DNA of 59,479 nucleotides from positions 1 to 59,479 of the forward strand of contig MEOK01000033.1 of assembly GCA_001769195.1 (NCBI GenBank), given 5' to 3'. This document shows positions 1 through 59,479 of this stretch, in pieces (position 1 is the stretch's first letter; each line of letters opens with the position of its first letter). The position numbers and the translations under genes are program-made. The notes below the pieces were generated by a model, which was given only the letters and a program-made list of their open reading frames with translations, had not been told where the DNA came from and ran no database searches. The DNA is from Bacteroidetes bacterium GWF2_40_14 (GTDB taxonomy: Bacteria; Bacteroidota; Bacteroidia; Bacteroidales; UBA932).

Positions 1-118
1 CACTCTTTTGAAAATTAAAATAAATTTGTATTTTTGGATTTTTCAATGAGCTTACAGGCCACTCTTTTGAAAATTAAAATAAATTTGTATTTTTGGATTT
101 TTCAATGAGCTTACAGGC
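1..118. repeat. 59-bp perfect tandem duplication
   Basis: Two identical 59-bp copies lie head to tail (1-59 and 60-118). Each contains a TAAATTTG box matching the Bacteroidetes -7 consensus and ends with ATGAGCTTACAGGC, which in the ABC-ATPase reading sense encodes MSLQAG. The duplication therefore touches the 5' end of the ABC ATPase gene. It lies at the very edge of the window, so it could be a real duplication or an assembly artefact; the sequence alone cannot decide. Confidence 0.95.
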
Positions 119-120
119 GG

Positions 121-146
121 GTGTGCTCTGCTCATGCAGGGCACAC
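121..146. repeat. 26-nt hairpin at the start of the ABC ATPase gene
   Basis: Arms GTGTGCTCTGC (121-131) and GCAGGGCACAC (136-146) pair over 11 positions, one as a G-T wobble, with loop TCAT. The hairpin separates an in-frame MSLQAG-encoding stretch (from ATG 105) from the EIFGLLG codons. Taking out 26 or 29 nt here puts the two in one frame; the 29-nt version gives LQAGEIFGLLG, the usual sequence before an ABC Walker A motif. There is no T-tract after it, so it is not an obvious terminator. Confidence 0.8.
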
Positions 147-991
147 GCAGTGAAATATTTGGGTTGCTGGGCCCGAATGGAGCCGGTAAAACAACTACAA
201 TAAATATGATTTGCGGATTGTTGCCCCCGACGGAAGGAAAAATCACATTTCAAAATGACAAGGGAAAGGATCACAAATCTCTAATCGGATACTGCCCCCA
301 GGAAAATATTTTTTACCCCAAACTAACCTGTCTGGAACAGCTGCTCTTTATGGGTCAAATGTACGGACTTCCTCTGAAAGAGGTAAAAACCAGAGCAATC
401 GAATTGCTGACACTCATGGGATTAGAGGACAAAACAAATAAATGGGCAAACAGCTTGTCCGGAGGGATGAAGCGTCGGCTCAACATCTGCCTGGCCCTCA
501 TTCATAATCCCGAAATACTCATTCTCGATGAACCGGAAGCAGGACTGGACCCGCAAAGCAGGATTCTGGTCCGCGATTTTATCAAGTCATTTGGAAAGGA
601 GAAGACAATAATCCTCACCACTCACAATATGGACGAAGCCGACCGACTGGCTGACAGAGTTGCAATTATAGACCATGGAAAGTTACTCTTGATGGACAAC
701 CCGCAAAATCTGAAAAGGAGGGTTGGCGAAGGTGATATTCTTGAGCTGGTTTTAGAGAAGTATGATGAAAACACCATTAAGCTATTCGAAGATAATCTTG
801 CTTTGCTCTCTTTAAAAGTCAAAATAAATAAGGAGTCTGTGCTGATACAGCATTCAAACATCGTTGAGCAATTGCCGGCAATAAAGAGTCTGGCCGAGGC
901 AGCCGGGTTGTCAATTTCTGAAATAAGGCTGCGCGAAACAACACTAGAAGATGTATTTATCCATTTAACCGGCAGAAATCTACGTCAATGA
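134..991 (+). CDS. ABC-2 type exporter ATP-binding protein, N-terminus disrupted
   Basis: Nucleotide-binding subunit of an ABC exporter; it would hydrolyse ATP at the inner face of the membrane and drive the permease encoded next. Visible motifs: Walker A GPNGAGKTT (about residues 13-21), Q-loop Q56, signature LSGG (108-111), Walker B ILILDEP with D132/E133, and H-loop H164. From this ATG only about 12 residues precede Walker A, so the first beta strands and the aromatic A-loop residue are missing; family members are usually 300 residues or more. The missing part is probably the reading in another frame from ATG 105, split off by the hairpin at 121-146. The gene overlaps the permease gene by ATGA. 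It may be a pseudogene or the product of an assembly error. Confidence 0.85.
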   Translation: MQGTRSEIFGLLGPNGAGKTTTINMICGLLPPTEGKITFQNDKGKDHKSLIGYCPQENIFYPKLTCLEQLLFMGQMYGLPLKEVKTRAIELLTLMGLEDKTNKWANSLSGGMKRRLNICLALIHNPEILILDEPEAGLDPQSRILVRDFIKSFGKEKTIILTTHNMDEADRLADRVAIIDHGKLLLMDNPQNLKRRVGEGDILELVLEKYDENTIKLFEDNLALLSLKVKINKESVLIQHSNIVEQLPAIKSLAEAAGLSISEIRLRETTLEDVFIHLTGRNLRQ

Positions 992-2145
992 AAATATTAA
1001 GTATAATCACCAAAAGTCTTAAAGAACAGATACGAAGCTACTGGGTACTTCTACTTTCGTTATCTATGGGGCCCTTCTTCATTTTCGTCTATTTCCTTAT
1101 AATGGAAACATCAAAGCCCCAATACACCGTTCTTATTGCCAACAACGACTCCGGTATAATGACAAATGACCGCAAGATTAATCATGGCGATGACTTGACC
1201 GCATATTTCAAAAGTTTAAAAACCGATAAAATCGCAATTCCGTTTACCGTAAATGTTATTACCGACAACAGTGTGGGATCAGAGAGAAAAATTATCGGCA
1301 TAGAAAGCATAAAGAACAAGAAGGCCGATGCGCTGATAATAATTCCCGAATCCTTTTCGCAAGATATAGACAGTCGCAGGTTAAATGAGATAGAATTTGT
1401 AGGCGACCTTACGAATACCGAATATCTGATAAGTGCAGTGTGGGCAAACGAAATATTAAATGAATATGTACTGCAGGCAACTCATAATAAAAGAGTTGTA
1501 CAAGTAAAGGAAACCGCATTGGGCTCGTCGGCAACCATGAGTGATTTTGACCTTATAGTGCCCGGAATATTGATAGTCTCTTTAATTATGCTGATGTTTA
1601 CTGCAAGCATCGCATTTGTGTCCGAAGTTGAAAATAAGACCATTATGCGATTAAAGCTTTCAAAACTTACGGTTTTTGAGTTTCTGAGCGGCATAAGCGT
1701 TGTGCAACTGATGGTCGGCGTAGCTTCTGTTTTGCTGACTCTGTTGACTGCAATTCTGCTCGGATTCAATTATGCTGGTTCGCTAGCCATTCTGATAATT
1801 ATTGCAAGTCTCACCAGTCTCTCAATTATCGCCTTTAGCCTCATAATTGCCGGAATAACCAAAACTGCCGGAGAAGTGCTGGTCGTAGGTAACTTCCCAA
1901 TGTTTTTGTTTATGTTTTTCACCGGCGCAGCATTTCCTCTGAAAAGCGAAGCACTATTCACAATTGCAGGCTATCCGATAATTATCCAGGGATTAATGAC
2001 CCCGACCCATGCCATCTCGGCATTGAACAAAACGCTCATAATGAATATGGACATATCAAGTATAATCCCTGAAATAATTTCACTGATCGTGCTGACGGTT
2101 TTATACTTTTTGATTGGCGGGATAATTTTTAAGGTCAGAATTTGA
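988..2145 (+). CDS. ABC-2 type exporter permease
   Basis: Membrane subunit of the exporter begun by the upstream ATPase, with which it overlaps by 4 nt (ATGA), indicating translational coupling. The 385-residue protein has the ABC-2 layout: one N-terminal membrane segment (about 20-41), a large extracytoplasmic domain (about 42-185) and five further hydrophobic segments in the C-terminal half. The half-size ATPase plus single permease arrangement is typical of YhfS/YadH-like or drug/polymer exporters. The substrate cannot be inferred. Confidence 0.85.
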   Translation: MKILSIITKSLKEQIRSYWVLLLSLSMGPFFIFVYFLIMETSKPQYTVLIANNDSGIMTNDRKINHGDDLTAYFKSLKTDKIAIPFTVNVITDNSVGSERKIIGIESIKNKKADALIIIPESFSQDIDSRRLNEIEFVGDLTNTEYLISAVWANEILNEYVLQATHNKRVVQVKETALGSSATMSDFDLIVPGILIVSLIMLMFTASIAFVSEVENKTIMRLKLSKLTVFEFLSGISVVQLMVGVASVLLTLLTAILLGFNYAGSLAILIIIASLTSLSIIAFSLIIAGITKTAGEVLVVGNFPMFLFMFFTGAAFPLKSEALFTIAGYPIIIQGLMTPTHAISALNKTLIMNMDISSIIPEIISLIVLTVLYFLIGGIIFKVRI

Positions 2146-2228
2146 GTAGACATTAAAATTTGCGTTTTTTAATGTTTATTGAAAAAGAAATTGTATTTTT
2201 GATGCCAGAATTTGAGTAAACATTAAAA
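2136..2228. repeat. 23-bp imperfect direct repeat with an inverted partner
   Basis: CAGAATTTGAGTAGACATTA... (2136-2158) recurs with one mismatch at 2206-2228, 70 bp away. The first copy contains the permease stop codon. Between them, 2167-2175 (TTTTAATGT) is the reverse complement of ACATTAAAA (2150-2158), forming a short AT-only hairpin that may be a weak terminator. The second copy sits between the -7 box and the start of the Fic gene, so it might act as an operator, but that is inference. Confidence 0.75.
2194..2201 (+). promoter_or_regulatory. Bacteroidetes -7 box of the Fic gene
   Basis: TATTTTTG matches TAnnTTTG, 40 nt before the Fic ATG. No clear -33 TTG lies at the usual 19-20 nt distance, so only the -7 element is claimed. 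Confidence 0.45.
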
Positions 2229-2241
2229 ACACGAATAATTA

Positions 2242-3372
2242 ATGTCAAAAATACTATATAAAATTAATCCAGACCGGAATATTCCATGGAACGATCTCCC
2301 CTCTTTACCCATCAGAGAGGAACTCTATAATACCGTTGAGATATTTGGGCGTCTTGGGGAAGCAAAAGCTGCATTGGCGAGGCTGCTGGGCCGTAGTTCT
2401 TTAATCCCAAATCAAGGGCTGTTGATTAACACAATAAGCTTACAGGAAGCCAAGATTTCCAGTGCCATAGAAAATATATTTACCACCGACGACGATTTAT
2501 ATCAAGCATACAGCGATCAAAACACAGAAATAAGCGGAGCCTCTAAAGAGGTATTAAGATATCGCGAAGCACTTTGGTCCGGATATAACTATTTGCAAAA
2601 AACCGGACAATTTGATAAAGACTATTTCATAAGATTATTTCAGGAAATAAAACAAACAAATGACGGAATCCGTCCGGATTTTTTGAACACCACAATCAAA
2701 CAAGGTGGCTCCGGACCAAATGCAGGGCAGGTTTCCTATACTCCACCAAGAGGAACAAACATCATTAACAACAAACTGGACAATCTTATAAATTTTTTAA
2801 ACGACGACCAGCAGTATAAGATTGATCATTTGCTCAAGTTGGCCATTGCTCATTTTCAGTTTGAAGCAATTCACCCGTTCCGAGATGGAAACGGAAGAAC
2901 CGGACGAGTGTTTAACATACATTATCTCACTCAAAAAAGGCTTTTGGATGTCCCTGTTTTATTCCTCAGCAGATACATTTTGGACCATAAGGATGATTAT
3001 TATTCCGGGCTAATGGGTGTCTCTCAAAGAGGAAACTGGAAAGATTGGATTTCATTTATGCTGAGAGCCATAGAAAGCACTTCCAACATTACATTCGACA
3101 AAATCAATGAAATTGTATCCACCAAAGATTCCATTCTGGAATTTGTAAAGAAAGACCCCAGAAAATTCCGTAATCCCGAACGCTTGATCGAATTTCTATT
3201 CACACAACCTTTTACAAAAGTAAAACATCTGGTAGATTCCGGTACCTACGCAGAGAATACAGCAAGAGATTACCTCAACAAATTATGCGAAATGCAAGTT
3301 TTGGAGAAAAAAACAATTGATGGACATCACTACTACCTGAATCTGGAATTGTACAGAATACTTTCGAAGTGA
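2242..3372 (+). CDS. Fic family protein (AMP-transferase) with internal inhibitory helix
   Basis: Fic proteins transfer AMP or a related nucleotide moiety to hydroxyl groups of target proteins. The complete core motif HPFRDGNGRTGR is at residues 211-222, with catalytic H211. The N-terminal Fic_N region carries S73-x3-E77-N78, matching the inhibitory (S/T)xxxE(G/N) motif of class II Fic enzymes, so autoinhibition is built in and no separate antitoxin is needed. The C-terminal 90 residues look like a winged helix. At 376 residues the length is normal for free-standing Fic/DOC family proteins. It stands alone, behind a repeat-containing promoter region; the target is unknown. Confidence 0.92.
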   Translation: MSKILYKINPDRNIPWNDLPSLPIREELYNTVEIFGRLGEAKAALARLLGRSSLIPNQGLLINTISLQEAKISSAIENIFTTDDDLYQAYSDQNTEISGASKEVLRYREALWSGYNYLQKTGQFDKDYFIRLFQEIKQTNDGIRPDFLNTTIKQGGSGPNAGQVSYTPPRGTNIINNKLDNLINFLNDDQQYKIDHLLKLAIAHFQFEAIHPFRDGNGRTGRVFNIHYLTQKRLLDVPVLFLSRYILDHKDDYYSGLMGVSQRGNWKDWISFMLRAIESTSNITFDKINEIVSTKDSILEFVKKDPRKFRNPERLIEFLFTQPFTKVKHLVDSGTYAENTARDYLNKLCEMQVLEKKTIDGHHYYLNLELYRILSK

Positions 3373-3445
3373 CACCGCCGGGGGCAGTTTGCTTTAGGGT
3401 ATTTGCCCTCTTGACGATCTTATATGCAGGCATAATGACCAGAAA

Positions 3446-4645
3446 ATGAAAACAAAAAAACTTCCGGCAATCACTCTCTTCACTCTAACCCTTATTCTGG
3501 TCGCAATTACCTTCTTATCACTTAACACATCCTGCAAAAAGACATCAGCCACAAACCCGGAAGGGTATAAATATTCCATTCCACAGGTTTATGCCGACGG
3601 ACTCCAGACAGCATCGCTGGAAAGTGTGGGAATGTCTGTGGGCCCAATTGAAGAGATGATGGACTACCTGAAGTCGGCCAACGGCCACACAATCCATAAC
3701 ATCCTCATTGTAAAGGACAACAAGCTGGTTTTTGAAGAGTATTTCAAGGGATTTAAATTTGTAATTACCGCTCCGGACTTTAACGGGGAGGTAATGGATT
3801 ATACAAGGACAACAGATCACTTTATGGCGTCGGTCTCAAAAAGCATTACCTCAGTGGTGTTTGGAATAGCAGTGAAAGAGGGCTACTTCAACGACCTCAA
3901 CAAGAAGATCATCGATTACCTCCCCCAATATTCCGACATCCTCACCGGACAAAAGGCGAATATTACACTCCATCACCTGCTGACAATGACATGCGGACTT
4001 GCTTTTGACGAGAGCACATACAACTACGGCGACACCCGCAACGAACTACGTCAGGCTATAAATACAACTGATCCACTGCTGTTTATACTGTCTAAACCCC
4101 TTGAGGCAGCCCCGGGAACACGTTTTCACTATTCCAGCGGATCAGGCCTTGTGCTGGCTGCCATTTTGGAAAAAGTGACAGGGATGAAGTTTCTCGACTA
4201 TGCAAATGCCAAGCTGTTCGACCCACTGAGGTCTGAAGGCGGAACATGGTCAGCAACAACCTCCGGTCTCATTTTTGCGTCCGGCGGCCTTTCCTTCAAA
4301 GCCCGCGAACTCACAAAAATAGGTCTGCTCTTCCTGAACGCCGGCCAGTGGGAAGGCAAGCAAATCATAACACCTGCATGGATCGCCTTGACGCAACAGA
4401 CCCAAGTTACCTCAACCGGAAATTATCTGCCAAACTCCCTTTACAGCTACCAGTGGTGGACAACAAGTTTTTCTGTTAAAGGCGTGTCCCGCAAGTGCTT
4501 CTACGCATGCGGCTGGGGCGGACAATACATGTTCATAATCTCCGACCTCAACCTTATAATAGAATTAAACGCCGGCAACTACCTTGGAACCGACAGAGTT
4601 TCGCAGCTAGATCTGGTGACGGGGTATATTCTTAGGGCGATTTGA
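3446..4645 (+). CDS. beta-lactamase-fold serine hydrolase, lipoprotein
   Basis: A member of the class C beta-lactamase/penicillin-binding-like family (PF00144), often an esterase or D-amino-acid peptidase rather than a lactamase. The signal sequence ends in a lipobox-like SLNTSC with lipidation Cys30. The nucleophile motif SVSK is at 129-132. The second motif is Y229-S-S instead of the classical YxN, and a C-terminal GWGG takes the place of the KTG/HxG element. The length (399) is normal. It would be anchored at the inner or outer membrane facing the periplasm. There is no obvious operon partner; the substrate is not predictable. Confidence 0.85.
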   Translation: MKTKKLPAITLFTLTLILVAITFLSLNTSCKKTSATNPEGYKYSIPQVYADGLQTASLESVGMSVGPIEEMMDYLKSANGHTIHNILIVKDNKLVFEEYFKGFKFVITAPDFNGEVMDYTRTTDHFMASVSKSITSVVFGIAVKEGYFNDLNKKIIDYLPQYSDILTGQKANITLHHLLTMTCGLAFDESTYNYGDTRNELRQAINTTDPLLFILSKPLEAAPGTRFHYSSGSGLVLAAILEKVTGMKFLDYANAKLFDPLRSEGGTWSATTSGLIFASGGLSFKARELTKIGLLFLNAGQWEGKQIITPAWIALTQQTQVTSTGNYLPNSLYSYQWWTTSFSVKGVSRKCFYACGWGGQYMFIISDLNLIIELNAGNYLGTDRVSQLDLVTGYILRAI

Positions 4646-4790
4646 ACCTGTTGGAACCTTAGAAATTCATTTGTTGTTATTTCTAAAAAATATCTATTTA
4701 ATATTATGTTCAAGTACTGATTAATAATTGTAAGTCCTGCGGAACTGACTTATCTTTATGCAGTTATTTACAGATAATTAATCCACTCTA

Positions 4791-5726
4791 ATGAAATATA
4801 GCAAACCATCTTTATCTATAGAAAGCCAGATACAGCTTATCGAAAGCCGAGGATTGTTCTTTGAAAACAAAACAAAAGCAATCCGACATCTGTCTAATAT
4901 AAGTTACTATCGCCTGAGTGCATATATGATTCCTTTCAAGGAGAGGGATAGTACCGGAAAGGTTTTGGATAAATTTAAACATGGATCGAGATGGAATGAT
5001 ATTGTAAATCTTTATAGATTCGACCGGAAATTCAGGTTATTGATGTTCGATGCTATTGAGAGAATCGAAATTGGACTTCGAACTCAGTTAATATATCAGT
5101 TAAGTCAAAAATACGCTTCTCATTGGCATACAAATGAATCTATCTTCAAACCAATTACATATAGAGATAAAAAAACGGGGGCAACCATAAATAGAAATAT
5201 CTATTCGGAGATAAATAAGCATATTCGAGAAGAATTGGAGAGTAATAAATCAACAGAGTTCATAAAACATTATGTAGGTAAATATAACGATCCTCCAACT
5301 CCTCCTTCATGGATGAGCGTAGAAATTATGTATTTCAATCAGCTGTCTCTAATTTGTAATGCTTTAAGAAACCCGAAAGATCTTTCAGATTTGGCTAATT
5401 TCTATTCTTTACCAAAAGACATATTCACATCTTGGTTACACACAATTAATTACATAAGGAATATTTGCGCACATCACTCCCGTTTATGGAATATCACCCT
5501 TCAAGTGCAACCTGCTAAATTGAATTTTTCAAAAACAAGAAAATGGATTTCGTCATCGGTCACTGCGCAAAGTTCCAAAATGTACTATACAATTTGTACG
5601 ATATTATATTTTCTTCAGACTATTAATCCAAATACTAAGTTCAAATTGCATTTAAACAATCTTTTCAATGAATTTCCATCTGTCAATAAGGGATTTATGG
5701 AAATAAATTTTGATAATAATATTTGA
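4791..5726 (+). CDS. Abi_2 family (AbiD/AbiF-like) HEPN protein, abortive infection
   Basis: The 311-residue protein matches the Abi_2 family: an N-terminal IxLIxxRGLxF region, the NISYYRLSAYMIPF motif, and a C-terminal R223-N-x3-H228 (RNICAH) that is the Rx4-6H ribonuclease signature of HEPN domains. Families of this kind block phage multiplication by RNA cleavage in infected cells. It is a solo gene between a serine hydrolase and hicAB, consistent with a defence island. The low GC content and monocistronic context suggest horizontal acquisition. Confidence 0.88.
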   Translation: MKYSKPSLSIESQIQLIESRGLFFENKTKAIRHLSNISYYRLSAYMIPFKERDSTGKVLDKFKHGSRWNDIVNLYRFDRKFRLLMFDAIERIEIGLRTQLIYQLSQKYASHWHTNESIFKPITYRDKKTGATINRNIYSEINKHIREELESNKSTEFIKHYVGKYNDPPTPPSWMSVEIMYFNQLSLICNALRNPKDLSDLANFYSLPKDIFTSWLHTINYIRNICAHHSRLWNITLQVQPAKLNFSKTRKWISSSVTAQSSKMYYTICTILYFLQTINPNTKFKLHLNNLFNEFPSVNKGFMEINFDNNI

Positions 5727-5877
5727 TATTATACATTTGCAGCAAGAAAAGACTATTCTAAATAAAAGATAATAAGCCTTCCAGGCGCGTTAGAAATAAC
5801 AGCATACTTGGGGGGCGTTTTAATTTACTGCTTTCTGCAAGATGCAAATGCCACGATGAACTTCGCGCTGCTTGTTT

Positions 5878-5902
5878 CTAAGGTCACAAAATGTGACCTT
5901 AG
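5878..5902. repeat. perfect 11-bp palindrome with AAA loop upstream of hicAB
   Basis: Arms CTAAGGTCACA (5878-5888) and TGTGACCTTAG (5892-5902) are perfectly complementary with a 3-nt loop. No T-tract follows, so a terminator is unlikely. It lies about 55 nt before the hicAB -33 element in an otherwise featureless 290-bp gap (5727-6017), and could be a regulator site or the footprint of a small hairpin element. Confidence 0.85.
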
Positions 5903-5956
5903 AGATTCATCCGAAAATATTAGTAGTCGTTTCACTACTATTTTTTAGTGTATATT

Positions 5957-5988
5957 TTTGGTTAGTAGTAAAATGTTTTCTATTTTTG
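5957..5988 (+). promoter_or_regulatory. hicAB promoter
   Basis: TTTG (5957-5960) and TATTTTTG (5981-5988) are separated by 20 nt, an almost ideal match to the Bacteroidetes primary-sigma promoter (TTTG - about 19-20 nt - TAnnTTTG). Transcription would start near 5994, some 24 nt before hicA. Confidence 0.65.
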
Positions 5989-6017
5989 TCTTGTTGAATG
6001 AAAATCCGAGGTGAGCG

Positions 6018-6215
6018 ATGAAGGTTGTTAAGGTGGCGGAAATATTGAGGAGATTGAGTGAAGAAGGGTGGTATCTGGTACACTACCGCGGAAGCCATAG
6101 ACAATACAAACATCTTATAAGACCTGGAAAGGTAACAATCAATGGTAAACCGTCTGATGACATCACCGGTAATCTCCTGAAGTCAATTGAAAGTCAGACT
6201 GGATTGAGATTTTAA
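6018..6215 (+). CDS. hicA: HicA family mRNA interferase toxin
   Basis: A small 65-residue HicA toxin with a double-stranded RNA-binding fold that cleaves mRNA independently of ribosomes. The family hallmark GSHRQYKH is present, with catalytic His27, followed by the usual PxDDIxxxLLxxI-type C-terminus. The HicB antitoxin gene follows 24 nt downstream in the same operon. A strong promoter match lies 30 nt upstream. Length and gene order (toxin first) are typical. Confidence 0.93.
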   Translation: MKVVKVAEILRRLSEEGWYLVHYRGSHRQYKHLIRPGKVTINGKPSDDITGNLLKSIESQTGLRF

Positions 6216-6239
6216 TCTAATTTATTAATTGCTTACAAT

Positions 6240-6647
6240 ATGAAACAAATAGAAGTAAAAATTGGTAAAACTCCTGTTGGATATTCGGCTGCTATAGATA
6301 TATTGCCTGGCTGGGTTGTGGCCGTTACCGGCAGCTTTGCAGATATCCGGAAAGAAATTGAAGACAGCATTGCCTTTTATATAGATTGCGCAAAGGCAGA
6401 TGGCGAATCTTACCCTAAAGTTTTTAATGGCAAGTTCGAACTCGTCTACAAATTTGATGTCGAAAGTCTGCTTTACTGCTACGACAAAATAATCAGCAAA
6501 GCCGCTCTGTCCAGACTTACCGGCATTAATGAAAAACAGCTAAGCCGATATGGACTGGGCTTATCGAAGCCACGTCAAAAACAAGCGGACAAAATTGTTG
6601 AAGGGTTGCATATATTGGGAAAAGATCTGCTGGCGGTTGAGATTTGA
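6240..6647 (+). CDS. hicB: HicB family antitoxin with C-terminal HTH
   Basis: HicB antitoxins bind and occlude HicA and repress the operon. The N-terminal part (about 1-60) has the degenerate RNase H-like fold signature with a VAVTGSFADI segment in place of the usual DxPGxxTxGDTxEEA. The C-terminal part (about 85-130) is a helix-turn-helix (SRLTGINEKQLSRYGLGLSK), so the DNA-binding domain is HTH rather than ribbon-helix-helix. It is co-transcribed with hicA. At 135 residues it is normal for HTH-type HicB. Confidence 0.9.
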   Translation: MKQIEVKIGKTPVGYSAAIDILPGWVVAVTGSFADIRKEIEDSIAFYIDCAKADGESYPKVFNGKFELVYKFDVESLLYCYDKIISKAALSRLTGINEKQLSRYGLGLSKPRQKQADKIVEGLHILGKDLLAVEI

Positions 6648-6793
6648 ACTGCCAGTTGTTTTTACATCTTAATCATATTCTGACTGTTACAACTATATTT
6701 TCTTAGACTTTTCTAGAAAAATTTATTCACAATCGCTTGATAGACAACAAAGTGTAATTTTATCTGGCAGTTGTGTTCCGCGCCATGCCCGAC

Positions 6794-6863
6794 TGTGCCA
6801 TGATGTGGCTTGACGTGGCAAGAAGTGGTATAATGTGGAAAGATGTGCCATAATGTGCCCTGC
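6794..6863. repeat. degenerate 10-bp tandem repeat (7 units)
   Basis: Seven successive decamers (TGTGCCATGA, TGTGGCTTGA, CGTGGCAAGA, AGTGGTATAA, TGTGGAAAGA, TGTGCCATAA, TGTGCCCTGC) form an exact 10-bp period ending 55 bp before the Ntn-hydrolase start. The period equals about one helical turn. The units are diverged, so this is an old array or one kept for protein binding. Confidence 0.85.
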
Positions 6864-6918
6864 CCTGCAACTTTTACACAGATTTTCTTGTCTAACTATC
6901 AACAAGAAAACAACTGAC

Positions 6919-8352
6919 ATGAAAAACAGATTACTACTTTGCGCTGTTGCGATATTCGTCGGCAGTGCGTCTTTGGTTTACCCTACGGCCAACCTTATGG
7001 CCTGCTCCACCTTCAAGCTGCAGAAGGGTAACGAGCTTATATACGGACACAACCTCAACGAGGGGGACATGGGTGTGCCGGGGATGATTTTCATTAACAA
7101 GCGGGGCGTTTTTAAGAATGGGCGCACATTCAGCGAGCTGATTAACAAAGACGGCAAAAACCCGTCGGAATACAGCTGGATATCTCGCTATGGGTCGGTT
7201 TCGTTCAACAATCTGGGGCGCGACCTGCCGGACGGGGGCATGAATGAGGCGGGGCTGTATATCTGGGAGATGAACGAGGAGGCCGATTACCCGCAAAACG
7301 ACAGTCTGCCCAGGCTGATGCACGCAAATTGGATGCAGTTTGTGCTGGACAACTGCCTGACACTGGACGAGGCAATCAGCAGTGCGTCGGCATTCCAGAT
7401 TGACGGATGGACCTGGCACTACTTCATAAGCGATGCGTCGGGAGATTGCGCCTCACTGGCGTTTATTGGCGGCAAGGTGAAGGTCAACCGCGGGAGGGAG
7501 ATACCTGTGGCCGGGCTTTTCAACACACCATACGACCGCGAAATGGAAGTCCTGAGATACTACAAGGGATTTGGCGGCCTATACGACATAGAAATGAACA
7601 ACCCCAACGTCCCACGCTTTGTGAAGACAGCCGCCATGCTGCGCGATTTTGACCCCTCCCGCAACATCGACCCCTCCCGCGGCGCAGTGGACTATGGCTT
7701 CGAGATGCTGAAGAACATTACAGTGTACGACGAGCCGGAGTGGTCCATAATTATTGACGCAAAACGTAGGAACGTGTATTATAAAACCAGACTCAACCCC
7801 GCAATCAAAAGCTTCTCGATGGATGCGCTCGATTTTTCCAACAACAGCGCTACCTTGATTCAGGACATGGACACCCCAAAAGGGGGCGACGTTCTGGACA
7901 TGTTCCAGCCATATTCTACACAGGCGATCAAAAGCTTTCTTGCAACAAAACTGATTCCGCTGTTACCCAAAGAGATGATTACATCCGGAGGCTTAACCCC
8001 CGATGAGTTTGCCGAGAGGTTCGCCTGCATTACCGACAAAGCAGAATTACCTGCAAACCAATATTTTGCCGGAGTGTGGAAAACCAAGCCAGCCGCCACC
8101 AAAGATGACCTTGAGATTGAAATCCGCCTGCGGACAAACAAAAATGCAGTATCTGGCGAAATTGTATTTAACAAAGGAGAGTCCGCCTACCCTATCACAC
8201 ACATCGGCCTGCTGGGCAACCGCCTTACCTTCACCTACAAGAACAAGCGAGGCTACCTGCTGGATGTGCAGGCAACAATCAACAACAATCAACTCACTGC
8301 CCACCTACAGACGACAGAGGAGGATGCAGGGACGTTTGTGCTATATAAGTAG
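6919..8352 (+). CDS. secreted Ntn-hydrolase, linear amide C-N hydrolase (choloylglycine hydrolase-like)
   Basis: An N-terminal nucleophile amidohydrolase. The chosen start (MKNRLLLCAV...) gives a signal peptide whose removal at ANLMA exposes Cys as residue 1 of the mature chain; that Cys, in the motif CSTF, is the catalytic nucleophile of the choloylglycine hydrolase / acyl-CoA:6-APA acyltransferase superfamily. An upstream in-frame ATG at 6835 lies in the decamer repeat and would bury the signal peptide. The GHNLNEGD segment also fits the family. From about residue 370 to the end there is an extra domain not needed for the Ntn core. Likely periplasmic; the amide substrate is unknown. A decayed copy of its C-terminus lies at 9757-10125. 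Confidence 0.82.
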   Translation: MKNRLLLCAVAIFVGSASLVYPTANLMACSTFKLQKGNELIYGHNLNEGDMGVPGMIFINKRGVFKNGRTFSELINKDGKNPSEYSWISRYGSVSFNNLGRDLPDGGMNEAGLYIWEMNEEADYPQNDSLPRLMHANWMQFVLDNCLTLDEAISSASAFQIDGWTWHYFISDASGDCASLAFIGGKVKVNRGREIPVAGLFNTPYDREMEVLRYYKGFGGLYDIEMNNPNVPRFVKTAAMLRDFDPSRNIDPSRGAVDYGFEMLKNITVYDEPEWSIIIDAKRRNVYYKTRLNPAIKSFSMDALDFSNNSATLIQDMDTPKGGDVLDMFQPYSTQAIKSFLATKLIPLLPKEMITSGGLTPDEFAERFACITDKAELPANQYFAGVWKTKPAATKDDLEIEIRLRTNKNAVSGEIVFNKGESAYPITHIGLLGNRLTFTYKNKRGYLLDVQATINNNQLTAHLQTTEEDAGTFVLYK

Positions 8353-8469
8353 GTCTGGGTTTCTCTGAGAATTCTTAGCGCGATAAACCATAGTGTATCA
8401 TATCTTTATTATCGAGATAATAATTTCTCTGACAAAAAACAACCCCTGTAACATTCGCAATATTATTAA

Positions 8470-8499
8470 GGTAGTCGATTAAAAATTTAATCGACTACC
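8470..8499. terminator. 14-bp-stem palindrome between convergent genes
   Basis: Arms GGTAGTCGATTAAA (8470-8483) and TTTAATCGACTACC (8486-8499) are perfect with only two central bases. It sits between the convergent Ntn-hydrolase gene and the minus-strand module, where a bidirectional terminator is expected. No strong T-tract flanks it on either strand, so a protein-binding or recombination site is also possible. Confidence 0.5.
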
Positions 8500-8506
8500 A
8501 ATTACA

Positions 8507-8630
8507 CTATTCTTTCTCTCGCTGAGAAAGTGCAGATCCGGCAACAGTCTTAGAATCTTTACTATATCTATTATCTCTTAAAATTTTTGAAGCCTTTTGG
8601 GCAACTTTTGAACTTGTTTTTTTTTGTCAT
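8507..8630 (-). pseudogene. small conserved-looking protein, frameshifted in a 9-A run
   Basis: Reading the minus strand, ATG at 8630 is followed by a run of nine A (8617-8625). In the frame of this ATG the protein ends after 19 residues, but with one A fewer it would read M-T-K-K-T-S-S-K-V-A and continue through KASKILRDNRYSKDSKTVAG and SALSQREKE to the stop at 8507. The open frame with its regular pattern SSKVAxKASxxLRD...SKDSKxVAGSALSQ looks like a genuine basic protein of about 40 residues, similar in style to short proteins I recall near mobile elements. It lies 12 nt downstream of the 217-residue gene and is probably in its operon. The shift could be mutation, slippage or phase variation. 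Confidence 0.5.
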
Positions 8631-8641
8631 AATCTGGAAAT

Positions 8642-9295
8642 TTATGCGGCGTCCCACAATCTATTAATTTCATTACAATATATGTTAAGTTTCTCCTTAA
8701 AGGAGTCCGATTCGTTTTGAGCTGAAAAAATTCTACCGCTCATAACATCAACACATATACAGTGATTGTTTGAAACACTAGTGCCATCTTCTTTAATATT
8801 ATCTAGAAATTCTTTAAGTACTGTTGCGCCAAATATGCCTTCTTCAAGGCTTAGTTCATTTTTGCAAATATAGAATTTTACAGCTCCAATATATTTTACA
8901 CCCTTTTCCATAAATTCAAGTATTAAATCTGGAGAGATTATTATATCAACACCTGAAAACAGAAGATGCTTCTCTTTGGTACGGTTAAAATAACATTTAA
9001 TAATTGAATCCGGGAAATGAATAGACATAAGGCTTCTCAGAGCTAAAATAGAATTTTTAACATCTCGGGTTGCCCATTCAGTTCTTGGAGTTCGTCTTTG
9101 CAAGTTTTCAATTGCATTTTGAATAACAGTAGCATCATGTTTAATGAAAAAGTTTGTACACGCTGCTCTCGCTGTGCGATAGGGTGCGACTTGAACAGTT
9201 CTGGGTTTCTTCTGTTGTCGAATTATTGAAAGTTTTTTTCTTTCAGATGCCACAGAAAATTTAATTAATTGGTTTAATGATAAATTTTTTGTCAT
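8642..9295 (-). CDS. protein of unknown function, 217 residues
   Basis: I do not recognise the family. The N-terminus is basic (to about residue 45, SERKKLSIIRQQKKPRTVQV). The C-terminal half has an alpha/beta pattern with IIISPDLILEF followed after some 13 residues by a core strand YIGAVKFYI; the D...xVK spacing faintly recalls PD-(D/E)XK nucleases but the acidic residue before xK is absent, so that is only a guess. No signal peptide or membrane segment. It probably forms an operon with the frameshifted small gene downstream (8507-8630) and with the short frame upstream (9261-9443). Confidence 0.7.
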   Translation of the reverse strand: MTKNLSLNQLIKFSVASERKKLSIIRQQKKPRTVQVAPYRTARAACTNFFIKHDATVIQNAIENLQRRTPRTEWATRDVKNSILALRSLMSIHFPDSIIKCYFNRTKEKHLLFSGVDIIISPDLILEFMEKGVKYIGAVKFYICKNELSLEEGIFGATVLKEFLDNIKEDGTSVSNNHCICVDVMSGRIFSAQNESDSFKEKLNIYCNEINRLWDAA

Positions 9296-9443
9296 TAATT
9301 TGAAATTTTAAAAGTTTAAGTGTGGCATTAAAAGAAATCTTGTATTTCCGAAGAAGAATAATTACCTTTGCTACCACGTTTGAAAAAAGGATATTGTTGT
9401 ATCCCGAAAGTTTGCTTAGATAGACGAAGTTATTTTTTAGCAC
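9261..9443 (-). CDS. possible 60-residue leader ORF with strong Shine-Dalgarno
   Basis: A GTG-initiated frame of 60 codons that overlaps the start of the 217-residue gene by 35 nt. It would be dismissed except that a near-perfect Shine-Dalgarno TAAGGAGGTG (9451-9460, minus strand) lies 7 nt before the GTG, which is rare in this phylum. The product is rich in Lys, Asn and Ile and resembles nothing known to me. It may be a translated leader coupling to the next gene, or the SD may be fortuitous. Confidence 0.3.
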   Translation of the reverse strand: MLKNNFVYLSKLSGYNNILFSNVVAKVIILLRKYKISFNATLKLLKFQINDKKFIIKPIN

Positions 9444-9450
9444 ATATTGA

Positions 9451-9460
9451 CACCTCCTTA
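9451..9460 (-). promoter_or_regulatory. strong Shine-Dalgarno sequence
   Basis: TAAGGAGGTG on the minus strand, 7 nt upstream of GTG 9443. It is nearly fully complementary to the canonical 16S rRNA tail. The rest of 9461-9756 holds no gene that I can see; it is AT-rich and contains an inverted repeat AATTGATTTA / TAAATCAATT (9466-9475 and 9484-9493). Confidence 0.5.
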
Positions 9461-9756
9461 TATTTAATTGATTTATTAGTTATTAAATCAATTATTGTGC
9501 CTGTTATGGATTTATAAAAAACATGACAGTTTGTCATATTTTTTTTATTGCAATACATGACCATTACCTCGTAATTCACTGTTGAGTGTCGTCAAAAATT
9601 TCTCAATACGGCTTGTCCCACTAAATTTAATTTGGGACTAAAGATTTCTTCAATTAAATCTTAATTTTTATTAAACTTCTGATAGTCTGGTATTATATCT
9701 ATCTCTTAGTTTGTTTTATAAATAGCCTATAATCTAGTGAGGAATGCTATACTTAG

Positions 9757-10125
9757 GTTCCTGCCGTATACCAATCAGGCGATGAAAAGCTTTCTTGCAA
9801 CAAAACTGATTCCGCTATTTCCCAAAGATATGTTCACATCTGGAGGCTTCACCATAGAAGAGTTTACCGACAGGTAAGCCTACAATGTTGACAAAGCCGA
9901 AATGCTTGTATATCTATATTTTGCTAGCGTATGGAAAACCAAGCCCGCCTCACCGAAGATGACCTGGATTTTGAAATCGGCCTGCTGGGCAACCGCCTCA
10001 CCTTCATCTACAAGAACAAGCGAGGCTACCTGCTTGATGAACAGACAACAATCAGCAAAAACCAACTCACTGCCCACCTACAGACGACAGAGGACGATGC
10101 AGAGACGTTTGTGCTGTATAAATAG
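9757..10125 (+). pseudogene. decayed copy of the Ntn-hydrolase C-terminal region
   Basis: The sequence aligns with roughly 7900-8352 of the intact hydrolase gene: the segments KSFLATKLIP, FASVWKTKPA, GLLGNRLTF, YKNKRGYLLD and LTAHLQTTE are recognisable and both copies end in FVLYK. It lacks the 5' two-thirds, has an in-frame stop (TAA 9875-9877), frame changes, and a deletion of about 85 bp relative to the parent. It is a relic of a tandem duplication now separated from the parent by the minus-strand module. Confidence 0.9.
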
Positions 10126-10131
10126 GGTGAC

Positions 10132-10290
10132 CTACTCCCATTTTTCCGAGAGTTCAAGAGTGGAAAATTCGGGGTTTTGGCGAAAATATCCTAACCATTC
10201 TTCTTTTAAGAATTGCCTCAAAACTGCTTGTGTCGTACTATCATTTTTCACAAGCGAAAACTCAAAGTAAAACTTGTCAAGAAAGCGTAA
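10132..10290 (-). pseudogene. remnant of a minus-strand gene (C-terminal fragment)
   Basis: An open minus-strand frame without a start codon encodes about 52 residues including DKFYFEFSLVKNDSTTQ and EEWLGYFRQNPEFSTLE before a TAG stop at 10132. The composition is protein-like and AT-balanced, suggesting the 3' end of a lost gene. It is bounded upstream by a stop (10291-10293). I do not recognise the family. It fills most of the gap 10126-10358. Confidence 0.4.
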
Positions 10291-10310
10291 CTAATATGGG
10301 TACATTTTTA

Positions 10311-10318
10311 TATCTTTG
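10311..10318 (+). promoter_or_regulatory. -7 box of the Ubl conjugation operon
   Basis: TATCTTTG fits TAnnTTTG and lies 40 nt before the Ubl start codon. A good -33 element is not obvious. Confidence 0.45.
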
Positions 10319-10358
10319 ATGTATTAGAGAATGAAATTTAATCTAAAATCCAATTATT

Positions 10359-10601
10359 ATGTCCAAATCAGAACAAAAATTTAAAATCATGATTGATCAG
10401 AAATCTTTTGAGATTGAAGAACAATTCATTACAGGCTCGCAAATTAAAACGAAAGTTAGTGTCCCTGCAAATTATGGCGTATGGCTTAAAGTAAATGGCC
10501 CTGATCCTGATAAGGAAATCGCGGATATTGAACAAGTCGATCTAGCACAACCCGGAAGAGAACATTTTTTTACAGGCGCAAAAACAACTACTGAAGGATA
10601 A
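10359..10601 (+). CDS. ubiquitin-like modifier (multiubiquitin-type Ubl)
   Basis: An 80-residue protein that fits the bacterial multiubiquitin/Ubl family: a beta-grasp-sized chain with the segments FKIMIDQKSFEIEEQFITG, YGVWLKV, DIEQVDL and the family-typical REHFFTGA near the end. The chain terminates in a single glycine (TTTEG-stop), so the C-terminal carboxylate could be used for conjugation without processing. It is the first gene of a four-gene operon; its TAA overlaps the E2 ATG (TAATG). Unlike many relatives it has only one Ubl domain. It would be adenylated by the E1 encoded two genes down. Confidence 0.85.
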   Translation: MSKSEQKFKIMIDQKSFEIEEQFITGSQIKTKVSVPANYGVWLKVNGPDPDKEIADIEQVDLAQPGREHFFTGAKTTTEG

Positions 10602-10984
10602 TGTTTCTACCAGAATTCGACAGAGATTATTTACTTGAGAAGGGCTATCAATTTGAAGAAAAGATTGATGCTAATAGAAATGGTCTGATTTTAAGAAACT
10701 GGATATTGCCAGATGGTAAGTTTAACTTACAAACGTCTGATTTATTAATTCTGATTCCCAATGGCTATCCTGAAGTTCGGCCAGATATGTGGTATTTCAA
10801 TCCGGCTATATTATTAGCTCCGGCACATAGACCCGCCCGACAAACACAAGCAAATATTACATTTGAAGGAAAAGAGTGGCAACGTTGGTCAAGACATTAT
10901 CCTGCAAATGAATGGAGGAGTGGTGTTGATGGCATACATACCTACTTAAAAAAAGTACAAACAGCGTTGGAGGCAGCCTCATGA
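10601..10984 (+). CDS. E2-like (Prok-E2 family E type) protein without cysteine
   Basis: A 127-residue protein resembling the prokaryotic E2 family E: the segments LLILIPNGYPEVRPDMWYF, the RPARQ loop and W(S)RH followed by EWRSGVDG are as expected for an E2/UBC fold. In canonical E2s a catalytic Cys receives the Ubl as a thioester, but this protein contains no cysteine at all. Ser97 in RWSRHY or a nearby His/Tyr may take its place; related operons have been described as using oxyester chemistry, which I recall but cannot verify here. It overlaps the E1 gene by 4 nt (ATGA). Confidence 0.83.
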   Translation: MFLPEFDRDYLLEKGYQFEEKIDANRNGLILRNWILPDGKFNLQTSDLLILIPNGYPEVRPDMWYFNPAILLAPAHRPARQTQANITFEGKEWQRWSRHYPANEWRSGVDGIHTYLKKVQTALEAAS

Positions 10985-12369
10985 AACATACAATCACCAT
11001 ACAAGAACAACATTATCTGGAACTCAAGAATCATTTGATTCAGGAAGATGGCAGAGAAAGGGTTGCTTTTATTATTTGTGGTCGTTCATTGGTTAATAAT
11101 AATGAAGATAGACTGCTGACAAAAGAAGTTCATATTTTATCTGAAAATAATCTTATTTCATCTGAACTATATCAGGTGAGTTGGAATAATATTCATTTCA
11201 TAAAGGTTTTAGCAAAAGCGGAATCTAAAAGTTTTGCTGTAGTATTAATACACAATCATCCTGAAGGAATTAACCATTTCTCATCAGTTGATTATGAAGG
11301 TGAGTATCATCTTTTCAAATTAGCATTTAACAGAAATGGTGGCAAAGGCTCCCATGCCAGTCTTATTATGATGCCTGACGGCTCATTGATAGGGAGGGTT
11401 TGGAAGTCTGATTTATCGAATGAGCCGATCTCAAAAATTAGAATAATTGGAGAATCATTTAAATTTAATTATCCTGATAGAACTTCGAATTTTAAATCAC
11501 CTGAGGCATTTAATAGACAACAATTAGCATTTGGAAACTCATTAGTTCAGGATTTATCTAAATTGAAAATAACAATAGTTGGAGTTGGCGCAACAGGTTC
11601 TGCAACTGCTCTGCTATTGACGCGTTTAGGAGTCGGTGAATTATGCTTAATTGATAAAGACACAATTGAAGAATCGAATCTAAACAGGCTACACGGTTCC
11701 ATGTTGAAAGATGTTGGTAAATACAAGGTAGATGTACTGCAAAAATATATTAAGAAAATTGGATTAGGGACTAAGGTCTCTGTAGAAAAAAGATGGGTAT
11801 CTGATAAAAAGTGTATAGATCACCTAAAAACAAGTGATCTGATTTTTGGCTGTACTGACGATCATGCCGGCAGAATATTATTGAATCGTTTTGCATATTT
11901 TTACTTGACACCTGTAATTGATATGGGACTTATAATTTCTGTGAAAAAGGATTCTCATGAATTAGAGAATTTACAGGGACGTATTTCTTACCTTTTCCCT
12001 GGAAGTGATTGCCTTGTAACAAAAGGTAATATTAATATGGATATTGCCTATGCTGAAAACCTAAAAAGGAACGAACCCGAAAATTACAAAAAACTAAAAG
12101 AAGAAGCTTATGTAATTGGTGAAGGGAATCCTGCTCCTGCAGTTGTTACTTTTACAACCCAGATCGCAACGATGGCTGTTAATGAATTACTAAACAGAAT
12201 ACAGGGCTATAATGTACAAGCTTTAACTGCTCCGCACAAAATCTTTTTCTTTCATAGGGGAATGGAAATTCATCCGGAAAATATTTCAAATAATGAATGC
12301 CGTATTTGTGGTATGAACAATTATTGGGGCAGAGGTGATATGCAACCCTTTTTAGACATGGTTTTATAA
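10981..12369 (+). CDS. JAB/MPN peptidase - ThiF-type E1 fusion
   Basis: The protein combines both ends of the modifier cycle. N-terminal JAB metallopeptidase: E26 and the JAMM motif H91-x-H93-x7-S101-x2-D104, all ligands present, expected to process or remove the modifier. C-terminal E1/ThiF domain: GVGATG at 201-206, acidic residues D225/D227, and N-x-N-R at 233-236 for ATP and Mg binding and adenylation. C344 in PGSDCLVT is the position where E1-like proteins often carry the catalytic Cys, although the following CxxC pattern is broken. A CRIC pair at 440-443 may bind zinc. 462 residues; the third gene of the operon, and the next gene starts directly at its stop. Confidence 0.88.
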   Translation: MKHTITIQEQHYLELKNHLIQEDGRERVAFIICGRSLVNNNEDRLLTKEVHILSENNLISSELYQVSWNNIHFIKVLAKAESKSFAVVLIHNHPEGINHFSSVDYEGEYHLFKLAFNRNGGKGSHASLIMMPDGSLIGRVWKSDLSNEPISKIRIIGESFKFNYPDRTSNFKSPEAFNRQQLAFGNSLVQDLSKLKITIVGVGATGSATALLLTRLGVGELCLIDKDTIEESNLNRLHGSMLKDVGKYKVDVLQKYIKKIGLGTKVSVEKRWVSDKKCIDHLKTSDLIFGCTDDHAGRILLNRFAYFYLTPVIDMGLIISVKKDSHELENLQGRISYLFPGSDCLVTKGNINMDIAYAENLKRNEPENYKKLKEEAYVIGEGNPAPAVVTFTTQIATMAVNELLNRIQGYNVQALTAPHKIFFFHRGMEIHPENISNNECRICGMNNYWGRGDMQPFLDMVL

Positions 12370-12741
12370 ATGAAAAAGTTGAATTTTTTCAATAAAATAA
12401 TTCGAGATATGCTTTGGACATTCAAATATTTTCAATATAAAGTTGAGGTTATTCCTGACAATCCAGATCCGAAAAATTTAAAAAAAGACATTGTATATGT
12501 TGTTGGTGAAAAAAGATATGTGAAATGGGCATATATAAAATGTCCTTGTGGTTGTAATGATTCGATAATGTTGTCCTTAAACAAAAATATCTTTCCTTCC
12601 TGGTCAATTAAACAGGATAAACGGGGGAGGGTAACTATTTCACCTTCAATAAATAAATTGGATGGTTGTAAAAGTCACTTTCTAATAAAAAAAGGCAGAT
12701 TGATTTGGGCTCAAACTGCTGAAAGTTCACCATATTTGTAG
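12370..12741 (+). CDS. DUF6527 family protein of the Ubl operon
   Basis: A 123-residue protein with the DUF6527 pattern: KCPCGC (57-62), the SWSI...GRVTISPS strand pair and GCKSHFLIKKGRLIW (99-113). Cys58, Cys60/62, Cys100 and His103 look like a zinc site. DUF6527 proteins are regularly the last gene of bacterial Ubl/E2/E1-JAB operons; I recall that a member (BubE) was proposed as a deconjugating protease, but this cannot be judged from the sequence. It begins immediately at the E1 stop codon and its end overlaps, tail to tail, the minus-strand gene by 31 nt. Confidence 0.82.
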   Translation: MKKLNFFNKIIRDMLWTFKYFQYKVEVIPDNPDPKNLKKDIVYVVGEKRYVKWAYIKCPCGCNDSIMLSLNKNIFPSWSIKQDKRGRVTISPSINKLDGCKSHFLIKKGRLIWAQTAESSPYL

Positions 12742-13892
12742 TATAATAATGACTGCTCTATTTCTTTTTTATATTTTTCAAAATAACACCAATTAGTTAG
12801 CTTTTCATAAACTGCTTTAATATCAATTATTCCTTTATCATTTAATTTTTCAAAATTTATAATTGAAATAATCTCAGTTTGATGAGATGACCTAAACCAA
12901 TCTATTAATTCAATATAATCTTGTGTTGGGTTTTCGGATAAGATTAATGAAATAAACTCTTTTTCTTTATTTTTGATGCCTACTTTTGCATAATAGTTAT
13001 AGCCATCAAGTCTAGTATTTTTGGAATTTATTTTTTCAAGTACTGGTAATGATGAAAAAAAATCATCACTGTATTCGCTTTCTATGCTTGCGAGTTTATT
13101 AGATAGGGTTTCTGATTTATCTAAATCAATTTTTTGCTCTCTTAAGATTCGTGAAATTTTAAAAAGCTGTTCATCAGTAAAATCTACGTTTGGTGTAAGT
13201 GCAATATAATTAATCGCTTTACTCTGAAACTCTTTTTTTTCCGAAATCAAATTTATCAATGCTTGATCAATAGCTTCCTGTTTATTTTTATTTAAGTAAT
13301 CTATAAATTTACTATCAAATTCCTTTTTGATTTGATCAAACATTCCATTCTTTTCAGAATCAATATTTTGTATCGATTTATGTACTTTTTGTTCTAAATC
13401 AATCTGTTTTTCTCTTAAGTCTATTTTCAATTCATATATATTTTTAAGCTCGGTTGTAATATTTTCGTGATCTATTCTTATTTCTTCCTTCATTGGTTTA
13501 ATTGCTAATTGCTGAAATATAATCGGGATACCCACTGTCAACAAAATAATAACGATAGAGATTACAGTATACAATACAGCAAAAGAATCAATCATTGAAT
13601 CTAATTTATCAATTGTAGATTCAGCAGATGTAAGCGATTCCCGAAGCCTGGAGTCATCAATGCTTTTTTTTGTTGAATCGAGTGATTGTACTAAAAGATT
13701 AATTTTACTTCCAAAAACAGAATCTGATAAAGTCAATTTATTCTCAAGAAAATGTATTTGGTTTTTAAGTTTGACAATACTGTCAATTAATTCCTTTTTT
13801 ATTTGATTGTTTTCATTAGTTTTCTTCGATTGGGGATAGCAATAAATGAATGAAAAAGAAAATACAAGCAAAAACAATAAAGTTTTTTTCAT
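12711..13892 (-). CDS. membrane-anchored coiled-coil protein of unknown function
   Basis: 393 residues. The N-terminal signal sequence (MKKTLLFLLVFSFSFIYCYP) is followed by a coiled coil (about 25-100), one strongly hydrophobic transmembrane segment (about 106-130, LYTVISIVIILLTVGIPIIF), a second long coiled coil (about 133-200) and an alpha-helical C-terminal domain. The layout suggests a periplasmic heptad region with a cytosolic helical domain. It converges with the Ubl operon and overlaps DUF6527 by 31 nt. It may be an unrelated passenger, or an effector of the island; I have no family assignment. Confidence 0.7.
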   Translation of the reverse strand: MKKTLLFLLVFSFSFIYCYPQSKKTNENNQIKKELIDSIVKLKNQIHFLENKLTLSDSVFGSKINLLVQSLDSTKKSIDDSRLRESLTSAESTIDKLDSMIDSFAVLYTVISIVIILLTVGIPIIFQQLAIKPMKEEIRIDHENITTELKNIYELKIDLREKQIDLEQKVHKSIQNIDSEKNGMFDQIKKEFDSKFIDYLNKNKQEAIDQALINLISEKKEFQSKAINYIALTPNVDFTDEQLFKISRILREQKIDLDKSETLSNKLASIESEYSDDFFSSLPVLEKINSKNTRLDGYNYYAKVGIKNKEKEFISLILSENPTQDYIELIDWFRSSHQTEIISIINFEKLNDKGIIDIKAVYEKLTNWCYFEKYKKEIEQSLLYYKYGELSAV

Positions 13893-13911
13893 AATAAAAT
13901 AATTAGTAATT

Positions 13912-13919
13912 CAAAAGTA
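13912..13919 (-). promoter_or_regulatory. -7 box of the coiled-coil gene
   Basis: On the minus strand, TACTTTTG fits TAnnTTTG and ends 19 nt before the ATG at 13892. Confidence 0.4.
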
Positions 13920-13953
13920 ATTAAATTAATTTGGCTTTCATGATAATTATATC

Positions 13954-14193
13954 TTAGTAAATTCCCTCAAAGACATAATCTGGGTACGTGTTTTTTGCCG
14001 GATTCATGCCATTCAAGGTTTATATTTCTCGGAAGTGTTGGCGTTTTCCAGATTTTTGTCAATTCCGGACAAAAAGAGCATAATCCACAAAAAACCCGAT
14101 AGCTAAAGTGTCTCTTGATGTTATTGTTGCCCTGTATGCTAGGAATGCAAAGTTAAAGGCGGTGGATGGAGAGAAGTGGAAGAAGAAGGTTTG
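13954..14193. other. debris region at the left edge of the R-M unit
   Basis: The 480-bp gap 13893-14374 has no complete gene. Two protein-like fragments remain: a minus-strand tail reading NPAKNTYPDYVFEGIY before a stop at 13954-13956, and a plus-strand tail at about 14102-14193 reading VSLDVIVALYARNAKLKAV then DGEKWKKKV before TGA. Neither has a start codon. They look like the ends of genes cut when the restriction-modification unit arrived. An open frame at 14166-14369 has poor coding character. Confidence 0.3.
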
Positions 14194-14374
14194 ATGTTCT
14201 AAAAAAATCACTTTATCGACTGTTATTTAATGATATGCACTACCTTTATATAAAATTTATAAGTATCTTTATAGTCGTTTGTTATCCATTGATTCAATTG
14301 TTTTTAACTCTTTTTTGTTATAAGAAAACCTTTAAATATAATCCATATCGCTCTAAATTAATTATTTAATATTA

Positions 14375-17194
14375 ATGTCAAACCAAAATCCTGAACAAAT
14401 AGCAAGAGATCATATAGACAAGCAATTAACTGCTTGTGGCTGGATAATTCAGGGAATTAAACAGGTTAATCTTCATGCCGGTATTGGGGTTGCAGTTAAA
14501 GAATATTTAACTGATGTCGGACCTGCAGACTATGTCCTATTTGTAGATGGTAAACCTTGTGGGGTTATTGAAGCCAAACGGAAGGAGGAAGGGCACCGGA
14601 TTAGTATTCACGAAGATCAATCTGAAGGATATGCGATGGCGAAACTCAAACATCTGAAAAATGAACCTTTGCCTTTTGTGTATATCAGTACCGGCGAAAT
14701 TACTCAGCTTACAGACTTTACTGATTCCAAACCCAGGGGTAGAGAAGTGTTTTGTTTTCATCGTCCGGATACTTTGAGAGATTGGCTCAAAAAAGACAAG
14801 TCGCTTAGAACAAGATTACACGACTTGCCTGTCTTGCAAACTGCCGGGCTTCGTGAATGCCAAATCATTGCTATCAACAAACTGGAAGATTCATTTAAAG
14901 AAAACCGCCCCAGGGCCTTGATACAAATGGCTACCGGTTCTGGAAAAACCTTTACTGCCATTACCTTCATATATCGTTTACTTAAATTTGCTAAGGCAAA
15001 ACGAGTTTTATTTTTGGTGGACACAAAAAATCTGGGAGAACAGGCCGAGCAAGAATTTATGTCCTTCGTGCCAAATGACGACAACCGCAAGTTTACCGAA
15101 CTATACAGCGTTCAGCGCTTAAAATCGAATTACATAGCTACAGACAGCCAGGTGTCTATCAGCACCATTCAACGGTTGTACTCTATTTTGAAAGGAACAG
15201 AATTAGAAGAGAGTGAGGAAGTAGTAAATCCTAACGAAATAAAATACCAACCCAAGGAAATTCCTCCAGTCGAATACGACCCGAAAATGCCCGTTGAGTT
15301 TTTCGACTTTATTGTAATTGATGAGTGCCACCGTAGTATTTACAATCTTTGGAAACAAGTTTTAGAATATTATGATGCTTTTGAAATCGGCTTAACCGCC
15401 ACACCCGACAAACGAACAATCGGCTATTTCAACCAAAACATGGTGAGTGAATATTCACACGAAATGGCTGTGGCCGATGGTGTAAATGTTGGTTTTGATG
15501 TGTTTATTATTGATACCAAGGTAACACAGCAAGGTGCTACGCTCTGGAAAGGTGAATATATTGAGCATCGTGAGCGTTTGAGTCGGAAGAAAAGAATGGA
15601 ATTGCAGGATGAAGATGAAAATTATTCGTCAAAACAATTAGATAATGATGTGGTTAATCCAAATCAAATTAGAACTATCATCAGAACTTTCAAGGAAAAT
15701 TTACCCGTCATATTCAATGACAGATTTGACAAAAACGGAAATTTTGAAGTGCCTAAAACATTGATTTTTGCCAAAACCGATAGCCACGCTGACGACATAA
15801 TCAAAATTGTTAGAGAAGAATTTGCAGAAGAAAACCGTTTTTGCAAAAAGATAACTTATAATTCCGAGAAAGACCGGAGGGATGCTGATGACCACATCAT
15901 TGAAAAGGGAGAAGACCCAAAAAACACTCTGGCTCAGTTTCGCAACAGTTATCACCCGCGTATTGCAGTAACGGTGGACATGATTGCCACTGGAACGGAT
16001 GTCAAGCCCTTGGAATGTCTTGTCTTCATGCGTGATGTAAAAAGCCGAAACTATTTTGAGCAGATGAAAGGGCGCGGTACTAGAACTATTACATTGGACA
16101 ATTTGAAAAAAGTAACACCTACCGCTCAATTTACCAAAGACCATTTTGTGATTATTGACGCTATAGGCGTAACCAAAAGTTTGAAAACCGACAGTCGTCC
16201 ATTAGAGAAAAAACCGGGTGTACCGTTGAAAGATTTGCTGCAAGCAGTGGCAGTGGGAGCAAGAGATGAAGAGTTATTTACTTCATTAGCCAACCGACTA
16301 ACTCGATTAGATAAACAAATTACAGAAAAAGAAAAAAAGCAATTCACAGAAAAGGCAAATGGTAAAAGTGTTTCTCAGGTTGTGAGAGAATTGCTGAATG
16401 CTTTTAACCCTGATGTCCTGGAAGAAATCGAAACCAAGGTAAAAACTGAAAAAGCGGGCGCACCCCTTGTCGATATTAAAGCGGCCATTAAAGAAGAAAC
16501 TGAAAAACTTCAGAACGAGGCAGCCAAAGTCTTTACCGGCGAACTTAACGAATATATTGAAAATGTCCGCAGGGCGCATGAACAACGCATAGACCTGACC
16601 AACCCCGATGAAGTTACAAATATTGGTTGGGACAAAGGCAACAAAAACAACGCAAACGAACTTGTGAAGGATTTCGCCGAATGGATGGAACAAAACAAAG
16701 ATGAACTTCTGGCTTTGCAGATTTTTTACAACCAACCGTTCCGCAGACGCGAGCTCACCTACACGATGATAAAAGAAGTTCTCGAAAAACTTCAAAATGA
16801 CAAACCCTCACTTGCCCCAATGCATGTGTGGCGAGCTTACGAAGCTTTGGAGCAATGCAATGGCTCGCCCCGCAACGAACTCACAGCTATTGTTTCTCTG
16901 ATTCGCAAAGTAAGTGGTCTGGACACCACTCTCACCGCGTACGACAAAACAGTGGACAAAAACTTTCAGAATTGGGTATTTAAAAAACAAGCCGGAACCA
17001 CCAAGTTTAACGAAGAACAAATGCAGTGGCTGCGCATGATAAAGGATTATGTGGTAAATAGCTTCCATATTGAAAAGGATGATTTTGATTTAAACCCCTT
17101 CAACGCACAAGGAGGTTTGGGCAAAATGTGGCAACTGTTTGGAGAGCAGACAGAGGAGATTATTAATGAACTTAATGAAGTTTTAGCAGCTTAA
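14375..17194 (+). CDS. hsdR: type I restriction endonuclease subunit R (EcoEI-like)
   Basis: The motor/nuclease subunit of a type I restriction complex: it translocates unmodified DNA with ATP and cuts at a distance. The N-terminal nuclease domain shows the PD-(D/E)XK pattern around ADYVLFVDGKPCGVIEAK (about 50-68). Superfamily 2 helicase motifs follow: Walker A MATGSGKT (about 186-193), DECH box (about 316-319), GLTATP, and MIATGTDVKPL with QMKGRGTRT near 540-570. The C-terminal 200 residues fit the EcoEI_R_C domain that contacts HsdM/S. 939 residues is a full-length type IB HsdR. It is the first gene of a six-gene co-directional unit; tcmP begins 15 nt after it. Confidence 0.95.
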   Translation: MSNQNPEQIARDHIDKQLTACGWIIQGIKQVNLHAGIGVAVKEYLTDVGPADYVLFVDGKPCGVIEAKRKEEGHRISIHEDQSEGYAMAKLKHLKNEPLPFVYISTGEITQLTDFTDSKPRGREVFCFHRPDTLRDWLKKDKSLRTRLHDLPVLQTAGLRECQIIAINKLEDSFKENRPRALIQMATGSGKTFTAITFIYRLLKFAKAKRVLFLVDTKNLGEQAEQEFMSFVPNDDNRKFTELYSVQRLKSNYIATDSQVSISTIQRLYSILKGTELEESEEVVNPNEIKYQPKEIPPVEYDPKMPVEFFDFIVIDECHRSIYNLWKQVLEYYDAFEIGLTATPDKRTIGYFNQNMVSEYSHEMAVADGVNVGFDVFIIDTKVTQQGATLWKGEYIEHRERLSRKKRMELQDEDENYSSKQLDNDVVNPNQIRTIIRTFKENLPVIFNDRFDKNGNFEVPKTLIFAKTDSHADDIIKIVREEFAEENRFCKKITYNSEKDRRDADDHIIEKGEDPKNTLAQFRNSYHPRIAVTVDMIATGTDVKPLECLVFMRDVKSRNYFEQMKGRGTRTITLDNLKKVTPTAQFTKDHFVIIDAIGVTKSLKTDSRPLEKKPGVPLKDLLQAVAVGARDEELFTSLANRLTRLDKQITEKEKKQFTEKANGKSVSQVVRELLNAFNPDVLEEIETKVKTEKAGAPLVDIKAAIKEETEKLQNEAAKVFTGELNEYIENVRRAHEQRIDLTNPDEVTNIGWDKGNKNNANELVKDFAEWMEQNKDELLALQIFYNQPFRRRELTYTMIKEVLEKLQNDKPSLAPMHVWRAYEALEQCNGSPRNELTAIVSLIRKVSGLDTTLTAYDKTVDKNFQNWVFKKQAGTTKFNEEQMQWLRMIKDYVVNSFHIEKDDFDLNPFNAQGGLGKMWQLFGEQTEEIINELNEVLAA

Positions 17195-17209
17195 TTATAT
17201 GATACGATT

Positions 17210-18103
17210 ATGAAAAGTATTTTGGAAGAGCCAGAGGTAAAATGGGGTGGTACTTGGACTGAAATAAAACTAGATGCTTTTGCTAAATATGTTTCTGCAT
17301 ATTTGAACATTATGAGAAAGAATACTTACTGGAAAACCATATATTTTGATGGTTTTGCTGGTAGTGGAGAAAGAAAAACAAGAGATGTTTCGCCTCTTTA
17401 CCAGCAGTTAATGATAACCGAACAAGAAGAGAAATTATATAAGGGTGCTGCAGAAAGAGTTTTGACACTTCCAAATAATCTTTCATTTGACTATCATTAT
17501 TTTATTGATGCAAAAGAAGACTCACTAAAAAAATTAGAAAATAAACTTTCTGAACTCCAGAAAACTAAAAAATATCCTTTTAAATTTTGTCCAGGAGATA
17601 GTAATCAATGGCTATTAAAATTAGCCCAAGCCATGAAAGAAAACAAAAATAGTTATGCATCATTGGTTCTACTCGACCCTTTTGGAATGCAAATTAACTG
17701 GGAATCTATTGAATCCCTACGAGATACTAGAACTGACATATGGATACTTGTACCGACAGGTGTAATTGTAAACAGATTATTGGATAAAAGTTGTAATCTT
17801 ACTCACTCACACAAACTTCAGTCTTTTTTTGGACTAAGTGAAGATGAAATAAAACAGGCTTTTTACTATAAAGAATCTCATTTAACATTATTTGGTGAAC
17901 AAGAAGCTACATTAAAAGTGACGAAGCCAATTGAGAAAATTGCAAAACTATATGCACAAAGATTAAAAACTATTTGGACTTATGTTACAGAAGAACCTTT
18001 ACGCTTAGAAAACTCAAAAGGTGTTCCAATTTTTCATTTCGTTTTTGCTTCTAATAACCAAAGTGCGTTAAAAATTGCGAAACAAATTATTAAAAGTGTT
18101 TAA
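17210..18103 (+). CDS. tcmP: three-Cys-motif partner protein TcmP
   Basis: TcmP proteins are always found next to a three-Cys-motif (DUF5131/Gp37-Gp68) protein; their biochemical role is unknown, but the fold is probably a methyltransferase-like Rossmann domain. Visible: an EEPEVKWGGTWTEIKLDAF start, YFDGFAGSG (motif I-like, about 44-52), SLVLLDPFGMQINW (about 157-170) in the position of a motif IV, and a C-terminal alpha/beta region. 297 residues. The partner gene starts 2 nt downstream. Finding the pair inserted between hsdR and hsdS suggests a role in the same defence unit. Confidence 0.88.
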   Translation: MKSILEEPEVKWGGTWTEIKLDAFAKYVSAYLNIMRKNTYWKTIYFDGFAGSGERKTRDVSPLYQQLMITEQEEKLYKGAAERVLTLPNNLSFDYHYFIDAKEDSLKKLENKLSELQKTKKYPFKFCPGDSNQWLLKLAQAMKENKNSYASLVLLDPFGMQINWESIESLRDTRTDIWILVPTGVIVNRLLDKSCNLTHSHKLQSFFGLSEDEIKQAFYYKESHLTLFGEQEATLKVTKPIEKIAKLYAQRLKTIWTYVTEEPLRLENSKGVPIFHFVFASNNQSALKIAKQIIKSV

Positions 18104-18105
18104 TT

Positions 18106-18831
18106 ATGGCTAGTACAAAAATTGAGTGGACAGAAAGCACCTGGAACCCCATTACAGGTTGCACCAAAATATCTTCGGGTTGTAAATTTTGTTATGCCGA
18201 AGTAATGGCTCTGCGACTTAAGGCCATGGGACAAGAAAAGTATAAGAATGGCTTTGAACTTACCTTACATCCAGATGTAATAAATGAGCCTTATACATGG
18301 AAAAAAGGGAAAATGATTTTCGTAAATTCCATGAGTGATCTGTTTCACGAAAAATTACCGATTGAATACATCCAGCAGATTTTTAAAGTAATAAAAGAAA
18401 ACCCGCACCATGTATTTCAGGTTTTAACAAAGCGTGCTGATATATTAAGATACTACGACAGCGAAGGGTGGTTGGAATGGCCACACAATCTCTGGATGGG
18501 CGTTACTGTTGAAAATAAAGATGTAATGGGCCGTATCGAGAATTTAAGAAATACAGGAGCAAGAGTTAAATTTTTATCCTGTGAGCCGCTTTTAAGTTCG
18601 TTGCCGGATATGAATTTACAAGGCATTGATTGGGTAATTGTTGGAGGGGAAAGTGGTAGAACTCCACGACCAATGAAAGAAGAATGGGTGCTTGGCATAA
18701 AAGAACAATGCCAAAATGCAAATGTCGCCTTTTATTTTAAGCAGTGGGGCGGAACAAATAAAAAGAAAGCAGGAAAAATGCTTGAGGGGAAAGTATATAA
18801 TGAAATGCCAGTAATTATTGAAAGTATTTGA
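18106..18831 (+). CDS. DUF5131 / phage Gp37-Gp68 family three-Cys-motif protein
   Basis: 241 residues. The N-terminal WNPITGCTKISSGCKFCYAE contains C-x6-C-x2-C (residues 19, 26 and 29 approximately), a radical-SAM-like iron-sulfur cluster motif. It continues with MSDLFHE, VLTKRAD, WMGVTVEN and LSCEPLL, then WVIVGGESG, the regular strand pattern of this family, which resembles a radical SAM barrel. The partner TcmP is encoded immediately upstream. hsdS starts at the base after the stop codon. Substrate unknown. Confidence 0.9.
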   Translation: MASTKIEWTESTWNPITGCTKISSGCKFCYAEVMALRLKAMGQEKYKNGFELTLHPDVINEPYTWKKGKMIFVNSMSDLFHEKLPIEYIQQIFKVIKENPHHVFQVLTKRADILRYYDSEGWLEWPHNLWMGVTVENKDVMGRIENLRNTGARVKFLSCEPLLSSLPDMNLQGIDWVIVGGESGRTPRPMKEEWVLGIKEQCQNANVAFYFKQWGGTNKKKAGKMLEGKVYNEMPVIIESI

Positions 18832-20007
18832 ATGATAAAAAACATTAACATTCCAAAGCATTGGCAAGTAAAGATTTTGGGAGAAGTCTGCGAAATTAAA
18901 AGTGGAAAGAATCAGTCAAAAGTCATAAATCCCAATGGAAAATATCCAATTTATGGAAGTAGTGGAATTTTTGGTTACGCTGATGAATATATATGCTCTG
19001 AAGGAACCACTATAATTGGTAGAAAGGGTACAATAAATAGTCCAATATATGTAAAAACAAAGTTTTGGAATGTTGATACAGCTTTTGGATTGTGTTCCAA
19101 AGAGGGTCTTAATGGTAAATTCTTATATTATTTCTGTAGAGGTTTTAATTTTCATAAACTGGATAAAAGTACGACAATTCCAAGTTTATCAAAGAGAGAT
19201 TTACTTTCTATTGATATTCCTATTCCACCACTCAATGAACAACTGGCAATAGTATCCAGAATTGAAGAACTTCTAAGCGATTTAGAAAATGGGAAACAAC
19301 AACTGCAAACAGCTCAACAGCAGTTAGAAATCTATCGCCAGAGTTTGTTAAAGTGGGCTTTCGAAGGAAAACTCACAAATAAAAATATTAAAGATGGTGA
19401 ATTGCCGAAAGGTTGGAAATTGAGGAAAATTTCAGAATTATCCAATGTTGTTAGAGGTGGCTCCCCAAGGCCAGCAGGAGACCCAAAGTTTTATGATGGC
19501 AAGATTCCTTTTCTTAAAGTGAGAGATATAACAAAAAATAGCAATGCTTTCATAACAACTTTTGAATATACAATCAAGGAAGCAGGATTGTATAAGACAA
19601 GGCAAATCAGACCAAATACTTTATTGCTTTCAAATAGTGGTGCAACATTAGGAGTTCCTAAAATCTGTATGATTGATGCAACAATGAATGACGGTATTGC
19701 GGCTTTCTTAGATTTAGATGAAAGAAGTAATCTGTATTTGTATTATTTCTGGCTGAGCAAAACAAGAGAACTTAGAAATATTAACATGGGTGCTGCACAA
19801 CCAAACTTGAATACAGATATTATTAAGAATTATTTTGTGCCTTATTGTTCATTTGATGAACAAAAACTCATCGTTGACGAATTAGAAAGCAAACTCACCG
19901 TCTGTGACAAAATTGAAGAAACAATAAGTCAAAGTTTGCAACAAGCAGAAACACTAAAACAAAGCATCTTAAAGAAGGCTTTTGAAGGGAAACTAACTAA
20001 ACAATAG
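18832..20007 (+). CDS. hsdS: type I restriction-modification specificity subunit S
   Basis: Determines the bipartite target sequence for HsdM and HsdR. Two target-recognition domains are visible: TRD1 (about 8-145) and TRD2 (about 190-345), each followed by a conserved helical spacer; the first contains LAIVSRIEELLSDLENGKQQ and KWAFEGKLT, the second LIVDELESKLTVCDKIEE and KKAFEGKLT. 391 residues is normal. Translation starts directly after the DUF5131 stop codon. The two AFEGKLT-encoding repeats could allow recombination between specificity genes, but no second hsdS is in the window. Confidence 0.93.
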   Translation: MIKNINIPKHWQVKILGEVCEIKSGKNQSKVINPNGKYPIYGSSGIFGYADEYICSEGTTIIGRKGTINSPIYVKTKFWNVDTAFGLCSKEGLNGKFLYYFCRGFNFHKLDKSTTIPSLSKRDLLSIDIPIPPLNEQLAIVSRIEELLSDLENGKQQLQTAQQQLEIYRQSLLKWAFEGKLTNKNIKDGELPKGWKLRKISELSNVVRGGSPRPAGDPKFYDGKIPFLKVRDITKNSNAFITTFEYTIKEAGLYKTRQIRPNTLLLSNSGATLGVPKICMIDATMNDGIAAFLDLDERSNLYLYYFWLSKTRELRNINMGAAQPNLNTDIIKNYFVPYCSFDEQKLIVDELESKLTVCDKIEETISQSLQQAETLKQSILKKAFEGKLTKQ

Positions 20008-20048
20008 TGATATGAGAGCCCAAATAAATGTAAAATCAAAAAATATAT

Positions 20049-21986
20049 ATGGATCTAAGTAATATTTATTCTTTACGAAAGAATTTTACAATTGTCGCTC
20101 TCACAGGTCGCACCGGCTCTGGGTGTACTGAATTCGCAGAGAGTTTATCCAAAGGATTTGTAGATAATATTGATATCTATCCAAAACCTGTTAGTTTTGG
20201 TTATGATCATAATGTATACAGAAAATATAGGATAATTTATAATTACGCATATAAAAACTTTCAACCATTTGAAATTATTAATTATAGAGATATTCTATAT
20301 GCATTTATTCTAAAAAGTGGTTACAGGAGATTTATCTCTTTTTTAGACTCTATTTCCTTAAAAGAAGAGTTTAAAAAATCAAATTTCAAAGTGAAAACAA
20401 ATTTTAGAAACGAAATTGAAAAGTTAAGTAAGTTGGAGGAACGTTTTGATATCTTAACAGCAGAAGCAGAAGATGTTATAACAGACAAGACCAAAAGTAA
20501 TGACGATTTAGAAAAATTGTATATATTTATTAAATCACCTAATTTCAAAAAGACTTGTATAGAACTGAGTGATATTCTTCAATCTGAATCTATTATTAAA
20601 AGGAACAAAACTCTTCAAATAATTTCTAATAATTTGAGAAAATCTGGAGATCCTTATAACGAGACTGCTATAGATTCCAATAGCATTTTCATTATTGCTG
20701 AAGTTATCAATGATTTAATTAAATCAATCAGAAAAAGAAATGTGGAAAAAGACACAAAAATTGTGATTGACACTCTCAGAAATCCATTAGAAATAATGTT
20801 CTTTCGGCAGCGGTTTTCTGCATTTTACACTTTTGCAATACACCGCACTGATGATAGTAGAGAAAGGGAAATAAACCTGAGATTCAAAGGTAAAGAGAAA
20901 AAAGATATAGCTATATTATTGGACGAAGAACATTCTGGAGCTAAATCTGCAGAGTTTTATAAACAAAACGTGTCTCAATGCATTCAAAATGCTGATATAC
21001 ATATAGCCTTTATTACTAAAGCTGATGCCAAGGACATGAATACAAAAAGAATTCAAAAAAAAGAAATCGTAACTCCATATTATTCATGGGGAATGCAATT
21101 ATTGAAATACGTAACGCTTATTGATCATCCTGGTATTATTACACCATCAGCAGAAGAGAGATGTATGCAACTTGCATATACTGCAAAATATAATTCAGGT
21201 TGTATTTCAAGGCAAGTAGGAGCTGCTATTACAGATGAATTCTACTCAATGAAGGCCATAGGGTGGAATCACACACCAGAGGGACAAGTTCCCTGTAGCC
21301 TTAGGAACGCAGAAGATCTAATTTATATGAAAAATGATAAAGCGGCCTTTACACCATTTGAAAGGAAGGAGAAAAAATTTAGAGAAGCTCTGAACTACAA
21401 CTACCAAAATTGTATAAATCAATCAAGAGAATTATTAAAGGGACGAAATGTAAGCTACTGCTTTAAATCATTAATAAATTCATATTCTGACGGAAAAAAC
21501 CAAGTACATACTCGGTCTTTACATGCTGAAGAAAGTGCATTCTTACAAATCTCAAAATTTGGTGGCATTGGTATAAAGAATGGAAAATTATTTACAACGG
21601 CAAGTCCTTGCGAATTATGTTCAAAAAAAGCTTATCAACTTGGTATTAAAGTTATATACTATATTGATCCATATCCTGGTATATCAAAAAGTCACATTTT
21701 GGAGGCAGGGAGAAAAGAAAGAAATCCAAAAATCAGACTTTTCGAAGGTGCTATTGGGAACGCCTATCACTGGTTATATGAACCAATTATGACATACAAA
21801 GACGAATTATCATTGATTTTCGATTTTGAGATTAAGGACTTAACAAAACAATATCAAGAAAAGAACAATATTCTAAATATTGAAAATCAAATGTTAGAAT
21901 CAAAAGTTAAAAAATTAGAATTAAAAATAAAGAAGTTCGAATCAACCAATAAAAAAGATCCGATGAAATTCAAAAATAAAATATGA
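20049..21986 (+). CDS. AvcD-like anti-phage (deoxy)cytidylate deaminase with P-loop domain
   Basis: The N-terminal domain begins with FTIVALTGRTGSGCTEFAES, a P-loop (about 17-29) in which Cys26 stands where Walker A has Lys, as in a nucleotide kinase-like fold; the middle region is helical and charged. The C-terminal domain is a zinc-dependent cytidine/dCMP deaminase: HAE at 492-494 and PCxxC with C521 and C524. This two-domain layout matches AvcD/dCTP-deaminase defence proteins, which deplete deoxycytidine nucleotides during phage infection. The last 40 residues are coiled coil. The gene sits between hsdS and hsdM and overlaps hsdM by 4 nt. Only 41 nt separate it from hsdS, too little for an AvcI-like inhibitory RNA. 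Confidence 0.85.
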   Translation: MDLSNIYSLRKNFTIVALTGRTGSGCTEFAESLSKGFVDNIDIYPKPVSFGYDHNVYRKYRIIYNYAYKNFQPFEIINYRDILYAFILKSGYRRFISFLDSISLKEEFKKSNFKVKTNFRNEIEKLSKLEERFDILTAEAEDVITDKTKSNDDLEKLYIFIKSPNFKKTCIELSDILQSESIIKRNKTLQIISNNLRKSGDPYNETAIDSNSIFIIAEVINDLIKSIRKRNVEKDTKIVIDTLRNPLEIMFFRQRFSAFYTFAIHRTDDSREREINLRFKGKEKKDIAILLDEEHSGAKSAEFYKQNVSQCIQNADIHIAFITKADAKDMNTKRIQKKEIVTPYYSWGMQLLKYVTLIDHPGIITPSAEERCMQLAYTAKYNSGCISRQVGAAITDEFYSMKAIGWNHTPEGQVPCSLRNAEDLIYMKNDKAAFTPFERKEKKFREALNYNYQNCINQSRELLKGRNVSYCFKSLINSYSDGKNQVHTRSLHAEESAFLQISKFGGIGIKNGKLFTTASPCELCSKKAYQLGIKVIYYIDPYPGISKSHILEAGRKERNPKIRLFEGAIGNAYHWLYEPIMTYKDELSLIFDFEIKDLTKQYQEKNNILNIENQMLESKVKKLELKIKKFESTNKKDPMKFKNKI

Positions 21987-23470
21987 GCAACAACACATCT
22001 TCAATAGTTTCCAAAGTCTGGTCTTTCTGTAATCCCCTTCGCGATGTCGGTGTGGGTTATGGCGATTATCTGGAACAACTTACTTACCTGCTGTTTCTGA
22101 AAATGGCTGATGAATACAGCAAGCCTCCCTATAACCGACAACTGAATATCCCAAAGGATTTCAATTGGGAGAGCCTTACAAACAAGAAAGGGGCCGAATT
22201 GGAATTGCATTATGCTAAGTTGCTTCGGGAGTTAAGCATACAAAAAGGTATTTTGGGACAGATATTCACCAAGAGCCAAAATAAAATTCAGGATCCGGCA
22301 ATGTTGGCCAGGGTAATTGATATGATTGATAGCGAAAACTGGTTGGTGATGGGGGCAGATGTCAAAGGCGATATTTACGAAGGATTGCTGGAGAAAAATG
22401 CAGAAGACGTAAAAAGCGGTGCTGGACAATATTTTACACCAAGGGCTTTGATTCGTGCTATGGTAGAATGTGTCCAGCCCCAACCAATGAAAACCATTGC
22501 CGATCCTGCTTGTGGCACAGGTGGTTTCTTTCTGGCTGCCTATGATTATTTGGTAAAAGAACACAAGTTGGACAAAGATCAAAACACCTTTTTGAAACAT
22601 TCCACCTTTTTCGGGAATGAAATTGTGGCTGGAACAAGGCGTTTGGCTTTGATGAATTTGTTTTTGCACAACATTGGCGATATAGATAGCGATAACTTTA
22701 TTTCTCCTGCCGATGCATTGATCGCAGCTTCTCCAAAGACATACGATTATGTTCTGGCAAATCCTCCATTCGGTAAAAAGAGCAGTCAAATCTTTACAAA
22801 TGAAGAAGGAGAATTGGAAAAGGATGAACTGACCTATAATCGTCAGGACTTTTGGGCAACTACCAGCAATAAGCAATTAAATTTTGTTCAGCATATTCGC
22901 TCTATGCTTAAAACGACTGGAATTGCTGCTGTTGTTGTCCCAGATAATGTATTGTTTGAAGGCGGAGCAGGGGAAGCGGTCCGCAAAAAGCTTATGGAAA
23001 CTACCGATCTGCATACTATTCTCCGTTTACCTACAGGAATATTTTATGCTAATGGGGTAAAGGCTAATGTGATTTTCTTCGACAACAAACCTGCAAGCAA
23101 AGACCCTTGGACAAAGGAAATCTGGGTATATGATTACCGGACAAACATTCATCATACATTAAAGAAAAATCCTTTAAAAACAGATGATCTCAAAGATTTT
23201 ATTGTTTGTTTCAACCCAACTAACCGGCACAAACGCAATGAAACCTTTAATGCAGAAACCAACCCAGAAGGCCGTTGGAGAATGTTTCCCTACGAAGAAA
23301 TAATCTCCCGCGACAAAACCAGTTTAGATATCACATGGCTCAAAGACAAATCACTTGCAGACCTCGATAATCTTCCCGACCCCGATGTTATTGCAGAGGA
23401 TATCATTGAAAATTTAGAGGCAGGTTTAGAGAGCTTTAGAGAAATAATGAGAACATTGAATACCAAATAG
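21983..23470 (+). CDS. hsdM: type I restriction-modification DNA methyltransferase subunit M
   Basis: N6-adenine methyltransferase of the type I complex. The N-terminal HsdM_N helical domain (about 5-130) contains DVGVGYGDYLEQLTYLLFLK. Motif I ADPACGTGGFF (about 172-182) binds S-adenosylmethionine; motif IV NPPFG (about 259-263) is the adenine-specific catalytic loop. 495 residues is normal. It is the last gene of the unit, overlapping the deaminase gene by ATGA. No terminator is obvious after it; a truncated gene on the other strand begins 85 nt downstream. Confidence 0.95.
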   Translation: MSNNTSSIVSKVWSFCNPLRDVGVGYGDYLEQLTYLLFLKMADEYSKPPYNRQLNIPKDFNWESLTNKKGAELELHYAKLLRELSIQKGILGQIFTKSQNKIQDPAMLARVIDMIDSENWLVMGADVKGDIYEGLLEKNAEDVKSGAGQYFTPRALIRAMVECVQPQPMKTIADPACGTGGFFLAAYDYLVKEHKLDKDQNTFLKHSTFFGNEIVAGTRRLALMNLFLHNIGDIDSDNFISPADALIAASPKTYDYVLANPPFGKKSSQIFTNEEGELEKDELTYNRQDFWATTSNKQLNFVQHIRSMLKTTGIAAVVVPDNVLFEGGAGEAVRKKLMETTDLHTILRLPTGIFYANGVKANVIFFDNKPASKDPWTKEIWVYDYRTNIHHTLKKNPLKTDDLKDFIVCFNPTNRHKRNETFNAETNPEGRWRMFPYEEIISRDKTSLDITWLKDKSLADLDNLPDPDVIAEDIIENLEAGLESFREIMRTLNTK

Positions 23471-23555
23471 TCAATGTCTGATAATTGCGTTTAAATATTA
23501 CCTGATAGTGTAATTACCACGCAGTTATTTTTGTTTACAAAGCAAGCCTCGACAG

Positions 23556-24638
23556 TTATTCGTCCCCTTGATTCTGATACAGTCCGCTTTTGAGATTGAG
23601 CCGATGGGCTTCGTCTACAATGAGTGCGTCAAATGTGTTTTTGTCGCAGTCCCAGTAGCTTCCGGTTCCGCCGAACATATTGTCGATGTTGGTGCGCTTG
23701 AATTTGCCTGTCAGTTTGGTTATGTACACTGCTCTGGGGGCCGCGTTTTTGGAGACGTACTTGGCAACCAGTCCTCTCTTTGTCAGTTCTGTCAGCAGGT
23801 TTATTGCAACAACGCTCTTGCCTGTCCCCGGCCCTCCTTCCACTATCAGAACCTGCTTCTTTTCATTTGTCGCTCTTTGGGCCATCAGCAGTGCCGTTTC
23901 ATAAACTTCTTTCTGATCGTCAATCATTATGAATTCCCTATTGCCGGCGATCATTGAGGCGACGCTGTCGGCCAGCTGCTTGGATGGTCTCAGCCTGCCG
24001 TTCTCGATTTTGTACATTATGTCCCTGTCGTCGCCGTATTTCACATACTTCTTTATGAAGTTCCTCAGCTTTACTGCGTCGGGCCTTAAAAAAACAGGGG
24101 CTTTGTTTATATGGAAATCATAAAAGGTGTTTGTGATGACATCGTCCGGGGTGTAGTTGTGGAGGTATGCGCATGGTATCAGGCTGATGTTCTCGTCCTG
24201 CACTGTGCGGTTGTAGCTCTCTATGAGTGCGGCATAGGACCACGCCTGATAAGATGGGTGGACGGTGTCGGTGGCTCCGTGCTGGAAGTGGGTTCTCACC
24301 ATCGCCTCTTTTTCTGTCAGCTGTGCTTTTGACCACTGCTTTAGCTCGACGATTATGACTTGCTGATTGTGCTCTTCGTTCAGTCCGGTTATGACAAAAT
24401 CGATCCGCTTTGAGGTGAGCGGTATCTGAAATTCGATGGATATTCCTGCGTCTGTTGCTATTTCCGGGTCGGACAGTACATTGCTCATGTGCATCATCGA
24501 ATTGGTCCATGAGAGCACCTCATTCTGCGATGTGCTTCTGCCCAGATGTCTGATAAATGCGGCTTTGATTTTGGTGTCGATCTCGTTGTTGAGGACGTCG
24601 CTCAGGAAGCCGTCTTTTGTAGACTGATATACAATCAT
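23556..24638 (-). CDS. DUF2075-type nuclease/helicase protein, C-terminally truncated
   Basis: The N-terminal 210 residues contain a PD-(D/E)XK-like core (KRIDFVITGLN...VIIVELKQW, about 75-100). A superfamily 1-like ATPase follows: Walker A EGGPGTGKS (about 268-276) and Walker B LIVDEAHRLN (about 337-346). The protein stops 14 residues later (KSGLYQNQGDE-stop), whereas DUF2075 proteins normally continue for about 250 residues with further helicase motifs. The cut lies next to the end of the R-M unit, so the insertion probably removed the 3' half. It is likely non-functional as a helicase. The MazG-like gene is 12 nt upstream in the same operon. Confidence 0.85.
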   Translation of the reverse strand: MIVYQSTKDGFLSDVLNNEIDTKIKAAFIRHLGRSTSQNEVLSWTNSMMHMSNVLSDPEIATDAGISIEFQIPLTSKRIDFVITGLNEEHNQQVIIVELKQWSKAQLTEKEAMVRTHFQHGATDTVHPSYQAWSYAALIESYNRTVQDENISLIPCAYLHNYTPDDVITNTFYDFHINKAPVFLRPDAVKLRNFIKKYVKYGDDRDIMYKIENGRLRPSKQLADSVASMIAGNREFIMIDDQKEVYETALLMAQRATNEKKQVLIVEGGPGTGKSVVAINLLTELTKRGLVAKYVSKNAAPRAVYITKLTGKFKRTNIDNMFGGTGSYWDCDKNTFDALIVDEAHRLNLKSGLYQNQGDE

Positions 24639-24650
24639 AGTCTTTTGAAT

Positions 24651-24989
24651 TTACAGCTCGTTGTATTTCTTGGCGGTGCCCTTGGCCTTGTCGGCCGGGT
24701 ATTTTTCGCCGTTCCTTTTAATCTTTTCGCGGACAATCTCGAAAATGTCCAGATTGTGCTTTTCGGCCAGGAGGAATGCATATGCCAGGATGTCGGCAAG
24801 TTCTTCCTTTAATCGCTCTTTATCAACTGCTTCAACCTCCGAATCCTTCTTCCACAGAAAGAGCTCGTTGAGTTCTCCCGCTTCCAGAAAAAGTGCCAGA
24901 GCAAGGTTTTTTGAATCGTGAAACTGAGCCCAGTCTCTCTCATTTCTGAACTCGATCAGTTTTTTGACAATTTCTTGGTATTCAGTCAT
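24651..24989 (-). CDS. MazG-like nucleotide pyrophosphohydrolase
   Basis: 112 residues, all-alpha MazG/dUTPase-like fold, hydrolysing (d)NTPs to monophosphates. Metal-binding EAGELNE (about 36-42) and EELADILAYAF (about 66-76) supply the ExxE...ExxD ligands. MazG-like proteins are frequently encoded with DUF2075 proteins, as here (12-nt spacing, same strand). The length matches single-domain housecleaning enzymes of the RS21-C6/MazG type. Together the pair may be a nucleotide-sensing defence module whose second gene is now truncated. Confidence 0.88.
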   Translation of the reverse strand: MTEYQEIVKKLIEFRNERDWAQFHDSKNLALALFLEAGELNELFLWKKDSEVEAVDKERLKEELADILAYAFLLAEKHNLDIFEIVREKIKRNGEKYPADKAKGTAKKYNEL

Positions 24990-25179
24990 AGCAAAGTATC
25001 GTTAATTCTTGAGTAACAAAGTTACCCAAAAAACTTAATGTCGTCGAACTATCAATAAATTTTCTAGAATTAGATATATCAAATGTTTGCATGCTCTTTT
25101 TAGACTGTAATTAAATACTTTTATCAAACATTAAATATTTATTAGATGTTGGTTAAGTGTTGATAAGATTTGATGTTTA

Positions 25180-25213
25180 TTTGTTTTATTCTTATAAATA
25201 GTGTTTACTTTTG
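25180..25213 (+). promoter_or_regulatory. promoter of the TAC-like operon
   Basis: TTTG (25180-25183) and TACTTTTG (25206-25213) are 22 nt apart, slightly longer than ideal for the Bacteroidetes promoter. Transcription would begin near 25220. The rest of the 285-bp gap 24990-25274 is AT-rich with no gene. Confidence 0.45.
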
Positions 25214-25304
25214 CAATATTGAGAATTTTATTTGGCTTAATATTAATATGTTAAAGAATACGATTCTCTTATAAGTGAATTATTTTTTTGAAATTATAAT
25301 CAAA

Positions 25305-25832
25305 GTGAATACATTTGTACTAGAAATATGGAACGACGAGTGTTCATTATGCACATTTTACACTGTACGTAATGACGATGATGGAGTTACTGTCAGGGAA
25401 TCAGAGACTGACAAGTTCTTTGAGAAATACGATGCAATACCAAAGTTTGAAAAAGCAACAATTGAATTATTAAACTTTGTTTTAAAAGCAATAGGAGAAG
25501 ATCATGGAGCAATTGATGAACTATTTAACAGACATGAAAATGAAGTTGATGGTTTACCTTTAAAAGGTTTTTTAATTTTGGGAAACACCAAATATAATTA
25601 TCCGAACTTCCCCTTACGGTTGTTCGCACTTAGAATTACAAACAGTATTGTCGTCTTATTTAATGGGGGCATTAAGGATTCCGATACTAACCAAACCAGC
25701 AGCCTAAGAATGCAATGGAAAGAGGCTTGCAGCTATGCGAAACGGATAACAGAAGCCCTGCGAAACAGGGAAATTATTATTGAAAATAACAAACTTAAAT
25801 GCAATACAGGCTCCGATACAATATACCTGTAA
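25305..25832 (+). CDS. putative toxin (RelE/HigB-like C-terminal features)
   Basis: 175 residues from GTG 25305, or 185 from GTG 25275; no ATG is available, and the shorter form starts with NTFVLEIWNDE, which looks like a natural cytosolic N-terminus. The region FPLRLFALRITNSIVVLFNG followed by GGIKDSD recalls the core strands of RelE/HigB toxins (R-x-F-x-x-R...V-L-x-x-G-x-x-K). An HTH protein follows after 12 nt and a SecB-like protein after that, the gene order of toxin-antitoxin-chaperone systems. The assignment as toxin rests on weak local similarity plus context. Confidence 0.55.
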   Translation: MNTFVLEIWNDECSLCTFYTVRNDDDGVTVRESETDKFFEKYDAIPKFEKATIELLNFVLKAIGEDHGAIDELFNRHENEVDGLPLKGFLILGNTKYNYPNFPLRLFALRITNSIVVLFNGGIKDSDTNQTSSLRMQWKEACSYAKRITEALRNREIIIENNKLKCNTGSDTIYL

Positions 25833-25844
25833 AAAAACACAATT

Positions 25845-26249
25845 ATGAGAAGTAAAGTAGCAGATCGTATTTTGGCAAAGACTCCAAAAGACGTTGAGAT
25901 ATTTATACGGCTGCATGCAGATATTACTGTCCGTGTTAACCAGCTTTTAAAAGAGAAGGGATATAATCAAAAACAATTAGCTGCAAAACTAGATAAAAGT
26001 CCATCTGAAATTAACAAATGGTTAAAGGGAGATCACAACTTCACACTTAAGTCAATAGCAAAACTTCAGGCAGAACTTGGCGACATCATTTTGTATGTGC
26101 CTAAAAGAAAGGCCTTTAGTAATGCTGGTACTCAATGTGCAAATTTTACGGTTTATCATAACGAACCAGTTAATACGAATGTCCAATTTCATAAGTTCGA
26201 GACCCACAAGGTAATATCTAATAATCCATTACAAAAAAATGCAATCTAA
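25845..26249 (+). CDS. XRE-family HTH antitoxin with C-terminal extension (HigA-like)
   Basis: 134 residues. The helix-turn-helix domain is at about 35-80 (KGYNQKQLAAKLDKSPSEIN...LKSIAKLQAELGD), preceded by a helical N-terminus. After residue 85 a low-complexity tail of some 45 residues lacks secondary-structure features; in toxin-antitoxin-chaperone systems such a tail makes the antitoxin dependent on its SecB-like chaperone. The gene follows the putative toxin by 12 nt and overlaps the SecB-like gene by 11 nt. It should repress the operon and neutralise the toxin. Confidence 0.75.
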   Translation: MRSKVADRILAKTPKDVEIFIRLHADITVRVNQLLKEKGYNQKQLAAKLDKSPSEINKWLKGDHNFTLKSIAKLQAELGDIILYVPKRKAFSNAGTQCANFTVYHNEPVNTNVQFHKFETHKVISNNPLQKNAI

Positions 26250-26706
26250 CGAAATCGGTCAGCTACAACCGGAAAAAATTCACATACTCAATGTCAATAT
26301 TTTGAAGTGTAGTATTGATTCACCATTCGAATTTTCAATAAAGAACATCCACACCCACGATTTTAGTTATAAATTTGAGATTGCATTCAATCTTGAAGAT
26401 TTACTTATTAAAACAGATTTCATTCTGAACATAACAACAAAGAGTAAAATTGCCGTTGAAGAAGAAGCTGTAGGATCGTTCCATTTTGTCTTCATTTTCA
26501 AGATAGATAATTTAAAGGAACTAGCAATTCTTAATAAAAACAATACGATTGATCTTGGGGGAGGCTTAGACAATGCTATTGCATCATTAACTTATTCAAC
26601 ATCAAGAGGTATATTGTTATCAAGATTAAAGGGGACTGCCTTGGAAAATTTCATGCTTCCTGTAATTGATCCTAATCAACTCATTAATAATTCATCTTTG
26701 AGTTAG
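26239..26706 (+). CDS. SecB-like chaperone of a toxin-antitoxin-chaperone set
   Basis: 155 residues with a SecB-like beta/alpha outline: four strands (FEIAFNLED, FILNITTKSKIAV, GSFHFVFIFKI) followed by YSTSRGILLSRLKGTALENF and MLPVIDPNQL. The last part parallels SecB's conserved YAR-x-x-I-S-x-L-x-x-x-G-x-P-x-x-x-L-x-P-V. The acidic N-terminal strands are typical. The gene overlaps the HTH antitoxin gene by 11 nt. It probably protects the antitoxin from degradation rather than serving general secretion. Similarity is remote; the context raises confidence. Confidence 0.6.
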   Translation: MQSNEIGQLQPEKIHILNVNILKCSIDSPFEFSIKNIHTHDFSYKFEIAFNLEDLLIKTDFILNITTKSKIAVEEEAVGSFHFVFIFKIDNLKELAILNKNNTIDLGGGLDNAIASLTYSTSRGILLSRLKGTALENFMLPVIDPNQLINNSSLS

Positions 26707-26730
26707 AACGACTTCTTTTATTCTTATGGC

Positions 26731-27030
26731 ATGGTTTCCCAATTGATATATATTCTTTTGCTGAGAGCCGCGATTGTTTTCTGGTACGCGGTAATGGCTT
26801 TAACTATTATTTATTTAAATAACCAGACAGCGTCACTAAGCTGGGCTCATTATATAAAATCCAGCTTTTTATGTATTTCGACATTTAATGAAGAAGCTGT
26901 AATTTCTAATGGCGCCTTTCTATCCAAAGTTGCTTTTGTTGAAGCTGTTTCTGGAATAATTCTAACAATTGTCTCTATTGCCAGATGTATTAATACATTA
27001 CCTGCTGTTGAAGAAATTGACAAATCTTAA
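26731..27030 (+). CDS. small membrane protein with two transmembrane segments
   Basis: 99 residues; hydrophobic segments at about 4-30 and 66-88, joined by a loop. No recognised family. It follows the SecB-like gene by 24 nt and is probably in the same transcript. It could be a fourth component of the module or a passenger. Confidence 0.55.
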   Translation: MVSQLIYILLLRAAIVFWYAVMALTIIYLNNQTASLSWAHYIKSSFLCISTFNEEAVISNGAFLSKVAFVEAVSGIILTIVSIARCINTLPAVEEIDKS

Positions 27031-27079
27031 TTCTCTGAATTTATTTATATATCAGAACATTGATGAAATATAACTAACA

Positions 27080-27889
27080 ATGAAACAAAAATTAGAAGAC
27101 CTTTGGAAGAAGTATGAGGAAAAAATCTCTGAAAGTGCTAGATGCATAGAGAACAATCAAACACGAGAGAGAGTTGAATTATTAAAGGATGTTCTATCTC
27201 ACAAGTGGATGTACTCAAAAGTAGAAGATTGTAAGATTTTAATTACTGGCATTAATCCTTCCTCTGATGAGAAAAATGATAAAAAAGAGAATCCTCCTGA
27301 TTTCTTTAAATTAAAAACATGCCCGAATCCATATTACAAATCCCTTATAGAAATGGTTGGCGAATTGATTACAGTTACCGATTATCTTGACCTGTTCACT
27401 TTTCGGAAAACAGCTCAAAGCACTATATCTACTTTTTTAAATGACCCCATAGGCCTTGATTTCATTGCTGAACATCTTGCCATAACACAGCATATAATAG
27501 AGCAGTTAAATCCATATATTATTATTGTGGCGAACAAGGGCTCATGGAAGTTTTGGGGTAAAATTGCCGATAAAGATAAAAATGGTGAATTCTACAATAT
27601 CTGGATGGGATATAAATATGAGCCAGTTGATGATGAATTATTTAGTGTGAATTTTTCTAACAAAAGTCGCAATTATGAAATCTGTAAAATATCAGGATTG
27701 AAAGACGAAAAGGAAGGAGGAAATCAACGTGTCTCAAAAGACATAACAGAAACCAATCTCGTTGGAACAATCGTTGTATTTACATATATGTCGGGATATT
27801 TAGACAGAAAACAGGTTTCCCCGGATGAACGTGTCACCTCTCAAATGATAAAAGAGCTTTACGAAATGGCAAAACACAATAAGCGATAG
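27080..27889 (+). CDS. unknown protein, possibly uracil-DNA-glycosylase-like fold
   Basis: 269 residues. The segment CKILITGINPSSDE (about 51-64) resembles the GxNPS motif of mismatch/uracil DNA glycosylase families, and a later strand PYIIIVANKGSWKFW could match the second half of that fold. The catalytic context is not convincing and no HxSP-type motif is seen, so this is a fold guess only. No signal peptide. It stands 49 nt after the membrane protein, on the same strand, and may belong to the same accessory block. Confidence 0.55.
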   Translation: MKQKLEDLWKKYEEKISESARCIENNQTRERVELLKDVLSHKWMYSKVEDCKILITGINPSSDEKNDKKENPPDFFKLKTCPNPYYKSLIEMVGELITVTDYLDLFTFRKTAQSTISTFLNDPIGLDFIAEHLAITQHIIEQLNPYIIIVANKGSWKFWGKIADKDKNGEFYNIWMGYKYEPVDDELFSVNFSNKSRNYEICKISGLKDEKEGGNQRVSKDITETNLVGTIVVFTYMSGYLDRKQVSPDERVTSQMIKELYEMAKHNKR

Positions 27890-27947
27890 ATTTCGCAATT
27901 GTGCATTTTGTGTCCTGTTGTAGTATTATTGCCTAAAACTACAATTT

Positions 27948-28331
27948 ATGAGAGAAGATGTCGTTAAACTATCAATTGAGGATCTGTTTGAACAACTTAC
28001 AGACAATAAGAACTATCGCCTATTGAATTTTGAAACATCCGGCAGCTCACCAGATCCCATAGACAATCTATTGAAAATGACATGGGACAAACTACTGAAT
28101 ATAAACTATGAACGCATTGTTTTGGGCCATTTGGTATATAACATCACACCCCCATTAGAGAAACTGAACCTCCTGCTGTCAGAACTGGAATCCTTCTCTA
28201 AAACCAATATTAGATATCTGGCAGATTGCCGCGGAGTAATGCCGGAATATCCGAAAAAACCAATCACTTGGGGTGCAACTCATAATAGCGATGCAGAAAA
28301 TTATATCCTTACTCTGTTTATAGAAGGCTAA
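27948..28331 (+). CDS. small unknown protein, 127 residues
   Basis: A soluble, acidic protein without recognisable motif. Helices alternate with loops (DVVKLSIEDLFEQLTDNK, LEKLNLLLSELESF). A hairpin terminator-like structure follows the stop codon by 3 nt, supporting a real gene end. Confidence 0.5.
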   Translation: MREDVVKLSIEDLFEQLTDNKNYRLLNFETSGSSPDPIDNLLKMTWDKLLNINYERIVLGHLVYNITPPLEKLNLLLSELESFSKTNIRYLADCRGVMPEYPKKPITWGATHNSDAENYILTLFIEG

Positions 28332-28334
28332 ATT

Positions 28335-28361
28335 TCTAGGATTTTGCATAAAAATCCTAGA
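28335..28361 (+). terminator. intrinsic terminator-like hairpin
   Basis: Arms TCTAGGATTTT (28335-28345) and AAAATCCTAGA (28351-28361), loop GCATA, followed by TCATTTTTG. It lies directly after the stop codon of the 127-residue gene. Confidence 0.6.
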
Positions 28362-28422
28362 TCATTTTTGATAATAATATTACATGATACATCAAGATAA
28401 ACAGGATGAAGGATGAGAAAAA

Positions 28423-28485
28423 TTTCCTAATTACGAAACCTCTCGTTTCGCAATTAGGAAACTAGCCGTTTCCCAATTGCCGAAT
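28423..28485. repeat. cluster of inverted-repeat arms
   Basis: TTTCCTAATTACGAAAC (28423-28439) pairs with GTTTCGCAATTAGGAAA (28445-28461), 17 bp with one mismatch and loop CTCTC. A third related arm, GTTTCCCAATTGCCGAA (28468-28484), could pair alternatively with the second. The string TTTCGCAATT also occurs at 27891-27900. The rest of the gap 28332-28704 holds no gene. Confidence 0.75.
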
Positions 28486-28640
28486 TCTGAATATCTGTGT
28501 CCTATGATTTTTATGCACTATTCCCGAATATCAAGTCAAATTCTGTTGAACCAGCCACCCGATATGTTTACAAATTAGATATTAAATATATTTTGTCAAC
28601 TTACAATGACAACCAATAAGACCTAAAAAGCCATGTATTT

Positions 28641-28671
28641 TTTGGCATTTGACATTTTATCTCTATTTTTG
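28641..28671 (+). promoter_or_regulatory. promoter of the HTH-ImmA gene
   Basis: TTTG (28641-28644), 19-nt spacer, TATTTTTG (28664-28671): a very good Bacteroidetes promoter match, 33 nt before the start codon. Confidence 0.6.
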
Positions 28672-28704
28672 TAAACTTAAAAACCAACTAATAAAAATGC
28701 TGTC

Positions 28705-29763
28705 ATGAACCAAATCTTTGCTAACAGGTTAAAGTCTGCCCGGCTGTTAAACGGTTTTTCTTTGCAAGACTTGGCAGATAAAATAGACAATAAAATTTCA
28801 AGACAAGCTATTTTTAAATATGAATCAGGTGCTGTTGTGCCAAACAGCGAAATGATAAATATTTTAGCTGATGCACTTAATGTAAGACCTGATTATTTTA
28901 GTCGTGTTACTACGGTTGAGCTCGGTCAGATTGAATTTAGGAAACAGTCAAATTTTTCAGTTAAAGAGCAGAATAAAGTTGTTGAACAAACAAGAGAGTA
29001 TCTTTCTCGCTATTTAGAGTTGGAAATGATATTAAATCTTGATTCCATATTTCAAAATCCTTTGAAAGACATTGGTGTTATTAGTTCAAAGAATCAAATT
29101 GACAACGCCTCTGAACAACTTAGGGAGAAATGGGAACTTGGAATGGACTCTATTTGCAGTGTTGCGGAACTTCTTGAAGAAAATGGGATAAAAATAATTG
29201 CTGTCCATGCAGATGGACTGTTTGATGGTCTACAAACATTAGTCAATGGTAAAGTCCCCGTTATTGCATATAATAGTAAGCTTTCTGACAAACCAGATCG
29301 TATCCGCTTTACTTTATTACATGAATTAGCTCATCTGCTTTTGTCTTTTTCCGACGATTTGTCATCTTCTCAGAGGGAGAAACTATGTCACCAGTTTGCT
29401 GCATCTATGCTACTTCCCAAAAAAGCCTTAGTGCAAGAGCTTGGAATTAAGCGCAATAAGATATCTATTCAAGAGTTGGGTTACATTAAAAAAGAGTACG
29501 GAATTTCAATCCAGGCAATTGTTATGCGTGCTTTAGACTGTGATATTATTGATTCCGGCTTTATCGGAAAATTCTTTAATTATCTCAGCCTGATGAATTG
29601 GAGGACAGAGGAGCCGATTTCATACGATGGCGTCGAAAAGTCTAAACGGTTTGATCAGTTATTATATCGCGCTTTAAGTGAAGAGCAGATTTCTACTAGT
29701 AAAGCAGCGGCATTGAAAAACATGAAATTAGCGGACTTTAGATTGGAATTTATAACAATGTGA
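28705..29763 (+). CDS. XRE-HTH / ImmA-IrrE family metallopeptidase (antitoxin-like)
   Basis: 352 residues. The N-terminal helix-turn-helix (about 8-62, SLQDLADKIDNKISRQAIFK) is followed by a zinc-peptidase domain with the HELAH motif at about 206-210. This two-domain family (COG2856 type) regulates mobile elements or acts as antitoxin through repressor cleavage. Downstream by 2 nt is a PIN-domain gene, now frameshifted, making this the antitoxin half of a probable toxin-antitoxin pair. Length normal; the active site is intact. Confidence 0.88.
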   Translation: MNQIFANRLKSARLLNGFSLQDLADKIDNKISRQAIFKYESGAVVPNSEMINILADALNVRPDYFSRVTTVELGQIEFRKQSNFSVKEQNKVVEQTREYLSRYLELEMILNLDSIFQNPLKDIGVISSKNQIDNASEQLREKWELGMDSICSVAELLEENGIKIIAVHADGLFDGLQTLVNGKVPVIAYNSKLSDKPDRIRFTLLHELAHLLLSFSDDLSSSQREKLCHQFAASMLLPKKALVQELGIKRNKISIQELGYIKKEYGISIQAIVMRALDCDIIDSGFIGKFFNYLSLMNWRTEEPISYDGVEKSKRFDQLLYRALSEEQISTSKAAALKNMKLADFRLEFITM

Positions 29764-29765
29764 TA

Positions 29766-30267
29766 ATGCGGATTGCTGTTACAGATGCTTGTATTTTTAT
29801 TGACCTGATAGATCTTAACCTATTGGATGAATTGTGTTGTCTTCCGATGGTTATATACACCACTATTGATGTCCTTCACGAGTTAAATTCTGAACAGCAA
29901 AAATTAATTCCATTTACAATCTGAATCAAAAATATTAGTCGAAACTCTATCATCGGAAGAAATGAGTCAGATTTTATTACGAGATTTTCCTGCAGCACTT
30001 TCTCTAACAGACAGGACTGTTATCTTTCTGTCTGAAAAATTAGATGCAATACTTATTTCAAGTGATAAGGCTGTAAGAAATTATGCTGGTAAATTTGCTA
30101 TTGAGTATCATGGAATTTTGTGGATACTTGACCAACTTATTGACAACAAAATAATTACAAACGATCAATTAAGTGAGAAATTAGTCATTTTAACCAAGAA
30201 TAAGTTCTATGCAAATAACTCAGAACTTATGACAGAGATCAAAAAACGTCTAAACTCAACCAATTGA
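29766..30267 (+). pseudogene. PIN-domain ribonuclease toxin, frameshifted
   Basis: ATG 29766 opens MRIAVTDACIFIDLIDL..., the first PIN strand with its acidic residue, and runs to LIPFTI-stop at 29924. The reading then resumes one base over, without a gap, as SESKILVETLSSEEMSQ..., continuing through LSLTDRTVIFLSEKL and DAILISSDKAVRNYA, the second acidic cluster of a PIN fold, to the stop at 30267. A single-base change near 29918-29925 explains both pieces. Restored, the protein has about 166 residues, normal for PIN toxins. It follows the HTH-ImmA gene by 2 nt. The toxin has probably been inactivated while the antitoxin remains. Confidence 0.75.
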
Positions 30268-30273
30268 AACTAA

Positions 30274-30295
30274 GGTATCGCAAAATGCGATATCC
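30274..30295. repeat. hairpin with AAA loop downstream of the PIN pseudogene
   Basis: TATCGCA (30276-30282) pairs with TGCGATA (30286-30292) around loop AAA; outer GG/CC can pair with a one-base bulge. It resembles the hairpin at 5878-5902 in loop and size. Confidence 0.65.
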
Positions 30296-30370
30296 TCAAA
30301 ACAAAACATAGGAGGCTATTTGCCTTATGTGTTTACAGAGCAAGGTGGTGGCCTTTATTTCGAATTTTAC

Positions 30371-30378
30371 TATATTTG
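30371..30378 (+). promoter_or_regulatory. -7 box of the solute-binding lipoprotein gene
   Basis: TATATTTG matches TAnnTTTG and ends 26 nt before ATG 30405. Confidence 0.5.
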
Positions 30379-30404
30379 TAAGAACTTCTAAACACCTGAA
30401 AAAC

Positions 30405-31886
30405 ATGAAAAAAAGAATCTCTGCCTGGGTCCTTCCATTGGCAATGCTTACATTTTTGCTCATACTAAACAGTGGTTGCAAAAAAGACAATCTTAAAGAC
30501 TACACTATTGATGTTTCATGCATCGAGTTTACACCAAACTGTTTTATTAAGGATGGCCGTATTATTGGGTATGACGTAGATATCGCAACCCAGGCTATTC
30601 AGGATGCAGGTGCACAAGTGGATGTGAAGATGTCCGATTCCTGGGACGAGGTCGTTAATGCAACTCTGAAAGGCCCAAGACGAGCTCTGCTGACTGTGGG
30701 ATATTCTACCACCCGCAAAGACCTTTTTAAGTGGGCGGGGCCAACAAGTCAGGGTATTTACTACATATTTGCCAAGAAAAAATGGGGCATAGGAGTCCTA
30801 AACAGCATCGAAGCTTCAAAATCGCTACAATCCATTGGTGTTGTCAGAAATTGGCTAGAGACTACCACTCTGGAAGAGCTCGGTTTTAAAAATCTGGTTT
30901 ATTACAATACATACGACGAAGCTCTTAACGCATTTAAGAATGATCAGGTAAAAACCATTGCGAGCGATATTTTCCACTTGATCAAAACACTTCCTACAGG
31001 TTATTATGAGCAGGAGGTAGAAGCTGTAACACGTTACTATACTGTTTTTTATTACATCGCCTTTTCAAAAGATGTAGACGACTCGTTTGTGGCGAAATGT
31101 CAGGCTGCAATTAATAAGATGATTGAGAGTAAAAATACTCTTACAATTATGCAGAAGTACTTTGCCACAATAGTACCTCAGTATATTCCCGGAACCATTC
31201 AGATTTTTACAGAAGTGGCTCCCCCTTATAACTATTATTCCGGTACCGGTGCATCCCTCAAAGTTGAAGGCTCGTCAACAGAAATTGTAAATGAGATTCA
31301 GCGTCGGAACGGGTTTGTCAATAAAATCAACATAACCACCTGGACCGACTGCTATGCTACGGCACTATATCTTCCAAACACTGCCATTTACTCTACGGCC
31401 CGCACTCCGGAACGCGAATGGCTCTTTAAATGGGTCGGCCCGATATCGTCGTTGAGGACTTGTTTTTACACACTTACTAGTTCCGGTCTTAAAATTGAAA
31501 CCGTCGCCCAGGCAAAGGCACTTACATCTATTGGCACAGTTAAAGACTGGTATACACACGATTATCTTAAGAACAACAACTTCCAGAACGCTGTCGTTAC
31601 TGCATTGACACCTGTCGAAGCCTTCAATCAACTTATCAACGGAGAGGTGCAAGCTCTTTTGATTGCTGATTCCAGGGTTAAGTGGATGGCCGACAATGCC
31701 GGAATTGCCTCTTCTGCAATAACTGAGCATATAGAAGTCATCAACTACAAAGGGTGCATCGCCTTTTCGCTTAACACGCCGGCAGCAATTGTCCAGCAAT
31801 GGCAAAACAACCTAGATGCAATGAGAGCCGACGGCACCTTAAAAACCATCTGGGACAAATGGTACAAAGGTGTCCCAATGCCATAA
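30405..31886 (+). CDS. lipoprotein with two tandem family-3 solute-binding domains
   Basis: The start is placed at 30405 because it opens MKKRISAWVLPLAMLTFLLI with lipobox NSGC (Cys25); the upstream extension has no signal character. Two SBP_bac_3 domains follow: domain 1 about 30-265 (DGRIIGYDVDIATQAIQDAG, VGYSTTRKDLFKWAGP) and domain 2 about 270-490 (FTEVAPPYNYYSG, STARTPEREWLFKWVGP). Each shows the amino-acid-binding hinge pattern. No ABC permease or sensor kinase is encoded nearby, so it may serve as a binding or sensing lipoprotein. The ASCH gene follows after 3 nt. Confidence 0.82.
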   Translation: MKKRISAWVLPLAMLTFLLILNSGCKKDNLKDYTIDVSCIEFTPNCFIKDGRIIGYDVDIATQAIQDAGAQVDVKMSDSWDEVVNATLKGPRRALLTVGYSTTRKDLFKWAGPTSQGIYYIFAKKKWGIGVLNSIEASKSLQSIGVVRNWLETTTLEELGFKNLVYYNTYDEALNAFKNDQVKTIASDIFHLIKTLPTGYYEQEVEAVTRYYTVFYYIAFSKDVDDSFVAKCQAAINKMIESKNTLTIMQKYFATIVPQYIPGTIQIFTEVAPPYNYYSGTGASLKVEGSSTEIVNEIQRRNGFVNKINITTWTDCYATALYLPNTAIYSTARTPEREWLFKWVGPISSLRTCFYTLTSSGLKIETVAQAKALTSIGTVKDWYTHDYLKNNNFQNAVVTALTPVEAFNQLINGEVQALLIADSRVKWMADNAGIASSAITEHIEVINYKGCIAFSLNTPAAIVQQWQNNLDAMRADGTLKTIWDKWYKGVPMP

Positions 31887-31889
31887 ATT

Positions 31890-32309
31890 ATGAAAACTCT
31901 CACCCTAAGCATTAAGCAAACATTTTTCGACCAGATTCTGGCCGGAACCAAAACGGTAGTGACTCGGGAGATTAAGCCATCCAATGCCCCCCGATATGTC
32001 TATTTTGTGGACTCTGCAACCAATACGCAATACAAAAGCTGGAAGGATATTCCCGACGGAGTGGGCGACATAGTGATAGAACCCGTTAGTTACGATGCAC
32101 TCAAGCTAATCCCCGGGGCGTATAAAGGGACACGTCAAATCAACCCTGAAGGAACCCGCACCACCTGCCTTGTGGAAGTAAAGGGCGCAGAAATCTTTTT
32201 TCTTATGGACGAAAACAACGATAAGATTTTCTACGACGAAGCAGATCTGGAATTCCCGGCTATGGTAATTGATTATCATATTATTTGTAAATCCAGCACA
32301 ATTGCGTAA
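31890..32309 (+). CDS. ASCH-domain protein
   Basis: 139 residues. The N-terminus TLSIKQTFFDQILAGTKTVVTREIKP fits ASCH domains (beta-barrel, PUA-like RNA-binding fold), which often open with LSIKxxFFxxIxxGxKxxExR. The core strands continue with GDIVIEPVSYDAL and TCLVEVKGAEIFF. Possible roles are RNA binding or nuclease activity as shown for YqfB. It is 3 nt downstream of the solute-binding gene. A hairpin begins directly at its stop codon. Confidence 0.7.
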   Translation: MKTLTLSIKQTFFDQILAGTKTVVTREIKPSNAPRYVYFVDSATNTQYKSWKDIPDGVGDIVIEPVSYDALKLIPGAYKGTRQINPEGTRTTCLVEVKGAEIFFLMDENNDKIFYDEADLEFPAMVIDYHIICKSSTIA

Positions 32310-32333
32310 ATTTGCTCAGTGCATTGAGCAAAT
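32310..32333. repeat. 9-bp hairpin between the ASCH and ATPase genes
   Basis: ATTTGCTCA (32310-32318) and TGAGCAAAT (32325-32333) around GTGCAT, followed by CTTTCT. It begins directly after the ASCH stop codon and ends 20 nt before the ATPase start, so it could act as a weak terminator or an operator. Confidence 0.7.
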
Positions 32334-32353
32334 CTTTCTAATTGAATTAATGT

Positions 32354-33547
32354 ATGTATCAAAGAAAACAATATCAGTTAATTATAGACAGGCTTCGTGA
32401 GCCGCGTAAGTTTCTTCAGGTGGTAATAGGGCCACGTCAAATTGGAAAAACTACAGTTGTAAAGCAGGTATCGAATGCCCTTAGTGGAGAGATTCCTCAC
32501 CTGATGTTTTCGGCCGACAATGTGCCTGCTACCCAAAATTCGTGGATTAGCGATTGTTGGGCCACTGCTCGAGCTCAAATGAAGCTTGAAGATAAAAGGG
32601 AGTTAATTTTGATAATTGACGAGATCCAGAAACTCAGAGGATGGAGCGAAGTTGTTAAAAAAGAGTGGGACCAAGACAGTTACAATGACCTTAATATGAA
32701 GGTTGTCCTACTCGGATCGTCACGCGTTTTGTTGCAAAAAGGTCTTGCCGATTCTCTTGCCGGACGGTTCGAAACTATAAAGATGACACACTGGAGTTAT
32801 TCCGAAATGCGGGAGGCATTCAATATGTCACTTGACGATTACATATATTACGGGGGCTATCCTGGAGCGCAATCACTAATTAAAAATCAAGAAAGGTGGA
32901 GCGAATATATTCGCGACTCAATAATAGATGCTACAATAAACAAAGATATTCTCTATGATACGGCTATCAGTAAGCCTGCCCTGCTAAGACAAACATTCGA
33001 ACTTGGAGCCTCTTATTCCGGGCAGATAATTTCACTAACAAAGATAGTGGGTTCATTACAAGACGCCGGAAATACAACTACTCTTTCCGGATATCTGAAT
33101 TTACTTAAAGATAGTGGTTTACTTGCAGGCATTCAAAAGTTTTCCATAGATAAAGTCCGACAGAAATCAAGTGTGCCTAAGTTTCAGGTATTCAATAATG
33201 CGCTTCGGAATGTTTATTCAGGCTACACTTTTGAAGAGGCATTTCGCAATCCAAAAGTTTGGGGACAGCTCTTTGAATCTGCCGTAGGTGCTCACATTAT
33301 CAGCGGAGCTATAAATGGTAATTATGAAGTTTTTTATTGGCGCGACGGTGATTTAGAGGTAGACTATGTTCTCCGGAAAGGAAGCAAAATTGTTGCTATA
33401 GAGGTCAAAAGCAATACCGATACAACCAATAAAGGTCTGGCCAAATTCAGAGAGCGATTCAATCCTCACAATTCTATAGTTGTAGGCAAAGGAGGCATGG
33501 ATGGCGAGATATTTATGAGTATAAATCCGGTGAAACTATTTGATTAA
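32354..33547 (+). CDS. AAA (AAA_14) ATPase with DUF4143 C-terminal domain
   Basis: 397 residues. Walker A GPRQIGKTT (26-34), Walker B LILIIDEIQKL (about 89-99), sensor GSSRVLL and arginine finger LAGRFE (about 118-139). The C-terminal DUF4143 region contains VWGQLFESAVGAHI and a PD-(D/E)XK-like end: WRDGDLEVDYVL...IVAIEVKSN. Such proteins are common, solitary, accessory ATPases with a nuclease-like tail; the function is unknown. The gene ends 10 nt before the end of a convergent gene. Confidence 0.9.
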   Translation: MYQRKQYQLIIDRLREPRKFLQVVIGPRQIGKTTVVKQVSNALSGEIPHLMFSADNVPATQNSWISDCWATARAQMKLEDKRELILIIDEIQKLRGWSEVVKKEWDQDSYNDLNMKVVLLGSSRVLLQKGLADSLAGRFETIKMTHWSYSEMREAFNMSLDDYIYYGGYPGAQSLIKNQERWSEYIRDSIIDATINKDILYDTAISKPALLRQTFELGASYSGQIISLTKIVGSLQDAGNTTTLSGYLNLLKDSGLLAGIQKFSIDKVRQKSSVPKFQVFNNALRNVYSGYTFEEAFRNPKVWGQLFESAVGAHIISGAINGNYEVFYWRDGDLEVDYVLRKGSKIVAIEVKSNTDTTNKGLAKFRERFNPHNSIVVGKGGMDGEIFMSINPVKLFD

Positions 33548-33557
33548 AACCACCACA

Positions 33558-34670
33558 TCAGAGGCTGAGTTGTACAACTGGATGCTTAAATTCGTAACAA
33601 TGCATGTTTTCTACCATGCAATCTACACTTTTAAGCCCGACTCCCAAATTTATGAGAATTGCCGATTTTCCGTCCAAGGTGTATTTTTTGTTGTCTATAG
33701 AAATGTTGTAGGGAATTCCCGAAATATTTGAAAATCTGCAGGATATCTGTTTTGCGGTCTGGGATAACTTTTCTACCTTGATTGATGCGAGGAACAGTGA
33801 AGCCAGCAATTTTTCTGCTCCGGCCACATTACCGTCGAAATATGCAAGTGTAAGACCTTTGAACATTGCGTCCTTGACAGCATCGAGGCTCTTTTCCTTT
33901 ACAAATACAAATGTCATCGGACGGAATTCTGAGCGTGCAGAACCTGAGCCGTGGATTCCAAAGTCGTCAGCAAGACAAGCGTGTACATCCGAGGCGCTAT
34001 AGACTCCCAGCCCCTTGTCTATACACCACGATAGTGCCCGCGGATAGTATTCGTCGTTGTTGAATACCTCAATTCCTTTAACATATCCTTTGTCTATCAT
34101 TGAGTTCTGAAAATCTGTCAGCAGGCAGGTATCAAGTGCCCATGCCGGGTGGTTGTATGTGATATATGCACCTTGTTCCCAGGCAGTCTTGATTGACAAT
34201 TCAGGATCGGGGGTGTTTATCGGGTTTGCGTCTTTAATAAACAGACCATTGAAATGTCCCAGAATACCTTGTTTTCTGGTTATCTCCGTTCCTCTTACAA
34301 GCATTATTCCAAGTTCATCTGCCACAGGCAAGGCAATCTCATAAGAAGCATTCAGATCGTCGCCTGAGTATTTCTTGTAAGGTCTGTATTCTATGTGGTC
34401 CGTAATTGCGAGTACGTCTAGCCCTCCTTTCCATGCCTCATAAACCCTGAATGTAGGCCATACCAATCCGTCAGAAAACACTGTATGAGTATGAAAGTCG
34501 CACCTGAGCAGAGCGTATCCGTTCACTTGCGGCAAAGCCAGTTCTACCCGGTTTGCACTCTTTTTCACGGGGAAGTTCTGTTTGTTTACATTCTGGGCAA
34601 ACAAACCTATATTGGCAATCATTAACCAGGCTGCCAGTAATGATATGGAGAAACGAATAGAATATTTCAT
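33558..34670 (-). CDS. PHP-domain phosphoesterase, exported
   Basis: 370 residues with a signal peptide (cleavage near IGLFAQ). The PHP catalytic motif CDFHTHTVFSDG (about 57-68) with H60 and H62, then ITDHIEYRP, LVRGTEIT, THPAW-like YNHPAW and YSASDVHA provide the usual metal ligands. PHP proteins hydrolyse phosphate esters; similar exported Bacteroidetes proteins have been named Sb-PDE-like phosphodiesterases, a label I am less sure of. The C-terminal 75 residues form a separate beta domain. Monocistronic. Confidence 0.85.
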   Translation of the reverse strand: MKYSIRFSISLLAAWLMIANIGLFAQNVNKQNFPVKKSANRVELALPQVNGYALLRCDFHTHTVFSDGLVWPTFRVYEAWKGGLDVLAITDHIEYRPYKKYSGDDLNASYEIALPVADELGIMLVRGTEITRKQGILGHFNGLFIKDANPINTPDPELSIKTAWEQGAYITYNHPAWALDTCLLTDFQNSMIDKGYVKGIEVFNNDEYYPRALSWCIDKGLGVYSASDVHACLADDFGIHGSGSARSEFRPMTFVFVKEKSLDAVKDAMFKGLTLAYFDGNVAGAEKLLASLFLASIKVEKLSQTAKQISCRFSNISGIPYNISIDNKKYTLDGKSAILINLGVGLKSVDCMVENMHCYEFKHPVVQLSL

Positions 34671-34701
34671 TTTTTATGTTTTTATTGATTCTGTTTTCAG
34701 A

Positions 34702-34709
34702 CAAATTTA
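34702..34709 (-). promoter_or_regulatory. -7 box of the PHP gene
   Basis: TAAATTTG on the minus strand, 31 nt before the ATG at 34670; matches TAnnTTTG. Confidence 0.5.
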
Positions 34710-34735
34710 ACTAAATTTTGTACAGAAAATGTTAA

Positions 34736-35011
34736 TCAATTATCGTCTCGGCTCAGTTTTGTAGCCCGGAAGATTAGATAATAGACATTTATTACCAGCG
34801 ACAAGCCCATCAGAAACCCTTCTGTAAAATCATAGGCAGGAGTGCTTGGTAAAGTTTTCTCCATTAGTATTGATACCGTCAGCAACACCACTCCTACAGG
34901 CAGGGTAAGGAGTTGTAATCGGATAAATTGCAGCTTACTCATATTTATATTATTGTTTTTTATATTATCGTTACTCATCTTATTGTTATTCATATAATTA
35001 TTCCTTGTCAA
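34736..35011 (-). CDS. small two-segment membrane protein in the sigma operon
   Basis: 91 residues; the Asn-rich N-terminus (to about 24) makes the start uncertain, and Met24 (MSKLQFIRL) is an alternative. Two hydrophobic stretches, about 30-48 and 65-83. It overlaps the upstream 207-residue gene by 14 nt and belongs to the sigma-factor operon. No family assigned. Confidence 0.65.
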   Translation of the reverse strand: MTRNNYMNNNKMSNDNIKNNNINMSKLQFIRLQLLTLPVGVVLLTVSILMEKTLPSTPAYDFTEGFLMGLSLVINVYYLIFRATKLSRDDN

Positions 35012-35621
35012 ACCTACTCAATTCTTCTATCAAAGGGTTGACCTCTCTCCTGATTCTCCATCTTCTCACTAACAGTCCCAGAAAGCCAGAAAGGGCAATG
35101 AGTACAGAGAAAATTATATGAAAGTAAAGAGGATTGGCAGGGACCGATTCTGAATCGGGAGTCATTGCTGAATCTGGAATCATTCCAAGAAACATTATAT
35201 TGGCCCCTGCAATCATAAATAGAATAAACATCAGGAACGGAAGGCCGAAAATTCCGTTTTGCCTTCTTAGCATCGTTATTGCTTCATGGGCAAATCTGGC
35301 TGATTCCACACCATAATCCAGTTTTGAGGTATAGAACTGATTCTTTAAGTAATAGCCTATAAATATGGCTGTACTTGCAATAATTATTGAAACGCCTATA
35401 TACACTTCAAGTGTAATATTGCTTAAAAAACTTAAAGTAATAATCAAAGAGGTTAATATTAGGATTATTGCAACAACCTTAAGTCTGTTTATACGTTTTT
35501 GAAAAAAATCTAGTTTTTTCAACTTTGCTATCGTTTGAGTTGAGTCAGTAGCCGGAATCTCTCCCCAAATTTTACCCAAATAGTCTAACTCATTCATTGT
35601 CATATTTTTTAAGAGTTTCAT
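34998..35621 (-). CDS. membrane protein following an ECF sigma factor, putative anti-sigma factor
   Basis: 207 residues. A cytosolic N-terminal stretch of about 48 residues (MNELDYLGKIWGEIPATDS...) precedes four hydrophobic segments: about 49-66, 72-91, 124-145 and 166-184. The N-terminal cytosolic part followed by membrane segments and the position directly after (32-nt overlap with) the sigma gene are what an anti-sigma factor would show, although it lacks a recognisable zinc-binding HxxxCxxC motif. The function is an inference from context. Confidence 0.6.
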   Translation of the reverse strand: MKLLKNMTMNELDYLGKIWGEIPATDSTQTIAKLKKLDFFQKRINRLKVVAIILILTSLIITLSFLSNITLEVYIGVSIIIASTAIFIGYYLKNQFYTSKLDYGVESARFAHEAITMLRRQNGIFGLPFLMFILFMIAGANIMFLGMIPDSAMTPDSESVPANPLYFHIIFSVLIALSGFLGLLVRRWRIRREVNPLIEELSRFDKE

Positions 35622-36108
35622 ACAGTTGCTTTTTTATTCTGGTAACTTTTACGCCAACATAGTTTGCCTTTATGCCGACAATTTCGGAAACCTGATCATA
35701 GGTGAGCCCCTCTAGAATCAGAGAGATTATCAGCCTGTCCTGTTTGTCCAGCTTCGATATTGAGAGTCCAAGTTGATTCAATCTGGTCTCCTTTAGTTTG
35801 TGATCGTCGGGGCAACCAACATCTGTAAGAGTGTTATACTCCGTTGCCTCCCTGCTCACCTTTTTGTATTGTTTTGTTTTTCTGTTATATAGCAGGGCCG
35901 TATTAACAGCGACCCTGTATGCCCAGGTTCCTATCGATGAGTCTCCTTTGAATTTTTCCATGCTGTTCCAGATGTTAAGCATGATTTCCTGAAAGAGGTC
36001 ATCTACCTGCTCCTTTTCATAAATGTACCCGTAACAGATGCGGTATATCCTTAGCCGGTAATCGGTATATACCTCAAGAAACAGTTTTTCTTTTTGTTGT
36101 ACGTTCAT
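35590..36108 (-). CDS. ECF-type RNA polymerase sigma factor
   Basis: 172 residues. Region 2 (about 10-75) shows the YRICYGYIYEKEQVDDLFQE-type sigma70_r2 signature with FQEIMLNIWNSMEKF; region 4 (about 115-165) ends with LILEGLTYDQVSEIVGIKAN, a helix-turn-helix that recognises the -35 element. The protein directs polymerase to an unidentified regulon. It is the first gene of an operon with two membrane proteins and is divergent from the PrsW-type protease gene 149 nt away, which suggests membrane-controlled activation. Confidence 0.9.
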   Translation of the reverse strand: MNVQQKEKLFLEVYTDYRLRIYRICYGYIYEKEQVDDLFQEIMLNIWNSMEKFKGDSSIGTWAYRVAVNTALLYNRKTKQYKKVSREATEYNTLTDVGCPDDHKLKETRLNQLGLSISKLDKQDRLIISLILEGLTYDQVSEIVGIKANYVGVKVTRIKKQLYETLKKYDNE

Positions 36109-36211
36109 CTTTGCAAATTTGATAAAACTTTATCTATTTGTAACAGCACCCTGCATTTTATTACAGGTTACATGTGGACATGGGTATGCGGGGACGCACA
36201 TTCCACTTAAA

Positions 36212-36241
36212 TTGTTATGACGGTTTTTTGTTGTATATTTG
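36212..36241 (+). promoter_or_regulatory. promoter of the PrsW operon
   Basis: TTG (36212-36214), 19-nt spacer, TATATTTG (36234-36241); good Bacteroidetes promoter match, 16 nt before the start codon. Confidence 0.55.
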
Positions 36242-36257
36242 GATAGATTTTTAATAT

Positions 36258-37250
36258 ATGGAAATCATTGTAAGTCTTTTCCCGGTTTTCTTTTTCCTTG
36301 TTTTTCTTTTTCTTCTGGACAGCTTTAAACTGGTTGTAAAAAAATATCTGTTTTTGGCCGTTTTGTGGGGAACCATAAGTGCCATTGCTGCATATTTTCT
36401 GCACACCTTTCTGGTTGAGAACACAAGTATCAGCTTTGAGTTTCTGTCGAGATATATTGCCCCTGCAACCGAAGAGACACTTAAGGCTCTGTTTATATTT
36501 TTTCTGATATATAAAAAGAGGGTGGGTTTTATGATTGATGCTGCTATTTACGGATTTGCAGTTGGTGCCGGATTTGCTTTGATTGAGGGGTTACTGCTGC
36601 TGAATACCTATGAAAGTACAGACATTCTCTTCTGGCTTATACGAGGTTTGGGTACATCAATCATGCATGGTGGTTGCACTGCTATTTTGTCGGCTTTGTT
36701 GCTGGGGAGCATAAGCAGGAAGAGGCTGACACCCGGGAACATAGCAATAGCTGTATTAACAGCATACGCAATCCATTCGCTCTTCAACCATTTCAGCATA
36801 GACCCCCTGATTCAGACTGCCAGTATTATAATAGTTCTGCCTGTTTTACTGGTTTCTATATTCAAGTACAACGAAAACCAGCTTCAGCACTGGCTCGAAA
36901 TTGAGTTTAACAGCGAGGTTGAATTGCTGGCAATGATAAACAAGGGAAAAATTCTCTCAACCCGTTCCGGGGAGTATCTGGCTTCTTTGAAATCCCGTTT
37001 TTCCGGAGAGACAATTCTTGATATGTACTGCTTTATAAGCCTTTATCTGGAACTTTCAATTATTGCCAAGCGGAACGTAATGCTTAAGGAGTGTGGGTTC
37101 CCTGTCATAATTGAAAAGGGGACAGAGGCTAAGTTGAGAGAGCTTCACCTACTCAGAAAGAGCATAGGGAAGGTGGGAGAACTTACTCTGGCTCCTCTCA
37201 TACGGCTTAAATACAGAGATTTATGGAAACTTAACACACTAAATAATTAA
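36258..37250 (+). CDS. PrsW-family intramembrane metalloprotease
   Basis: 330 residues. The N-terminal 200 residues hold about seven membrane segments and the PrsW motifs: E72-E73-x2-K76 (APATEETLKALF), GAGFALIEG, a His in GTSIMHGG, and H-x3-N-H in AIHSLFNH. Characterised PrsW of Bacillus cleaves an anti-sigma factor at site 1. The C-terminal 130 residues are an extra cytosolic domain. The first gene of an operon with the next two genes (gaps 14 and 2 nt), and divergent from an ECF sigma factor operon. Confidence 0.88.
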   Translation: MEIIVSLFPVFFFLVFLFLLDSFKLVVKKYLFLAVLWGTISAIAAYFLHTFLVENTSISFEFLSRYIAPATEETLKALFIFFLIYKKRVGFMIDAAIYGFAVGAGFALIEGLLLLNTYESTDILFWLIRGLGTSIMHGGCTAILSALLLGSISRKRLTPGNIAIAVLTAYAIHSLFNHFSIDPLIQTASIIIVLPVLLVSIFKYNENQLQHWLEIEFNSEVELLAMINKGKILSTRSGEYLASLKSRFSGETILDMYCFISLYLELSIIAKRNVMLKECGFPVIIEKGTEAKLRELHLLRKSIGKVGELTLAPLIRLKYRDLWKLNTLNN

Positions 37251-37264
37251 TAAACATAATTACG

Positions 37265-38305
37265 ATGAAAAACAAAACTAAAATTTTAATCGCGTTTGGA
37301 ATCATCACCGCATTAATTGTAGGATTTCTTATTGGAGTATCTGTCGAATATCCAAAAATTGACACAAGCTATGCATCCGGCACAATAGGTAAAGTCAAAA
37401 ATTACAGGAACATCAAGGCAACAGAGGCCGACATCAATTTTCACAATGAACTTCTGGCCGATACCGCTAAAGTGGCGCAGCTAAAATTATTTTACAACTT
37501 TCATTACGTAAGTGCTGCAAAATTAGCCGGTTACATAGAAAGTGCCGTTGAAGAGGCCAACTCTACAGAATTATTCAAAGAAAAAAACAAGGCATCAATT
37601 GATAATCTTGCAGAGTTTGGATCTTTCCTTACCACTGCAAGAGGCGATCTGTTGTTGGAGCTCTCTGCTCTCGCTTCCCTTAAGGAGACAGATCCCGGAT
37701 TGTTTATGTTGTTTACTAATCAGGCAAACAACATTGTTGCCCAGATGAATTACAGACACAAGACCATAATCAGCTTTATTGACAATATTGATGCTTTTGT
37801 AAAGGATAATCCATCTTTGGATTGTACCGGTCTTAAAAGGGCACATGATCTATTGTCACTCAATGAGGTTTTCAACTCTTTAATTACCAAGGACAAGATG
37901 ACACTTAAATATTTCGACAAAAAGTCTATGTTCAGCGATAAAGAGGCACTTAATATTTATGTGGACCAGGCTCAGCTTAACCTAAAAAACACCATGCAAA
38001 TGGATTTCGAAAAGCTAAACATTATAATAATGGACGTAGAAAAGTTAGGTAGGTTAAACGACAAGGAGGTCCTTAATGGTATTGAACTCGATGCCACAGC
38101 GTTAGGTATTCTTTTGTTTATGGATCCACAGACATTAAATTCATTTTACGGTGATAATGAAAAATTGGGCAGAATGGTGATAAACAGTAACGAGAAACTT
38201 GGGATCTTCGATTCTGAGAAACTCGGATCGCTTCTTAACAGCAGGCTGCTGGATGTCGAGAATCTTGGTATCTTCTGGGATCAGGAAAAACTTGGAGCAA
38301 TTTAA
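37265..38305 (+). CDS. membrane-anchored protein with EKLG repeats
   Basis: 346 residues. An N-terminal signal-anchor (about 6-26) precedes an extracytoplasmic helical region (about 50-230) and a C-terminal part in which the tetrapeptide EKLG or ENLG recurs about six times between residue 258 and the C-terminus (VEKLGRL, NEKLGRM, NEKLGIF, SEKLGSL, VENLGIF, QEKLGAI). The repeats are irregularly spaced and each is followed by a hydrophobic pair. No family known to me. It lies between the PrsW gene (14 nt) and the gluzincin gene (2 nt). Confidence 0.7.
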   Translation: MKNKTKILIAFGIITALIVGFLIGVSVEYPKIDTSYASGTIGKVKNYRNIKATEADINFHNELLADTAKVAQLKLFYNFHYVSAAKLAGYIESAVEEANSTELFKEKNKASIDNLAEFGSFLTTARGDLLLELSALASLKETDPGLFMLFTNQANNIVAQMNYRHKTIISFIDNIDAFVKDNPSLDCTGLKRAHDLLSLNEVFNSLITKDKMTLKYFDKKSMFSDKEALNIYVDQAQLNLKNTMQMDFEKLNIIIMDVEKLGRLNDKEVLNGIELDATALGILLFMDPQTLNSFYGDNEKLGRMVINSNEKLGIFDSEKLGSLLNSRLLDVENLGIFWDQEKLGAI

Positions 38306-38307
38306 TA

Positions 38308-41253
38308 ATGAGAAAACGCTTCCTTAAGGGTTTTGTGATTACTCTGATATTAACATGTAGCACAGCTCTGCTTGCGCAGCAAATCTCCTTGCTTAAGGTT
38401 AAGAATATGAATATGGTCTATCTTGGCAAAAGATACTCCTATTTATTGCCCCATGTTTCCAAATCGTATGAAAATGCGATGGCTTTCAATCGTAAGTTAT
38501 GGAATTACAAAGATTCCACTGTAAATATATTTCTCAATGATTTTCAGGATATGGGGCATGGTGGGGCGTCTGCCATGCCCTTCAATACTGTAGAACTGGG
38601 AGTGGAACCATACAGTTTCGCTTTTAGTATAGTCCCTTCCAATGGAAGGTTCCAATGGCTCTTCAATCACGAACTTACCCATATTGTTATGGCCGACAAA
38701 CCAAACAAGAGGGATGAGTCTTTCCGCAAATTGTTTCTTGGAAAGGTCCTAAGGAATGAGGAAAACCCTTTGTCGGCCCTCTGGAGCTATATCACTGTTC
38801 CCCGCTGGTACTCTCCTCGCTGGTACCACGAGGGAATTGCCTGCTTTATGGAGACCTGGCTGTCGGGGGGAATGGGCAGGGCCATGGGTGAGTACGACGA
38901 AATGTATTTCAGGAGCATTGTTAAGGAGAAAGAACCTATTTACTCGCTCATAGGGCTGGAAACTGAAGGTACCACAATCGATTTTCAGGTTGGGGCAAAT
39001 GCCTATCTGTACGGGTCGAGGTTTGTTTCATATCTGGCCTATCAGTATGGGATTGACAAATTAAAGTGTTTCTATACCCGTACGGACAGCAGTAGGGCCT
39101 TTTTTGCAAATCAGTTTAAAAAGACTTATAATCAACCTGTTAAAGAGGTGTGGAATGAATGGATAAAATGGGAAAATGGCTATCAGACCCAAAACATCGA
39201 TGCAATAAAGGAGTACCCTCTCACTCCGTTTCGCCGGCTTACGGAGGGACCTCTTGGAAACGTATCGAAGGTCTGCTATAACCCATCTACCCAAAAACTC
39301 TATGCTGCCATTAACTATCCGGGTGTAATTTCTCAGATTGCAGAGATTGATCTCAGGAGTGGTTTGTTACGCAAGATTGCCACTCTTGATTCTCCTGTCC
39401 TTTATTATACCACCGACATTACATATAATCCTGCGGGAGAGAAGATTTATATAACTGAACAGAATCAGAAGTACCGTAATCTGGTGGAGGTTGATGTAAA
39501 AACCGGTAAAAAGAGGGTGGTAAATGCATTTACCAGAACCGGTGATCTGGTATTCAATGCAAAGGACAACTCTATCTGGGGCGTCAGACACGACAACGGC
39601 AACGCAATACTTGTAAAGATTCCGGAACCTTATACAGAAGTGATTCCCATGTACACCGCTCCTTTTGGAAAAGTAATCTTCGATCTTGACATTTCTAAGG
39701 ATTGCGGCAAATTGTGTGCATCAATGTCGGGGCTCAAGGGTGAGCAGTCGGTTGTAATGTTCGATATGGACCTGCTTGAAAAAGGGACCCCTAAATTAAA
39801 CATTATCTACACTCTGGAGGACAACACATTGACTCAGTTCAAGTTCTCTAACGACGACAAATACCTCATTGGCACATCTTATTATACCGGTGTTTCAAAT
39901 GTATGGCGAATAAAGTTAGATGATCAGAAATTTGAGTTGCTCTCTAATACCGAAACCGGATATTTCATGCCTGTGCAGTTGAATGCCGACTCGCTTTTTG
40001 TGCTTCAGTTCAGCCGTGACGGTATGGTTCCGGGGACAGTGCCAATTAAGGTTATTGAAGATGCGAATGCTATAACATATCTGGGGAACATGGTTCAGCA
40101 GAGACACAAAGTTGTTGAGGATTGGTCGTTACCTCCGGCTGGAGATATCATGGGGCTTTATGAATCCAAACAGGAGGAGAAATATATACCTGTAAAGCAG
40201 ATGAAGCTTGCCAATGCCTACCCCGATATTGCCGGCTTTAAAAAGACGGTGGCTGTCGGATACCGCGTAAACTGGCAGGATCAGATGGGTCTGAGTCGTA
40301 TTAACCTCTTTCTGGCTGTATCGCCGTGGAGTTCCTACAACGATAATCAGAAGGTTCATGCAATGGTGGACTGGAACCTATGGAACTGGCACTTTTCTGC
40401 CTCTTTTAACAAGACTGACTTCTACGACCTCTTTGGGCCGACAATGAACAGTCGTGCCGGATACTCTCTTGGAGTTAGCTACAAGAGCTCGAGTTCAAGA
40501 AGGTCCCCTTTAAAATCTTTCTATAGTTTTGGGGTATATACATTCGGGGGTCTTGAGGTGCTGCCTCAATATCAGAATGTTGCCTCTCCAATCAGAAACC
40601 TTCAGTCTGCTACTGCATCCTATGGCATTTCGAAATTGAGAAAAACCCTGGGTGCAGTTATGGATGAAAAGGGTTATTCATGGGATTTTACAGGCACAAC
40701 CCACTATGCAGGGGGCGGTCTCTTTCCTTCATTTGTCTCTAATCAGGATTTCGGTTTTCTTGTTCCCGGAATCAGGAACACCAGTTTCTGGATAAGAAAC
40801 AGCATTGGTCAGTCGCTTGGCAGCAGGCAGTCCGGTCTCTCATACTTTTACTTTGGCGGGTTCCGCAACAACTATGTAGACTGGCAGCAATCTGAACAAT
40901 ATCGTATGCCAATGGCTTTTGCCGGAACTGAGATTGACGAGATACAGGCCTACAACTATGTGAAAACCATGGGAGAACTCAATCTACGACCGTTACGCAT
41001 AAAAAATGCAGGAACCACATGGTTGTACCCTACATTCATAAAATCCTCGTTGTTTGGTACCCATCTGATGACCGATTTTGACAAGCCTTCAAATACGTCG
41101 CACATTTTTAACATTGGTGCCCAAATTGACATTCAGCTTGTTTTATTCACCTACTTTAAGACCACTTGGTCGGTGGGTTATGCAAAAAAGCTGGAGTATG
41201 GTCTGAAACCTACCGACAAGTTCATGCTCTCGCTAAAGCTGCTCGGCAACTAG
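38308..41253 (+). CDS. gluzincin-like peptidase with beta-propeller and outer-membrane-type C-terminus
   Basis: 981 residues with a signal peptide (cleavage near LLAQ). Zinc site: HELTH at 121-125 and the third ligand in WYHEGIA (E175), the MA-clan pattern with about 50 residues between. Residues about 295-600 look like a TolB-type beta-propeller (repeating xxYTTDITYNPAGEKIYI-like strands). The C-terminal 350 residues are rich in alternating aromatic strands (SFYSFGVYTFGGLEV, YFYFGGFRNNYV) and end in FMLSLKLLGN, suggesting an outer-membrane beta-barrel. A surface-anchored protease is the likeliest role. It ends the PrsW operon. Confidence 0.8.
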   Translation: MRKRFLKGFVITLILTCSTALLAQQISLLKVKNMNMVYLGKRYSYLLPHVSKSYENAMAFNRKLWNYKDSTVNIFLNDFQDMGHGGASAMPFNTVELGVEPYSFAFSIVPSNGRFQWLFNHELTHIVMADKPNKRDESFRKLFLGKVLRNEENPLSALWSYITVPRWYSPRWYHEGIACFMETWLSGGMGRAMGEYDEMYFRSIVKEKEPIYSLIGLETEGTTIDFQVGANAYLYGSRFVSYLAYQYGIDKLKCFYTRTDSSRAFFANQFKKTYNQPVKEVWNEWIKWENGYQTQNIDAIKEYPLTPFRRLTEGPLGNVSKVCYNPSTQKLYAAINYPGVISQIAEIDLRSGLLRKIATLDSPVLYYTTDITYNPAGEKIYITEQNQKYRNLVEVDVKTGKKRVVNAFTRTGDLVFNAKDNSIWGVRHDNGNAILVKIPEPYTEVIPMYTAPFGKVIFDLDISKDCGKLCASMSGLKGEQSVVMFDMDLLEKGTPKLNIIYTLEDNTLTQFKFSNDDKYLIGTSYYTGVSNVWRIKLDDQKFELLSNTETGYFMPVQLNADSLFVLQFSRDGMVPGTVPIKVIEDANAITYLGNMVQQRHKVVEDWSLPPAGDIMGLYESKQEEKYIPVKQMKLANAYPDIAGFKKTVAVGYRVNWQDQMGLSRINLFLAVSPWSSYNDNQKVHAMVDWNLWNWHFSASFNKTDFYDLFGPTMNSRAGYSLGVSYKSSSSRRSPLKSFYSFGVYTFGGLEVLPQYQNVASPIRNLQSATASYGISKLRKTLGAVMDEKGYSWDFTGTTHYAGGGLFPSFVSNQDFGFLVPGIRNTSFWIRNSIGQSLGSRQSGLSYFYFGGFRNNYVDWQQSEQYRMPMAFAGTEIDEIQAYNYVKTMGELNLRPLRIKNAGTTWLYPTFIKSSLFGTHLMTDFDKPSNTSHIFNIGAQIDIQLVLFTYFKTTWSVGYAKKLEYGLKPTDKFMLSLKLLGN

Positions 41254-41292
41254 GGTGGGTTTTCAGATACGTGCCACGGACTTACACACTTC

Positions 41293-41367
41293 GCAGCTCT
41301 AAAAACAAATGCGGAAACTATTATGCTGGTATAAAGAGCTGCATGGTTTCCGCTCATTGTTTTTTTA
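41293..41367 (+). ncRNA. candidate pseudoknot-forming RNA or terminator element
   Basis: Two 8-bp helices interleave: GCAGCTCT (41293-41300) with AGAGCTGC (41335-41342), and GCGGAAAC (41311-41318) with GTTTCCGC (41346-41353); this crossing order is an H-type pseudoknot. It is followed by TCATTG and a run of seven T (41361-41367). It starts 40 nt after the gluzincin stop, so it could be a 3' terminator, a 3'-UTR-derived RNA, or a small RNA. No family recognised. Confidence 0.45.
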
Positions 41368-41435
41368 AACGTGCAACTCCTTGAGTGGGTGCCCAACTCC
41401 TCCTGACAAGTATCTTCAAATCCCGCCCCATTCCC

Positions 41436-41510
41436 ATTAGCACATTAGCACATTAGCACATTAGCATATTAGCACATTAGCAAATTAGCAAATTAGCACA
41501 TTAGCAAATT
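41436..41510. repeat. 8-bp tandem repeat ATTAGCAC (about 9 units)
   Basis: The octamer ATTAGCAC or variants ATTAGCAA/ATTAGCAT repeats without gaps for about nine units, some 110 bp before the next gene. Exact period, single-base variants only at position 8. It looks prone to copy-number change. Otherwise the gap 41254-41620 contains only the pseudoknot element. Confidence 0.9.
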
Positions 41511-41620
41511 AAACAGGGTACACAATGTGCGTCCCCATGTACCACCTGTGTTCCCACTTCCGCCGAATAGCTTTAACGGGAATTTTTTCGTATATTGAGG
41601 TTTTGGCTAAATTCATTACC

Positions 41621-43312
41621 ATGTCGCGCAAAACCATTCTCAGAATAATCCTTTATTCATTCCTATCTGCAGTAGCTTTATTAATTTGCATCCAGTTAAG
41701 TTTTACTCTCTATTTTAACAACCGAATCAAAACTGCTTTGCTGGAAGAGGTTGTCAAGCAGACGGACCAGAAATATGATGTAAGTATTGCAAAGATCCGT
41801 ACAAACCTCTTCAGACAATCGATCTACATTTCGGGGTTCCTCATGAAGCCGGTGAAAAATAACGGTTTGTTACTGCAAAAAGATTCTACGTTACAAAATA
41901 GCTCTGACACACAAACGTACTTTTTCACTGCCAAAAGAATAAATTTCATAAATTTTGGCGTTTTTTCTTACATCTTCCGTAAAAACCTGATAATATCCCG
42001 AATGGTGCTGGAAAGCCCCTCCGGTAAGATATACAGAAGCAGGGCCACGCTCTCCAAACACCCAAAGGGAGAACTGCCAGAAGATGCTAAAACGATGTTC
42101 TCAATTTACCACCTCTTCAGCAAAAAAATCCATTCTCTTAAAATAAACAGCATTCAAATAATCAATGCTGACATTGCAGTTTTTGACGATTATACAGATA
42201 TTGTTCCCTCTATTGTTAGCAATGAGAATGAGCTGAATATTTTAAATTTAAGGATTGACAAGTTATCGGATGGGGCCGGGAGACTCTTTGTTGCCGACAG
42301 TGTGCATCTGATTATCAACAACTTTGCATATACTCCAAAAGACAGCCTCTACTCTTTTCGCGTGAAAAAACTTATGGCATCTTATTCCGACTCAACCTTG
42401 CTTCTGGATTCTTTCTCTTTGGTTCCGAACTACACTAAGCGCGAATTTGCCAAAGAGGTCAAAAAACAGACCGACCGTTTTAAAATTTCCGCTAAAAAGG
42501 TTGTTTTCAATAAGATTGATGTAAAACTGCTTTTTGAACGAAACATTTTCTTATCTGAAAAGCTGGACATAGACAGCCTGAGTTTGTCGGCATACAGAGA
42601 CAAAAACGACATCCGTAAACCTCAGCGGGCAAAGTCTTTACAACAAATATTGAAAAACCTGCCCATCTATTCTGTTATTGACACAATTCGTCTGAATGAT
42701 GCAGAAATAACGTATGAAGAGGTTGCTCCAGGGTCGGCAAAACCCGGCAGGGTTTCATTTAACAGCTTAAACGCAACTATTACAGGTTTTACAAGCGACT
42801 CAACCCTCTTTTCAAAATTCAATATTCTTAAAATTGATGCTTCATGTATGTTAATGAATAAGGGCAAACTGCAGGCTCAATACCGCTTTCCGCTGAATAC
42901 AGACAAAACGGAATTTGAATGCTCGGGCACACTTACAGAAATGCCTATGACGGCAATGAATCATATGCTGGAAACCAATGCAAAGGTTTCTATGAAAGAG
43001 GGTGTTATAGACTCGATGGTTTTCTCCTTCTTTGCAAATGAATTTGCATCGAAAGGCAAAATGAAATTTGTCTATCACAATTTAAAAATGGAGATTTTAA
43101 ACAAGGAGGGGGGAAAAACCGGATTTCTGGAACAAGCAAAAACATTTTTCGCCCATCTGCTTGTTATAAAGGAGAGTAATCCCACAGGAAAAAACCCGGT
43201 GCGGATTACCGAAATAAGCTACCCCCGAGACCCTACCAGATTCATTTTCAACTACTCCTGGAAGTCCATCTACAGCGGTATAAAACCGGCAATTTCTCCC
43301 CGGAGTAAGTAG
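41621..43312 (+). CDS. AsmA-like / DUF748-type membrane-anchored protein
   Basis: The start at 41621 (MSRKTILRII) gives a clean N-terminal membrane anchor (about 5-26, LYSFLSAVALLICIQLSFTL); the frame upstream runs through non-coding sequence. The extracytoplasmic part (563 residues in total) is a long beta-rich chain with repeats of ISGFLMKP/INIIADIAVFDD-like strands, VSFNSLNATITGF and LNKEGGKTGFLEQAKTF near the end, resembling AsmA-like or DUF748 proteins that bridge the membranes. Similarity is structural in style only; the family is not certain. Monocistronic, ending before an inverted-repeat element. Confidence 0.55.
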   Translation: MSRKTILRIILYSFLSAVALLICIQLSFTLYFNNRIKTALLEEVVKQTDQKYDVSIAKIRTNLFRQSIYISGFLMKPVKNNGLLLQKDSTLQNSSDTQTYFFTAKRINFINFGVFSYIFRKNLIISRMVLESPSGKIYRSRATLSKHPKGELPEDAKTMFSIYHLFSKKIHSLKINSIQIINADIAVFDDYTDIVPSIVSNENELNILNLRIDKLSDGAGRLFVADSVHLIINNFAYTPKDSLYSFRVKKLMASYSDSTLLLDSFSLVPNYTKREFAKEVKKQTDRFKISAKKVVFNKIDVKLLFERNIFLSEKLDIDSLSLSAYRDKNDIRKPQRAKSLQQILKNLPIYSVIDTIRLNDAEITYEEVAPGSAKPGRVSFNSLNATITGFTSDSTLFSKFNILKIDASCMLMNKGKLQAQYRFPLNTDKTEFECSGTLTEMPMTAMNHMLETNAKVSMKEGVIDSMVFSFFANEFASKGKMKFVYHNLKMEILNKEGGKTGFLEQAKTFFAHLLVIKESNPTGKNPVRITEISYPRDPTRFIFNYSWKSIYSGIKPAISPRSK

Positions 43313-43354
43313 TTTTTGCCTGTTTGCTTACCAAGTATTAACGAGCACTTCTGA

Positions 43355-43490
43355 AAAAAACTTCCTTGAAGTTTTTTGTATCAATCAATCATACAGTCAT
43401 TTATAATATTTTTCAGAAAATTTGATCTGGCAAATTTTTCGTATTTACCTACAATACTGTTACATGCAAAAAACTTCAAGGAAGTTTTTT
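43355..43490. repeat. small inverted-repeat element, 23-bp palindromic arms
   Basis: The left arm (43355-43377) and right arm (43468-43490) are exact reverse complements over 23 bp, and each arm is itself a hairpin AAAAAACTTC-NNN-GAAGTTTTTT. Between them lie 90 bp. TACATGCAAAAAACTTCAAGG (43461-43481) recurs inverted at 59329-59349. The inner part TCAATCA...CAGTCATTTATAATATTTT resembles the element at 57603-57702. The rest of the gap 43313-43832 shows no gene or RNA that I recognise. Confidence 0.85.
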
Positions 43491-43832
43491 AAGTTTCCCA
43501 CATAGTTAAGTGCAATATAATCAGTATGAAAGAAAGCATTTTTCATAATTTTCAGGTCATGATAGTTCTAATTACAATGTTAACTGGATTGCCAACTTAT
43601 ATACGTTCTCAACGACTGGAAAAACACCGCTAACGCTGGTGGAAACACTGGTATATATCACATATTCACGTATATACACATTACGTTGATTGTTAGACGA
43701 TTTTTTAAATGTTTGTAAATCATACATATGCTACTCCCTCTGGCAGAGCAGCTAACAATCACCTGATACACTGATGAATACGAAAATCTTATAGGGTAGT
43801 TCAATACCGACAATATGTGGTAGAGCCAAGTC

Positions 43833-44534
43833 TTACTGCGGAGGAGTCTTGTCCTTCATGCATCGTACCGAAAATCCGGAAATCTCCTCGGCAAGCTGGC
43901 TGCTGGCATATCCGTTGTCGTTAAACATCACCCTGCTCCAGGCTTTTGCCGTGTTCTCATAGCTGGTCCACCAGTAGCCCCGGTATCCCTGCTCCTTGAA
44001 GGTGCCGCTGTAGTCACGATAGCCGCCGGGCAACGCAGAAAAACCGCTTTCATTGGTCGCACCTGTGTTGGGGCTAGCCCAATCTCCGGTACCTGTCTCC
44101 TTCAGCTTAGCACCTGCTATGTATGAACCACCAAAATATGTGACTAATAACCCCCACTCAACATCGGAAGGAACATGCCATCCGGCCGGACACAATTTTT
44201 TTGTGTTCACAGCATACCAGTTGTACAAAACCCCATACTGACGCCTAAAAGTACCCTCATCATTATTATACCAACAATATCCCGGCGAGGATAAACCCTT
44301 CCAATCAATCTCTTCCTTTACCAAAGGTATAGGAGTTCCATCGTTGTATCTGGTGGTTTTAAGATTTTCTCCCATCCAGACCTGCCTGTCTATGGTCAAG
44401 GTCTGATAAACGTTTCCGTCGACATCCCTTACCATCTGTCCTGTCTGGGCATTCAGCAAAGAACCACCCCAAAGGAATGCGCCCACTAAAAAAAGGTGGT
44501 GGTAAATTGTGACCGATTGTATTTTCTTTTGCAT
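43833..44534 (-). CDS. FISUMP-domain (Fibrobacter paralogous domain) secreted protein
   Basis: The start is placed at 44534 (MQKKIQSVTI) because it gives a signal peptide; upstream residues are unlikely. The mature protein shows the FISUMP pattern: GQMVRDVDGNVYQTLTIDRQ, VWMGENLKTTRYNDGTPI, LCPAGWHVPSDVEW, ESGFSALPGGYRD, and WWTSYENTAKAWSRVMFND and GFSVRCMKD at the end. These secreted domains are common in Bacteroidetes and Fibrobacteres; the function is unknown. 234 residues. It is divergent from the TPR/AraC regulator gene. Confidence 0.9.
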   Translation of the reverse strand: MQKKIQSVTIYHHLFLVGAFLWGGSLLNAQTGQMVRDVDGNVYQTLTIDRQVWMGENLKTTRYNDGTPIPLVKEEIDWKGLSSPGYCWYNNDEGTFRRQYGVLYNWYAVNTKKLCPAGWHVPSDVEWGLLVTYFGGSYIAGAKLKETGTGDWASPNTGATNESGFSALPGGYRDYSGTFKEQGYRGYWWTSYENTAKAWSRVMFNDNGYASSQLAEEISGFSVRCMKDKTPPQ

Positions 44535-44576
44535 ATCTGTAAATATACGAAAATACCCCCGTGTAACCATTTTTTC

Positions 44577-44584
44577 TATATTTG
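44577..44584 (+). promoter_or_regulatory. -7 box very close to the regulator start codon
   Basis: TATATTTG matches TAnnTTTG and ends only 6 nt before ATG 44591. If used, the transcript would start at or near the start codon, that is, be (nearly) leaderless. Confidence 0.4.
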
Positions 44585-44590
44585 TACCGC

Positions 44591-46363
44591 ATGACCAAAC
44601 AATTCTACAAACTAAGCAAAACATTTATGTTTTCAGTTACTCTGGCAGCTTTGCTGTCAGCAGGTTCGCAGCTTAGTGCGCAGAAAAGCAATGTGTCTGA
44701 TGCCATAAACAAACAGTTTGCATGCTATCTCGAGGGGGAGAACAACGGAGAGGTACTTAGGAACTTTGCAGCATTTTTTCTGAGCACAGAGGAGTTTCAG
44801 CAGGTTATAAGCTACGCCGGACAACTTAAAAGCCTCGGGGAAAAGAATAATAATACAAGGTACAGGGCTTATGCAAATGCATATCTCGGTCAGGCATATC
44901 TGATGACAAACCAGAACGATATTGCCAAAATGTATCTTAACCAGGCCCTCCGTCAAGCTAAATCAATTGAAAATGATTCCATTCTTTGTTCGGTTTACAA
45001 TGGACTAGGTCTCTTCGCCTCAAATGTAGAGTCGGATTACAATACGGCAATATCATATTTTTTCAATGGGATAGAAGCGGCAAAGCGATGTTCTCATAAA
45101 CGTCTCCATAACATACTGTTGTGCAATATCTCCGGAGTATACTATCTCAAAGGCGATAGCACCGGTCTCAAGTATGCCCAGGAGTGCTACAACTTCGGAC
45201 ACTCACAAAACGACCCCTTCCTTGCTCTTTGGGGAGCAATGAACTCAGCCCGCATGTATATAGTAATGAAGAAGTACGAAGAGGCATTCAAGTACATTAA
45301 GGAGGCAGAATTTATTCTGCAAAAGAACCAATATAACGACCAGACCAATGTATTTACATTGTACGGTGAGATTCTGGTTGCACTCGGCGACAACACCGAA
45401 GCTGAAAAGTATTACAAGGAGGCTCTCAAGAATATAGGTCATGCCCAGACATCTTCAATTGCAAATATATATCTGAGTTACGGAAAATTGCTGGCAGAGC
45501 AGAAAAGATATTCCGAAGCTGTTCCACTGTTTGAAAAGGGAATAAAGGTGAGCGAGGACGGGCACAACCAGATTTTCATCAAGCAGCTCTTTGCGGCGCT
45601 TAGTGAATCTTACGAAAAGATGCAGCGGTTCGACAAGTCTCTGGAATATTTCAAAATATATCATACACAAACCAGCCGGGACTTCAATGAGGAGAGTGAG
45701 CGGTCGATAAACCAGTTAAGGATACAGTTCGATACCCAAAGAAAGGAGAACGAAGCGGAGCAGGCCAGGCTGGAGGTCCTAAACAAAACACGGAAGATGC
45801 AGTTTCTTATCATCATCCTTGTAATGGCCGTCGGTGTGGCGATATATTTGTACATAATATATGTAAACAAAAACAGGCTCTACCGCAGGATCATCATAAG
45901 GAACAAAGAGGCCATCAAGCGCGAGGATGATCTCAAGAACCAGTTGAAGAATTTTGTGACAGAGTGCCCAAACGTAGCAGAAAAATACTCAGTCTCATCT
46001 TTAAAGGAGGACAAGCTCGAAAACTTATTTCAGAAGATAGAATTTATAATGCACGAAGAGAAGCTGTATCACGACCCTGCTCTCACAAAAGAGAAAATTG
46101 CTGACAAGCTCAACACAAACCGGACATACCTTTCTCAGGTGATAAATGAACGTACCGGGCTCTCCGTTCCACATTATATAAATACATTCCGCATAAACGA
46201 AGCTGTAAGAAAACTCTCAGACAGTGAGGATGACACCCCTCTCAAAGCCCTTGCCTTTGACCTTGGATTTAATTCTATATCAACTTTTTACAAAGTATTT
46301 CAAGCCTCTGTCGGAATGACCCCGTCGCTATACCGCAAAAAGGTTCAGGAAATTTCTTCCTGA
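44591..46363 (+). CDS. TPR-containing membrane regulator with AraC-type HTH
   Basis: 590 residues. A signal sequence (MTKQFYKLSKTFMFSVTLAA) leads into tetratricopeptide repeats (about 70-380, e.g. YANAYLGQAYLMTNQNDIAK, LYGEILVALGDNTEAEKYY), one transmembrane segment (about 410-430, FLIIILVMAVGVAIYLYII), a coiled linker and a C-terminal AraC-family helix-turn-helix (about 490-585, LTKEKIADKLNTNRTYLSQV, ALAFDLGFNSISTFYKVF). The sensor is in the periplasm and the DNA-binding end in the cytosol. It is placed just upstream of the SusC/D operon, so it is probably its regulator. Confidence 0.88.
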   Translation: MTKQFYKLSKTFMFSVTLAALLSAGSQLSAQKSNVSDAINKQFACYLEGENNGEVLRNFAAFFLSTEEFQQVISYAGQLKSLGEKNNNTRYRAYANAYLGQAYLMTNQNDIAKMYLNQALRQAKSIENDSILCSVYNGLGLFASNVESDYNTAISYFFNGIEAAKRCSHKRLHNILLCNISGVYYLKGDSTGLKYAQECYNFGHSQNDPFLALWGAMNSARMYIVMKKYEEAFKYIKEAEFILQKNQYNDQTNVFTLYGEILVALGDNTEAEKYYKEALKNIGHAQTSSIANIYLSYGKLLAEQKRYSEAVPLFEKGIKVSEDGHNQIFIKQLFAALSESYEKMQRFDKSLEYFKIYHTQTSRDFNEESERSINQLRIQFDTQRKENEAEQARLEVLNKTRKMQFLIIILVMAVGVAIYLYIIYVNKNRLYRRIIIRNKEAIKREDDLKNQLKNFVTECPNVAEKYSVSSLKEDKLENLFQKIEFIMHEEKLYHDPALTKEKIADKLNTNRTYLSQVINERTGLSVPHYINTFRINEAVRKLSDSEDDTPLKALAFDLGFNSISTFYKVFQASVGMTPSLYRKKVQEISS

Positions 46364-46433
46364 TTCGGCAATTGCCGCTCACGCATGTTTATTAAGGTTA
46401 AATTGCGTTCAGATTTAATCAAATTAATAAACT

Positions 46434-49400
46434 ATGAAACTAAAAGTCTTTCTAATTATCCAGCTTTTCCTTGTTGGGTTTTTGGTATGCCCTCAGACTG
46501 CCAATGCTCAAAATGCAGGACAGTCTCAGGCTCCGAGAACTATTCTGGGAATTGTTACCGATGAAAACGGAGAACCCTTGCCGGGAGCAGCAGTTGCTCA
46601 GAAAAGAGTAAACAAAACGCAATCCATTGTTGGTGTGCAAACTGACATAAACGGTCACTTTTCTCTTACACTGCCGGCTAACACAAAGGAGATTGAGGTG
46701 TCGTTCCTCGGTTTCGAGACACTTACCATTACTGTTACCAACCAAAGGGATTACCAGATAAAGCTTAAGCCAAGCACTGCTTTTCTGGAAGAGTTGGTTG
46801 TAACAGGTATGTTTACAAGAAAGGCCAACTCCTACACCGGTGCTGTAGCAACTGTGAAAAAAGAGGCCCTCTTACAGATGGGTAACCAGAATGTGGTGCA
46901 GAGTCTAAAGAATCTGGACCCTTCTTTTATGCAGCTGGACAACCTTGCTGCCGGCTCCAACCCTAACGCAATGCCAAACCTGCAGATGAGGGGCCAATCG
47001 GCTTTCCCCGATATAAAAGGGGAGTATCAGAACAACCCTAATCAGCCCCTTTTCATTCTTGACGGTTTTGAGACCAATCTTACAAAAATAATTGACCTCG
47101 ACATGAATCTGGTTGAGAGCATCACCTTGCTCAAAGATGCAACAGCAAAGGCTATTTATGGTTCAAAGGCTGCCAACGGGGTTATTGTAATGGAGACCAG
47201 GAGGCCAGAAGCCGGTAAAATGAAGATCAGCTACAATGGTAGCGCAGTTATAGAAGCACCGGACCTTACCAGCTACGACCTTGCAAACGCCACTCAAAAA
47301 ATTGAGATTGAGAGGTTGGCAGGTCTGTTTGACTCAGATAATGTCGTTACAAGAATTTCACGACAAAAACGTTACAACGAAATCCTCAAAGAGGTACTTG
47401 CCGGAGTAAATACAGACTGGCTGGCTCAACCGGTAAGAACCGGGATCGGCCATAAACATGCCCTTTATCTTGAGGGTGGCGACCAGTTCATGCTTTATGG
47501 TGTGGATCTTTCATTCAATAGCATCAATGGTGTAATGAAGGGTTCCGATAGAAATACATTTTCCGGAGGTCTCACACTCTCTTACAAGTTAAAGAACTTC
47601 ATATTCCGAAACAAACTTTCAATCACTCATAATTCGGCAAACGAATCACCATGGGGCAACTTCGACTCCTATGCAAAGATGAATCCTTACAGCCGTATTT
47701 ACGATCAAAACGGTCAGCTTATAAAGAGTTACAACTATACTTCTATGAAGGGAGTAATTGACCCTCAGACCAACCCAGTATGGAACTCTATGATCAATAC
47801 CAAAAATATCTCGAGGTATACAGATATAACAAACAACTTCTATGCAGAGTGGTCGGCAAGCAAATCTTTCAAAATTACAGGACGTGTTGGATTCTCCAAC
47901 AATCAGTTCTCTTCTGACAACTTCAAGCCAGCCAGCCATACGGACTTTGCCTTATATTCTGGAGACGACATCTACAGAAAAGGAAGTTATATTCAGGGTA
48001 ACGGAAAAACAACTAATTTCAACAGTGACCTTGGAGCTAACTACTCTCTCAATTTTGGCAAGAGTGTACTGTTCCTGAACGGACAATGGAACATGTCTAT
48101 GTATTCATATGACTATTCATCTGTTATTGCAGAGGGATTTCCAAATGACAACATGGATCATATAATATTTGCCACTCAATACGAGAAAGATGGCAAGCCG
48201 GAAGGAAGCGAAAGCATCTCAAGGAGCCTTGGCGGAATTATCTCTGCTAACTATGCATACGATAACCGTTATCTTTTTGATGCCAACTACAGGATCACAG
48301 GTTCTTCAGAATTTGGAGCAAACAACAGATGGGGCTCATTCTGGTCACTTGGTGGTGGATGGAACATTCATGAAGAGGCTTTTCTCAAGAACAGCCAGCT
48401 CATAAACAGGCTCAAACTTAGAGTCTCCACCGGATATACAGGATCACAGGGGTTCAACACCTTTCAGGCACTTGCTACAGTTAAGTACTACACAACATCG
48501 TCATATAACGGAGAGATAGGATCCTACATTGTCGGCCTTGCCAACCCTAACCTGCAATGGCAGAAGAAGTATGACCAGAATGTCGGGGTAGACTTCGCTT
48601 TGTTTAAAAACAAACTTAACGGACGTTTCGACTACTATATTGCAACCACTACCAGTATGCTCACAGACGTTACAGTACCTCAATCCACAGGATTCAGCAC
48701 ATATCGCGAAAACCTCGGGGAGACAGAGAACAAGGGCTTTGAGGCATACCTAAACTACAGGGTTTATGAAAACAAAAACTCTAAAAGCTTCCTGAACATA
48801 TACGCCTCAATAGCACATAATAAAAATACGATTAACAAAATTTCGGAATCCCTGCGTAAGTACAATTCCGACCAGGACGCGATTAAGGGACAGAAAGATA
48901 CCTCTTCAATTAAGTTGCAAATAACTACACCTTCGGTAAGATACGAAGAGGGACAGTCTCTTAATGCAATTTGGGCAGTAAGATCTCTTGGAATTGACCC
49001 TGCAAACGGTAAGGAGATATTTTTGAAGAAAAACGGAGAGGTTACATATGTGTACAACACTGCAGACCAGGTTGTTTGTGGGGACCTTCTCCCAAAATTC
49101 AACGGAAATTTTGGTCTTAGTGCAGAATTCAAGAACTTCGGAATAAATTTTTCTTTCAATTACCGTCTTGGTGGTCAGATCTATAACCAGACCCTTGTAG
49201 ACAAAGTTGAGAATGCAGATATAAAATACAATGTAGACAGCCGTGTCTTCACAGACAGATGGCTCTCTGCAGGGGACCATGCGCTTTACAAATCCATTAA
49301 GGACCTTTCATACACAAGACCAACATCGAGGTTTGTAGAGGATTACAACATGCTCTCACTCTCTTCTGTAAACATATCGTACGACTTCCGCGATACCAAG

Positions 49401-49544
49401 CTTGTAAAGAATTCATTTCTGGACAGGCTCAAGTTGCAGTTCTATGTTAATGAATTGTTCAATGTCTCTTCTGTAAAGATTGAGAGAGGTACCAACTACC
49501 CTTTTGCAAGGAACTTTACTTTTTCAATTCAAGCCGCATTTTAA
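46434..49544 (+). CDS. SusC/RagA-type TonB-dependent transporter
   Basis: 1036 residues with a signal peptide (cleavage near ANAQ). The N-terminal carboxypeptidase-regulatory-like domain (about 35-115, TILGIVTDENGEPLPGAAV, FLGFETLTI) precedes the plug domain (about 120-230, NVVQSLKNLDPSFMQLDN, SITLLKDATAKAIYGSKAANGVIV) and the 22-strand outer-membrane barrel ending in FARNFTFSIQAAF with terminal Phe. It imports a ligand captured by the SusD protein encoded 18 nt downstream. The ligand is not evident: no glycoside hydrolases are nearby, while TlpA/DsbD genes are. Confidence 0.95.
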   Translation: MKLKVFLIIQLFLVGFLVCPQTANAQNAGQSQAPRTILGIVTDENGEPLPGAAVAQKRVNKTQSIVGVQTDINGHFSLTLPANTKEIEVSFLGFETLTITVTNQRDYQIKLKPSTAFLEELVVTGMFTRKANSYTGAVATVKKEALLQMGNQNVVQSLKNLDPSFMQLDNLAAGSNPNAMPNLQMRGQSAFPDIKGEYQNNPNQPLFILDGFETNLTKIIDLDMNLVESITLLKDATAKAIYGSKAANGVIVMETRRPEAGKMKISYNGSAVIEAPDLTSYDLANATQKIEIERLAGLFDSDNVVTRISRQKRYNEILKEVLAGVNTDWLAQPVRTGIGHKHALYLEGGDQFMLYGVDLSFNSINGVMKGSDRNTFSGGLTLSYKLKNFIFRNKLSITHNSANESPWGNFDSYAKMNPYSRIYDQNGQLIKSYNYTSMKGVIDPQTNPVWNSMINTKNISRYTDITNNFYAEWSASKSFKITGRVGFSNNQFSSDNFKPASHTDFALYSGDDIYRKGSYIQGNGKTTNFNSDLGANYSLNFGKSVLFLNGQWNMSMYSYDYSSVIAEGFPNDNMDHIIFATQYEKDGKPEGSESISRSLGGIISANYAYDNRYLFDANYRITGSSEFGANNRWGSFWSLGGGWNIHEEAFLKNSQLINRLKLRVSTGYTGSQGFNTFQALATVKYYTTSSYNGEIGSYIVGLANPNLQWQKKYDQNVGVDFALFKNKLNGRFDYYIATTTSMLTDVTVPQSTGFSTYRENLGETENKGFEAYLNYRVYENKNSKSFLNIYASIAHNKNTINKISESLRKYNSDQDAIKGQKDTSSIKLQITTPSVRYEEGQSLNAIWAVRSLGIDPANGKEIFLKKNGEVTYVYNTADQVVCGDLLPKFNGNFGLSAEFKNFGINFSFNYRLGGQIYNQTLVDKVENADIKYNVDSRVFTDRWLSAGDHALYKSIKDLSYTRPTSRFVEDYNMLSLSSVNISYDFRDTKLVKNSFLDRLKLQFYVNELFNVSSVKIERGTNYPFARNFTFSIQAAF

Positions 49545-49562
49545 CCATATAAAGAAATTAAT

Positions 49563-51020
49563 ATGAAAAAGTTTATCAAACACAATAAGAATATAATCAC
49601 ACTAACCCTTGCCGCTCTGCTGACATTGGTTGTATCGTCCTGCGAAAAATTTCTGGACGTAAGGCCAAAATCGGAGATACCGGTAGGGCTGCACTTCGAT
49701 CGCGAAAGTGGTTTTAAGGACCAGCTTACCGGCGTCTATACAAAAATGTGTGGCACAAGCATGTACGGTCGCGAAATGACATTCGGTCTCGTTGAGGTTC
49801 TTTCACAGAATTATGACCTTAATGCCAATAATACCTCTTACTACTATGCATCGCTGTACAATTATGCTGAGTCTGTTACAAAATTAAAAATAGACAATAT
49901 CTGGACCGACACATACAATTGCATAGCAAACCTAAATGTGGTTCTTGACCAGATAGACAAAGTAGATACATCTATTTTCACCGGAATCAACTACAGGCTG
50001 TACAAGGGAGAAGCTTTGGGTCTGCGTGCATTCCTGCACTTCGACATGCTTCGTCTTTTTGCTCCGAGTTATGCAAGCAACCCTACGGCTCCTGCAATAC
50101 CTTACGTAACTGAGTATGCACCAAAAATAACACCTCAGACAAATGTGGGTAAGACACTTGATCTTATAATTGCCGATCTTGAAAAGGCGGTCACTCTTTT
50201 AGAGGTTGACTCACTTAACACCTCTTCCTCCAAATATCTTAACACTTCCAGAAGGATGTACTTCAACTATTTTGCAGCCGAAGCTGCTCTTGCAAGAGTA
50301 TATATGTACAAAGGAGACAAGGTAAATGCCCTCAAGTATGCAGAAAAGATTATTACAGAAAGTGAAAAGACCCTAAACAATGCTTTTGCATGGACACACT
50401 ATACCTCCCTTGAGACAACATACGAGTATGAGTGTAACAGAACCTACACAACAGAACATGTGTTCCAGCTAAAGGTCAACAAAATGAATGATATTGTAAA
50501 ATATTTCTTCACCAACCTTGCAGGAAACAATGCACTCTCTCCAAGCGATACAAAAGCAGATGTTATTTACGAAAAGACAAGCAAGGGATACGGAAATGAC
50601 TATCGTATGAATAAATGTTTCCAGTATGATGGTGCCAAGAGATACCTCTCGAAGTTCTGGCAATACGAAAACGGACCCCACAATAATATTTTCCCGATTA
50701 TCCGAAAGACCGAAGCCTATTATATTGCAGCAGAAATTCTTAAAAATACCGACAAGGCAAGGGCCATCCAGCTTCTAAATCTTGTAAGAAGCTACAGGAA
50801 ACTAAGTAGTTATCCTCTTCCTGCAACATTGACTGCCGATGAAGTAAACACGGAGATCTTCAAAGAGTACAGAAAAGAGTTTCTTGCAGAGGGACAGCTG
50901 TTCTTCTACTACAAAAGGCTCAACCTGCCTGTTATTGAAGGAGCCGGCGTGAGTGCGAATAACAGCATTTATGTGTTACCTATGCCTGACAACGAAATCG
51001 AATTCGGACAAAGACAGTAA
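49563..51020 (+). CDS. SusD/RagB-type outer-membrane lipoprotein
   Basis: 485 residues; lipobox VVSSC (Cys28). SusD features: CEKFLDVRPKSEIPVG at the mature N-terminus, TPR-like helices with LGLRAFLHFDMLRLFAP (about 155-171), YFNYFAAEAALARVYMYKG (about 240-258), and a C-terminal RKEFLAEGQLFFYYKR segment. It lies on the cell surface as the lid of the SusC pore. 18 nt after susC-like, 17 nt before the DUF4843 gene: one operon. Confidence 0.95.
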   Translation: MKKFIKHNKNIITLTLAALLTLVVSSCEKFLDVRPKSEIPVGLHFDRESGFKDQLTGVYTKMCGTSMYGREMTFGLVEVLSQNYDLNANNTSYYYASLYNYAESVTKLKIDNIWTDTYNCIANLNVVLDQIDKVDTSIFTGINYRLYKGEALGLRAFLHFDMLRLFAPSYASNPTAPAIPYVTEYAPKITPQTNVGKTLDLIIADLEKAVTLLEVDSLNTSSSKYLNTSRRMYFNYFAAEAALARVYMYKGDKVNALKYAEKIITESEKTLNNAFAWTHYTSLETTYEYECNRTYTTEHVFQLKVNKMNDIVKYFFTNLAGNNALSPSDTKADVIYEKTSKGYGNDYRMNKCFQYDGAKRYLSKFWQYENGPHNNIFPIIRKTEAYYIAAEILKNTDKARAIQLLNLVRSYRKLSSYPLPATLTADEVNTEIFKEYRKEFLAEGQLFFYYKRLNLPVIEGAGVSANNSIYVLPMPDNEIEFGQRQ

Positions 51021-51037
51021 TCAGGAGAAAATTTAAA

Positions 51038-51763
51038 ATGATAAAAAATAATATGAAAAAAATTACGATATCAATATTTTGCCTGATTCTGGCCCTTTCA
51101 CTCTTTTCCGGTTGTGAAAAAGAGGGGTTCTATTATCAGGATGAAGCAAGGGTCCGTATTGAGGGTCCTTACAAATGGGCCGTCAATACAGACTCACTGG
51201 AGTACTCCTTCGTTACCTCCCCTGCATCAAAGACCGACATGGTGATGGATATAACCCTTTATGTAATGGGCGATAAATCGGCACAGGCTCGCACAGCAAA
51301 AATTTCTGTTATTCAAGAAAAGACAACTGCTGTTGCCACTCAGTACACATGTCCTGCACAGGTTGTTGTTCCTGCGAATGCATACTCTGTTACATTTCCT
51401 GTAACACTTAAGCGTACTGCCGATCTTCAGACAAAGACAGTCCGTCTGTACATAAAAGTGGAAGAAACAACGGATTTCAAGGTTGGAGTAAGGGAGAGGG
51501 ATCATCTGCTTATCAAGTGGAACGATATTCTTACAATGCCAAAAAACTGGAGCGAGCTTGAATCATTCTTTGGAACATTCAGTATGGTAAAATACCGCTT
51601 TATGATAAATAATACCGGAGTTACCGAATTCAGTGCAACCACAATGAGCTGGGCGCAGCTGATGAATTACAGGATTGTGCTAAGGAATGCTCTTGATGCT
51701 TACAATGCAGCAAATCCAAATAATCCGCTGAAGGATGAAAATGGACAATACGTTACATTTTAA
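51038..51763 (+). CDS. DUF4843 lipoprotein
   Basis: 241 residues; the start may also be Met6 (51053). Lipobox LFSGC, then GCEKEGFYYQDEARVRIEG-like opening and beta-sandwich strands typical of DUF4843 proteins encoded after SusD (AYSVTFPVTLKRTADLQTKT, VRLYIKVEE). Probably surface-exposed and ligand-binding. Same operon as SusC/D. Confidence 0.82.
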   Translation: MIKNNMKKITISIFCLILALSLFSGCEKEGFYYQDEARVRIEGPYKWAVNTDSLEYSFVTSPASKTDMVMDITLYVMGDKSAQARTAKISVIQEKTTAVATQYTCPAQVVVPANAYSVTFPVTLKRTADLQTKTVRLYIKVEETTDFKVGVRERDHLLIKWNDILTMPKNWSELESFFGTFSMVKYRFMINNTGVTEFSATTMSWAQLMNYRIVLRNALDAYNAANPNNPLKDENGQYVTF

Positions 51764-51774
51764 TTAGAAAAGAT

Positions 51775-53340
51775 ATGAAGAATTTTAAAATATACACTGT
51801 TTTAATACTGCTGGCAGTAATGCTTGCCTGCAGCTCATGCTATGTGGACAAGGGAAATTATGACTACACCGTTGTTTCGGATATTAAAATTGACACAATA
51901 GGCATGGCAAACAGACTGACGCTACAAAATGTCCCTATTGGATCGAAACTTAAGCTGAAACCCAATGTTACATACACAAAGGATCTTTCGAAACTTGATT
52001 TTTACTGGATCACCTATGCCTACTACTACACATCTGTTCAGGAGGGTAATGCTATAGTATATCCACAGGCCGACACTATCGGACGGGCACAGGAACTTGA
52101 CTGGGAGGTAGATGCTCCTGCCGGACAATACAATATGCAATTTGTTGCTGTTGACAGAGAGACCGGAATGCGTTCTTTCTTCTGGTTTTACCTCGGAATT
52201 CCAAGCAAAGGAACAAAATCAGGATTATACATTCTCTCAGAATACAATGGTCAGACCGACATTGACCTGTTTGGAACTGCCCGTGCATTGATAATCGGCG
52301 GTAATCATTTCACTCCAAAGTATTACAGTTCATTGCATGGTGGCGAGATGATCCCGGGCAAACCAAGGTTTATCAGTTATGGAGCTTCATATTACTATGC
52401 CTTCACAGAACAACAAGGAAAAAGACTGAACGAAAACGGTTTGCAGTTGATGGACGATTTCAATGCCATGTTTTACAGTACTCCTGCTTACAATCCGCAA
52501 AATGTAATGTATACAAACAATTGCGAGTTTATAATAAATGATGGTAAGCTGCATGTGATGTATACCAACAAAGCTAACGACCGTAAATTCTCTGCACCTG
52601 TTGCCGGATCATACAATGCCGCTTCATTCATGTCAAAAATGACAAAAACCACATGGAGGCCTGTTGTTGGAGCCATAAATTCAGATCAGGTAATCTTCGA
52701 CCTTACTGCAAAAGCATTCCGCCCGTACTTCCCTCAATCCACTGCCATCAGTCAGTTTAAGGCAACTGTTCCCGGGGCTTTTGTAGATGTCAACAACATG
52801 AAGAGCGCCCCTGTTGCTTCACTTGAAGCCAATGGTGGACAAGTATATAATATTATGAGAATCAACGGAAAAGATTCACTTTATGTTGTCAATTATTACA
52901 ATGTTGTGGATGACGGTGATCTTTCTGTCGGAGGAAATTCAAAAATCAGTCTTGCAGGATGCGAAGGCATATCTCAGGCAAAATATTTTGCTTCTTCAAA
53001 TGCCGGAAGTGCTTTCTTTTATGCAACTGATAATGCAGTATATTCATTTTCATACACTAGTGGACAAACAAAGCAGGTAGACATTTACAAATGTGCCGCA
53101 GGAGAAGTAGTTACGTGCCTATATCAATTACCTGACGGAGGATTTCCAACTGCTGGCTGTGTATTGTGGATAGCAATATGGAACACAGCTAACAATACAG
53201 GAAGTTTGCGTGAATATGAGGTTGACCCTACATCTGGTGCCATTACAACATTTTGGACTGATATGTTTGCTCCGGATCTTGGCAACCCATCAATAAAAAC
53301 CGGATTCGGAAAGATCAAGAGCATGACTATAAAGATGTAA
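51775..53340 (+). CDS. PKD-like family lipoprotein
   Basis: 521 residues; lipobox LACSSC. The region about 25-140 is a PKD-like beta-sandwich (NYDYTVVSDIKIDTIG, KLKPNVTYTKDLSKLDFYWI); the remainder resembles a beta-propeller-like domain (GLYILSEYNGQTDIDLFG, WRPVVGAINSDQVIFDL). PKD-like lipoproteins accompany SusC/D and DUF4843 in Bacteroidetes loci. It is the fourth gene of the operon; the next, TlpA-type, gene follows after 44 nt. Confidence 0.82.
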   Translation: MKNFKIYTVLILLAVMLACSSCYVDKGNYDYTVVSDIKIDTIGMANRLTLQNVPIGSKLKLKPNVTYTKDLSKLDFYWITYAYYYTSVQEGNAIVYPQADTIGRAQELDWEVDAPAGQYNMQFVAVDRETGMRSFFWFYLGIPSKGTKSGLYILSEYNGQTDIDLFGTARALIIGGNHFTPKYYSSLHGGEMIPGKPRFISYGASYYYAFTEQQGKRLNENGLQLMDDFNAMFYSTPAYNPQNVMYTNNCEFIINDGKLHVMYTNKANDRKFSAPVAGSYNAASFMSKMTKTTWRPVVGAINSDQVIFDLTAKAFRPYFPQSTAISQFKATVPGAFVDVNNMKSAPVASLEANGGQVYNIMRINGKDSLYVVNYYNVVDDGDLSVGGNSKISLAGCEGISQAKYFASSNAGSAFFYATDNAVYSFSYTSGQTKQVDIYKCAAGEVVTCLYQLPDGGFPTAGCVLWIAIWNTANNTGSLREYEVDPTSGAITTFWTDMFAPDLGNPSIKTGFGKIKSMTIKM

Positions 53341-53384
53341 AACAAATCGCTTAATATAATTTCAAATAATTAAACCAAATACAC

Positions 53385-54569
53385 ATGACAAAAAAATTAT
53401 TAAAATACCTGTTTCCATTAGTACTGCTTACACTATTTGTCTCTTGCGCCTCATCGACAAATACAAATTTCACCATTACCTGCGAAATTGAGGGGTTGGA
53501 AGAGGGAACCGTTATGGAGCTTAAGCCTGGTGGAACCCACAAAGAGGAGAAGAGCATAGCAACGGCCATTGTCAAAGACGGAAAGTTCATATTCAACGAC
53601 ACAATTAAGGATATACGTTTGTTTTACATTGTAGTGACCGGAGAGAACACTTATGGTTCAATTCCTGTTATGACAGAAGCAGGCAAGATAAAGGTCGTTG
53701 CAAAGGCTTCTAAAAATTTAGAGGGTGACCGCACGAGGTACAGTTTCAGCGATGTTTCTGTTCTGGGAAGTCCTTCTCATGAGCTTTACTTAGAAAAGGT
53801 GTCCGCAAAAAAATTTCTTAACGATTTGTATGAAGAATATCACGCAAAAAGTAAAGATATTAACGACCAGGTTGTCGCCGCTCAAACTGCTAAAGATGAT
53901 AAAAAACTGAATGAGCTTTACTCCTCAGATGCATGGAAGGCTTTCCAACAGGACGAAGCACATTTTTTCGACACTGTAACTGTAACAATGACCAAAATGA
54001 TTCTGGATAACGCCAATTCATGGTGGGGGCCGTTCCTGATGCTTGACCAGATGTCTTTCTTCACAAAGGAGCAAGAATCTTGGTGGGGGAAATTCTCCGA
54101 TGAGGCAAAAAACAGCTACTATGGTAAAATTGTTTCGGAAGAGTTGTTCCCTGTAGGTTTCGCGGGTAAGAGCGCACCTGAATTCAAGGTAATGAACGAT
54201 AAAAATGAGGAGATAACCCTTGCTGCACTTTTGGCAGGAAAGAAATATATCCTCTTGGATTTCTGGGCATCATGGTGTAAACCATGCAGAAAAGAGATTC
54301 CTAACTTCAAGAAAGCTTTTGAAGCATTCTCTTCAAAGGGGTTTGGTATAGTTAGTATCTCTACCGATAAAAGTGCAGCGGACTGGCAAAAGGCTCTCAA
54401 AGAAGAACAATTGCCTTGGCCAAACTTCATGGACAAAAGCGATATCGCCGGTTTATACGCGGTTAAGCTAATTCCTTCTACCTTCCTGATTGACGAAAAA
54501 GGCATAGTAGTTGCCGAAAACCTGAGGGGCGAAGCTTTGCAGATCAAACTCAAAGAGCTTCTACCGTAG
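53385..54569 (+). CDS. TlpA-family thioredoxin lipoprotein with DUF4369 domain
   Basis: 394 residues; lipobox-like LFVSC (Cys21). An N-terminal DUF4369 domain (about 27-130, [20 protein letters not shown]) and a helical linker lead to a thioredoxin domain (about 255-394) with the active site WCKPC (C298, C301) in [19 protein letters not shown] and the cis-Pro in [10 protein letters not shown]. It reduces or isomerises disulfides in the periplasm, probably receiving electrons from the DsbD-like protein encoded 1 nt downstream. Confidence 0.9.
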
Positions 54570-54570
54570 T

Positions 54571-56484
54571 ATGAAGAGATCAATTACATTGCTTCTGCTA
54601 TCGCTATGCATCGGAATTATAGCAGAGGCACAAATTCAGATACCTGTTAAATTTAAAACCGAGTTGAGAACCAGCTCTGCCGAAAAGGCAGAGTTGGTAT
54701 TCACCGGCGTTACAGATAATGGCTGGCATTTTTACTCGACCAACCTACCCTCGGGTGGCCCTTCCTCTGCAATAATTACAATAGACACAATCAAAGGCGC
54801 GGAAATCGTCGGGGTCCTGACTCCGGGTAAAGGTGAGGTTGAGGAGTATGATAATGTTTTTGAGATGAAGCTTCGATACTTTGAGAAAAAGGGAACTTTC
54901 ACTCAAATGGTTAAAATCAATGATTCAAAAGGATATGTCATAAAAGGTCGGCTTACATTCAGCGCATGCAACAACGAAAACTGCCTGCCCCCTACCGATG
55001 TACCTTTTGCATATTATGGATCTGACATAGCTGTCAACCCTGTAAATGTGTCTGGAGTTTCGGGACAATCTCCGCTAGAGAGGTTCGGTGAGCTTTGGAC
55101 CCCTGTTATTGAAGAGCTCAACTCTTTCGGGGGCAACCAATCTACAAAGGAGCTTTCCTGGATATACATTCTGGCAATGGGTTTCCTGGGTGGTCTTCTG
55201 GCTCTGTTCACACCTTGCGTATGGCCCATTATTCCTATGACCGTCAGTTTTTTTCTCAAACGCAGCAAAGACCGGAAAAAGGGAATCCGCGATGCATGGA
55301 TCTACGGGGCATCAATAATAGTCATATACGTAACGCTTGGACTTATAATAACTATTGCATTCGGAGCCAGTGCTCTTAACGCCATGTCTACAAATGCAGT
55401 ATTTAATCTGTTTTTCTTTTTGCTGCTTGTAATATTTGGCGTGTCGTTCCTTGGACTGTTCGAACTTACTCTCCCGGCAAGCTGGATAAACAGTATTGAT
55501 AACAAGGCAGAAAAAAGCAGAGGAATGATAAGCATATTTCTCATGGCTTTCACTCTTGCTTTGGTCTCATTTTCGTGTACCGGCCCCATAATCGGGTTTC
55601 TGCTGGTCGAGGTTTCGACGCTGGGAAACATCCTTGGTCCTGCCATCGGAATGTTCGGTTTTGCTCTGGCTCTCTCCCTGCCGTTCACCCTTTTTGCCCT
55701 TTTTCCCACATGGCTCAACTCTGCTCCAAAATCCGGGGGGTGGATGACAACCCTTAAGGTTACCCTTGGATTCATCGAGCTGGCTTTTGCATTCAAGTTT
55801 CTCTCTGTGGTGGACCTAGCATACGGCTGGGGAATACTGGACAGGGAAGTTTTTCTTATGATCTGGATATTGCTCTCAGTTCTTCTGGGAGTCTATCTTG
55901 TAAGAGGAGAGTGGTTCCGTAAGGTAATGTCTGTTGCCGCCTTTGCATTTGCCGCTTATATGGTTCCCGGTTTGTGGGGTGCCCCGTGTAAGGCTGTAAG
56001 TGCCTTTGCACCTCCAATGTACACGCAGACATGGAACATCTACAACAACGATGTTCATGCTAAGTTCAACGATTATGAAAAGGGGATGGAGTATGCAGAA
56101 ACTGTAGGCAAGCCCGTTTTGCTAGACTTTACCGGTTATGGTTGTGTGAATTGCAGGAAAATGGAGGCGGCTGTCTGGACTGACCCTAAAGTAAGGGAGA
56201 TTATAAACAACCGCTATGTACTGATAACTCTCTTTGTAGACAACAAGTCTCCTTTGGCAGAACCAATTGAGGTGGCAGAAAACGGGACTGTAAGAAAACT
56301 TCGCACCTTTGGCGATAAGTGGAGTTATCTGCAGAGAGTTAAGTTTGGCGCAAACGCCCAGCCATTTTATATTCTTGTTGACAATGAAGGCTATCCTCTC
56401 ACACAATCACACTCTTATGACGAAGATGTGGAGAAGTATGTAGAATTTCTTATGGCGGGATTAGAGAAATATGAAAAAATCTGA
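54571..56484 (+). CDS. DsbD-like thiol:disulfide interchange protein
   Basis: 637 residues. Signal peptide (to about 21), N-terminal DsbD-alpha-like beta domain (about 25-160, with [14 protein letters not shown]), a membrane domain of eight segments (about 200-480) containing the redox Cys in [11 protein letters not shown] and [10 protein letters not shown], and a C-terminal thioredoxin domain with C525-V-N-C528 ([13 protein letters not shown]). It moves electrons from cytosolic thioredoxin to periplasmic partners, here very likely the two TlpA proteins encoded on either side. Confidence 0.92.
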
Positions 56485-56495
56485 CTATCTTTCAT

Positions 56496-57602
56496 ATGAT
56501 GAAAAATAGAGTTGTGTGGATATTTTTGCTTTTGCTGACGGGTTGTGCCGGCAATAATGGTTATGTAATCAAGGGGCTCATAACCAATAACTCCATCCCT
56601 ATAGATTCCGGCACCGTATATATTTTCAACGGCGATATGTCTCATGCCGATACAACGACAATAGAGCAAGGCCGTTTCGTTTTCAAAGGCAGAATTGAAA
56701 CCCCCGATATTTATTTCATTATGGTTGAGGGCTCTCGTGCTTTTTCGCAATTTTTTCTTGAAAATGACAGATTCAGTCTGACTGCCTCACTAGATAAAAA
56801 TATGAATGATATAGAAATAACAGGGGGCGAAAATCAGAAGCTATACAATCTTGAATCTGAAAGAGAGAGAGAGATAAGTAAAAAATACAATTTCGAGTCA
56901 CTTAACATTGAGTATCAGAATCCCGAGACCTCTCAGGTTAGAAAGGATGAGATATTTGAAGTATTCAGCAAAATCAAAAAAGAGATTGGAGAATATAAGT
57001 CGGAACTTATGGATAAGAATCCGACCTCATATTTTACTCTAAAGCACCTGCTTACCAATGTCGACGGTATGTCATTTGAGGAGGCAGAAAAGCGCTTGTC
57101 GGTGTTTACATCAGATGAGCGATTTGTTCACAATAAAGATGTCGATGCTATTTCTCTAGCCATTACCCAGCTCAAATTAATACAACCCGGCATGCAGGCA
57201 CCGGATTTCACTACTCCCGACCGCGATGGTAATCCTATTGCATTTTCTGACATATACAAAGCAAACAAAATAACCCTTCTCGATTTCTGGGCAAGCTGGT
57301 GTGCTCCTTGCCGTAAGGTCCACCCTGCTCTAAAGGAGATTTATGAAGAGTATCATAAAAAGGGGCTGGAGATATTTGCCGTCTCATTTGACAACTCACG
57401 GGACAAGTGGCTGGAAGCCATTGAAGAGGATGGTCTGCCATGGTTGCATGTGTCGGACATCAAGTACTGGAACACAGCCTCACGCGATCTATATCAGGTC
57501 ACATACGTTCCTCAGTATATCCTGGTCGATTCCAAAGGCATCATTCTCAAGCGAAAGCTCACCGAACCCGAAATCGAACAATTCCTAAGCGAACAATTCT
57601 GA
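56496..57602 (+). CDS. second TlpA-family thioredoxin lipoprotein with DUF4369 domain
   Basis: 368 residues; lipobox LLTGC; the start may be Met2. DUF4369 domain (about 22-120), helical middle, thioredoxin domain (about 225-368) with CAPC (C269, C272) in [17 protein letters not shown] and VTYVPQYILVD supplying the cis-Pro region. It starts 11 nt after the DsbD-like gene. It is a diverged paralogue of the 394-residue protein. An inverted-repeat element begins at the base after its stop codon. Confidence 0.9.
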   Translation: MMKNRVVWIFLLLLTGCAGNNGYVIKGLITNNSIPIDSGTVYIFNGDMSHADTTTIEQGRFVFKGRIETPDIYFIMVEGSRAFSQFFLENDRFSLTASLDKNMNDIEITGGENQKLYNLESEREREISKKYNFESLNIEYQNPETSQVRKDEIFEVFSKIKKEIGEYKSELMDKNPTSYFTLKHLLTNVDGMSFEEAEKRLSVFTSDERFVHNKDVDAISLAITQLKLIQPGMQAPDFTTPDRDGNPIAFSDIYKANKITLLDFWASWCAPCRKVHPALKEIYEEYHKKGLEIFAVSFDNSRDKWLEAIEEDGLPWLHVSDIKYWNTASRDLYQVTYVPQYILVDSKGIILKRKLTEPEIEQFLSEQF

Positions 57603-57702
57603 CCAAGTCATTCGAGGGATTTTATTGTCAATCAGTCATTTAGTATTTTAAAGCAAAATGTGCAATGTGTTGACATTCTGCATAATCCCTCGAATGACTT
57701 GG
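57603..57702. repeat. small inverted-repeat element, 19-bp arms
   Basis: CCAAGTCATTCGAGGGATT (57603-57621) and its exact reverse complement (57684-57702) enclose 62 bp. The inner sequence GTCAATCAGTCATTTAGTATTTT resembles the inside of the 43355-43490 element. The left arm starts one base after the TlpA stop; the right arm overlaps the -33 box of the helicase promoter. Confidence 0.85.
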
Positions 57703-57728
57703 TTATCCAATATATTATCATACCTTTG
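57699..57728 (+). promoter_or_regulatory. promoter of the DEAD-box helicase gene
   Basis: TTG (57699-57701), 19-nt spacer, TACCTTTG (57721-57728): a near-ideal Bacteroidetes promoter. Transcription would begin near 57735, giving a leader of about 97 nt. Confidence 0.6.
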
Positions 57729-57745
57729 CCGCGATTATATCAACC

Positions 57746-57804
57746 GCCGTAGCTTCTTTTCATTATTCATTATCACTTTTTGAAGCAAATAAATTAGAAA
57801 CGGC
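57746..57804 (+). promoter_or_regulatory. structured 5' leader of the helicase mRNA
   Basis: GCCGT (57746-57750) with ACGGC (57800-57804) and GCTTC (57752-57756) with GAAGC (57782-57786) can form a nested hairpin. A long structured leader is often seen on cold-shock helicase mRNAs; regulation here is inferred. Confidence 0.35.
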
Positions 57805-57831
57805 ACATTATCCAATTTATTTATTCAATTA

Positions 57832-59217
57832 ATGACATTTAAAGAACTGAACATTATTGAGCCTATATTAAAGGCTCTTATTCAAGAGGGTTACACTACC
57901 CCGACACCAATCCAGCAAGAAGCTATTCCGATCATTTTAGACGATTCCGACATTTTGGGCTGTGCTCAGACCGGAACAGGCAAAACTGCCGCTTTTTCTA
58001 TCCCTATCCTACAGAAATTATACGGTAACGTAAAACAGGGACGCAACAAAGAGATAAAAGCACTTGTGCTTACACCAACAAGAGAACTTGCGATCCAGAT
58101 AGGCGAAAGTTTCGCCGCCTATGGCAAATACACATCACTTAAGCACACGGTTGTGTTTGGCGGTGTAGGACAAAGACCTCAGACAGATGCGCTGAGAAGC
58201 GGAATCGACATACTTATTGCAACCCCCGGCCGTTTACTCGATCTTATAAATCAAGGTTACATCAATCTGAAAACCATCGATTTTTTTGTTCTTGACGAAG
58301 CCGACAGAATGCTTGACATGGGTTTCATACATGACATCAAGCGTATTTTGCCACTTCTTCCAAAAAACAGACAAACTCTCTTTTTCTCTGCAACAATGCC
58401 ACAGGAGATAGCATTTCTTGCAAATTCAATACTAAGCAATCCTAAAAAGGTAGCTGTCACACCGGTATCCTCAACAGTGGATTCGATTGACCAGTACATC
58501 TATTTTGCGGAGAAAAAAACAAAGACATCACTACTAATAAACCTGCTTAACGATAAGGAAAAGGAATCTGTCCTGGTCTTTTCGAGAACCAAGCATGGTG
58601 CCGACAAAATAGCGAAGGCGCTCACTCAGGCAGGCATCGGCACAGAAGCCATTCATGGTAACAAGTCGCAGAATGCCCGTCAGAATGCATTGTCAAAATT
58701 CAAGAGTCACTCAACCCGCGTTTTAATAGCTACCGATATTGCCGCCCGCGGTATAGATATCGACCAGCTGTCTCACGTAATAAACTATGACCTCCCCGAG
58801 GTTCCTGAAACTTATGTACACAGGATAGGCCGCACAGGAAGAGCAGGTTACGGCGGAGTTGCACTCTCTTTTTGCGATCCGGAGGAGATGCCTCAGTTAA
58901 AAGGAATTCAGAAGCTGCTAGGCAAACAGATTTCAATTGTCCGCGACCACGGTTACGAAACACAGTCGAGTACAGGAGCTAAGGCCGACAACAGAAATTA
59001 TTCAGACAACGGGTCCCGCTCAGAAAACAGATCCCGCTCAGAAGGCAGGTCCCATTCAGACTCCAGACCGCGTACAGATTCCAGACCGCGTACAGATTCC
59101 AGAAATGGTTCCGACTCACGTTCACGTACAGCAGCAGTATCTACAGAGAAAAAAGAGTTTCGTGGAAGCAGTTCCACTGGCGACTTCTGGCGCAAACAAA
59201 AACGCAAGACAGCGTAA
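57832..59217 (+). CDS. DEAD/DEAH-box RNA helicase (RhlE-like)
   Basis: 461 residues. Q motif (TPTPIQQEAIP, about 21-31), motif I AQTGTGKT (about 44-51), PTRELA, TPGRLLD, DEAD box VLDEADRMLDMGFI (about 146-159), SAT (FFSATMP), and motif VI HRIGRTGRAG (about 328-337). The last 80 residues are a disordered tail rich in Ser-Arg repeats (GSRSENRSRSEGRSHSDS, PRTDSRPRTDSR), partly from an 18-bp tandem repeat near 59066-59101. It unwinds RNA duplexes in ribosome assembly or mRNA decay. Followed by a strong terminator. Confidence 0.95.
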   Translation: MTFKELNIIEPILKALIQEGYTTPTPIQQEAIPIILDDSDILGCAQTGTGKTAAFSIPILQKLYGNVKQGRNKEIKALVLTPTRELAIQIGESFAAYGKYTSLKHTVVFGGVGQRPQTDALRSGIDILIATPGRLLDLINQGYINLKTIDFFVLDEADRMLDMGFIHDIKRILPLLPKNRQTLFFSATMPQEIAFLANSILSNPKKVAVTPVSSTVDSIDQYIYFAEKKTKTSLLINLLNDKEKESVLVFSRTKHGADKIAKALTQAGIGTEAIHGNKSQNARQNALSKFKSHSTRVLIATDIAARGIDIDQLSHVINYDLPEVPETYVHRIGRTGRAGYGGVALSFCDPEEMPQLKGIQKLLGKQISIVRDHGYETQSSTGAKADNRNYSDNGSRSENRSRSEGRSHSDSRPRTDSRPRTDSRNGSDSRSRTAAVSTEKKEFRGSSSTGDFWRKQKRKTA

Positions 59218-59241
59218 ACTACTAAATATCTGAATATTACT

Positions 59242-59275
59242 AAGCTCTGCCAGAGGTTCTGGCAGAGCTTTTCGT
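59242..59275 (+). terminator. intrinsic terminator of the helicase gene
   Basis: AAGCTCTGCCA (59242-59252) and TGGCAGAGCTT (59260-59270) form an 11-bp stem with a 7-nt loop, followed by TTCGTTT. It lies 24 nt after the helicase stop codon. Confidence 0.85.
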
Positions 59276-59328
59276 TTACTCTGAATATAAGATTAATACC
59301 ACTTATCGTGCCACGCAAAGTCTAACTC

Positions 59329-59349
59329 CCTTGAAGTTTTTTGCATGTA
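59329..59349. repeat. third, inverted copy of a 21-bp repeat arm
   Basis: CCTTGAAGTTTTTTGCATGTA is the exact reverse complement of 43461-43481, the right arm of the element there. Only weak similarity continues beyond. No gene is seen between the terminator and 59464. Confidence 0.8.
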
Positions 59350-59464
59350 GCTCATTGTCTACTCTATATAAAATTATTTTCATTTAATGTCGGTAACCGT
59401 TCATTGAGCCCCGCCTTTTTATATGTATTTGTGATCCTTAATTTTGCGTTTAAAATAAAAGGAT

Positions 59465-59479
59465 ATGACATCAGTAAAA
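59465..59479 (+). CDS. possible start of a next gene, cut by the window edge
   Basis: ATG at 59465 opens M-T-S-V-K and runs off the window. A TAATTTTG box (59439-59446) lies 18 nt upstream. Five codons are too few to identify it. Confidence 0.3.

Follow-up and report, generated by a model that had tools for sequence, protein, structure and literature searches.

The six genes at positions 14,375 to 23,470 of the window (the whole stretch of DNA analysed, 59,479 nucleotides of contig MEOK01000033.1 from Bacteroidetes bacterium GWF2_40_14) probably form a type I restriction-modification operon with two places for exchangeable defence cargo, combining layered, largely independent defences. The two-slot layout, the changing cargo and the intact catalytic motifs are the established part of this account. 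Slot 1 of the unit, between hsdR and hsdS, holds a TcmP/DUF5131 pair, a frequent resident, while slot 2, between hsdS and hsdM, holds an AvcD-type deaminase, judging from the compared loci apparently a rare resident that was taken up more than once.

Gene order and gene families of the unit

All six open reading frames (ORFs) are on the plus strand:

14375..17194, + strand: hsdR, 939-aa restriction subunit of a type I system, at the start of the unit (Pfam ResIII, EcoEI_R_C and HSDR_N; nuclease and helicase motifs)
17210..18103, + strand: TcmP (three-Cys-motif partner), slot 1 cargo, 297 aa (TIGR04474, PADLOC PDC-M41A)
18106..18831, + strand: DUF5131 three-Cys protein with C-x6-C-x2-C, slot 1 cargo, 241 aa (PF07505, PADLOC PDC-M41B/M30B)
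18832..20007, + strand: hsdS, specificity subunit with two target-recognition halves, 391 aa (PF01420 in two stretches)
20049..21986, + strand: AvcD-type dCTP/dCMP deaminase, slot 2 cargo, 645 aa (PADLOC dCTPase, motifs, alignments, structure model)
21983..23470, + strand: hsdM, N6-adenine methyltransferase subunit, 495 aa (PF02384, HsdM_N, motifs)

The gaps between consecutive genes are 15, 2, 0, 41 and -4 nt, and the last value reflects an ATGA shared by the stop of the deaminase gene and the start of hsdM. Comparison with the ORF coordinates showed that the sequence-only reading had given order, gaps and overlap exactly to the base and had correctly described a single operon-like co-directional run. 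Its gene identities agree with the Pfam, TIGR04474 and PADLOC matches and the motifs. A promoter scan found 31 promoter-like sites (33.3 expected from shuffling) and 3 terminator-like sites (6.8 expected); these counts do not exceed the shuffled expectation and are therefore uninformative.

HsdR matched ResIII (E = 2.7e-40) and EcoEI_R_C (E = 8.6e-41), and is the sole match to the latter in the genome. HsdS matched Methylase_S in two stretches (E = 5.6e-43) and HsdM matched N6_Mtase (E = 7.9e-68). The motifs PxD...ExK and DECH of HsdR as well as DPACGTG and NPPF of HsdM are intact. The gene set of a type I system is hence present, comprising the HsdR nuclease/translocase, the HsdM N6-methyltransferase and an HsdS with two TRD domains, and site-specific m6A methylation and restriction are its predicted activity. 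The G + C content is 0.406 for both hsdR and hsdM, 0.312 for TcmP, 0.379 for DUF5131, 0.331 for hsdS and 0.303 for the deaminase gene.

TcmP had no match in the Pfam search and scored 140.7 bits against TIGR04474 (cut-off 53). DUF5131 matched PF07505 (E = 2.2e-97) and PADLOC PDC-M41B and PDC-M30B. With M41A beside M41B (358.6 and 403.2 bits), the two genes have the composition of the PADLOC candidate PDC-M41. TcmP contains FDGFAGSG and LDPFG, which we take to resemble methyltransferase motifs, and is perhaps a Rossmann-fold SAM-dependent methyltransferase. Its structure model, built from 4 sequences, is of low confidence (mean pLDDT 59.5), so that the weak fold matches to SAM-dependent enzymes (TYW4, E = 2.2e-4, and spermidine synthases) are a hint only. 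No relative of TcmP was found on the viral contigs searched.

The deaminase is intact and consists of a P-loop domain (GRTGSGCT from residue 20) and a zinc deaminase domain (HAE 492-494, PCELC 520-524; Pfam dCMP_cyt_deam_1, E = 1.3e-12), an architecture derived from alignments of 6 and 48 sequences. This combination of a kinase-like P-loop domain with an HAE/PCxxC zinc domain is that of anti-phage dCTP deaminases of the AvcD type. In the structure model (pLDDT 90.4), the best PDB matches were dCMP deaminases (from E = 9.5e-7), and the P-loop part yielded only a weak match, to the adenylate-kinase related 3lw7 (E = 0.022). The protein scored 412.6 bits against PADLOC dCTPase and 335.3 bits against NF041025; the latter value is below the equivalog cut-off of 400 bits, which is why the protein is classed as AvcD-type by architecture, not as an NF041025 equivalog, and why its substrate might differ from that of AvcD. 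hsdS is separated from the deaminase gene by 41 nt, which leaves little room for an antitoxin RNA, and an Rfam scan of positions 13800-23700 up to E = 1 gave no match, although Rfam may not include AvcI.

Variable positions in related hsd loci

The 51 loci with a related hsdM share the order hsdR, slot 1, hsdS, slot 2, hsdM with varying cargo. Of 38 evaluable loci, 31 (21 of 25 genera) had an occupied slot 1 (>200 nt), and slot 2 was occupied in 29 of 44 (26 of 29 genera). These counts rest on mechanical ORF calls and consider nothing but distances and plus-strand ORFs: in L162 a DUF5131 was hidden by antisense ORFs, L161 dropped out, and L214 was scored as filled without a plus-strand ORF of 100 aa. 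The row L163:5522-6595 covers a gene fragment and was left out of the analysis. DUF5131 was found in slot 1 of 14 of the 38 evaluable loci (7 of 25 genera), in 12 cases with a TcmP or M30A partner called next to it. The deaminase occupied slot 2 in none of the 44 loci retrieved via hsdM.

Cargo of the scanned representatives includes GmrSD, PtuA (Septu), AlbA_2/HATPase_c_4, DUF4062, RhuM, PDDEXK_3, KAP NTPase, metallo-beta-lactamase and DUF3644 proteins, and several families were found in both slot positions across loci. A PADLOC family was matched by 7 of 9 slot proteins scanned, two of the seven weakly. The called cargo is mostly co-directional, much of it joined by 4-nt overlaps or gaps below 35 nt; minus-strand ORFs were also observed in slot 2 of L151, L159 and L162.

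L146, whose HsdM is 88% identical to that of the unit, carries GmrSD-type cargo in slot 2. DNA similarity between both loci reaches the end of hsdR, returns in portions of hsdS and again from the beginning of hsdM onwards; none was detected in either slot. Since similarity stops at the slots and related loci use the same two insertion places, the arrangement is more than chance. This type I family appears to be spread through the phylum Bacteroidota, as the named loci, L037 and L043, suggest.

Distribution of the deaminase

A search directed at the deaminase revealed two further loci with the gene in slot 2, L037 and L043. The HsdM of L043 is 88% identical to that of the unit, whereas the deaminases share only 47% identity, and slot 2 was therefore apparently filled independently in L043 and L037. 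Placing the hsdM genes of the unit, L037 and L043 in one clade was rejected (p-AU 8e-6) in a tree that includes two very long rows, L049 and L171. In the deaminase tree, a quick tree with SH-aLRT support only, the label 'hsd nearby' required 14 changes for 15 rows (shuffled mean 13.2). The data fit repeated gain of the deaminase as well as loss and replacement of an ancestral one.

Among 80 deaminase loci, hsdM was recognisable in 18 and not in 62; the former number is a lower bound, as some loci are short. No hsd gene was recognised in the 21.9 kb of L036, which carries the nearest relative of the unit's deaminase. The deaminase gene lies directly downstream of hsdS in 6 of the 80 loci, four of which carry a distant hsdM, 29-38% identical to that of the unit. 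Permutation (16 loci with labelled hsdS) gave a mean of 0.59 such neighbours and reached 6 in none of 5000 runs, so the position behind hsdS is not due to chance. DUF5131 was found in three of the 80 loci, each time at most two genes from the deaminase (permutation P = 0.013), and the TcmP/DUF5131 pair adjoins the deaminase outside hsd loci too (L036, L051). A tail peculiar to hsdS-adjacent deaminases was not found (38-59 aa in 7 rows vs 18-72 aa in 15 other Bacteroidota rows).

Searching 295 genomes of the order for the deaminase yielded 145 at E ≤ 0.001; among the matches listed, all but the organism's own and those of G151 and G002 were short, with E ≥ 1e-7. Of 52 matching plasmid records, 7 cover at least 80% of the query, and in five of these 7 no match to the unit's hsd proteins was found beside the deaminase; L034 carries an R-M locus of a different kind. 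No hsd, DUF5131 or multi-ubiquitin gene was recognised in 23 deaminase loci on viral contigs, and two phage records matched over about half of the query.

Interpretation and relation to known systems

The layout as such is of a known kind. Variable genes in the hsdR-hsdS and hsdS-hsdM spaces characterise the rlo/mlo loci of Campylobacter jejuni (2005 work, as described in PMC5183652). The likeness is one of layout; that species belongs to another phylum, and cargo of the present family includes the deaminase, TcmP/DUF5131, Septu and GmrSD-type genes. TgvAB lies inside a type I cluster on VPI-2 of Vibrio cholerae and protects against phages according to PMC11411939. It resembles the unit in placing defence genes inside a type I operon, and GmrSD-type cargo also occupies slot 2 of L037 and L146, but TgvAB performs modification-dependent restriction, whereas the unit's cargo is predicted to act on nucleotides. 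DarTG2, reported between hsdS and hsdR in EPEC together with the repressor RptR (PMC12255303), is likewise a toxic effector inside a type I operon, although a different one. The deaminase shares with AvcD, as presented in PMC10511110, the P-loop and deaminase domains, the motifs of zinc deaminases and, probably, a P-loop residue other than lysine, but differs in its short upstream space, in having no recognised antitoxin RNA and in its NF041025 score. The slot 1 pair corresponds to the PADLOC candidates PDC-M41 and PDC-M30, in which a TcmP-type protein and DUF5131 are paired as a candidate system. That one defence locus can house the genes of another is a known principle (Payne et al. 2024, cited in PMC12255303 and PMC11411939). 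CAST cargo includes type I R-M and dCTP deaminase, with no mention of nesting (PMC12452197), and in PMC12409362 AvcD and TgvAB appear as two distinct systems. In the accessible portions of the open-licence literature, which do not extend to the preprint of Payne et al. 2024, we found no description of a dCTP deaminase gene lying in an hsdS-hsdM space.

The sequence-only reading regarded the six genes as one composite system, possibly with the deaminase held in reserve for cases in which restriction fails. That the hsd family repeatedly carries such cargo stands, and the two inserts both consist of defence-type genes whose place in hsd loci is not random; the cargo is exchangeable, however, and the six-gene set is not fixed. 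A fixed composite in which every part is needed is highly improbable: the run is compact with a translational overlap, and DUF5131 stays near the deaminase in the three of 80 deaminase loci where it was found, but the order is absent from every other locus examined, slot-1 DUF5131 occurs in 14 of 38 loci without the deaminase, and the hsdM non-clade and L036 oppose one conserved composite as well. An accidental insertion was to be assumed if the deaminase and the TcmP pair were absent from all homologous hsd loci and transcription was separate; DUF5131 occurs there in slot 1 and the deaminase in slot 2 of L037 and L043. A single such event is disfavoured by this recurrence and by the six hsdS-adjacent deaminases. 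Cargo might instead simply land beside a recombination-prone hsdS and persist without any functional tie to restriction. The great diversity of cargo, families occurring in both slots, the scattering of hsd-linked deaminases over their tree and the minus-strand ORFs agree with this, yet the PADLOC matches, the co-directional and closely joined genes, and the presence of DUF5131 in slot 1 of all 14 evaluable DUF5131 loci (second copies elsewhere possible) amount to more order than would come from drift alone, and we consider it an unlikely explanation.

A guardian role comparable to that of PrrC is also doubtful. The HsdM/HsdS(/HsdR) complex would hold the deaminase inactive until a phage blocks restriction, and dCTP loss would follow as a back-up. 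The precedent is an effector gene inside a type I locus, where the linked type I enzyme EcoprrI keeps PrrC silent until T4 Stp activates it (PMC2610378, PMC12707154), and the seat directly behind hsdS, even next to distant hsdM genes, and the overlap with hsdM are consistent with it. PrrC orthologues, however, are described as invariably type Ic-linked (PMC2610378), an obligate linkage accompanying the latch, whereas most deaminase loci have no recognised hsdM (present in 18 of 80, a lower bound). The C-terminus is not specially extended in deaminases next to hsdS, and L036 has no recognised hsd alongside; linkage and tail comparison do not favour a dedicated latch. It is improbable, too, that the seat behind hsdS serves as a guardian seat in several type I families, with the deaminase monitoring HsdS/HsdM and depleting dCTP when restriction is blocked as a nucleotide-depleting counterpart of PrrC, and TcmP/DUF5131 as part of the control.

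Taken together, layered defence within one operon, rather than a PrrC-like latch, is most likely, although a tighter functional link would also agree with the recurrent seat behind hsdS and the overlap of 4 nt. One transcript starting upstream of hsdR would cover all six genes, and the HsdR/M/S enzyme would cut invading DNA without the modification. During infection, the deaminase would convert dCTP/dCMP to dUTP/dUMP and starve phage DNA synthesis; the 62 loci without recognised hsdM suggest that it has its own trigger. The motifs of TcmP/DUF5131 suggest methyl transfer and radical-SAM chemistry on nucleic acid. The defences would travel and be co-expressed together, and be exchanged by recombination in the flanking conserved hsd genes. 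Separate recruitment of the deaminase is indicated by L043 (HsdM 88%, deaminase 47% identical), by L146 with GmrSD beside an equally similar HsdM, by the rejected hsdM clade and by the scattered 'hsd nearby' label.

Of note here are this cargo and its apparently repeated capture. The counts show one hsd family acting as a two-slot carrier of defence-type genes, with DUF5131 pairs frequent in slot 1 (7 of 25 genera) and AvcD-type deaminases recurring behind hsdS, also beside distant hsdM. Inspecting the slots is thus an easy way to find new defence candidates, and the role of embedded effectors as passengers or guardians becomes testable.

Gene order of the unit and its known counterparts

Re-examination of the ORF coordinates bore out the six ORFs and the spacing proposed by the sequence-only reading. 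The unit (14375-23470, + strand) reads hsdR-TcmP-DUF5131-hsdS-deaminase-hsdM, and domain libraries assigned the products to HsdR, TcmP, DUF5131, HsdS, a dCMP/dCTP-deaminase-family protein and HsdM. HsdR, HsdM and the deaminase all retain intact catalytic motifs. The GC content is 0.406 in both hsdR and hsdM and 0.303-0.379 in the four intervening genes. A P-loop ORF and a small protein lie convergently behind hsdM (23556-24989, - strand); the former has weak PDC-S41, AbiO and Nhi matches, and the latter we take to resemble MazG-type pyrophosphohydrolases. On visual comparison, L052 and L098 encode a closely similar small protein two genes upstream of their deaminase (L-numbers denote loci from other genomes or plasmids, except L168).

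C. jejuni has the same two-slot layout, with ORFs termed rlo between hsdR and hsdS (slot 1) and mlo between hsdS and hsdM (slot 2) (PMC5183652). Embedded effectors with demonstrated function are PrrC (PMC2610378), TgvAB (PMC11411939) and DarTG2 (PMC12255303), and TcmP-type/DUF5131 pairs, as in slot 1 of the window, are already PADLOC candidates. The unit therefore belongs to a known kind. No description of its cargo and the recurrence of that cargo was found in the open-licence literature searched.

Occupancy of the slots in related hsd loci

Two hsdM searches covered 395 genomes of the class (29 at E ≤ 1e-100) and 395 genomes of the phylum (34 at E ≤ 1e-180), the own genome being among the hits of both. 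The first search yielded 30 places, and all 29 regions other than the window's were analysed; of 35 places from the second, 28 were analysed, excluding the window, genome G565 (already included) and five places close to contig ends. The slot count comprises 51 loci, with six of more distant hsdM (54-58% identity; L167-L169, L171-L173) excluded. Slots longer than 200 nt were scored as filled, based on + strand ORFs and distances; L214 was scored as filled though it has no 100-aa ORF on the + strand, and slot 2 of L151, L159 and L162 additionally carries ORFs on the minus strand. Of the 51 loci, 38 (25 genera) were evaluable for slot 1 and 44 (29 genera) for slot 2; most losses were contig-end cuts, and L161 was lost through ORF calling.

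Slot 1 is filled in 31/38 evaluable loci (21/25 genera) and slot 2 in 29/44 (26/29 genera). The per-genus counts are fairer, since many loci stem from the single genus g389, in which slot 2 is empty in 11/11 evaluable loci and slot 1 carries DUF5131 in 8/9. Across the set, DUF5131 occupies slot 1 in 14/38 loci (7/25 genera), adjoined by a TcmP (M41A) or M30A partner in 12 of the 14 and by an unlabelled ORF in L212 and L230.

The slot contents turn over. Selected representative proteins belong to AlbA_2/HATPase_c_4, DUF4062, GmrSD_N, AAA/PtuA, RhuM, PDDEXK_3, metallo-beta-lactamase fold, KAP NTPase, DUF6615 and DUF3644 families; slot 1 of L043 holds DUF433 and PIN-like proteins. Both slots can house AlbA-type proteins (slot 1 of L146 and L156; slot 2 of L148, L154, L157, L166 and L170), PDDEXK_3 (slot 1 of L153 and L154; slot 2 of L037) and a metallo-beta-lactamase protein (slot 1 of L155; slot 2 of L163). 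The scanned slot 2 proteins of L164, L162 and L043 gave no Pfam match. A PADLOC family matched seven of nine scanned slot proteins, two of them weakly; the DUF4062 protein and one L149 protein had no match. A deaminase was found in slot 2 of 0/44 evaluable loci in this hsdM-directed set.

Septu genes lie inside an hsd locus (hsdS-PtuA-PtuB-hsdM) in L168 (own genome, G000:C20), L167 and L172; PtuB was found in L167, among the six loci outside the slot count. No HsdR of the window's kind was recognised in the stretches examined at these three loci, and a search of the own genome for this HsdR family gave a single EcoEI_R_C match, the window HsdR. Septu may stand in for HsdR there, or the window HsdR may serve in trans. 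The genes upstream in L168 presumably resemble mobilisation genes.

The deaminase and its neighbourhoods

The deaminase scored 412.6 bits against the PADLOC dCTPase profile and 335.3 bits against NF041025, below the cut-off of 400. HAE and PCELC are invariant across 48 aligned sequences. The P-loop, GRTGSGCT, has Cys at the classical Walker A Lys position, invariant in a 6-sequence alignment and shared by at least 90% of the 48 sequences. AvcD, the anti-phage dCTP deaminase, is inactive as S49K+E376A (PMC10511110); S49 is probably the P-loop position, and since the mutant carries S49K, AvcD seems likewise to be without a P-loop Lys. The AlphaFold2 model (mean pLDDT 90.4) matched dCMP deaminases best in the PDB (E from 9.5e-7 to 2.6e-5), among them a bifunctional dCMP/dCTP deaminase; human CDADC1 in complex with dCTP came next, and an adenylate-kinase-related protein stood at rank 49. 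Based on motifs, profile scores and model matches, the protein is, by architecture, an AvcD-type two-domain enzyme of putative deaminase activity.

Of 251 relatives in a collection of 84,980 species, the best 80 were kept. Among these 80 loci, hsdM was recognised in 18 and a co-directional hsdS directly upstream of the deaminase in six, with gaps of 2 nt (L037), 90 nt (L043), 1 nt (L049), 51 nt (L059), 25 nt (L082) and -1 nt (L085). This position is non-random: permuting it in the 16 loci with labelled hsdS gave a mean of 0.59, and 0/5000 permutations reached six. Five further loci have an hsdR-like gene directly upstream, under a profile that may include related helicase-nucleases. The hsd genes of L037 and L043 are of the window's family (hsdM 80% and 88% identical), and hsdM identity is 30% for L049, 38% for L059, 29% for L082 and 38% for L085. 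Hsd genes flank the deaminase on both sides in L037, L043 and L049 (hsdM-hsdS-deaminase-M30A-DUF5131-x-hsdR), and in L097 an hsd gene set stands on either side of it. DUF5131 was found at three of the best 80 loci (L036, L049, L051), never more than two genes away from the deaminase (P = 0.013).

Two plasmids show other settings. In Geminocystis (L031:8341-11863), a deaminase with Trp replacing the first motif Cys adjoins an annotated dGTP triphosphohydrolase, placing two nucleotide-depleting enzymes side by side. On Picosynechococcus pAQ5 (L034:3252-11854), the deaminase comes after two annotated genes, for a site-specific DNA-methyltransferase and a restriction endonuclease, which are separated by a UPF0175/DUF3368 pair; embedding and appending also occur in an R-M locus not annotated as type I.

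In a quick deaminase tree (52 chosen rows out of 86), the window's sister is L036 (support 96; 57.6% identity), which has TcmP/DUF5131 and no recognised hsd gene; L037 pairs with L039 (90), and L043 falls outside both pairs. The 15 hsd-nearby rows require 14 changes, close to the shuffled-label mean of 13.2. In the hsdM tree, the window clusters with L146, L147 and L043; a constrained tree uniting hsdM of the window, L037 and L043 was rejected (p-AU 8e-6). The protein identities give the same picture as the trees: L043 shares 87.8% with the window in HsdM and 47.5% in the deaminase, and L146, without a deaminase, shares 87.9% in HsdM. The window TcmP is 60% identical to that of hsd locus L148 and 35% to that of L036, so that the TcmP/DUF5131 pair tracks the hsd lineage, not the deaminase. 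At the DNA level, the match to L148 is continuous from hsdR through TcmP and DUF5131 and ends there. The deaminase distribution fits either repeated gain or ancestral presence with replacement.

Possible mode of action and a ubiquitin-like operon

Type I enzymes cut unmodified DNA. The six genes would be on one transcript, with restriction and deaminase forming a layered defence and the deaminase having a trigger of its own. The main rival is a PrrC-like latch, in which the type I complex would keep the deaminase silent and free it when restriction is blocked. Linkage lends this no support, hsdM being recognised in 18 of the best 80 loci, and neither does a comparison of deaminase tails. AvcD responds to infection by depleting dC nucleotides, and in Vibrio it is under the control of the AvcI RNA (PMC10511110). 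The 41 nt before the window deaminase leave little room for an AvcI-type arrangement, and an Rfam search around the unit gave no match; a leader inside hsdS is possible.

A ubiquitin-like conjugation operon (10359-12741, + strand) lies about 1.6 kb before hsdR in the window:

10359-10601, + strand, Multi_ubiq domain protein
10601-10984, + strand, Prok-E2_E
10981-12369, + strand, E1/ThiF
12370-12741, + strand, DUF6527

In five loci, close relatives (50-56% identity to the window deaminase) belong to a conserved operon of four genes, Multi_ubiq, E1 (DUF6791+ThiF), deaminase and DUF6527:

L038:812-4748
L040:8353-12300
L041:8349-12392
L042:8356-12321
L103:2805-7005 (deaminase and DUF6527 in swapped order)

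Genes were assigned by Pfam for L040 and one L041 protein and by similarity for the others. In L053, Multi_ubiq, E1 and DUF6527 genes lie about 5 kb from the deaminase. Judged by gene content, an enzyme of predicted dCTP-deaminase type is tied to a bacterial ubiquitin-like pathway in L038, L040-L042 and L103, an association whose novelty is possibly above that of the restriction-operon finding.
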